Part shown: one piece after another, positions 1 to 27,674 of the stretch
Position numbering within the stretch: position 1 is the stretch's first letter
Layout: every line of letters starts with the position of its first letter
DNA from: a virus
Length of the DNA: 27,674 nucleotides
Strand: one strand, 5' to 3'
Virus record (IMG/VR): IMGVR_UViG_3300036761_001675
Span: 1-27,674 of that record
Notes under the pieces: generated by a model
Told to the model about the DNA's origin: nothing
The model's database searches: none
Seen by the model: the letters and a program-made list of their open reading frames with translations, nothing else
Made by a program: the position numbers and the translations under genes

Positions 1-162
1 GACACCGACCTCGTTGGTCGCGGCATAGACGGTCGAGGCCGCCGTGATCTGGTTCCACACCGTGTACAGAGCGCACTTGAACGCGCCCGAGTCGATGGGG
101 ATGGAACCGTCGGCAATGAGCTTGGCGGCCCCGTTGGTCAGGGTCCAGGGATCGGCGGCCAT
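1..162 (-). CDS. Phage structural-region protein, N-terminal part (partial)
   Basis: The first 54 residues are visible; the gene runs off the left edge, so its C-terminus is missing. It opens MAADPWTLTNGAAKL and has no signal peptide or membrane segment. The start at 162 follows a good ribosome binding site (AAAGGACT). It lies downstream of the capsid gene and two small structural-region genes, where head-completion or tail genes usually sit. I do not recognise the family. A virion or head-tail connector role is inferred from position only. Confidence 0.7.
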   Translation of the reverse strand, partial: MAADPWTLTNGAAKLIADGSIPIDSGAFKCALYTVWNQITAASTVYAATNEVGV

Positions 163-184
163 GATGGGTCAGTCCTTTCGCGCG

Positions 185-796
185 CTACATCGCGTAGCTG
201 GACGGCATCGAGCCGGAGTGGACGATGGTCAGGTCGGAGGCATCGGCGGGCAGGACCGAGAGGTAGCCCGACCAGTTGCAGTCGAACTCGTAGATGCCCT
301 CGGCGATGCTCGCCTTGAGGACGGCGATCGTCCCGCCAGCGTCGGCGACGGTGATCGCCCCGGCCGCCGTGGCGTTGACGATGATCGATTTGAGGACCCC
401 GGAACCGACAGCGACGACGTGGCTGGCGTCGCAGCCGACCTCGATCGTGTCATTGGCCGCGACGATCGACCAGGGGGGCGTCCCGGTTCCGGCGATGGCG
501 GTCACGGTGACGAACCACTTGGTGCCGGTGACGAGCGTGGCATCGACAGCGGACGGCGTGAGGATCTCGGAAATGACCTGGCCCGATGGATCGGTGCCGG
601 TGACCGTGACCGTTCCGGGCACGTCGGCCGCGCCGTCGAAGGTTCGCGTGATGGTGACGTGGCGGGCCCCGGCCGTCGGCATGGTGCCCGCGTTGGCCGG
701 GGCGCCGTAATCACCGACGACCATGTGCGCCGAGACGAAGAAGCGGTCAACGTCGGCGACGGGGACCGCGGCGATGTGGCTGTGACCGTAGCCCAT
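185..796 (-). CDS. Putative beta-rich virion protein (decoration or head fibre type)
   Basis: This 203-residue protein is rich in Thr, Val, Gly and Ala, with alternating beta-type segments and no membrane span. The N-terminal half has an Ig-like pattern (RHVTITRTFDGAADVPGTV, then WFVTVTAI). The C-terminal half (about 125-203) looks like a second beta-sandwich ending in an EFDCNWSGYLSVL motif. The start at 796 is chosen because ATG overlaps the stop of the preceding gene (TGATG); the open frame extends further upstream, but that part is the shadow of the preceding gene. Position just after the capsid gene suggests a decoration or head-surface protein. That function is inferred, not shown by a diagnostic motif. 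Confidence 0.75.
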   Translation of the reverse strand: MGYGHSHIAAVPVADVDRFFVSAHMVVGDYGAPANAGTMPTAGARHVTITRTFDGAADVPGTVTVTGTDPSGQVISEILTPSAVDATLVTGTKWFVTVTAIAGTGTPPWSIVAANDTIEVGCDASHVVAVGSGVLKSIIVNATAAGAITVADAGGTIAVLKASIAEGIYEFDCNWSGYLSVLPADASDLTIVHSGSMPSSYAM

Positions 797-1044
797 CACT
801 CGGCTCGCAGTTCGGGCGTGGTGAGCATCGTCCCGCGCCTCTTTAGCGGATGAGGGAACTTGAACGGCCGAAACCGATCTGGCATGAGCTTGACGTGCGG
901 GTCGTCTGCCTCGACCATCTCGCCCCTCCGGTACGGCACGGGAGTCCCGCCCTCGACGGCGAGGAACGACTCGACGACGACGTACAGGGTCGGCGCGGCG
1001 ATGATCTCGACGGGCGTCTCGACGGGCGTCGCCTTGGTCGCCAT
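796..1044 (-). CDS. Small post-capsid protein, unknown function
   Basis: This is an 82-residue soluble protein. Its N-terminus is Pro/Thr/Val-rich, followed by a beta-like segment (TLYVVVESFLAVEGG) and a basic KFPHPLKRRG stretch. The start follows a strong GAGGAGA ribosome binding site. Its stop overlaps the next start (TGATG), so the two genes are translationally coupled. A hairpin separates it from the capsid gene. Small proteins here in HK97-type phages are often head-tail connector or accessory head proteins, but I see no family motif and assign none. Confidence 0.75.
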   Translation of the reverse strand: MATKATPVETPVEIIAAPTLYVVVESFLAVEGGTPVPYRRGEMVEADDPHVKLMPDRFRPFKFPHPLKRRGTMLTTPELRAE

Positions 1045-1064
1045 CTGTGTTCTCCTCTGTGGTG

Positions 1065-1093
1065 GTGAGGGGCGAGTCCGCCCCGCCCCTCAC
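1065..1093 (-). terminator. Stem-loop after the capsid gene
   Basis: A perfect 10-base inverted repeat (GTGAGGGGCG at 1065-1074, CGCCCCTCAC at 1084-1093) has a 9-base loop and lies in the 60-base gap after the capsid stop codon. On the minus strand no U-tract follows, so it is not a classic intrinsic terminator. It could be a partial terminator that sets the capsid-to-downstream ratio, or an element that protects the capsid message 3' end. Confidence 0.55.
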
Positions 1094-1104
1094 TTGCTAC
1101 GGCC

Positions 1105-2658
1105 TTATGCCTTGAAGGCCAGTCGGCGGCCGCCATCGACGGTCGCGGGCTTGGCGGTGTTACGCCACCAGGCGGCGATGCCGCGCTGGAACGACGGTCG
1201 ACCCGTCGCCTGGTCGAGCAGGTGCGGGATTGTTTCCACGTTCATCCCGGCACGCTCGACGATGTAATAGGTAGCGGGGTTGACGAGGGCCGAGACGACC
1301 AGGTCGTTCGTCGCCAGCACGATCGCCGGCGCGGAGGGCGTCTCGTAGACCGGGTAGTTGAGGAGCGCCAGGCCGGTGTTGCCGCCCGCGTTCGGCGGGA
1401 GCGGGTAGCCGGTCCGGGCGTAGAACTGGCCGCCGAAAAGCTGGCCGCCGTCCGTCTCCAGCGCCTGCCAGATGCGGATCATCGCCCGGTTCATGAACCA
1501 GACGGCCTTGGCCCGATGACGGAGCGGAACCGCCGCCTCGAGCGAGTAGGCGTCCACGGCGGCGACCGCGCCATCCGCGGCTGCCGTGTCGATGTGGGTG
1601 TAGGCGCCCGACGTGTCGTGCGCTGCGCCGAACATGCCGATCGGGGCGAAGCCGTTGCCGACCGCCCCGCCGGCCCCGACGCTGAAGCTACTCTCCTCTT
1701 CGGTGTCCTTGGACTCGGAGATCAGTGACGCCAGTTCGGACACGATGTCCGGGCGGTCCTGGAACATCGACACGCTGATGCCCGCAAAGCCCTTGACCTC
1801 CGCCACGATGGCGGTGATCTGGCCGAACGAGTCGTCGGCCATGCCCTGGGCCGGAGCTGCGGCCTCGGCCCCGCGAGCGACCGTGAACGCGCCGACCGTG
1901 ACGCCGTTGTACGTGTCGGTCCCGACGATCGTCTTGGTCGTGCAGACCTGGCGGTACGGATTCACGTTCGTCCAGGCCCCGACGTGGAGAAGGGTCGGGT
2001 CGAAGTAGAACGGGATGGCGGAGCCACCGGCGCCGTCCGCGACGCTCAGCGGCGCCGCTGCGGCGCGCTGCTCGTCCGGCGACAACGGTTTGCCGAGGAC
2101 GTACTTCGTGAAGGCGGAGAGGTAGAGCGGCGAGCCCGTCGAGAGGATGCGGCGGCTGAGTTCCCGGCTCGGGTTGTGCTGAGTCGGGCGGTCCGCCTGG
2201 TCGACGAGCGCCTGGATGTGCCCCTGTTCGGTGGCCGCGACCGACTGCGGGTTCGGATAAGTCGCGCGATCGACGGCGAACATGGCGCCGTCGCGATATG
2301 CCTGGAGCAACTCGGGCTCGGACCCCGAGAGATTCCGGTACTGCTCGAGGGCGAAGACGTCATCGGGCACGTGCCGCGGCGAGGTCACGATGGTGCGGCC
2401 GGAGAACGGCCGCTCGACGTGGCGCTCGTCCTTGGCGGTCTCCACGAGAGCGGCGCGGCGGGCGCTGACCTCGGTGACTCGGTCGCCCGCTTCCTTCTCG
2501 ACCTCGAGAAGGCTGGCCCATTCGGACTGGGCCTCGGGCGTGTACGGCTTGACGCCGAACTCCGCGTCGAGGTCCTTCTTCCGGGCGTCGACCTGGGTCT
2601 GCAGGTTGGCGATCTCCTCGAGCGTCTGGCAGGCCTCGAGGTCGGTCATGGTGATCAT
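1105..2658 (-). CDS. Major capsid protein, HK97 fold
   Basis: This 517-residue protein forms the icosahedral shell. Residues 1 to about 75 are charged and heptad-like (EEIANLQTQVDARKKDLDAEF), as expected for the scaffold-like delta domain of HK97-type capsid proteins. The core follows, with family-like landmarks: a GFAPIGMFG segment like the usual NG..PIG motif, AKAVWFMNRAMIRIW, a P-domain region LNYPVYETPSAP, and a C-terminal YIVERAGMNVE followed by an RRLAFKA end. It is longer than HK97 gp5 (385 residues), mostly through the N-terminal half. The start overlaps the protease stop by 4 bases (ATGA); a second Met three codons in is possible. Context of protease and portal upstream fits. The family call is firm; cleavage after the delta domain is inferred. 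Confidence 0.95.
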   Translation of the reverse strand: MITMTDLEACQTLEEIANLQTQVDARKKDLDAEFGVKPYTPEAQSEWASLLEVEKEAGDRVTEVSARRAALVETAKDERHVERPFSGRTIVTSPRHVPDDVFALEQYRNLSGSEPELLQAYRDGAMFAVDRATYPNPQSVAATEQGHIQALVDQADRPTQHNPSRELSRRILSTGSPLYLSAFTKYVLGKPLSPDEQRAAAAPLSVADGAGGSAIPFYFDPTLLHVGAWTNVNPYRQVCTTKTIVGTDTYNGVTVGAFTVARGAEAAAPAQGMADDSFGQITAIVAEVKGFAGISVSMFQDRPDIVSELASLISESKDTEEESSFSVGAGGAVGNGFAPIGMFGAAHDTSGAYTHIDTAAADGAVAAVDAYSLEAAVPLRHRAKAVWFMNRAMIRIWQALETDGGQLFGGQFYARTGYPLPPNAGGNTGLALLNYPVYETPSAPAIVLATNDLVVSALVNPATYYIVERAGMNVETIPHLLDQATGRPSFQRGIAAWWRNTAKPATVDGGRRLAFKA

Positions 2659-4199
2659 CGGTGTGTCGTTCCTTCCAGATAGCGCAGCCAGTCCGCCCTG
2701 GACCGGAAGCGCGTCGGGGTGGGTGTCGCCGGAGACGGCGGCGTGGACACCGACGGAGCTGGCTCGACCGGATCCGTGGTTGCTGGGGGCGGCGCCGGAT
2801 CGTCCGGGGCCAAGAGTTCATCGATGGCCCCGCGGATCGTCCGCAAGGACCGTTCGGTGGCAGTAGAGAAGGCGGGCCGGCCTTCCTTGGCCCGCAGCCG
2901 CGCCCGCTCGCTGGCGTGTTCGGTGAGTTCGGTCGCCTCGGCTGCCAGCGCGGCGATGCGCTCGTTGAACGGCGCCTGCCCGGTGTAGGGCGGCGCCTCC
3001 ATGTCGGCGTCGGTCAGGTGCCCGGCGAGATGCCGGTGGACGCCCGCGCGGTCGGCCTCAGGGATCGTGGTCCCACCGCGGCCGCCGTTGAGGATGCCGA
3101 TGCCCGACGAGCAGGCTTTCAGGTTCGCCGCGCCCGGATCGCCGTCAGCGCTCACCTCGTGATGGATGAAGCGGCAGGCGTCCTTGACAATCTCGCCGTC
3201 TTCGACGCGATCTTCGTCAAGCCAGGCATAAGCGGATCGAGCCTTGGCGATTGGCATCGGAGATGGCAGGCGCGCCTCGTTGCCGGGGCCGTCCCAGGAC
3301 TCGTCCGAGGTCGCGGTCTTGTGGCGCCCGATGGCGCTGGCCTCTAGTTCCACGGTCAGGAGGCTCGCGCTGCTCATCCGGCGGCCGGCGCCGGTCGGTC
3401 GGCTGAAGCGCTGCACGGTCTGGGCCAGCGTGGCGATCCGGTCGACCATGCCGACCGCGAGGGCTTTCTTCGCCGTGAAGACGCGGCCGCCGCCGAAGTT
3501 CGCCTCGACGTCCGAGGCCGCGACGCGCCGCCCGGCGGCGACGTCGGCGACCAACGTCGCGTAGGTGGCGTCGACCCGGCTCTGGATTTCGGCCCGCGCG
3601 ACGTCGGACAGCGGCTCGAACTCGTTGCCCTCGGTCTTGTACGGCCCGGCGGCGACGATGGTCATCGTGATCCCCATCTCGTCGAGGAGGCGCGACACGT
3701 CCTGGTGGATCGAATAGATGCCGATGCTGCCGACGTGCCCGGAGGGCGTGCAGATCACCTCGTCGCACTGGAACGCGAGCCAGGCAGCGGCGGAGGCGCA
3801 CAGCGTGTTGACCTGGGCCACGATCGGCTTCGGACCGCCGCGCGCGCCCCGGAGTTCCGCCGCGAACTCTGTGATGCCGGCGACAGAGCCGCCCGGCGAG
3901 TCGAAGTCCAGGATGACCGCGCTGACCGTGGGGTCGGCGAGTTCGGCCCGCAACGCTTCCCGGAGGCCGGAAACGCTGGTGCCTTCGCCGAACATCTTCA
4001 TCAGCCAGTCGCTCCGATGCTCGATCACGCCGTAGACCGGCAGGACGGAGACGGAGCCGACGCGGGTGGCGCCACCATGCGGGCCGTCGAGGGCGACGAG
4101 CGCCGTCCCGTCGCCGCGGATCCGGGAGAACCAGCTGGGCAGGAGCGCGAGGGGCGTCTCGGCGACGGCGTTCATGCTGGCGTGACGGGTGTTCGGCAT
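2655..4199 (-). CDS. S49-type capsid maturation protease fused to a C-terminal scaffold-like region
   Basis: This 514-residue protein has three parts. Residues 30-270 are an S49 (SppA/ClpP-fold) serine peptidase: an oxyanion-strand motif DFDSPGGSVAG near 100, the nucleophile Ser136 in LCASAAAW, and the general-base Lys188 in AAGPYKTEG. Residues about 295-400 form a second domain (SWDGPGN, CRFIHHEVSADG, GILNGGRGG) resembling a region I associate with phage prohead-protease proteins. The tail is coiled-coil-like (AALAAEATELTEHASERAR), then Pro/Thr-rich, ending in RSRADWLRYLEG. It probably trims scaffold and capsid delta domains during prohead maturation. The start at 4199 is chosen because it sits one base after the portal stop behind GGAGGG; upstream residues of the open frame overlap portal and look non-coding. 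Confidence 0.92.
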   Translation of the reverse strand: MPNTRHASMNAVAETPLALLPSWFSRIRGDGTALVALDGPHGGATRVGSVSVLPVYGVIEHRSDWLMKMFGEGTSVSGLREALRAELADPTVSAVILDFDSPGGSVAGITEFAAELRGARGGPKPIVAQVNTLCASAAAWLAFQCDEVICTPSGHVGSIGIYSIHQDVSRLLDEMGITMTIVAAGPYKTEGNEFEPLSDVARAEIQSRVDATYATLVADVAAGRRVAASDVEANFGGGRVFTAKKALAVGMVDRIATLAQTVQRFSRPTGAGRRMSSASLLTVELEASAIGRHKTATSDESWDGPGNEARLPSPMPIAKARSAYAWLDEDRVEDGEIVKDACRFIHHEVSADGDPGAANLKACSSGIGILNGGRGGTTIPEADRAGVHRHLAGHLTDADMEAPPYTGQAPFNERIAALAAEATELTEHASERARLRAKEGRPAFSTATERSLRTIRGAIDELLAPDDPAPPPATTDPVEPAPSVSTPPSPATPTPTRFRSRADWLRYLEGTTHR

Positions 4200-4200
4200 C

Positions 4201-5748
4201 TCACTGCCCTCCGTTGGCGGGTGGCGCCGGGAGTGCCGGCAGGGGGATCGATCGGACGAAGCGTCCACGCGGCGGCTGGATCCATGATCGGGGCGTCTGC
4301 CCGCCGAGGTTCGCGGCCGGTTCGAAGAGGCTGGGGAAGGTGGAGACCAGCGGATGGCTGGCTTCGAACAGCTCGCCGCGGGCCACCTGCATGCCGGTCC
4401 AGTCGCCGCTGGTTGGCCAGAAGTCGCGTCGGGCGGCCATGCCTGGCGCGCCGGGGGGCTGGAGCTGGACGGGCACGAGACCCGTGTGCGAGCCGGAGAG
4501 GCGACGCAGGTCGCCCGACGTCACGGCATCCACGACGGCGTCATGCTCCCAGCCGCCATCGCCGAGTTGGCGCATCGCCTGGGCCTGGACGAAGAGCGCG
4601 TCGACGGCGTCCTTCACGTTCGCGGCCAGGAAGGGCACGTTCCGCTCGTCATACCAGAGACGCGAGCCAGGCAGCGGCGGGACGATCACCTCCAGCGACC
4701 CGGCGAAGCTGCCCCATGACGGGCGGAGCATCTTGTCGGCCTGGATGCGCCGGACCTGTTCGAGGTTGCCGGCGTTGAGGCTGGAGCCCTGCATCCCCTC
4801 GGAGAGGCCGACGATCTCGGGCCGGACGTTCAGCGCGCCAGCGATCCGGGTCTCGCCGGCGCCTTGGGTCGCCTTGAAGTCGAGCTGTTGCATATCCTTG
4901 CCGACGACCGTGGCCTCGGCGCCGCCGAGCAGGTACATTGTCCGGTAGGCGTTGAAAGCCCCGGAATGTTCCTGCTCGAAGACGTCGATCGCCTCCTGCG
5001 CCTTCTTCTTGTCGAAGCCCGACGGGAACTTGACGACCATGTTCGGGGTGGCCGCGAGCTCGAAGAACTTGCCCTTGTGCGTCGTCGCCGCCGAGTCGCC
5101 CCGGATCTCACGGAGCGCAGCTGTCGGGAGCGGCATCCCGCGGTACTTCGCGAGTGGGTCCCGGATCGGGGCAAAGTGGGCGACTTCCTCGCGGACGAAT
5201 GACCACTGGTCACCGCCGCCATAGGGGCCGTTCGGCGAGTAGGCGAAGCCGGCGATCTCGGCGTCGGGATCCCATGCCGGGAAGTCGATGTCACGGCTGG
5301 GCGAGCCGACGAGGATCGTCGTCCAGTCGGGCCGCAGGCGCTTGATCCGGCCCGGGCGACGCACGCCGAACCAGTCGCCGGCCAAGTCCGCGTCGAGCAT
5401 CGCCAGCGAGAGCAGGTCGCTCGTCGTCTCGCCGGGCTCGGGCTGTTCGATGATGCGCAGGTCCGGCGTCCCGAAGAGGTCGCCCGGGACGCCGCCGCGG
5501 AGTTGCTGGAACTGGAACCGGATCTGGCTGAACAAGAGGAACCGCGTCATCAGGCAGGCGAATACGACGCCGTTGGACTGGTAGGCGCCACGCACCAACC
5601 CGGCGAAGTCGCCCTCGATCGTCTCCTTGTTCGTGCCCCATGTCTGGTTGAGCAGCGGATAGCCGGCCTCGCTCAGCATGCGGACGTAGTCGTCGAGCGA
5701 GAGCGCCGACAGGTCGGGCCTCCGCGAGAGCGCGGCGATGTCGCCCAT
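4201..5748 (-). CDS. Portal protein, HK97 type
   Basis: This 515-residue protein should form the dodecameric ring at the capsid vertex through which DNA is packaged and ejected. It shows the usual portal layout: an early helix with NGVVFACLMTRFLLF, a beta-rich wing (RIKRLRPDWTTILVG, EEVAHFAPIRDP), then the long helical stem and crown with FFELAATPNMVV, the GAGETRIAGALNVRPEIVGL segment and LNAGNLEQVRR. The C-terminal 80 residues are Pro-rich. Its ATG overlaps the stop of the small membrane protein gene (TGATG). Large terminase lies just upstream and protease and capsid genes downstream, the standard order. Confidence 0.94.
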   Translation of the reverse strand: MGDIAALSRRPDLSALSLDDYVRMLSEAGYPLLNQTWGTNKETIEGDFAGLVRGAYQSNGVVFACLMTRFLLFSQIRFQFQQLRGGVPGDLFGTPDLRIIEQPEPGETTSDLLSLAMLDADLAGDWFGVRRPGRIKRLRPDWTTILVGSPSRDIDFPAWDPDAEIAGFAYSPNGPYGGGDQWSFVREEVAHFAPIRDPLAKYRGMPLPTAALREIRGDSAATTHKGKFFELAATPNMVVKFPSGFDKKKAQEAIDVFEQEHSGAFNAYRTMYLLGGAEATVVGKDMQQLDFKATQGAGETRIAGALNVRPEIVGLSEGMQGSSLNAGNLEQVRRIQADKMLRPSWGSFAGSLEVIVPPLPGSRLWYDERNVPFLAANVKDAVDALFVQAQAMRQLGDGGWEHDAVVDAVTSGDLRRLSGSHTGLVPVQLQPPGAPGMAARRDFWPTSGDWTGMQVARGELFEASHPLVSTFPSLFEPAANLGGQTPRSWIQPPRGRFVRSIPLPALPAPPANGGQ

Positions 5749-5990
5749 CAGGGGACCCTCCGGAAGGTGAAGCCGAAGAAGACGAGCGCGAACAGGACGG
5801 CTGGCACGATGAAGGCGAGCGGCAGGGCAACCATCCCGAAGCCGATCGCTGACAGCGCGGCCGCGCGGTACAGGATCCGTTCAGCCGGCTCCAGCGCCGA
5901 CCACCACGTCAGGGGGCGATGCGCCGTCGCCGATGCTCGACGGAGCCTGACCGTCAGTGCGCGGCCGAAGGATCGAAGGCGAGTCTTCAT
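5748..5990 (-). CDS. Small membrane protein between terminase and portal
   Basis: This 80-residue protein has a very basic N-terminus (MKTRLRSFGRALTVRLRR) and a long hydrophobic stretch (about 43-75) that could make one or two helices, ending in FTFRRVP. It is coupled on both sides: its start overlaps the terminase stop by 4 bases and its stop overlaps the portal start. I do not recognise the family. A membrane protein between terminase and portal is unusual. Its basic N-terminus suggests a cytoplasmic N-terminus. Confidence 0.78.
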   Translation of the reverse strand: MKTRLRSFGRALTVRLRRASATAHRPLTWWSALEPAERILYRAAALSAIGFGMVALPLAFIVPAVLFALVFFGFTFRRVP

Positions 5991-7714
5991 CGCCCCCTCC
6001 CGTAGAGGACGGCCGGCTCGGCCTCTTCGATGTCGGCGTGGACGATCACGCGCCCGATCGCCATGTCGAGCCCGACGATCCCGTCGATCCGCTCCGTGCT
6101 CCGCGCCTTGGACGGCTTCTGATTGCCCGCCGAGTCGGTCTCGACCTCGACGTTGCCAGCCATCCAGCGCAGGATCGGGTGCCCGCCGTGGCGGAACTTG
6201 TGCTCGAGGATCGCCTTCTCCAGCTCGCGCCAGCCGGCGGACAGCCCGGCGTGCGTCTGGCTGATCGCGACGAGGGTCGCGCCGTCCGCCTGGAGGTCGG
6301 TGACGAGCTGCGACGCGTTCCAGCGGTCGTATCCGATCTCGCCAACGTCGATCCGCTCGGCGATCGCCTGTGCCTCTTCGCGCACGAAAGCGTAGTCGGT
6401 CACGTTGCCGGGGGTCGCGATCAAGTAGCCGTCACGCACCCAATCGGCATATGGCACGCCGTCGATCCGCGAGCGATGCGCGATGCCCTCCTCCGGGCAC
6501 CAGAAACGGCACTCGGCGTTGAGGTATCCGTCGGCGCCGCGGTGGACTAGGACCAACGCGGTGAGGTCCTTCACCGATGCCAGGTCGAGGCCAGCGTAGA
6601 CCCGGGCCCCGTCGGGAATGACCGGCTCGTCGCCGCACTGGTCCCACTCGTCGATGTCGATCGCCCGCGTCGAGACGGCGGTCGGGACGTTGACTCGGAA
6701 GCGGAGGAAGGCAGCTAGGGCGCCCGGCGATCGCTTCGCCTTTTCGGCCTGCTGGCGCATGAAGTCGACGTTGACGCTCACGCCGAGGTTCGGGTTCGCC
6801 TTCGGCCACACGGCCTCGTCGAAAGGATCGTCGCCCTCGTCGAGGGTCCAGATCCCCACCAGCATCGAGTCGTCGGTCGCTCTCCCTTCCACGACCGCGA
6901 CGGCATCGGCGCGTTCCTCTGCCCACACGCTGTCGCGCTTCACGCCCGCCGTGGTGATCTTGAAGATCACCGGCTGGCGGCGGGCGGAGGCGGCGGTCTC
7001 GAGGTTGTCCAGCAGGCTCCGGTCGACGTGGACGTGCAGCTCGTCGATGATCGCGCCGTGGACGTTGATGCCCTGGTCTGTATCGGAGTCCTGGCCGAGC
7101 GGTTTGAAGAAGCTCGATGACGACACGTCGGAGAGCGACCCGGCGTTGATCTGGATCCGGGCCTTGAGGCTGGGGTTCTTGCGGACCATCGTCACCGCGT
7201 CGGTCCAGGACAACTTGGCTTGGTCGCGCTTCGTGGCGCCCGAGTAGACCTCGGCGCCGGCCTCGCCGTCGAAGAAGGCGAGCAGGATCGCGACGCCGGC
7301 CGCGATCAGGGTCTTGCCGTTCTTCTTGGCGACCTCGACGTAGACCGAGCGGAACCGGCGCATCCCGTCGGCGCGTTTCCAGCCGAAGAGCGACCCGACG
7401 ATGAACATCTGCCAGGGTTCGAGGCGGATCGGGTCGCCCTGCGGATGGCCGGGGTGCGGCCCCCACTCGCCCTTGTAGTGGCGCAGGAGCAGGAAGAAGG
7501 TGATCGCCCGCTCGGCCGCTGCGGCATCGAAGTGCAGCCCGCGGGCCGCTCCGTTGGCGAGGTCGGCGAGATGGCGCTCGGCGGCCTTGCGGACCAGCGT
7601 CCCGACCATGACGCGCCCGGCGACGGCATCGAGCGCGTACTGTGTGACGGCATCGGGCGGCGTCGGCGGGCGCATCTGGCGGCGGGCGCGCGGGGCGAGG
7701 GTCGAGACGGTCAT
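5987..7714 (-). CDS. Terminase large subunit
   Basis: This 575-residue protein is the packaging motor ATPase and nuclease. The ATPase half has an adenine-binding-type segment (PIRLEPWQMFIVGSLFGW), a Walker A variant VAKKNGKT near residues 127-135, and a Walker B GAIIDEL near 220-226. The nuclease half has the RNase H-like acidic strands: GLDLASVKDLTALVLV, then EIGYDRWNASQLV, and a final acidic motif in RIDGIVGLDMAIG. The start at 7714 overlaps the small-subunit stop by 4 bases (ATGA); a Met six codons upstream is less likely. The length is normal for the family. The HNH genes nearby hint at cos-type packaging, which is an inference. Confidence 0.95.
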   Translation of the reverse strand: MTVSTLAPRARRQMRPPTPPDAVTQYALDAVAGRVMVGTLVRKAAERHLADLANGAARGLHFDAAAAERAITFFLLLRHYKGEWGPHPGHPQGDPIRLEPWQMFIVGSLFGWKRADGMRRFRSVYVEVAKKNGKTLIAAGVAILLAFFDGEAGAEVYSGATKRDQAKLSWTDAVTMVRKNPSLKARIQINAGSLSDVSSSSFFKPLGQDSDTDQGINVHGAIIDELHVHVDRSLLDNLETAASARRQPVIFKITTAGVKRDSVWAEERADAVAVVEGRATDDSMLVGIWTLDEGDDPFDEAVWPKANPNLGVSVNVDFMRQQAEKAKRSPGALAAFLRFRVNVPTAVSTRAIDIDEWDQCGDEPVIPDGARVYAGLDLASVKDLTALVLVHRGADGYLNAECRFWCPEEGIAHRSRIDGVPYADWVRDGYLIATPGNVTDYAFVREEAQAIAERIDVGEIGYDRWNASQLVTDLQADGATLVAISQTHAGLSAGWRELEKAILEHKFRHGGHPILRWMAGNVEVETDSAGNQKPSKARSTERIDGIVGLDMAIGRVIVHADIEEAEPAVLYGRGR

Positions 7715-8190
7715 CGGGCGGCCTCGGCCCATGACGTGAACGGATCGGCGGTCTCGATTGACGCCGATGACACCTTCGAGCGGGCGGCGGCGGTGAGGCC
7801 GTAGTCGTTGAGCATCAGGCGGACGCGGCGCCATGCGTCGGACGCGATCCCGACGGCCGGATGGGCCCGGACCATCATCCCGCCGTGCTCGTTGGTCGTC
7901 TCGAAGGTCGCGCCTGCCTCGCGCGCGATGTCACGAGCGGTGACGTATTCGGCCAGCGCGTCGCAGAGCATCCCGAGCGCGACCCGATCGGCGGTGGTGG
8001 CGACTCCCATGCCTCGGAGGATCGGGACGATGGTCCGCCAGGCCCGAATGGCGACCGGTGAGAGGTACAGCCAGTGCGGTGGGCGGGCGTTCAGCGCCAG
8101 CGGGCGCGGCTTCGGCTCGGCCTTGTTCGCACGGTCGGGACGGGCCGTGTTGCGGAGCACCTTGAGCGCGGTGGGAGCGCGGGCGGTCAT
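7711..8190 (-). CDS. Terminase small subunit, P27 type
   Basis: This 159-residue protein recognises the packaging site and recruits the large subunit. It has the P27-family plan: a basic Pro-rich N-terminus (TARPDRANKAEPKPRP), a PPHWLYLSPVAIRAWRTIVPIL motif, an ALGMLCDALAEYVTARDIAREAG helix and a C-terminal SDAWRRVRLMLNDYGLTAAARSKV segment. The chosen start (8190) overlaps the HNH stop by 4 bases (ATGA); eleven upstream in-frame residues lie inside that gene. It is adjacent to, and coupled with, the large subunit. Confidence 0.92.
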   Translation of the reverse strand: MTARAPTALKVLRNTARPDRANKAEPKPRPLALNARPPHWLYLSPVAIRAWRTIVPILRGMGVATTADRVALGMLCDALAEYVTARDIAREAGATFETTNEHGGMMVRAHPAVGIASDAWRRVRLMLNDYGLTAAARSKVSSASIETADPFTSWAEAAR

Positions 8191-9086
8191 GTGGGGTTTC
8201 CGAATCGCACTGACGGCGGCCACAAAGGGGCGCGCGGGACAGCGAGGGAGGGGTCAGCGCCCCGGTGGACCCCCTCCCCGGGCCCTATGCCCGCTGCGAC
8301 CAGCTCCCAACCGAACGGAAGGCGCTCACCCTTGTCCTCATTGCACATGCGATGGGCAGGACGCAGGTTCTCGGCCAGGTCGCGTCCGCCAGCCGATGCA
8401 GGGAAGACGTGATCGAGCGTCAGTGCCAGCGGATGAGCGATCTCAGGGCCGCGCTCGATGACGCCACCACACAGGTAGCACCGCATCCCGAAGCGCGCCA
8501 AGATCGCAGGACGCATCCGCCTGATCTTGGCTGCTGCACGCCGGCGTCTAACCTCGCCCATTGCCTTCTTGCCAGACTTGCGACGGCAGCGATCTGAGCA
8601 ATAGCGAGCGTGCGGGCGGTGACTCTCGAAGTCCTCATAGCAGACGGCGCACTCCAACGTGAACGGCCCGCCACGCACCTCGTCCTTCCACCACTCGCTC
8701 TTGCAATCATGCGAGCAGAAGCGCTGGCTCCCTGTGCCAGCCCGGAAGACCCGATCACATCGAGCACAGGTGCGCTGTCGGGCAGCCTCTGCCATGATGC
8801 ACATCGCCTCGCGCACAGCGGCCTTTGTTGACCGTTCCTCTTCCCAAGCGGCAAGCCTCGCAGCATGGGCGGTTGCCCGTTCTGCCTGGCGCATGGGCGC
8901 CATCGCATCTAGAGGTCGGCACGCGAGCGAGCAATAGCGCCCGACTACGCTCATGAACGTGCCACCGCACGTCAGGCAGACGCGCTCATGCTTCAGGTGC
9001 GTCGTGTGCCCGAGCCTGCCGCACCGCCTGCAGAGCGACGCCTGCTTGTTGGTCGCGTGCCCGCATCGCTCGCACGTGAGTCTCAT
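8187..9086 (-). CDS. HNH endonuclease with four zinc-binding modules
   Basis: This 299-residue protein strings together four Cys4 modules: C5/C8/C19/C22, C37/C40/C52/C56, C107/C110/C124/C128 and C146/C149/C163/C167. The last three share a CxxC...YCS/FCS..C pattern. A basic linker (MGEVRRRRAAAKIRRMR) leads to a C-terminal HNH domain: CYLCGG at 203-208, LTLDHVFPASAGG with D225-H226, then ENLRPAHRMCNEDKG. It should bind and nick or cut DNA. Phage HNH proteins beside terminase are known to assist cos cleavage with the large subunit. The start at 9086 overlaps the next HNH stop by 4 bases. Alternatively it could be a homing-type nuclease, though it lies between genes rather than in an intron. Confidence 0.9.
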   Translation of the reverse strand: MRLTCERCGHATNKQASLCRRCGRLGHTTHLKHERVCLTCGGTFMSVVGRYCSLACRPLDAMAPMRQAERATAHAARLAAWEEERSTKAAVREAMCIMAEAARQRTCARCDRVFRAGTGSQRFCSHDCKSEWWKDEVRGGPFTLECAVCYEDFESHRPHARYCSDRCRRKSGKKAMGEVRRRRAAAKIRRMRPAILARFGMRCYLCGGVIERGPEIAHPLALTLDHVFPASAGGRDLAENLRPAHRMCNEDKGERLPFGWELVAAGIGPGEGVHRGADPSLAVPRAPLWPPSVRFGNPT

Positions 9087-9394
9087 GACGCCACCGGGGT
9101 ATCGCGCCGCAGGCCCACCGCCGAGTGGCAAGGGCGGCAGAGCCATCGCTTATTGGTGGGGTCGGAGTCGGAACCACCGAGACTGCGCGGGATACGGTGG
9201 TCGCGCTCCAAGCGCTCAATCGAGCCGCACCGCTCGCATCGGGCGCCTGCCAGAGCAGACGCCCGCTCGCGCTGGTGCAGGCTTCCCCCGCCGCGCTGCG
9301 TCGTGGTGGGCTTGTGCTGCTCGCAGTAGCCGCGTGACACGGCGAGACCAGGGCAGCGCGGGCGGAGGCAGGCGGGCAGGGGCGCGGTCGGCAT
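9083..9394 (-). CDS. Small HNH endonuclease
   Basis: This 103-residue HNH nuclease has a short Cys motif (CLRPRCPGLAVSRGYCEQH), then the catalytic fold: RCERCGSIERLERDHRIPRSLGG (split Cys pair and the DH pair), and NKRWLCRPCHSAVG with the second Cys pair. This is the size and layout of terminase-associated phage HNH proteins, which usually sit within a gene or two of the small terminase. The start at 9394 overlaps the preceding stop (TGATG); the longer open frame upstream overlaps that gene and looks non-coding. Its role in cos cleavage is inferred from family and position. Confidence 0.9.
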   Translation of the reverse strand: MPTAPLPACLRPRCPGLAVSRGYCEQHKPTTTQRGGGSLHQRERASALAGARCERCGSIERLERDHRIPRSLGGSDSDPTNKRWLCRPCHSAVGLRRDTPVAS

Positions 9395-9588
9395 CAACTC
9401 ACGCGCTCTGCGTCCCATGCCGCCAACCGCAGGCACGTCTCGCACGACTTCTCGCCCAGCGGCAGGTCGTCGGCCCGGGGCGCCGCGGCCGAGAAAAAGA
9501 AGCCGCAGCGCGACCAGACCTCCCGGAAGACGATGTGCCATGAGAGACGTTTGTCGGGCCGGAGCTTGATCCAGCCGGTGGTATCCAC
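9394..9588 (-). CDS. Small Cys-containing protein, unknown function
   Basis: This is a 64-residue soluble protein with a CETC motif near the C-terminus and several aromatic residues (MDTTGWIKLRPDKRLSWH). It starts two bases after the holin-like gene's stop and its own stop overlaps the HNH start. It has too few Cys for a complete zinc site. No family is recognised; the position links it to the lysis-terminase transition. Confidence 0.68.
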   Translation of the reverse strand: MDTTGWIKLRPDKRLSWHIVFREVWSRCGFFFSAAAPRADDLPLGEKSCETCLRLAAWDAERVS

Positions 9589-9590
9589 GG

Positions 9591-9851
9591 CTACCGCGTG
9601 ACCTTCGTGAAGCTATAGATGCCGGAGGCACCGGCGCCCGCGAGAAGACCGGTGAGAGCCGCGGCCGGGACGTCACCGACGGGGGCGAGGGCCGCGGCGA
9701 CCGAGGTCGCGATGCCCAGGACGATCGCGAGGAGCGGCCCGAAGCGGGTGACCTGCGCCTCGCTCATGGCGATGGTCCGCTTCACGACCTCCGTGAAGAT
9801 GGTCACGATGACCATGGATCCGCCGATGGTGAGGAGATCGCTGATGACCAT
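9591..9851 (-). CDS. Putative holin
   Basis: This 86-residue protein is mostly hydrophobic, with probable membrane segments near 3-22, 38-56 and 60-80 and short charged turns (EVVKRTIAMSEAQVTR). A strong ribosome binding site (AGGAGG) lies 7 bases before the start. It follows the GH25 lysozyme by 13 bases. Size, membrane topology and position fit a holin, which forms the inner-membrane lesions that release the lysozyme. No sequence signature identifies a particular holin family, so the call is inferential. Confidence 0.72.
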   Translation of the reverse strand: MVISDLLTIGGSMVIVTIFTEVVKRTIAMSEAQVTRFGPLLAIVLGIATSVAAALAPVGDVPAAALTGLLAGAGASGIYSFTKVTR

Positions 9852-9864
9852 TTGCGTGTTCCTC

Positions 9865-10734
9865 CTAGACCTGCGTCACGTGATCGGGGTGGCCGGTGAT
9901 CTGCAACGTTACCGTCGCGCTGTTAGGCGTGGGCGGCTCGGGGGCATCCTCCAGCGACACGGCAGAGGCCGCGAGGTAGAGGACGGTGGGACGCTTCACG
10001 GCGTCCGGATAGGGCAGGGCCGTCTCGACGAGTACGGCGCGGTAGCCGGAAACCACGCCCACGAACGGATAGCCGTAGCCGACCTTGGCTGTGGCGATCT
10101 TTGTGCCGCCCGGCGCGTCGAGCAGCGGCGTGTCGGCCGTGATGCGGGCAACCTTCGCGCTGCGCAGGTCGTTGCCGGCGGCATTGATCATCTCGGAGCC
10201 TCCCCTGACGGTGGCGAAGCGATACAAGGCAGCGGCGTCGCCGTGGTAGTAATCGAGGTCGAGCGGGCTGCCGCGGTGCTGCCAGAAGACCCACGTCCGA
10301 GTCGGGGGCGTCGTGCCCCACCGCGCAACCCAGTTCCAGTTCTGCCCGAGCGCCGGGAAGGCGGAGTCGGAGTGATAGAGCCCGATCTCGCGCCCGGTGC
10401 CCTGGACGGCGACAATGAAGGCGCGGGCCTGGGCGGTGGTCATCTCTGGCTTGCCGGACTCGCGCTCCAGGTCGAGCGCCAGTAGGTCTGCCTTGCCCGC
10501 GATGGCGAGGAACGCGGCGGCCTGTGCCGCCCCGTCGCCGTAGATCCCGAAGGCGTAGGCGCCGAGCACGGCGCCGGCCTTGCGGACGTTGGCCGAGTGA
10601 TACGCCCACTTGGCATCAACGCGGGTGCCATAGCAGGCCCGGACGAACGCGAAGTCGCGGCCGGTTAGGGTCGGCGTGGTGCGGTTCGCCCACGAGACGT
10701 CGATGCCGCGGGCCCAGTCGTCGGCGCCGCTCAT
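9865..10734 (-). CDS. Endolysin, GH25 lysozyme with C-terminal SH3-like region
   Basis: This 289-residue protein has an N-terminal GH25 muramidase domain (about 8-185): GIDVSW with Asp12, the catalytic-type ALDLE (Asp88, Glu90), GLYHSD, and a terminal WQH...LDLDYY segment. It cuts the glycan backbone of peptidoglycan. Residues about 192-240 (VARITADTPLLDAP ... GYRAVLVET) look like an SH3b-type wall-binding module. A short Pro-linked tail follows. No signal peptide is seen, so release probably needs the neighbouring holin-like protein. The start at 10734 overlaps the preceding stop by 4 bases (ATGA); the upstream 29 in-frame residues are not supported. Confidence 0.92.
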   Translation of the reverse strand: MSGADDWARGIDVSWANRTTPTLTGRDFAFVRACYGTRVDAKWAYHSANVRKAGAVLGAYAFGIYGDGAAQAAAFLAIAGKADLLALDLERESGKPEMTTAQARAFIVAVQGTGREIGLYHSDSAFPALGQNWNWVARWGTTPPTRTWVFWQHRGSPLDLDYYHGDAAALYRFATVRGGSEMINAAGNDLRSAKVARITADTPLLDAPGGTKIATAKVGYGYPFVGVVSGYRAVLVETALPYPDAVKRPTVLYLAASAVSLEDAPEPPTPNSATVTLQITGHPDHVTQV

Positions 10735-11081
10735 GAGCCGCTCTGGATGATGTGGGAGAACGTGGCGATCAGGGACGCGATCGCCGCGAGGGCCGCCAAG
10801 AGCGAGCCGCCGAGGATCCACTTCACGCTGGCGCCGATCGTCTCGACCTGGACGCGGAAGTCGTGGAGGGTGGCGATCTCGTCAGTCAGGCGCTGGAGAG
10901 CGCCGATGCGAGAGTCCTGCAGAGCGGCGGCCGTGTCATGCCCCGCAAGGCGGGAGTCGAGCGTCCCGTGGTCCCTCCGGTGCTCCTCGACGAACGCTTC
11001 GAGCTTGTCGAGGATGTCGCGGTTCGTAGGCTCCCCGGCGTCGGTGGCGCGACGGTGGAAGGTCACGGATTCAATCGCCAT
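10731..11081 (-). CDS. XhlA-like coiled-coil membrane protein of the lysis cassette
   Basis: This 116-residue protein has a long charged, heptad-like region (about 20-80: RDILDKLEAFVEEHRRDHG, LQDSRIGALQRLTDEI) and one C-terminal membrane helix (about 87-109). That plan matches XhlA-type proteins that act with holin and endolysin in some phages. It is the first gene after the non-coding switch region and is coupled to the lysozyme by ATGA. No convincing ribosome binding site precedes its ATG; the leader just upstream is strongly folded instead. An alternative role is a second holin or spanin-like regulator. Confidence 0.78.
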   Translation of the reverse strand: MAIESVTFHRRATDAGEPTNRDILDKLEAFVEEHRRDHGTLDSRLAGHDTAAALQDSRIGALQRLTDEIATLHDFRVQVETIGASVKWILGGSLLAALAAIASLIATFSHIIQSGS

Positions 11082-11102
11082 CGGACGCCGCCGAAGGGGA
11101 GG

Positions 11103-11144
11103 CGCACGCTCCCGGCGTCAGGCTGTCCGCCTCGGGAACGTGCG
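11103..11144 (-). promoter_or_regulatory. Leader hairpin upstream of the lysis operon
   Basis: CGCACGCTCCCG (11103-11114) pairs with CGGGAACGTGCG (11133-11144) with one mismatch, and a GGCG/CGCC pair inside the loop can extend the stem. It ends 21 bases before the first lysis start codon. No U-tract follows it on the minus strand. It could limit read-through from the early operon or control translation of the first lysis gene. Confidence 0.5.
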
Positions 11145-11150
11145 CGCGCC

Positions 11151-11167
11151 GTGAGGAGGGTGCTCAC
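11151..11167 (-). repeat. Short inverted repeat in the lysis leader
   Basis: GTGAG and CTCAC arms are separated by 7 bases. The arms are short, so alone they mean little. They lie between the 19-base dyad and the larger leader hairpin and add to a leader that is folded along most of its length. Confidence 0.35.
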
Positions 11168-11184
11168 AAACGCGATTGTGCACC

Positions 11185-11203
11185 TGCGCTGACCGTTAGC
11201 GCA
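11185..11203. promoter_or_regulatory. Operator-like 19-base dyad
   Basis: TGCGCT and AGCGCA are perfect 6-base arms around a 7-base centre (GACCGTT). Size and symmetry suit a dimeric helix-turn-helix regulator. It lies 43-61 bases downstream of the LuxR-type gene's stop and overlaps the spacer of the best candidate late promoter. Which protein binds is not known from sequence. Confidence 0.5.
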
Positions 11204-11214
11204 ATCCTACCGTG

Positions 11215-11238
11215 GTATTAGTCCGATTGTATTAGTCC
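11215..11238. repeat. Tandem 10-base repeats, candidate regulator site
   Basis: The 10-mer GGACTAATAC (minus-strand sense) occurs twice, at 11238-11229 and 11224-11215, spaced 14 bases start to start. It is AT-richer than its surroundings. It lies just after the LuxR-type gene and upstream of the dyad, where an activator site would sit. Confidence 0.5.
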
Positions 11239-11245
11239 AAACGCA

Positions 11246-11461
11246 CTAGGCCACGCGCTTCGGACACGTCAGGAGGCCCCGCAATGCGAGCACGCAGATG
11301 AGCTGCGCCTCGGTCTTCACGCCCATCCGGGCCCGGGCGGCGACCATGTGCGACTTGACGGTGCAGGGGCTGATCCCGAGCTTCTCAGCCGCGCCCTGCG
11401 TCCCGAGCCAGAGGTGCGCCCGGACGATCGCGAGCTGGCGGGGAGTCAGGTCGCGCCTCAT
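11246..11461 (-). CDS. LuxR-type (GerE) helix-turn-helix DNA-binding protein
   Basis: This 71-residue protein is essentially a stand-alone LuxR C-terminal domain: LTPRQLAIVRAHLWLG, then the HTH core AAEKLGISPCTVKSHMVAARARMGV and TEAQLICVLAL. There is no sensor or receiver domain, as in small phage regulators. It should bind DNA as a dimer. It is the last gene of the early operon, starts 3 bases after the preceding stop, and ends beside the repeats and dyad at 11185-11238. This placement suggests it activates the lysis and late genes. That function is inferred; repression is equally possible from sequence. Confidence 0.88.
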   Translation of the reverse strand: MRRDLTPRQLAIVRAHLWLGTQGAAEKLGISPCTVKSHMVAARARMGVKTEAQLICVLALRGLLTCPKRVA

Positions 11462-11464
11462 CGC

Positions 11465-11644
11465 TCAGTTCAGCCTGTCGCTGTAGCCCCAGACGGGCCG
11501 GGCCAGCGTAACGGTGCGGGCGTCCCACGGTTGCACGTGCTCGTCGGGCCACGTCGCCACGACGGGGCGTTCACGGTGCAGGTACGCCCAGACCGTGAGG
11601 ACAGCCCAGACGATGCCGAGAACGGCGCCGAGCCACATCTTCAC
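11465..11644 (-). CDS. Tiny single-span membrane protein
   Basis: This 59-residue protein has a hydrophobic N-terminal segment (about 4-22, with several Trp) followed by a soluble tail containing HRERPVV and WPDEHVQPWDAR. The GTG start at 11644 overlaps the preceding stop (GTGA); the third codon ATG is an alternative. The plan suits a type II or signal-anchor membrane protein. It shows no lipobox. The function is unknown. Confidence 0.68.
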   Translation of the reverse strand: MKMWLGAVLGIVWAVLTVWAYLHRERPVVATWPDEHVQPWDARTVTLARPVWGYSDRLN

Positions 11645-12090
11645 TCGGCCTCCTTTGCGTGGGCGAGGGCGGCGCGGTGGCGGTCGCAGACGATCGTCCA
11701 CTCGCCGGGGTTGCGCTCACGCACGTCCACGCCGTCCGCCTTGCAGCGGTCGCCGCGATTGACGATCCACTCACAGAGCGCCCCCGGCAGTCCCAGCGCG
11801 GCGCGGAGGGTGGCGATCTGGCCGAGGTAGTCCGCCTCGCGAACAGCGACAGCCCGCTGAAAGTCCTCAGGGTAGGGCGCCCCGTCGAAATCCTCCAACA
11901 GCCCCTTGATAGACACCTCGGGCAGCCCATCCGGCAGGAAAACGCCGCGCTCACCGAGGAGACGGCGAGCCAGTCCAATGTGCGCCTCCGAGCCGGGGCA
12001 CCTCAGCGAGTCGGTCGCCGCATCGTAGGAGCAGGCGTCGCCTTCATGCTCCAGCGCCGCAGCCAGCGCGGCGAGGCCGTTGTCAGTCAT
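11641..12090 (-). CDS. Hypothetical soluble protein with scattered Cys
   Basis: This 149-residue acidic protein is not recognised. The N-terminal half has SEAHIGLARRLLGERGVFLPDG. The C-terminal part has LCEWIVNRGDRCKADGVDV and a WTIVCDRHRAALAHA end that could bind a metal through Cys and His. It begins with an 8-base overlap with the preceding gene and couples to the next by GTGA. It lies in the accessory end of the early operon. Confidence 0.72.
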   Translation of the reverse strand: MTDNGLAALAAALEHEGDACSYDAATDSLRCPGSEAHIGLARRLLGERGVFLPDGLPEVSIKGLLEDFDGAPYPEDFQRAVAVREADYLGQIATLRAALGLPGALCEWIVNRGDRCKADGVDVRERNPGEWTIVCDRHRAALAHAKEAE

Positions 12091-12418
12091 GGTCGGTCTC
12101 CTCTGGATTGACGATGGCGAGAACGGCGGCGTACCACGCGGCCCAGCCGGAGATGGTGCCCGCCGCCGTGCGTGCCGGAGCCTCGTCGACGGCGGGCATG
12201 AGCGGCCTCCCGGTCCGCCGGGCGACTCCAGACGACGGCGAACCGCCCGTCAGGCTGCCGGAGGGATACGGCAGGTCGGAGTGCTCGGCGGGCCGGGAGG
12301 CCGAAAAGATAGGGACGACGAAGACAGGGCAGCGAACCTCAAAGGCGCCGATGATGATAGCCACGGCGACGGCGATGACGACGGCTAGGCAGAGCCCGAC
12401 GAGGTAGTGGGGGATCAT
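12083..12418 (-). CDS. Membrane-anchored small protein with Ser/Gly-rich tail
   Basis: This 111-residue protein has a strong N-terminal membrane helix (about 4-24, VGLCLAVVIAVAVAIIIG), a second hydrophobic patch (VFVVPIF), a disordered Ser/Gly/Pro-rich middle (SGSLTGGSPSSG) and a weakly hydrophobic C-terminal GWAAWYAAVLAIV. The start at 12418 overlaps the preceding stop by 4 bases (ATGA). The long open frame upstream of this ATG is a shadow of the nuclease gene. Function is unknown. Confidence 0.68.
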   Translation of the reverse strand: MIPHYLVGLCLAVVIAVAVAIIIGAFEVRCPVFVVPIFSASRPAEHSDLPYPSGSLTGGSPSSGVARRTGRPLMPAVDEAPARTAAGTISGWAAWYAAVLAIVNPEETDHD

Positions 12419-12588
12419 CGCTCTCCCCCCAGGAACCCCACCACGAAGCCGAGGCAGGCGAGCAGGACGGCCACGGCCACCACGAGCAGCGCCTGCGACA
12501 CGAGCGGCCACCAGTCGGCTGCGGCGAGCAGGTAGGGGCCGGACTCGGGCGGGAGACGATCGAGCAGGAGGCGGGTGAGCTCGGTCAT
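12415..12588 (-). CDS. Tiny membrane protein
   Basis: This 57-residue protein has an amphipathic N-terminus (MTELTRLLLDRLPPESG) and a C-terminal hydrophobic helix (about 33-54, ALLVVAVAVLLACLGFVVGF) ending in GGER. The start at 12588 overlaps the nuclease gene's stop (ATGA). It is one of several very small membrane proteins in this operon. Phage proteins of this kind sometimes act in superinfection exclusion or membrane tethering, but nothing here is diagnostic. Confidence 0.66.
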   Translation of the reverse strand: MTELTRLLLDRLPPESGPYLLAAADWWPLVSQALLVVAVAVLLACLGFVVGFLGGER

Positions 12589-13172
12589 GAGACGAACTCC
12601 GCGACCCACCCGTCCAGCGGCAGGCGTACCAGCGTGGACGATCCACGTCCGACGTCGAGGCCGTAGGTCCAGCCTGATGTGCCATGCCACGCGGCGAACT
12701 CACGGGCGAGGAACCACACGAGCCGCTGGCCGCGCTTGCCCTGTCCGGCCGCTTCGACCCACACGAAGCCGCGGAGGCGGTCGCCGGTGGCGGGGATCGC
12801 CTCGATGAGCTTGCGGATGGCGTTCGAGGAGGGCCGGGTCGCCAGTTTCTTGCACTGGAGCCGGGCGTAGGTGCCGACCTCCACATCCCAGGGCAGCCCG
12901 AGAGGGCCCATCTTGCGACCGCCAGGGATGCTACGGGCAACGTCGAGCTCGGCGCGGTTGCCCCGGGAGCGGTTCGTCCGCCCGCGGCGGCTGGCGGCGG
13001 GGTCACGGAGGGCAGAGCAGTGGACGCACTGGTACACCGGCGGCAAGTCGCCCCCACCATCGGCGATGTCCCATTCGTGCCGCCGACAGGGCTTGCGGCC
13101 GGCCGCTCCGTTGCGGGTGGCGGGCGACTCGTCGGGATGATGCATGGGCAGGCGTGCCATGTCGTCAGTCAT
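12585..13172 (-). CDS. Putative PD-(D/E)XK nuclease with N-terminal zinc site
   Basis: This 195-residue protein begins with a likely zinc site (C29, H32, C49, C52: KPCRRHEWD, YQCVHC). After a basic linker comes a pattern like Holliday-junction-resolvase-type nucleases: GNRAELDVAR (Glu75), GLPWDVEVG (Asp96, Glu98) and LQCKKL (Lys108/109), followed by a segment that ends in WFLAREFAAWHG. This suggests structure-specific DNA cleavage, perhaps resolving recombination or packaging intermediates. The motif spacing fits but the match is by eye. Both ends overlap neighbours by 4 bases. A DnaD-like gene and a second nuclease lie upstream. Confidence 0.7.
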   Translation of the reverse strand: MTDDMARLPMHHPDESPATRNGAAGRKPCRRHEWDIADGGGDLPPVYQCVHCSALRDPAASRRGRTNRSRGNRAELDVARSIPGGRKMGPLGLPWDVEVGTYARLQCKKLATRPSSNAIRKLIEAIPATGDRLRGFVWVEAAGQGKRGQRLVWFLAREFAAWHGTSGWTYGLDVGRGSSTLVRLPLDGWVAEFVS

Positions 13173-13714
13173 GACTTCGCCGCCAGTTGAAGAGACGCCA
13201 CGACTTGTCGCGCTGTTGCCGCCGCCCTCTCTGTCGCGCCGTCATTTGACGGTGCGTCGTCTCGCGCGGGCGCGCGCGAAGAACGGTCCTGTCGGACGGT
13301 AGAGACGGACCGGCCTGACGGCCGGTCGGGTTCAGCGACGCTTAAGCGACGCTTACCCGAGGCTTGTCCGCCCTTACGGCCGGATTCCCGGCGCACTTCC
13401 CGGCGCTCCCACGCCGGCCCAAACCATCCCTTCCAAGAGTGCGGCGGGATACGGCCGGTCTTGTCCAGTAGTCGAGCCGATATGAGCTCCGCCACCAGCT
13501 CGGCGTCCGGTTCGAGCCACACCGGCACGGCTTCGGTGACGGTGACGCGGCAACCTTGCCGCCAGGACGCGAGCAGGGTGGCGACGTGCAGCATCAGCGC
13601 GCGGCTCATGCGGTCCTGGTCTGGCGCCAGCGCGCGCCAGAGCGCCTTCACTTTCGGGTCGTCGAGGTGGCCGGTCGCCACGTCGGCCACGTCGAAACCA
13701 TCATCTCGGCTCAT
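13169..13714 (-). CDS. DnaD-like / replisome organiser-type protein
   Basis: This 181-residue protein has an N-terminal region (about 8-100) that looks like a winged helix as in phage replication initiators: DDPKVKALWRALAP, SRALMLHVATLLASW, then a wing-like VPVWLEPDAELVAELISARLLDKTGRIP. A basic RRESGRKGGQASGKRR stretch and a low-complexity Ser/Arg tail follow. Proteins of this plan often load host replication factors at a phage origin. The start at 13714 overlaps the preceding stop by 4 bases. No helicase loader or helicase is seen beside it, so a plain DNA-binding role is also possible. Confidence 0.6.
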   Translation of the reverse strand: MSRDDGFDVADVATGHLDDPKVKALWRALAPDQDRMSRALMLHVATLLASWRQGCRVTVTEAVPVWLEPDAELVAELISARLLDKTGRIPPHSWKGWFGPAWERREVRRESGRKGGQASGKRRLSVAEPDRPSGRSVSTVRQDRSSRAPARDDAPSNDGATERAAATARQVVASLQLAAKS

Positions 13715-14265
13715 GCGGCCGGTGTCCACATGGCGCCGCAGCCCGTTTCGGGCGCTTCACCCTTCGCGTAGTAGTCCTGCACGCATGTCCAAGCGCCTTC
13801 CACGCGTGCCCACCCGCATACGTGGCGAGCCGGGCCGGACGGTACGAGCACGCCAGCCTGATCACGCCACGGCTGGCCGTTGAGCCAATCCGACACGCTG
13901 GCCCGCACATGATCCGGCTGGACAATCCTTCCATCACGCTCCACACCATCGGAGCCAACACGGTGGATCGTCATACGGGATAGGCGCCCGTGCAGGATGC
14001 GCACAGTCCAGTTGCGCTGTCGAGCTAGGGCACGCAGGAGCCAGTTCTGGCCCTTTTGGAGCGGGGGCTCCCACGGCATCTTGGCCTCGAAGAACAGGTA
14101 ACGATCGTCGCCGTGTACGCCGTCGTGCAGCAGGAGATCGGCATTGCTGATGCTGATGCGTCGCGGCAGAGGGTCGAGCCATGCGAAACCGCGCAGGTCG
14201 TGGTCGTCACTTCTCGGCCATGGCTGATGGCACTTCTCGCAGATTCGCAGGCGCGAGCTAGTCAT
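13711..14265 (-). CDS. Putative PD-(D/E)XK (VRR-NUC-like) nuclease
   Basis: This 184-residue protein starts with a CxxC (CEKCHQPW) and carries a compact nuclease-like pattern: NADLLLHDG (Asp43), a strand with RYLFFEAKMPWEP (Glu60-x-Lys62) and QKGQNWLLRAL (Gln70/Gln73) on the next helix. The C-terminal part has CGWARVEGAWTCVQDYY and GCGAMW, possibly a second metal site. It resembles VRR-NUC-type or restriction-fold nucleases, but the catalytic assignment is by eye. It is coupled to the methyltransferase upstream by ATGA, so a link to modification is conceivable but unproven. Confidence 0.62.
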   Translation of the reverse strand: MTSSRLRICEKCHQPWPRSDDHDLRGFAWLDPLPRRISISNADLLLHDGVHGDDRYLFFEAKMPWEPPLQKGQNWLLRALARQRNWTVRILHGRLSRMTIHRVGSDGVERDGRIVQPDHVRASVSDWLNGQPWRDQAGVLVPSGPARHVCGWARVEGAWTCVQDYYAKGEAPETGCGAMWTPAA

Positions 14266-15185
14266 CTCGCCACCGTGAAGCCGAAGCCGCTGAACTCAGC
14301 GCGAAAGGACTCGACGGCCGCGCCCAGGTAGAGAACGGCCTGCCCCTGAAGAGGGGCCGACTCGCGCTCGGGGTGCCAGAACTTCACGCGGCCGGCCGGG
14401 AAGCAGATGGCCGAGGCAACGAGAGCGAGGGGTTGGAACCAGCCCGTCTCCGTCGCGTTGTTCACCAGCACGCACGCTTGCTCCACGTTGCCGTGGGTGA
14501 ACTCCTCCACGAGCTTCGCGGAGAACTGCCCCACGAGCGGCTGGGCATAGGGCGGGTTCATCCAGACGCGGCCCCACCAAGGCTGGGCCAGCCCGTCATT
14601 TTGGGCGGTGAAGATGGCCGCGGCCCCAACAACCTCGTTGGCGACGGGCGTGGATGCCGGGTCGAGATCGATGCCGCCCATGACGGCCCGTGCCGCGGCG
14701 ATGTAGGCGGCCGGGGTGTACCACTCGTTCTCGCCGCTGTTCTGCCCAACGTGGGCCATCTCGTCGGCTTCGGCTGCCCCTGCCCGGAAGTCCTGCTCCG
14801 GCAGGACCACGTCGTCTCCCGGCACGACGGGCTGGCACCAGCCGTCTTCGATCCCCCGATCCCACGCGGCGCGGTACTTGCGCACGGTGTTCTGTGAAGC
14901 GAGCCCACGGATACCGAGTTCGGCGAAGGCGCGCTCTGACAACTGCATCACTTTTGATGCAGTTCGCGGCCCTCCGGTGCCCGGCTCTGTCCACGCCCAC
15001 ACCGCCGCGGCCGTCCACCAGCCGCCCTTGGCGATGGCCCCGCCGAGGCTATCGAGCACGCCCGTCAGGACGGGGATGCTATCGGGGATGCGGAGATCGA
15101 TCACCGTGCCGATAGCGACATCCGGGCGGGCGATGAGTTCGTGCCGCTGCGCCGCCTTCTGCACGCCGAGGCTCAACTTGCTCAT
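14262..15185 (-). CDS. Dam-type DNA N6-adenine methyltransferase
   Basis: This 307-residue protein has a C-terminal phage Dam-like methyltransferase domain (about 145-307): NEWYTP at 153-158, the GIDLDPAST segment at 171-179 and the catalytic NPPY at 210-213. It transfers a methyl group from S-adenosylmethionine to adenine N6. The first 140 residues are a separate region with an HTH-like stretch (SERAFAELGIRGLASQNTVR), possibly for target recognition. It probably protects phage DNA from host restriction or marks it. The start at 15185 overlaps the previous stop by 4 bases; the long upstream in-frame extension is a shadow. Confidence 0.9.
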   Translation of the reverse strand: MSKLSLGVQKAAQRHELIARPDVAIGTVIDLRIPDSIPVLTGVLDSLGGAIAKGGWWTAAAVWAWTEPGTGGPRTASKVMQLSERAFAELGIRGLASQNTVRKYRAAWDRGIEDGWCQPVVPGDDVVLPEQDFRAGAAEADEMAHVGQNSGENEWYTPAAYIAAARAVMGGIDLDPASTPVANEVVGAAAIFTAQNDGLAQPWWGRVWMNPPYAQPLVGQFSAKLVEEFTHGNVEQACVLVNNATETGWFQPLALVASAICFPAGRVKFWHPERESAPLQGQAVLYLGAAVESFRAEFSGFGFTVAR

Positions 15186-15430
15186 GGCTCTCCCTGCCAA
15201 TCCCGCTCGGCCCGCGCCCACCAGCGGACGTGCCCGGGCGTCGCGTTGTGCTCCGCCACAGAAGGGCCGGGGTTGGCCGGGTTGGCCCAAACGTAGCCAC
15301 GGCAGGCGCAGCGCCGACATTCCATATTGGCCCCGAGCCTCGCGTGCGGCGGCTCCATGACGGCGCACGAGTCCGGGTCAATGTCCGGAATGGCGCGGCC
15401 GGCGACCTCGGCGACAGACCACGCGCTCAT
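15182..15430 (-). CDS. Small Cys-rich protein
   Basis: This 82-residue protein has a central MECRRCACRGYVWAN motif that could be half of a zinc site, and a Trp/Arg-rich C-terminus (GHVRWWARAERDW). Its start overlaps the previous stop (ATGA) and its own stop overlaps the methyltransferase start. It is not recognised; nucleic-acid or protein binding is a guess. Confidence 0.68.
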   Translation of the reverse strand: MSAWSVAEVAGRAIPDIDPDSCAVMEPPHARLGANMECRRCACRGYVWANPANPGPSVAEHNATPGHVRWWARAERDWQGEP

Positions 15431-15768
15431 GCCGTCGCCCTTGCCTGGCGATATTCCCGCCACTTCGCCCGGTTGACCGCGAGCCGAAGTTCAGTCGGCC
15501 CACCGTGATACGGCCACGCCTGCCGGAGCTCGCGCAGCTCGGCGTAGGACAGGCTCCGCAGGTGCGTCGGGTCAACCGGCTCCCGCCCGCCACGGTCCGG
15601 CTCCGGCAGCGGCTGCCCATCGCACATCCCGCCCGCCAGCATGTCCCGGTGGAACAGCAGCGTGCAGTCGCGGCAGGGGCTGTCGGAGCGGCCGAGCCCG
15701 TAGAGCCGCTCGTTCATGGCGCTCCAGGCGAGCCATTCGCTCTCGTCCATGCAGGCGGGCTTGCTCAC
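15427..15768 (-). CDS. Small Cys-containing protein, unknown function
   Basis: This 113-residue protein carries CRDC (about 32-35) and another Cys near 49, which may make a zinc site (SPCRDCTLLFHRDMLAGGMC). The C-terminal third is helical and basic (YAELRELRQAWPYHGG, AVNRAKWREYRQAR). The GTG start at 15768 overlaps the previous stop (GTGA), which decides the start; the longer frame overlaps the neighbour. The CxxC then FHR...GGMC pattern resembles small Cys-rich proteins of actinobacterial regulators, but I make no assignment. Confidence 0.7.
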   Translation of the reverse strand: MSKPACMDESEWLAWSAMNERLYGLGRSDSPCRDCTLLFHRDMLAGGMCDGQPLPEPDRGGREPVDPTHLRSLSYAELRELRQAWPYHGGPTELRLAVNRAKWREYRQARATA

Positions 15769-15962
15769 AGCCCGAGCGGGACCTGCGCCTGTTCCCGAAG
15801 CGCGATCGTCACCGTGACGACGTAGATCGCGGCGGTGCCCGGCCGCAGCCGGATGGCATCGATGGCGAGCACGGCCACGTTCGGTTCGGCGGCGCCCCAC
15901 GCGACGGCCTGCGCGCGGGCGTCGTCCTCCGTCTCGGCGGGGAAGGCGAGGTCGAGTGTCAT
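15765..15962 (-). CDS. Small acidic beta-type protein
   Basis: This 65-residue protein begins MTLDLAFPAETEDDARAQA, then has beta-like strands VAVLAIDAIRL and AIYVVTVTIAL. It is probably a compact alpha/beta protein with no Cys and no membrane span. Its start overlaps the DUF5131 gene's stop by 4 bases. The family is not recognised. Confidence 0.65.
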   Translation of the reverse strand: MTLDLAFPAETEDDARAQAVAWGAAEPNVAVLAIDAIRLRPGTAAIYVVTVTIALREQAQVPLGL

Positions 15963-16792
15963 CGTGGGTACTCTTTCCTTTGCCACAGGTCGTCAGGGAT
16001 GTTGCCCTGCCGCCCGGGCTTAGCGCCGCTGGCCTGCTTGACGAACACGGCCACGCCTGAGGCATCGGCGCGCTCGACGAGGTCGCGGACCCACTCCGGC
16101 TCCATCCACCGCCAGCCCGGGCCGGACTCCCCGCCGACGATCAGCCAGTCGATGCCGGTCAGGTCGAGCGACGGTAGCGGCCCCAACAGCGGCTCGGCGC
16201 TGATGAAGCGCACGGCCGCCGGCGTCGCGCGGAGGGCATCGGCCCGGCCGACGAGGCGATCGTTCTCGATGCTGGTCCCGAGCCAGACGTTCGGGCCACA
16301 TGGCGACCCGGCAGCCCACTCCCGCGCCGCCCGGGCCGCGTAGCTGTTGCGCATCGCCTCAGTCGGACAGGCATCGAACTTCCGGGCGTACTCGCCGTTC
16401 AGCCGGTGTCGCCACGCTATGAAGTCGCGCATCCGCTCCGGTCGCTTCGTGAGCACCTGAAACGTGTGGCGGTCGGCCTCCCGCATCACTTGGCACACCT
16501 GCGAGATGAAGATGTCCGGCACCCGCTCATGGAACAGGTCCGACATCGAGTTGACGAACACCCGGCGGGGCTTCCGCCAGCGCAGGGGGAGGTCCAGCCG
16601 GTCGGGGTGGAGCACGATGTTCGTCGCGGCGTTCTCCGGCGTCCACGGCAGCCCGGGGTAGCCCGGCTTCCCGGCGAGGCGCGTCAGGGCCAGCGTCTCG
16701 GCGTAGCAGTGGGCGCAGCCGGGGGAGACCTTGGAGCAGCCGGTCACGGGATTCCACGTCTCGTTGGTCCAGCCGATCTTCGTGTTGCTCAC
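15959..16792 (-). CDS. Gp37/Gp68-type (DUF5131) protein, radical-SAM-like
   Basis: This 277-residue protein has the family's opening motif (KIGWTNETWNPVTGC) and a Cys cluster, C19-x6-C26-x2-C29 (CSKVSPGCAHCYAE), a likely iron-sulfur ligand set. Further family landmarks are VFVNSMSDLFHE, FQVLTKRPERM, NVWLGTSIEN, RFISAEPLLGPL and DWLIVGGESGPG. The family is common in phages and related to radical-SAM-type proteins, but its reaction is not settled; a DNA or nucleotide repair or modification role has been supposed. The GTG start at 16792 overlaps the previous stop (GTGA) and places the family's N-terminal motif at residue 5. Confidence 0.9.
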   Translation of the reverse strand: MSNTKIGWTNETWNPVTGCSKVSPGCAHCYAETLALTRLAGKPGYPGLPWTPENAATNIVLHPDRLDLPLRWRKPRRVFVNSMSDLFHERVPDIFISQVCQVMREADRHTFQVLTKRPERMRDFIAWRHRLNGEYARKFDACPTEAMRNSYAARAAREWAAGSPCGPNVWLGTSIENDRLVGRADALRATPAAVRFISAEPLLGPLPSLDLTGIDWLIVGGESGPGWRWMEPEWVRDLVERADASGVAVFVKQASGAKPGRQGNIPDDLWQRKEYPR

Positions 16793-17046
16793 TCGTCGCC
16801 TCCATTCCAGGTGACGTACCAGAAGCCGCCGGAGGCCCCGTCCTGTCCGCAGTTGGGACAACGGCCCGACCACGTTGGCTCGTAATAGGACGGCTCACGG
16901 CTGCCGTGGAGCTGGAGGTTGTATCGGACGTGTCGGTGACAGTTGAAGCACCAGCGGGGACGCTCCTCATACTCGGCGTGGAGGATCACCGTGGCGTCGC
17001 TGAAACAGACGGTCAGGCCATCCGGGTAGGCCACGCAGGGGCTCAC
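16789..17046 (-). CDS. Small zinc-ribbon-like protein
   Basis: This 85-residue protein has two CxxC pairs: CFNCHRHVRY and CPNCGQDG, about 25 residues apart, which make a zinc-ribbon-like site. Aromatic residues are frequent (SYYEPTWSG, GFWYVTW). The GTG start at 17046 overlaps the previous stop (GTGA) and excludes a long Arg/Pro-rich extension that is a shadow of the previous gene. It probably binds nucleic acid or protein. It directly precedes, and is coupled to, the DUF5131 gene. Confidence 0.72.
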   Translation of the reverse strand: MSPCVAYPDGLTVCFSDATVILHAEYEERPRWCFNCHRHVRYNLQLHGSREPSYYEPTWSGRCPNCGQDGASGGFWYVTWNGGDE

Positions 17047-17399
17047 AGCGCACCGTCCAACTGGTCGAGGGCGGCGCGTAGAATGAGATAGGCAGGGGGA
17101 TGGTGCTTGCAGGCGCACCGGACAAACGGCCGCGCCGCCTCGGCCACGTCCAGCAGGGCGGGCAGGGCGTTGACGGCTTCGATGATCAGGGTGGCGGTGG
17201 CGACCCTTTGCGGATCCATCTCCCAATGCCCGGGGTCGCCAACCCATGTGCCGTTTGCGGAGTGGACGAACTCCTCACCGGCGAGGCAGTTGCGGAGCGG
17301 CCCGGCGTAGACAGCGACGATGCCGATCCGCTCGTCGAGTCGCCACGGTCCCGGCGTAGCCTCGGCCAGCAGCACCCGGAGGCGTTCGATGGTGGTCAC
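17043..17399 (-). CDS. Ead/Ea22-like phage accessory protein
   Basis: This 118-residue protein begins TTIERLRVLLAEATPGPWR, an N-terminal motif widespread in small phage accessory proteins of the Ead/Ea22 type, followed by a beta-rich middle and ATATLIIEAVNALPALLDV, a typical helix of these proteins. The C-terminus has a CACKHH cluster. The function of the family is not clear. The GTG start at 17399 overlaps the previous stop (GTGA). The huge Arg/Gly-rich extension upstream is read from the alanine-repeat gene in another frame. Confidence 0.75.
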   Translation of the reverse strand: MTTIERLRVLLAEATPGPWRLDERIGIVAVYAGPLRNCLAGEEFVHSANGTWVGDPGHWEMDPQRVATATLIIEAVNALPALLDVAEAARPFVRCACKHHPPAYLILRAALDQLDGAL

Positions 17400-17536
17400 T
17401 TCGGCACCGCCCACACGAGCACGACGGCCAATGCGAACAGCACCACGCCGGCGAGGGCCAGGAGCGTCGAGGCGAGCGACTCGCGGGGCGGCTCGGGTGC
17501 GTCGGGACGCACCGGGCGGGTGTGGGGCCGTCTCAT
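17396..17536 (-). CDS. Micro-membrane protein (46 residues)
   Basis: This short gene encodes a Pro/Arg-rich N-terminus (MRRPHTRPVRPDAPEPP) followed by one hydrophobic helix (about 21-43, STLLALAGVVLFALAVVLVW). Both ends overlap neighbours by 4 bases (ATGA at the start, GTGA at the end), which supports a real gene despite its size. A positive N-terminus predicts a cytoplasmic N-terminus. Function is unknown. Confidence 0.62.
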   Translation of the reverse strand: MRRPHTRPVRPDAPEPPRESLASTLLALAGVVLFALAVVLVWAVPK

Positions 17537-18258
17537 GCGACGAGCCCCAGTCGTTCGCAGAGCCAGCCGGCGTACTTGGCCCCCGCGGCATCCCACGCGG
17601 CATCCCACGCGGCATCCCTCGCGGCAGCCCTCGCGGCAGCCCTCGCGGCCCCCGCGGCATCCCACGCGGCATCCCACGCGGCCCACGCGGCCCACGCGGC
17701 CCCCGCGGCATCCCCCGCGGCATCCCACGCGGCAGCCCACGCGGCATACGCGGCAGCCCTCGCGGCCCCCGCGGCATCCCACGCGGCATCCCTCGCGGCA
17801 GCCCTCGCGGCAGCCAGTTCCTTCGAGGTGGCCTCGCCGTCCGCATAGCAGCGGGCGACGTAGATCACGCACTCCAGCGTCTCGCGTGACGCGGGATCGG
17901 CGTATTGCAGCGCGTCCTCGGCGCAGTCGCAGGCGAACAGGCGGGCGCTCCGCTCGTTCCATGCCTCGATCCGGCGCACCAGGCGACCGCGGCGGAACCC
18001 GATCTTGTCAGGACCGACGATCAGCCCGCGGCTCTCGTCGATCTCGACCGCGTACATCTCGACGTTGAGCCAGTCGAGCAGATGTGCGGCGTCCGTGGCG
18101 TGCAGCACGCGAGGGGTGCACAGATCGGCGGTGGTCAGCGCCTTGCGAGCCCGCTTGCCGACCTCGACCCATTCGCCGGGACCGTCGGCGCTCGGCAGCG
18201 GCCAGCGGAAGCCGTCGTGCGTGGTGCCGTCGGGGCCGGTGAACTTCCATGTGGTCAT
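17533..18258 (-). CDS. Alanine-repeat protein with Imm5-like region
   Basis: This 241-residue protein has a mixed N-terminal half (KFTGPDGTTHDGFRWPLP; DLCTPRVLHATDAAHLLDWL; VEIDESRGLIVGPDKIGFRRG). A helical segment with ARLFACDCAEDALQYADP, ECVIYVARCYADGEAT follows, then about 75 residues of degenerate repeats built from AAWDAAGAAR and AAARDAAWDAA units, ending AKYAGWLCERLGLVA. The segment plus repeat resembles the putative immunity/Imm5-like proteins I recall from phages and actinobacteria; the match is from memory. The repeats should form amphipathic helices packed as a solenoid or coiled coil. The start overlaps the previous stop by 4 bases. Confidence 0.78.
   Translation of the reverse strand: MTTWKFTGPDGTTHDGFRWPLPSADGPGEWVEVGKRARKALTTADLCTPRVLHATDAAHLLDWLNVEMYAVEIDESRGLIVGPDKIGFRRGRLVRRIEAWNERSARLFACDCAEDALQYADPASRETLECVIYVARCYADGEATSKELAAARAAARDAAWDAAGAARAAAYAAWAAAWDAAGDAAGAAWAAWAAWDAAWDAAGAARAAARAAARDAAWDAAWDAAGAKYAGWLCERLGLVA
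17583..17812. repeat. Degenerate GC-rich tandem repeat coding for the alanine-rich helices
   Basis: About 230 bases are built from GCGGCATCCCAC-type 12-base units (encoding Trp-Asp-Ala-Ala on the minus strand), mixed with GCGGCAGCCCTC and GCGGCCCACGC variants. It is coding sequence, not a CRISPR or non-coding array. Unit order is irregular, as expected when repeats expand by slippage and then diverge. Confidence 0.85.
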
Positions 18259-18578
18259 GCCGAAATCCTCCACAGCGTCATCGGCTCCCTCATCCGGGCA
18301 GCGGTGCGCCTTAGTGCGCGCGCGGTGACGCACTGAGTAATCGCCCGCCTACGGAGAGCCAGCGCGCACGCTGCCACCGCCGCGGGGTCCGTTTCCAGCC
18401 GCACGCCGTCGCCATCGGAGACGATGGGCCAGCCCGCCAGCCGCGCCTCCTGGCACGCGGACTGCACGCGGCGGATGCTGCCGTCGAGCCCCCAGAGCGC
18501 GAAGGCGAGGTCGCGCTGGCGCATCGTGTGGCCAGTGAAGGCAAGCGCGTCGACGAGGGCGCGGGCGTCAGGAGTCAT
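18255..18578 (-). CDS. Small winged-helix-like protein
   Basis: This 107-residue protein has an N-terminal pattern typical of a small winged helix: DARALVDALAFTGHTMRQRD, then GLDGSIRRVQSACQEARLAG (recognition-helix-like), then WPIVSDGDGVRLETDP (wing-like hairpin). The C-terminal third is basic and helical (ALALRRRAITQCVTARALRR). It resembles HTH domains used by phage regulators in place of a Cro-type fold. The start at 18578 overlaps the recT stop by 4 bases; the long upstream frame is a recT shadow. The target is unknown. Confidence 0.72.
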   Translation of the reverse strand: MTPDARALVDALAFTGHTMRQRDLAFALWGLDGSIRRVQSACQEARLAGWPIVSDGDGVRLETDPAAVAACALALRRRAITQCVTARALRRTAARMREPMTLWRISA

Positions 18579-19687
18579 GGCGCCCGGCCCTTCGCGGCGG
18601 GCCAGATCGACCCGCTGGCCGCGCGGTGTCGCTGTTGCGAGCCCGCCACGGCGAGGTGCCCGACCGCCATGACGCACTCCTCGATCTCCCCGAGGGCGGG
18701 ATCGGAGAGCGATCCGCACTTGACGATGGCCGGGGCGTCCTCGGCGACCTCTTCGGCGTTGAGGATGCCGTCCGGGCGGTCGGTGACCACCAGCGGCGGC
18801 GGCTCGGGGATGTCGAGCACGACCGCCCGCGAGTCGGGAGTCGGCTCCGTCGTGGGCGGCTCGTAGGGTTCCTCTTCTGCCGGCTCCGGGAGCGGGAGGA
18901 ACGCGGCCCGGGCCGCCTCGATCGCGGGCACGCCTGGCGTCGGGCCGGCCGTGATCTCCGGCAGCGGGGCAACGGGGGCGAGGGCCGGGTACTTCCGGGC
19001 CTCCGTCGCGAGCGCCGCCTTCACGCCCCGCTCGATCGGCACGAGCGACATGAGGGCGCGGAGCGCAGTCTTGCGGGCCATCTCGTCGGGCCACTCGGCC
19101 CAGGTGCCGGTCTCAGACTCGCGGGAGTGCTTGCGCCGAGCGGTGATCGCCTTCTCGTCGAGGACGATGGGCCGCATGAATCCGGTGTCGAGCTGCACAA
19201 GGGCGTAGGCGCCGATCCGCTTGCCCCGGTCGCCGAAGATGAGCGGCTTGTGGACGAGTCGCGGGACAGCGCCTTTCTCGTACTCGAACACGTCATGCTC
19301 ATAGACGAGATCAGCGTCCACGAACAGGACCCGCGGGCTCCGGTAGAGCACCGTGACGTAGCCCCGGGCCGTGACCTGGAAGTCCGCCTCGTACACGCTC
19401 CGCTTGGAGCTCCAGTACGGGATGATGTTCGCGTCGATGCCATCCGGTTCGAGGTTCCACATGGCCGCCTCGCGAATCGCCTGCACCAGCGTCGCGGGAT
19501 CGGCCTCCAAGAGCTTCGGACTGGACGTGACCGCCGAGAGCACCACGGTCTTGAACCGCTCGACCGTCGCCGAGTCTGAGCCGAGGATCGCAGCTAGGTG
19601 ACCGCGGCCCTCGACGAGGGCGATCATCTGGGCGCCGAGCACCTGTGGGTCGGGGGTCGGTTTCGGGGCCGCTGTCGTCCTCATCAT
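18575..19687 (-). CDS. recT: RecT-type single-strand annealing recombinase
   Basis: This 370-residue protein anneals complementary single strands made by the partner exonuclease. The RecT core spans about 15-235: SAVTSSPKLLEADPATLVQAIREAAMWNLEPDG gives the family helix (quoted in part: LLEADPATLVQAIREAA), then NIIPYWSS, FQVTARGYVTVLYRSP, RIGAYALVQLDTG, and WAEWPDEMARKTALRALMSL. The C-terminal 130 residues are Pro/Glu-rich (PEPAEEEPYEPPTTEP) and probably disordered, perhaps for partner binding. The start ATG overlaps the exonuclease stop (ATGATG; either Met is possible). Pairing with YqaJ makes a complete two-component recombination system. Confidence 0.93.
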   Translation of the reverse strand: MMRTTAAPKPTPDPQVLGAQMIALVEGRGHLAAILGSDSATVERFKTVVLSAVTSSPKLLEADPATLVQAIREAAMWNLEPDGIDANIIPYWSSKRSVYEADFQVTARGYVTVLYRSPRVLFVDADLVYEHDVFEYEKGAVPRLVHKPLIFGDRGKRIGAYALVQLDTGFMRPIVLDEKAITARRKHSRESETGTWAEWPDEMARKTALRALMSLVPIERGVKAALATEARKYPALAPVAPLPEITAGPTPGVPAIEAARAAFLPLPEPAEEEPYEPPTTEPTPDSRAVVLDIPEPPPLVVTDRPDGILNAEEVAEDAPAIVKCGSLSDPALGEIEECVMAVGHLAVAGSQQRHRAASGSIWPAAKGRAP

Positions 19688-20631
19688 GCTGCGCTCTCCC
19701 TCTCGGCCTTCGCGGCCGTGTCCGAAACGCGGAGCACCCGGAATGAAGCGCCCCGGTACGTTTCTGCTTCGGGCTCCGTGAGCCCGCGTGCCTCAGCCGC
19801 CGCGCGGTAGTCGACCCGACCCCTCTGCTCGGCGAACGTCGCCTTCCATCGCTCGCCCGCGACGGCGGCGGCCGGCCCAATGGCTGCCATGAGCCGCTGC
19901 CGAAGCACCTCGCGGCGCATCTCGGTTTCCTTGCTGGCGGTCGTGACTTCCAGCAGTTCGAGCGCGATCAAGTCCTCTTCCGGGGTGGCGGCGCGGGGCT
20001 CTTCGGTCGGACGCGGGTAGAGCGCCCGGATGCCTGCCTCCGCGCCGGGCGACCCATCGAGGTCCACCGGTTCGCGGTTGACGACATGCCGCTCCCACCA
20101 CTCGGGCAGGGCGACCTCGAGGTGCCGGATCTGTCCCGTGTCACGCGGAACCGGGTACAGCCGGAGGTCCCGGCCGTAGAGCAGGCAGCCGACCCACACG
20201 CGCTCCCACGACGAGACGCACGCCATCTGGTGCTGCACCTGGACGCGCACATGGACCGGAACGCCGAACGGGTCGCCGTCATCTCCCCAGTCCTCGCCGC
20301 GCTCGCTCTTCTTGACTTCCAGCCCGGCCCGTTCCCCGAGGATGCGGAAGTCGGGCGTGGCGAACATGACGCCGTTGGGGTGCCAGATCGTGCGGTGGAA
20401 TCCGGCCAGCTTCCAGCCGGTCCGTTCCGAGATAGCCTCGGCGATGGCAGCCTCGAAGATGGAGCCGAGGCGCATCGCCCATGTCGGCTCATCGGGCTCT
20501 GCCATCCCGAGCTTGCGGGCCTGCACCGTGCCAGGTCCGCCGAAGGGTGAGATGCCGAGGCACATGGCGGCTTCGGATGCGCCGATCCCGCGACCGCGTT
20601 CGGCCAGTTGGTCGGCGGACAGGCTAGGCAC
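19684..20631 (-). CDS. YqaJ-type (lambda-exonuclease fold) recombinase nuclease
   Basis: This 315-residue protein digests one strand of double-stranded DNA ends to feed RecT. The N-terminal domain shows GIGASEAAMCLGISPFG, RLGSIFEAAIAEAI (Glu60), the catalytic-type ATPDFRILG (Asp94), LEVKKSE (Glu105-Val-Lys107) and VQVQHQMA (Gln133/Gln135), all typical of YqaJ. The C-terminal part is helical (ALELLEVTTASKETEMRREV). The start is GTG at 20631, overlapping the previous TAG by 8 bases; no better in-frame start is seen. It is coupled to recT by ATGA. Confidence 0.92.
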   Translation of the reverse strand: MPSLSADQLAERGRGIGASEAAMCLGISPFGGPGTVQARKLGMAEPDEPTWAMRLGSIFEAAIAEAISERTGWKLAGFHRTIWHPNGVMFATPDFRILGERAGLEVKKSERGEDWGDDGDPFGVPVHVRVQVQHQMACVSSWERVWVGCLLYGRDLRLYPVPRDTGQIRHLEVALPEWWERHVVNREPVDLDGSPGAEAGIRALYPRPTEEPRAATPEEDLIALELLEVTTASKETEMRREVLRQRLMAAIGPAAAVAGERWKATFAEQRGRVDYRAAAEARGLTEPEAETYRGASFRVLRVSDTAAKAERESAA

Positions 20632-20860
20632 CGAACGCCTCCCGCGCCTCGGCCTCGCCCATCGCCGGGCCCGCCGGGATGCCCGTCAACAGCGCCACGA
20701 CGCAGGCCGGGCAGCGGCGCACGCGGTGTCCCTCGCGGACACGGATCAGGATCACGCTCCAGCGGACGTCGCCGCACGCCGATCGCATCCAGCCCGGCCC
20801 GCTGTCGAAGGCGCAGGCGACACGCTCGCCGGGGCCGCGCCACCAGATGTGCTCGCTCAT
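20624..20860 (-). CDS. Small protein upstream of the exonuclease
   Basis: This 78-residue protein contains Trp-rich MSEHIWWRGPGERVACAFD, a CGDV and a CPACVVALL motif, so a metal site using four Cys is possible. The start at 20860 follows a good GAGGGAGAGGG ribosome binding site and a 33-base gap that contains a CCGGCG/CGCCGG palindrome. Its stop overlaps the exonuclease start. The CPAC then ALL pattern is common in small actinophage proteins; function is unknown. Confidence 0.68.
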   Translation of the reverse strand: MSEHIWWRGPGERVACAFDSGPGWMRSACGDVRWSVILIRVREGHRVRRCPACVVALLTGIPAGPAMGEAEAREAFGA

Positions 20861-20874
20861 GTCCCTCTCCCTCT

Positions 20875-20888
20875 CCGGCGCTCGCCGG
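20875..20888. repeat. GC palindrome in a 33-base intergenic gap
   Basis: CCGGCG and CGCCGG are separated by two bases. It lies in one of the few gaps in the early operon, just before the ribosome binding site at about 20865-20875. It may fold the mRNA near that site. It is short and GC-rich sequence makes such palindromes common, so significance is low. Confidence 0.3.
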
Positions 20889-20893
20889 CGTTG

Positions 20894-21253
20894 TCAGCGG
20901 CCCGCGAAGTCCAATGCCGCTCGCGGTCTATCGAAAGAGCGCCCGCCGACGTGGTACGTCGTGCTCCCGCCGAGCCCGGATGGATGGCCGTTGGACAGGC
21001 GTTCGCCGGGGACGTGGCGGACCTCGATGGGCAGCGGCAGGCGGGGGGGCAGGGTGGGCTCGCGGAATTCCACAGGGGCCGCGCGCGGCGGGGTAGGGGG
21101 CGCGGAAACGGCAGGAGTGACACCCGACAGCGGAGCCGCATTTCGTGACACGGCCCGGCGGCAAGCGACGGAGCACGTCAGCCGCGGACGTCCGCGACCG
21201 GACCCGACCGGCAGGGGTTCGCCACAGCCGGGGCACGCGGTCCGGCGGCTCAT
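20894..21253 (-). CDS. Zinc-knuckle protein with unstructured linker
   Basis: This 119-residue protein has an N-terminal Cys4 module: CPGCGEPLPVGSGRGRPRLTC split as CPGCG (7-11) and LTCSVACRRA, similar to zinc modules in the HNH protein at 8187. A Pro-rich linker (APPTPPRAAP) leads to a short C-terminal region with GGSTTYHVGGRSFDR. It may bind DNA. Both ends show overlap or short spacing to neighbours; the start overlaps the previous stop (ATGA). Confidence 0.68.
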   Translation of the reverse strand: MSRRTACPGCGEPLPVGSGRGRPRLTCSVACRRAVSRNAAPLSGVTPAVSAPPTPPRAAPVEFREPTLPPRLPLPIEVRHVPGERLSNGHPSGLGGSTTYHVGGRSFDRPRAALDFAGR

Positions 21254-21453
21254 CGCGCCCGCCCGAGGTCGGGGCGCCACTCCGGGTCGTCACGCTCGGC
21301 ATCGCGGGCGCGCTTCAGGAGGGCTTTGGTCCACGTGTAGCCGGTCCCCTCGAACGCGGCGATCCGCTGCCTGTAGTAGGCGAGGACGGCGACCCGCGCC
21401 TCGTCGGGTTCAGGCTCTTCATCCATGCCGGGCAGCCGCCAATCCACGTTCAC
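21250..21453 (-). CDS. Small charged helical protein
   Basis: This 67-residue protein starts MNVDWRLPGMDEEPEPDEAR and continues in a helix (VAVLAYYRQRIAAFEGTG, WTKALLKRARDAERDD). It has no Cys and no membrane span. The GTG start at 21453 overlaps the previous stop (GTGA); an ATG nine codons in is an alternative. The function is unknown. Confidence 0.62.
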   Translation of the reverse strand: MNVDWRLPGMDEEPEPDEARVAVLAYYRQRIAAFEGTGYTWTKALLKRARDAERDDPEWRPDLGRAR

Positions 21454-21659
21454 GACGGCACCCGCCCGTACACGAGCCGCTCGAAATGGTCTTGGCACAA
21501 CCGGCCATCCGGGCGAGCCCTGCGGGTGCAGTCGAACGTGGCGCAGGTCGGGTGCAGGCGGGCCCGGAGGATCAGTTCGGCGCAGCGGTCATGAATGGCG
21601 ATGGCGGCGCGGAGCTGGGCGGCGAGGACGACGAGCTGGCGGGCGGAGACGTCGCTCAC
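21450..21659 (-). CDS. Small protein with Cys/His motif
   Basis: This 69-residue protein has an amphipathic N-terminal helix (SARQLVVLAAQLRAAIAIHD) and a C-terminal CATFDCTRR, RLCQDHFERLVYG pattern that could form a zinc site of three Cys and one His. The GTG start at 21659 overlaps the HNH gene's stop (GTGA). The very long Arg-rich open frame upstream is a shadow of the HNH gene. The function is unknown. Confidence 0.64.
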   Translation of the reverse strand: MSDVSARQLVVLAAQLRAAIAIHDRCAELILRARLHPTCATFDCTRRARPDGRLCQDHFERLVYGRVPS

Positions 21660-22228
21660 GACGCCGCGCCCTCCAAACATAACTCGCGTGCGTCGGAAGT
21701 CGCGACGGCGGGGGAGGGCCGGTACGGTTTCTGGGGACGCCAGCCAGCGCGGATGCGCAGGGCGTGCTGATAGCTCATCCGGTGGCGCACGATCACCGGC
21801 CAGATGCCGTCCCGCTCGATCTCGGCGGCGACGGCCTCCGTGTCGAACAGGGTGGGACGCCCGCCTCGGTTCCTGGGGATGCGGGCCATGTTGGCAGCGT
21901 GCGACTCGGCGACCAGGTGCGCGGGGTTCACGCACGCCTTCCGGCCGCAGAGATGGGAAACTTCTTGGCCGTCGACGGCTCTGACCGGGAACCACCCGTT
22001 GTGGTGGGCGAAAATGACCCGGTGGACGTACAGGGGTGCCGGCGACAAGCCGCGGGCCAAGACCTGCCCGTAGCCGTTGGGCAGGACCGAGCCGGTGAAG
22101 ATCAGGCAGTTGCCGTCCGAGACGGACCGACTGATAATAGCGGCCGCTACCTCCGCGAGCCTGCGAGGGGCCGGCCCGTGGGTTGACTTCCGATAATACC
22201 CAGTTCCTGTACTCACAACCTCGCTCAT
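21656..22228 (-). CDS. HNH homing-type endonuclease
   Basis: This 190-residue protein has an HNH domain of the kind found in phage free-standing nucleases: YVHRVIFAHHNGWFP, then VSHLCGRKACVNPAHLVAE (the His-Cys-Cys-Asn-Pro-x-His-Leu signature), then an AANMARIPRNRGGRP basic DNA-binding stretch. The C-terminal part has an HTH-like helix pair (TEAVAAEIERDGIWPVIV, SYQHALRIRAGWRP). It would cut DNA and may be selfish rather than needed by the phage. The start at 22228 overlaps the HTH gene's stop by 4 bases. Its position as second gene of the early operon ensures early expression. Confidence 0.9.
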   Translation of the reverse strand: MSEVVSTGTGYYRKSTHGPAPRRLAEVAAAIISRSVSDGNCLIFTGSVLPNGYGQVLARGLSPAPLYVHRVIFAHHNGWFPVRAVDGQEVSHLCGRKACVNPAHLVAESHAANMARIPRNRGGRPTLFDTEAVAAEIERDGIWPVIVRHRMSYQHALRIRAGWRPQKPYRPSPAVATSDARELCLEGAAS

Positions 22229-22401
22229 GCGACGACCCCCTCGACGGGCCGCCGGTGCTCGCGGCGGTAGCGCTCGACCTCTTCGGGGGAGACGTACCAA
22301 CTGCGGCCCATCTTGTGCGCCCGGAGCGTCCGGTTCTTGATCTGGTGGTGCAGCGTGTTCGGGGAGAGGCCCAGGGAAGCGGCGGCTTCGGGGATCGTCA
22401 T
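22225..22401 (-). CDS. Excisionase/MerR-like helix-turn-helix protein, first early gene
   Basis: This 58-residue protein is the size and pattern of an excisionase-like HTH: TIPEAAASLGLSPNTLHHQI (helix-turn-helix), then AHKMGRSWYVSPEEVERYRR (wing and final helix). It should bind short direct repeats. Its ATG lies 6 bases after the -10 box, so it should be translated from a leaderless mRNA. Two ATGTACC repeats lie inside its own promoter, suggesting autoregulation. No integrase is seen, so an excision role is unsupported; an early regulator is more likely. Confidence 0.85.
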   Translation of the reverse strand: MTIPEAAASLGLSPNTLHHQIKNRTLRAHKMGRSWYVSPEEVERYRREHRRPVEGVVA

Positions 22402-22407
22402 GTGCGG

Positions 22408-22435
22408 AATGTACCACGCGTATGTACCGTGTCAA
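22408..22435 (-). promoter_or_regulatory. Early-operon promoter, predicted leaderless
   Basis: A perfect -35 TTGACA (22435-22430) is followed after 16 bases by TACATT (22413-22408, four of six matches to TATAAT). The start codon of the first gene follows at 22401-22399, so transcription should begin at or within a base or two of the ATG. This is the best promoter match I found in the window. Confidence 0.75.
22409..22428. promoter_or_regulatory. Direct repeats within the early promoter
   Basis: ATGTACC occurs at 22409-22415 and 22422-22428, 13 bases apart, with ACGCGT between. The repeats cover the -10 box and spacer. An HTH protein bound here would block RNA polymerase. The adjacent excisionase-like gene is the obvious candidate; binding is inferred. 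Confidence 0.55.
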
Positions 22436-22444
22436 CCCCCAATG

Positions 22445-22453
22445 TGCTAGCAT
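22445..22453 (+). promoter_or_regulatory. Possible extended -10 of the glycosyltransferase promoter
   Basis: TGCTAGCAT reads as an extended -10 (TG, one base, TAGCAT). It lies 26 bases before the plus-strand start codon, with AGGGAGG ribosome binding site at 22466-22472 between. No good -35 is seen at the usual distance, so the match is weak. It would be divergent from the early promoter. Confidence 0.4.
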
Positions 22454-22479
22454 CGCATCCTCGGCAGGGAGGTCGGAGC

Positions 22480-23448
22480 ATGATGGGCAGTCGAAACGGC
22501 CCCGCCACCGGACGATGGTCCCTCGACCGGGTGCTCATGGCGGCGGCCCTCGGGCTCGGCATCGCCATCGCCCTCGCGCAGATGCTCGGGCGGACGCCGC
22601 TCGCGTTCGATGCGGGCGCCTACTGGGCGGCCCAGCCGGGTGCCCTGTACCAGAGTGACTGGGGGCTGTCATCCGGCCGGTCGCCGTTCCTCTACTCGCC
22701 CGCGTTCGCCGATGCGCTGATCCCGTTCCGCCTCCTCCCTGAGCGCCTCTTCACCGGGCTCTGGGAACTCGGGCTCGTCGCCGTGCTCGTCGTGACGATC
22801 CGCGGCTGGGCCCTGCTCGCACTCGTGGCCGCGGCTCCCTTCCTCGCGTTCGGCATCGGCCAGCCACTCACGCTCATCGCCTCGGACATCGCCCACGGGA
22901 ACATCCACGTCCTGCTCGGCGCGGTGGCCGTGTTCGGCCTGCGCTGGCCGGCGCTCTGGTCGATCGTCCTACTCTCGAAGGTGACGCCGGGCGTCGGCCT
23001 CGTCTGGTTCGTGGCCCGCCGGGAGTGGCGCAACCTCGGCATCGCACTCGGGGTGACGGCCGCCATCGCGGCGGTATCGTTCGCCTACCGCTCTTCGGAC
23101 TGGGCGGACTGGTTCGCGTTTCTCTTCGCCAGCCGCGATCACGTGTTCCCGCTGTGGACGGTGCCGATCCCCCTCCCGGTGCGCCTCGCGATGAGCGCGG
23201 CGCTCGTGTGGTGGGGCGGCCGGACGGATCGCCCGTGGACCGTGCCGATCGCCGTCGGCTGGGCGATCCCGGTCCCGTACCCGACGATGCTGGCGGCGAT
23301 GGTGTGCGCCCTGGCCTGCGTTCAGCCCGCCGCCCGGCCCGACGATCGCTCTGGTGGCCATCTCAGATCACGAATACGGCCTGGAACGAGGCGCCGCCAC
23401 CGGCCGGGGGAGAATACGTCTTGGCCTCCCAGAACCGTATCTCGCTGA
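22480..23448 (+). CDS. GT87-type (DUF2029) membrane glycosyltransferase
   Basis: This 322-residue multi-pass membrane protein is the only plus-strand gene. It has about eight hydrophobic segments (first about 17-36). The first outer loop has the family pattern AFDAGAYWAA (catalytic-type Asp44) and LYQSDWG, then FLYSPAFADALIPFRLLP, GNIHVLLGAVAVFGL, and LLSKVTPGVGLVWFVARREWR. GT87 enzymes transfer sugars from polyprenyl-phosphate donors onto envelope glycans. The start at 22480 (ATGATG) follows AGGGAGG by 7 bases. The last 35 residues are Arg-rich and antisense to the discoidin gene. It may remodel the host surface, blocking superinfection. Host-derived cargo is inferred. Confidence 0.85.
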   Translation: MMGSRNGPATGRWSLDRVLMAAALGLGIAIALAQMLGRTPLAFDAGAYWAAQPGALYQSDWGLSSGRSPFLYSPAFADALIPFRLLPERLFTGLWELGLVAVLVVTIRGWALLALVAAAPFLAFGIGQPLTLIASDIAHGNIHVLLGAVAVFGLRWPALWSIVLLSKVTPGVGLVWFVARREWRNLGIALGVTAAIAAVSFAYRSSDWADWFAFLFASRDHVFPLWTVPIPLPVRLAMSAALVWWGGRTDRPWTVPIAVGWAIPVPYPTMLAAMVCALACVQPAARPDDRSGGHLRSRIRPGTRRRHRPGENTSWPPRTVSR

Positions 23449-24271
23449 CGGAGACCACGATGCCCGCGTAGACGCTGGTCACGTCCATCTTGTGGTAGCG
23501 GTACGCCGTCGTGTTGGAGATGGCGAACGTCTGCCAGGTGTTCACGTTGGCCCCGTTTCCGGTGTAGAGCGTGTCCCAGTTGGTGCCGTCGTTCGACGCC
23601 TGAACGGTGAAGGCGTTGGGCCGTTCGGACGAAACCGCGAGGAACATGAACGACGTCAGGATGCCGGTGAGCCCCGCACCGAGGTCGTACTTCCACCAGC
23701 CCGTCGTCACGTTGTCGGGAGTGGCCCAGCGGGAGCCGTCGGACCAGTCGGCTGCATAGTCATCCAGGTAGGAAGCGCGATCAGCCGACGACGTGATCGT
23801 TCCCTGCCCGATCAGTGAATAGTCCGACAGGGTGACGCCCGTATCCTCCGTGAGCTCGTACAGCCCGATCTCGCTGATCGAGATGACGACGCCAGCCCAC
23901 ATCCGCGCCCCATGGAACTTGTAGTAACGGAACGCCGTGTTGTTCTGGAACGTGTAGTACTGCCAGTTCTGGTTGTTTGCTCCCTCGCCCTGGTAGAGCG
24001 TCGTCCAGGTGCTGTCGTCATTCGACCCGAAGAGCTGGAAACCCCTTGTCGCTTCGCTCGATTTGAGCACATAGCCGAGCTTCTGGGCGACCTTGGTGAC
24101 GCCGACACCGAGGTCATACTTCCACCAGCCGGGCCACGCGCTGTCATTGGTCGCCCAGCGGGTGCTCTCGTTGGCATCGACGGCCTTGCTCGCCGCATAC
24201 GTCGTCCCGCCACGGTCAGTGGATGCAGAGGCGGTCCCGCCCGTCAGGAAGTTGGCCCCGTAGGTGGCCAT
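23363..24271 (-). CDS. Tail-fibre protein with two discoidin-like (F5/8 type C) domains
   Basis: This 302-residue protein is two copies of a beta-barrel domain of about 140 residues. Each has the same landmarks: an RWAT segment, WWKYDLG, an (F/A) plus SNDDSTW or SNDGTNW motif, TLY, a YYTF or FAIS strand, YRYYKFHG or YRYHKMDV, and ISEIGLYE or VSEIRFWE near the end. Discoidin domains bind carbohydrate or other surface ligands. It is the last tail gene before the early region, so a receptor-binding or adhesion role is likely. The start overlaps the fibre gene's stop (TGATG). The 3' end overlaps the convergent glycosyltransferase gene by 86 bases. Confidence 0.88.
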   Translation of the reverse strand: MATYGANFLTGGTASASTDRGGTTYAASKAVDANESTRWATNDSAWPGWWKYDLGVGVTKVAQKLGYVLKSSEATRGFQLFGSNDDSTWTTLYQGEGANNQNWQYYTFQNNTAFRYYKFHGARMWAGVVISISEIGLYELTEDTGVTLSDYSLIGQGTITSSADRASYLDDYAADWSDGSRWATPDNVTTGWWKYDLGAGLTGILTSFMFLAVSSERPNAFTVQASNDGTNWDTLYTGNGANVNTWQTFAISNTTAYRYHKMDVTSVYAGIVVSVSEIRFWEAKTYSPPAGGGASFQAVFVI

Positions 24272-25503
24272 CAGACGCGCGTCACTTTGAGCGCGAGCGT
24301 CACCCGCGTGATGGTCGTGCAGGAGTCGACATTGAACCGGAGGATGTCTCCGTCCGCAATGTCGTCCGTGGTCCAGTCCGTGATCGACGTGTCGGTGGCG
24401 TTCGTGGCCGTTGTGATCGTCGGCTCCTTGCCGGAGCACATTGAGTCGGCATCGGTCGGCGGGAAGTTGCCGAGGGTATCCTTCCAGATGTCGATCACGA
24501 TCGACCCCGACTGGTCGGCGAGCAGCGTCCAGGCATTGACGACGCAGGCGAAGTCCACCAGGACATCACCCTTGATACCCGTGGCGATCGCAGAGCCGCC
24601 CCCGTCGATCACGACGTTGATGGTTCCGACCTGACCGCCACCCGCCTCGGTCCGAAACTCGACCCCTCCCGTCCCGTTTGGCGCGAGGACCTTCGTGGTG
24701 ACCGTCTCGGTGGTCGGCAGGTCGAGGATGTCCGCAACACCCCCGGAGATGTCGGTCCAGATCCCTGGTGCCCCGGCGGTGGTGCAGATATAGACGTGGC
24801 CGATCGCCGTGATCACGAAGTCGCCGACTGCGAAGGTGCCCGTCGTGGGTGCTACGCTCGCGGTCCCGCCGACGTAGCGCGTCGCCGCGATCGCACCCGT
24901 GAGCGCGAGCGGAAGGCCGAGCCCGCCGTGGGCATGGTCCCGGTGGGCCGCGAGGGCCACTGAGCCGACCGCCGCTACCGCTGCCACGTCCGTCGGAGCC
25001 GTGACGTCGAACGTCACGATCGTCGCGTCCGAACGGATGGCGGTAGCAGCGGCACCGATCGCGGCCGCAGTTCCGTGGACGATCGCCGGCGTCGCGGCCG
25101 AGCTCATGCCGTCGGCGCCTGTCGCGCCCGTCGCGCCGACGGAGAGGAGCTGGCCCTGATCGTTGTACACGCGCCAGCCGTCGTCCGCGTAGACGGCGAA
25201 GCCGCCCGCGAGAATGGAGATGGGCGGCAGGATTGCGTGCGCCGCGGCCGTGCCCTTGACGTTGAGCCGGGCGGTCACGGTTCCGGCGGTCATGTTCGCC
25301 AGGTGGATCGTCTTGACGATGGCCGCGGTCGAGGCCGGGACGGTGTAGAGGGTCCCGACCGACGAGGGGAGCTGCCCCTGCGCGAGCACCTTGAACGCGT
25401 CGGCTCCCGCCGCGATCTCGTCGCCGCTGATCGTGTAGGTGATCGCGGTCGCGGAGCCCGCGACTCCCGTGATCGTGTCGCCGGTGGCGAGGGCGATGGA
25501 CAT
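24271..25503 (-). CDS. Tail-fibre-like protein
   Basis: This 410-residue protein is Ala/Thr/Gly/Val-rich with a modular beta-structure. The N-terminal 120 residues form a compact beta-domain with LYTVPASTAAIVKTIHLAN and ADDGWRVYNDQG. A short collagen-like GATGATGADG follows. The middle has AAHRDHAHGG (an HxH motif like those that bind metal in phage fibres) and VYICTTAGAPGIWTDISGG. The C-terminal 120 residues (VGTINVVIDGGGSAIATGIKGD cut short here; VDFACVVNAWTLLADQSG; IVIDIWKDT) look like a terminal fibre or receptor domain. The start follows GGAGG by 7 bases. It lies between two other tail-tip genes. Confidence 0.85.
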   Translation of the reverse strand: MSIALATGDTITGVAGSATAITYTISGDEIAAGADAFKVLAQGQLPSSVGTLYTVPASTAAIVKTIHLANMTAGTVTARLNVKGTAAAHAILPPISILAGGFAVYADDGWRVYNDQGQLLSVGATGATGADGMSSAATPAIVHGTAAAIGAAATAIRSDATIVTFDVTAPTDVAAVAAVGSVALAAHRDHAHGGLGLPLALTGAIAATRYVGGTASVAPTTGTFAVGDFVITAIGHVYICTTAGAPGIWTDISGGVADILDLPTTETVTTKVLAPNGTGGVEFRTEAGGGQVGTINVVIDGGGSAIATGIKGDVLVDFACVVNAWTLLADQSGSIVIDIWKDTLGNFPPTDADSMCSGKEPTITTATNATDTSITDWTTDDIADGDILRFNVDSCTTITRVTLALKVTRV

Positions 25504-25506
25504 TGA

Positions 25507-27674
25507 TCAGCCTCCGAAGAAGGTAAACGTGCGGAGGGCGTGGGAATGATCCCCCGCCGCGGCGGTGCTCGATGTCGCGCCGAGCGCCAGGTGCGCCGAC
25601 CCGGAGTGCGTCGCATCCACCGTCGGGCTGGCCCACGTCCCGCCCAGTTCCCCGCCCGGCGTGGTGCCCACGACGATCTCCGCGGAGAGCGCGCCGCTGG
25701 CGGTGCCGACGAGGTAGTCGGCCGTGGTCGGCGCGTGCCCGGCGCTCGCGTGTGATGCAAGCTCCGCATCGGTCGCGAGGCCCAGCGCGTCGTGGGTCGC
25801 GAGGTTAGGGTGGGTGCCGCCAGGGGCGACGGCCAGCCGGAGCCGCTGCGAACTGATCTCACCGACGATCGTCTTCGTGAGCGTCGTGTCGGTCTCAAGC
25901 TTGTCCGCGAGGTAGCCTGCCGTGTCCCCGGGCCGGACCGCGACGAGGCCGGAGGATGCTCCTCCTCCGCCGCCACCACTGCCGCCCCCTCCGCCGAAAG
26001 TGGTGCCGAGCCCGCCGCCCCTGCCGGCGATCGCGTCGACCTTCCGTTGCAGCCGGAGCGATGCCTCCATCTGGATGCTGTTCGCGTCGAGGTTGACGGT
26101 GAAGCCGCCCTCCGTCTTCTCGAGCTCTGTCGCGACGATCCGGACGACCTCGAGCGTTCCGTCCCCGTCCGTGTCGATCGAGATCCAGTCGCCGTCCCGG
26201 TAGTGCTCGAACGGCTCGTAGTGGCCCTCGGCCCGGGTGCCGTGCGTGACGTCGAGATCGATCGCCTTGGTCTCTAGCTCGGCGACCGCGAGCGCGATCT
26301 CGCCAGCGCGCTGGATCGTCGTCGCATCGTCGGAAGTCGTCATCTCGACGAACCCTTCGCGCCGACCGACCCGGAGATCCGTTTCCGCGGCGGGGTTCGC
26401 GACCTCGATCACGCGGCCGCCGGCACCCTCCACGAGGACGCGCGTCGCCCTCGCCGACGAGTGCGCTGCCCGCGAAACGTCACCGACGAAGTGCCGGCCC
26501 TTCCGGAAGATGACCCTCTCTTCGAAGTGACGCGACGCATCGACGAACGCGCGGAGCTTGAGCTCCGGCGTCATCCCACCCTCGAGGCCGAGCGAGACCA
26601 GGTGCCGCCAGACGTCGAGGAGGCTGGTCCCGATGTGGAACGTGAGCTCGAACGTATCCGGCCACGGCTGGTTGCCCGAGTCGACCGTCCCGCTGAAGTC
26701 ATAGGTCAGCCAAGGGAGCGCGCCTCGCGCCTGCGCCTGGTCGATTAGCGTCTTGAGGATCCCGCCGAATGTCGAACCCGCGAAGACGGCTTCGGTCGAG
26801 CCGGTCGACGGGATGAACAGTTGCATCCCGATCCAGTCGACGTTCGAGCCCGACGTGGCGTACTGATCGCCTGAATCACCGACCGGCGGCGTCGTGAACG
26901 TGGCGATCTCCGCGGTCATCCCGATGCCCGCGTAGTCTGATCGCTCGTACCATCCGGCGGGGGGCGTGATGAACGTCGCCGCGGCCGCCGCCGCGAATGA
27001 CAGGAGGACACCGTCCACGACGCCGACGTTGACCGACGGGAGCTTGATCGCCGTTCCGGTTCCGACGGCCTCCGCGATGGCGTACTGCGTGACGTCCGCG
27101 GTCGCGTTCGCCAGGACGACCGCCTGGCCGATCGCCGCGGTCGCGACTGTCCATGTGAACCGCCACGTCGGAGGCTCGTCGGCGCCGAGACGCCTCATGA
27201 ACGTCGTCTGCCGGATTGACCCGTTCGCGGTGTCCCGGATCCGTGCCCAGCCAGCTTGGGAAGACGGGCGGAGGATGGCCGACGTCATCACGACGATCGC
27301 GATATCGGAGGCGATCGCCCCGGCCGGCTTCGGGACGTCTAGGTAGGTCGCCCCGGCGCCGTTGCCGTGAACGGTCGCCGATCGAAAGATCCCCGCCGCC
27401 GTCGGCCAGATCGGCGGATAGACGCGGGCCCGCTCGAGGCCCGCGAGTGCGCCGCGCCCGGGGAGCTTCCGATCCTCGCCGCTCTGCTCGGCCATCGAGA
27501 CGTCGACCTGTTCCGGCTCTTCGATCCAGTAGGCGAAGCGGTAGACTCCGCCGACCTTGATCTTCACCAGATTGCCGTCCGCGAGGATCTCGGCCGTCGC
27601 CTTCGGGTCGTGACGGTTCAGCGTGAAGCGGCCGGCACCCGCCTCGGAAAGCTGCGTCCCGAAGCCGACGTCGC
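25507..27674 (-). CDS. Gp37-like siphovirus tail protein with inserted beta-domain (5' partial)
   Basis: At least 721 residues are visible; the frame is open to the window edge, so the true N-terminus is missing. The visible start (GFGTQLSEAGAGRFTLNRHD, then KVGGVYRFAYWIEEPEQV) matches Gp37-like tail proteins, and the RGALAGLERARVYPP motif continues the same fold. About 205 residues (around 26800-27414) then interrupt it with a repeat-rich beta-sandwich pattern (AGWARIRDT, PPTWRFTWT, PPAGWYERSD). The family fold resumes at FAGSTFGGILKTLIDQA and runs to YEPFEHYRDGDWISID. A Gly-rich linker and a fibre-like C-terminus with GDHSHALRT follow. It should sit at the tail tip. Confidence 0.86.
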   Translation of the reverse strand, partial: DVGFGTQLSEAGAGRFTLNRHDPKATAEILADGNLVKIKVGGVYRFAYWIEEPEQVDVSMAEQSGEDRKLPGRGALAGLERARVYPPIWPTAAGIFRSATVHGNGAGATYLDVPKPAGAIASDIAIVVMTSAILRPSSQAGWARIRDTANGSIRQTTFMRRLGADEPPTWRFTWTVATAAIGQAVVLANATADVTQYAIAEAVGTGTAIKLPSVNVGVVDGVLLSFAAAAAATFITPPAGWYERSDYAGIGMTAEIATFTTPPVGDSGDQYATSGSNVDWIGMQLFIPSTGSTEAVFAGSTFGGILKTLIDQAQARGALPWLTYDFSGTVDSGNQPWPDTFELTFHIGTSLLDVWRHLVSLGLEGGMTPELKLRAFVDASRHFEERVIFRKGRHFVGDVSRAAHSSARATRVLVEGAGGRVIEVANPAAETDLRVGRREGFVEMTTSDDATTIQRAGEIALAVAELETKAIDLDVTHGTRAEGHYEPFEHYRDGDWISIDTDGDGTLEVVRIVATELEKTEGGFTVNLDANSIQMEASLRLQRKVDAIAGRGGGLGTTFGGGGGSGGGGGGASSGLVAVRPGDTAGYLADKLETDTTLTKTIVGEISSQRLRLAVAPGGTHPNLATHDALGLATDAELASHASAGHAPTTADYLVGTASGALSAEIVVGTTPGGELGGTWASPTVDATHSGSAHLALGATSSTAAAGDHSHALRTFTFFGG

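What the first reader, a model, noticed from the sequence alone, without database searches (positions are those of the whole stretch)
22480..23448. Lone plus-strand GT87 glycosyltransferase between tail fibres and early genes
This is the only gene on the plus strand. It has its own ribosome binding site and overlaps the fibre gene tail-to-tail by 86 bases. A multi-pass envelope glycosyltransferase is not a virion or replication protein, so it looks like lysogenic-conversion or surface-remodelling cargo. Being next to two sugar-binding-type tail genes suggests that the phage may alter the same glycans it binds. This pairing may be the most unusual biology here.
Basis: partly seen in the sequence, partly recalled or inferred. 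Interest (0 to 1): 0.68.

Follow-up and report, generated by a model that had tools for sequence, protein, structure and literature searches.

The report
Phage-borne host-derived envelope glycosyltransferase
A bacterial virus carries a membrane enzyme, taken from Chloroflexota-type bacteria, that adds sugars to the cell envelope; related viruses have repeatedly put different sugar-modifying enzymes in the same spot beside the tail-fibre gene, which suggests a slot for changing the surface that phages attach to.

Summary
Window 22480-23448(+) encodes a GT87 (GT-C) membrane glycosyltransferase: PF09594 E=1e-14, best solved fold match the mycobacterial mannosyltransferase PimE (Z 16.7), PimE's D58/Y62/Y92/K195 kept. 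It lies tail-to-tail with the fibre gene, overlapping it by 86 bp; its last ~28 residues are read-through into the fibre.

The position is not unique. Nine phage records (window included; TerL at least 61% identical) cover this junction. Five carry a glycan-type enzyme there on the opposite strand: GT87 in three, a distant GT-C relative in one, a hexapeptide acetyltransferase in one; four carry none. A more distant phage has a GT87 in the same slot. A tree places these GT87s at separate points among Chloroflexota chromosomal GT87s, so they were captured more than once.

Best reading: a moron slot for envelope-glycan modification, beside the receptor-binding genes and divergent from the early operon, most likely expressed in the lysogen to alter the receptor and block superinfection. 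Capture and location are shown; substrate, expression and effect on adsorption are inferred. It works like P22/Sf gtr and D3/Sf6 oac, but with another enzyme family, another genetic position and apparently another host phylum.

The parts
22480..23448 (+). GT87-family GT-C membrane glycosyltransferase gene (322 aa); catalytic residues D44, Y48, Y72, K167
   Evidence: PF09594 E=1e-14; invariant residues; PimE best profile and fold match; GC3 0.91
23363..23448 (.). 86-bp tail-to-tail overlap; GT87 reading frame here is read-through (not conserved, disordered), fibre frame keeps its codon signature
22466..22473 (+). AGGGAGGT ribosome-binding site of the GT87 gene
   Evidence: sequence
22445..22453 (+). 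possible extended -10 (TG-C-TAGCAT) for a plus-strand promoter; no good -35; weak
   Evidence: reading of the sequence; not reported by the consensus scan
22408..22435 (-). sigma-70-like promoter TTGACA-16-TACATT (TG before -10) for the early operon, divergent from GT87; contains TGTACC at 22410-22415 and 22424-22429, possible operator
   Evidence: sequence
22225..22401 (-). excisionase-family helix-turn-helix protein, first gene of the early operon
   Evidence: TIGR01764 E=5e-9; PHROG excisionase E=2e-7
23363..24439 (-). last tail gene: fibre with two F5/8 type C (discoidin, galactose-binding-like) domains; true start probably near 24271
   Evidence: PF22633 E=9e-21, two stretches
24271..25503 (-). 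second fibre / virion structural gene
   Evidence: phrog_35197, phrog_10330 virion structural
25507..27672 (-). tail protein, cut by the end of the window
   Evidence: homologues G043 27608-29689 and G042 23333-25555

Best explanation
The gene is a moron: a GT87 glycosyltransferase captured from a Chloroflexota-type chromosome and kept in a phage slot between the last tail-fibre gene and the early operon, transcribed opposite to both. Like PimE, the enzyme should take a sugar (mannose or similar) from a polyprenyl-phosphate donor in the membrane and add it to an envelope glycan or glycolipid on the outer face. The most likely role is lysogenic conversion: made in the lysogen, it changes the surface glycan that this phage and its relatives bind with the adjacent sugar-binding fibres, so superinfecting phages or released sibling virions adsorb poorly. 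Shown here: family, fold, active site, host origin, repeated independent capture, same slot in several phages, alternative glycan-type enzyme in the same slot. Inferred: expression in lysogeny, exact donor and acceptor, effect on adsorption.
For: Family and active site: PF09594; profile match only to PimE in the PDB, with D44/Y48/Y72/K167 on PimE D58/Y62/Y92/K195, residues that PMC12041525 describes as the catalytic base and its partner (D58, Y62) and as phosphate-contacting (Y92, K195). Model pTM 0.74, PimE best by VIA Z 16.7 over 259 residues. Slot: gene maps of related phages show opposite-strand genes at the same junction: G013 HTH + GT87-like (1.5e-15), G021 GT87-like (4e-12), G017 XRE + small membrane protein + GT-C-like, G043 XRE + hexapeptide acetyltransferase, G001 XRE-like + GT87. 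0 of 84 other phage loci (1.23 Mb) hold a GT87. Origin: the all-phyla genome scan gave 14 hits, 13 Chloroflexota by record title, chromosomal in those inspected. Tree: window with a host gene (99/96), G021 with another host gene (100/98), G013 apart. Lysogeny: integrase in carriers G043, G017, G013, G001; HTH/XRE-type regulators upstream of the enzyme in those four carriers.
Against: In the window no repressor precedes the gene and no integrase was found, so lysogenic expression is not shown for this phage. The plus-strand promoter is weak. PimE W319/H322 are not clearly kept. The enzyme needs a host acceptor and donor, both unknown. The host is inferred from the captured genes; the lineage's TerL has only 39-47% matches in Chloroflexota genomes.
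Confidence: 0.6

Rival explanations
1. The enzyme acts during lytic infection, not lysogeny: it is made early and rebuilds the envelope so that the infected cell or its debris no longer binds progeny virions.
For: The window lacks a repressor upstream and an integrase; G021 also has the enzyme alone.
Against: Orientation is opposite to both early and late operons; four carriers have an HTH/XRE-type regulator upstream on the same strand and an integrase.
Confidence: 0.17
2. A passenger host gene without function for the phage: a transduced fragment trapped at the late/early junction, now decaying.
For: C-terminal read-through into the fibre frame; no such gene in four of nine relatives.
Against: Active-site residues and codon signature intact; same function class kept at the same slot in five of nine relatives by separate captures; 0 of 84 control loci.
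Confidence: 0.13
3. The enzyme glycosylates a phage component (virion protein) rather than the host envelope.
For: It lies beside two tail genes.
Against: PimE works in the membrane on a lipid acceptor with a lipid-linked donor (PMC12041525); virion proteins are made in the cytoplasm (general knowledge).
Confidence: 0.04
4. Assembly chimera: a bacterial fragment joined to a phage contig.
For: Closest homologues are bacterial; no match in 50,697 phage records.
Against: Independent contigs show the same class of gene in the same slot and orientation; overlap with the fibre gene without a break.
Confidence: 0.02

Closest known systems
PimE (GT87 mannosyltransferase of mycobacteria, PDB 9DM5)
   Same: Fold (Z 16.7), catalytic Asp/Tyr, donor-phosphate Tyr/Lys positions
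   Different: Only 19-22% identity over the structural alignment; far below the PimE equivalog cut-off (25 against 413 bits); W319/H322 not clearly kept; phage-borne, Chloroflexota type
gtrABC serotype-conversion operons (P22, epsilon34, Shigella Sf phages)
   Same: Phage-encoded membrane glycosyltransferase expected to use a lipid-linked sugar and modify a surface glycan that phages bind; exchanged between phages
   Different: Single gene, no gtrA/gtrB beside it; different enzyme family; lies at the fibre/early-operon junction, away from the integrase in relatives, whereas gtr lies at attP-int in glucosylating Shigella phages (PMC3636060)
oac O-acetyltransferases of phages D3 and Sf6
   Same: Relative G043 has an acetyltransferase in the same slot; acetylation versus glycosylation as alternative receptor changes
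   Different: The G043 enzyme is a hexapeptide-repeat type; its substrate is unknown
P22-like 'ant moron' (between late operon and tailspike gene, PMC2629481)
   Same: A variable cargo spot beside the receptor-binding gene with regulators and a superinfection-exclusion gene
   Different: There upstream of the tailspike in the late operon; here downstream of the fibre, opposite strand, divergent from the early operon

Membership tests
GT87 (PF09594) | Pfam domain above the curated cut-off | tested here: met
   55.4 bits against 25
GT87 (PF09594) | GT-C fold like PimE | tested here: met
   AF2 pTM 0.74; PimE best by VIA, Z 16.7, rmsd 4.6, 259 residues; Foldseek E only 2.4e-3
GT87 (PF09594) | Catalytic Asp with partner Tyr, and phosphate-contacting Tyr and Lys | tested here: met
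   D44, Y48, Y72, K167, invariant in 20 sequences; PimE equivalents essential or phosphate-contacting
GT87 (PF09594) | C-terminal Trp/His pair (PimE W319, H322) | tested here: inconclusive
   Outside the confident alignment; Tyr instead of Trp in the window, Trp in many host copies
GT87 (PF09594) | Polyprenyl-phosphate sugar donor | not testable with these tools
   Needs biochemistry
PimE equivalog (NF009915) | Score above the equivalog cut-off | tested here: not met
   25.3 against 413 bits
gtrABC-type conversion operon | gtrA flippase and gtrB beside the glycosyltransferase | tested here: not met
   GT87 is the only convincing plus-strand gene; neighbours are fibre and HTH/HNH genes
gtrABC-type conversion operon | Location at attP-int | tested here: inconclusive
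   No integrase in the window fragment; in G043, G017, G013 and G001 the integrase lies far from the slot
Moron / lysogenic-conversion gene | Present or absent between conserved genes in related phages | tested here: met
   Five of nine carry a glycan-type enzyme in the slot, four do not
Moron / lysogenic-conversion gene | Own promoter, expressed in the lysogen | tested here: inconclusive
   Own RBS; only a weak -10 on the plus strand; no expression data
Moron / lysogenic-conversion gene | Temperate carrier | tested here: inconclusive
   Window: excisionase-like HTH but no integrase; carriers G043, G017, G013, G001 have a PF00589 integrase

The most novel reading that the evidence does not exclude
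A dedicated receptor-editing slot: in this uncultured phage lineage the position next to the fibre gene is a plug-in site through which phages repeatedly take up members of the host's own multicopy GT87 arsenal (or an acetyltransferase), and the enzyme is matched to the fibre so that each phage edits the glycan it binds.
Probability: 0.3. Interest if true: 0.75.

Novelty: new variant of a known kind. Interest (0 to 1): 0.56.

Why it matters
Lysogenic conversion by glycan enzymes is known mainly from phages of enterics and Pseudomonas. Here the same strategy appears in phages tied to uncultured Chloroflexota, with the PimE-type GT87 family, for which I found no phage example in PHROGs, the phage records or the paper search. 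The repeated capture of different enzymes at one slot beside the fibre gene makes receptor binding and receptor change testable as a linked pair, and gives a handle on the host of a phage group for which no close relative was found among the sequenced phage records searched.

Tried and rejected
PHROGs, tblastn against 50,697 phage records and BFVD gave no relative or no meaningful match. A family search with PF09594 alone missed three slot genes; a profile built from 42 Chloroflexota ORFs found two of them, and an alignment of host homologues tied the third to GT87 (hhalign probability 96.8). YqaJ as a bait for more junctions brought mostly unrelated phages; used as the negative control. The long tail gene as bait gave few relatives. 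The structure of the G017 protein from a single sequence was poor (pLDDT 50) and was not used. Serine recombinase search empty. Plus-strand ORFs at 17100, 18626, 20679 and 3705 rejected as shadow frames of minus-strand genes. TerL searches in Chloroflexota genomes found only distant hits. The search of G017's protein in the phylum of G058 found nothing, but had no positive control. The idea that the slot is attP is not supported: integrases lie elsewhere in the relatives.

Full report
Observation. The window is a 27,674-base virus record with head genes at the left (capsid, protease, portal, TerL), early genes (RecT, YqaJ/RecE-like nuclease, Dam-type methylase, DUF5131) and tail genes at the right, all on the minus strand. 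Between the last tail gene and the early genes stands one plus-strand gene, 22480-23448, with its own RBS. It carries PF09594 (GT87) at 1e-14. Its codon-position GC (0.70/0.55/0.91) is that of a real gene. The overlap with the fibre ORF is 86 bp as stated. In that overlap the fibre frame keeps a high third-position GC (0.79) and the GT87 frame does not (0.54), the model is disordered there, and host relatives have no such conserved tail. So the enzyme ends functionally at about residue 285-294 and the rest is read-through.

What it is. Against solved structures, a profile of the gene and its host relatives matches only PimE (E=1.3e-4). The alignment puts window D44, Y48, Y72 and K167 on PimE D58, Y62, Y92 and K195 (my residue count on the alignment). 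PMC12041525 reports D58 as the catalytic base, Y62 as its essential partner, and K195 and Y92 as contacts of the donor phosphate. All four are invariant in 20 sequences. The AlphaFold2 model (pLDDT 77, pTM 0.74) has PimE as its best match (VIA Z 16.7, rmsd 4.6, 259 residues), followed by other GT-C enzymes such as GPI mannosyltransferase I, ALG3, ALG6 and ArnT. Foldseek alone is weaker (E=2.4e-3). It is therefore a GT-C enzyme of family GT87, not PimE itself (25 against 413 bits).

Same slot in other phages. TerL relatives were collected and long records fetched and mapped. Nine records cover the tail/early junction and have TerL at least 61% identical to the window (the window included). Five have a glycan-type enzyme there on the strand opposite to the tail genes: the window (GT87); G013 (HTH then GT87-like, 25 bp overlap with the fibre ORF); G021 (GT87-like alone); G017 (XRE regulator, small membrane/zinc-ribbon protein, then a multi-pass protein overlapping the fibre ORF by 77 bp; overlaps); and G043, the closest long relative (portal 78%, TerL 72%, capsid 59%), with an XRE regulator and a hexapeptide acetyltransferase (PF00132). 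Four (G014, G030, G042, G570) have none. A more distant phage, G001 (TerL 25%), has a GT87 in the same place behind a small membrane protein and an XRE-like ORF. A profile from 42 Chloroflexota ORFs gives 2e-74 (window), 4e-56 (G001), 1.5e-15 (G013) and 4e-12 (G021), and no other GT87 hit in these phage records. The G017 protein is not found by it, but has homologues in 9 of 177 genomes of one bacterial class (best 2e-45), and their alignment matches the GT87 profile at 96.8%. As a control, 84 other phage loci (1.23 Mb) have no GT87; that set was drawn with YqaJ and tail baits, and a few of its loci come from records of this same lineage.

Origin. An all-phyla genome scan returned 14 relatives, 13 labelled Chloroflexota, often several copies per genome. 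The loci inspected look chromosomal: a glycan-biosynthesis cluster, a locus beside a dnaX-like gene, and a contig with several GT87 genes. The closest gene found is 57% identical. In the tree the window groups with that host gene (99/96), G021 with another host gene (100/98), G013 stands apart, and G001 is near the window with weaker support (84/86). The phage label needs four changes, three forced by well-supported branches. So the slot was filled several times from the host pool. The host assignment of the phage rests on these captured genes; TerL itself has only distant matches in Chloroflexota genomes.

How it most likely works. The gene is divergent from an early operon with a good promoter (TTGACA-16-TACATT) headed by an excisionase-type HTH protein. 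In four other carriers (G043, G017, G013, G001) an HTH/XRE-type regulator stands first on the enzyme's strand, as expected of a repressor followed by cargo (the HTH call is weak in G013 and frame-broken in G001), and the same four have integrases. This is the arrangement of a lysogeny operon, so I infer expression in the lysogen. The adjacent fibre has two discoidin (sugar-binding type) domains. The simplest mechanism is receptor change: the enzyme adds a sugar, the acetyltransferase of G043 would add an acetyl group, and in both cases the surface no longer fits the fibre. That glycosylation and acetylation of O-antigen by P22, Sf phages and D3 do this is reviewed in PMC11436027. For the window phage itself neither lysogeny nor expression is shown.

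Comparison. The strategy is known: gtrABC and oac. The differences are the enzyme family, the absence of gtrA/gtrB, and the place: in glucosylating Shigella phages gtr lies at attP-int (PMC3636060), here at the fibre/early junction and away from the integrase of the relatives. The closest positional parallel is the P22 'ant moron' beside the tailspike (PMC2629481), which contains a superinfection-exclusion gene. I therefore call it a new variant of a known kind.

Limits. Records are metagenome fragments; the window lacks part of its tail module. The sample is nine junctions. Gene calls in relatives come from a simple codon-signature caller, and E-values from small local sets are relative to those sets. 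Whether enzyme and fibre types vary together could not be tested.

Noticed in passing
window 17533-18333 (-): Alanine-rich repeat protein (DAAWDAAGAARAA...), 12-bp tandem unit x 21 at 17580-17812, near RecT; a similar Ala-rich repeat protein lies beside YqaJ in the distant phage L002 4681-5589.
   Followed up: partly
window 15959-16873 (-): DUF5131 (PF07505) at 6e-82, a conserved protein of unknown function.
   Followed up: no
window 9865-10821 (-): GH25 endolysin lies between the early genes and the terminase, not after the tail genes.
   Followed up: no
window 8187-9146 (-): HNH endonuclease directly before the terminase genes, as in G017 21825-22652.
   Followed up: no
G001 29366-29701 (-), i.e. 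L002 about 8164-8499: The XRE-like regulator upstream of GT87 seems split between two frames; could be a real break or a sequencing error.
   Followed up: no
G012 21996-22685 (-): Hexapeptide-repeat matches below the cut-off beside TerL, outside the slot.
   Followed up: no
L097 1-3186 (host genome G135): Three neighbouring GT87-family genes in one Chloroflexota contig, one of them the closest host relative of the phage gene.
   Followed up: partly
G570, 64,518 bases: The record holds capsid, protease and tail-type genes twice, so it may be an over-extended circular assembly or two joined phages.
   Followed up: no
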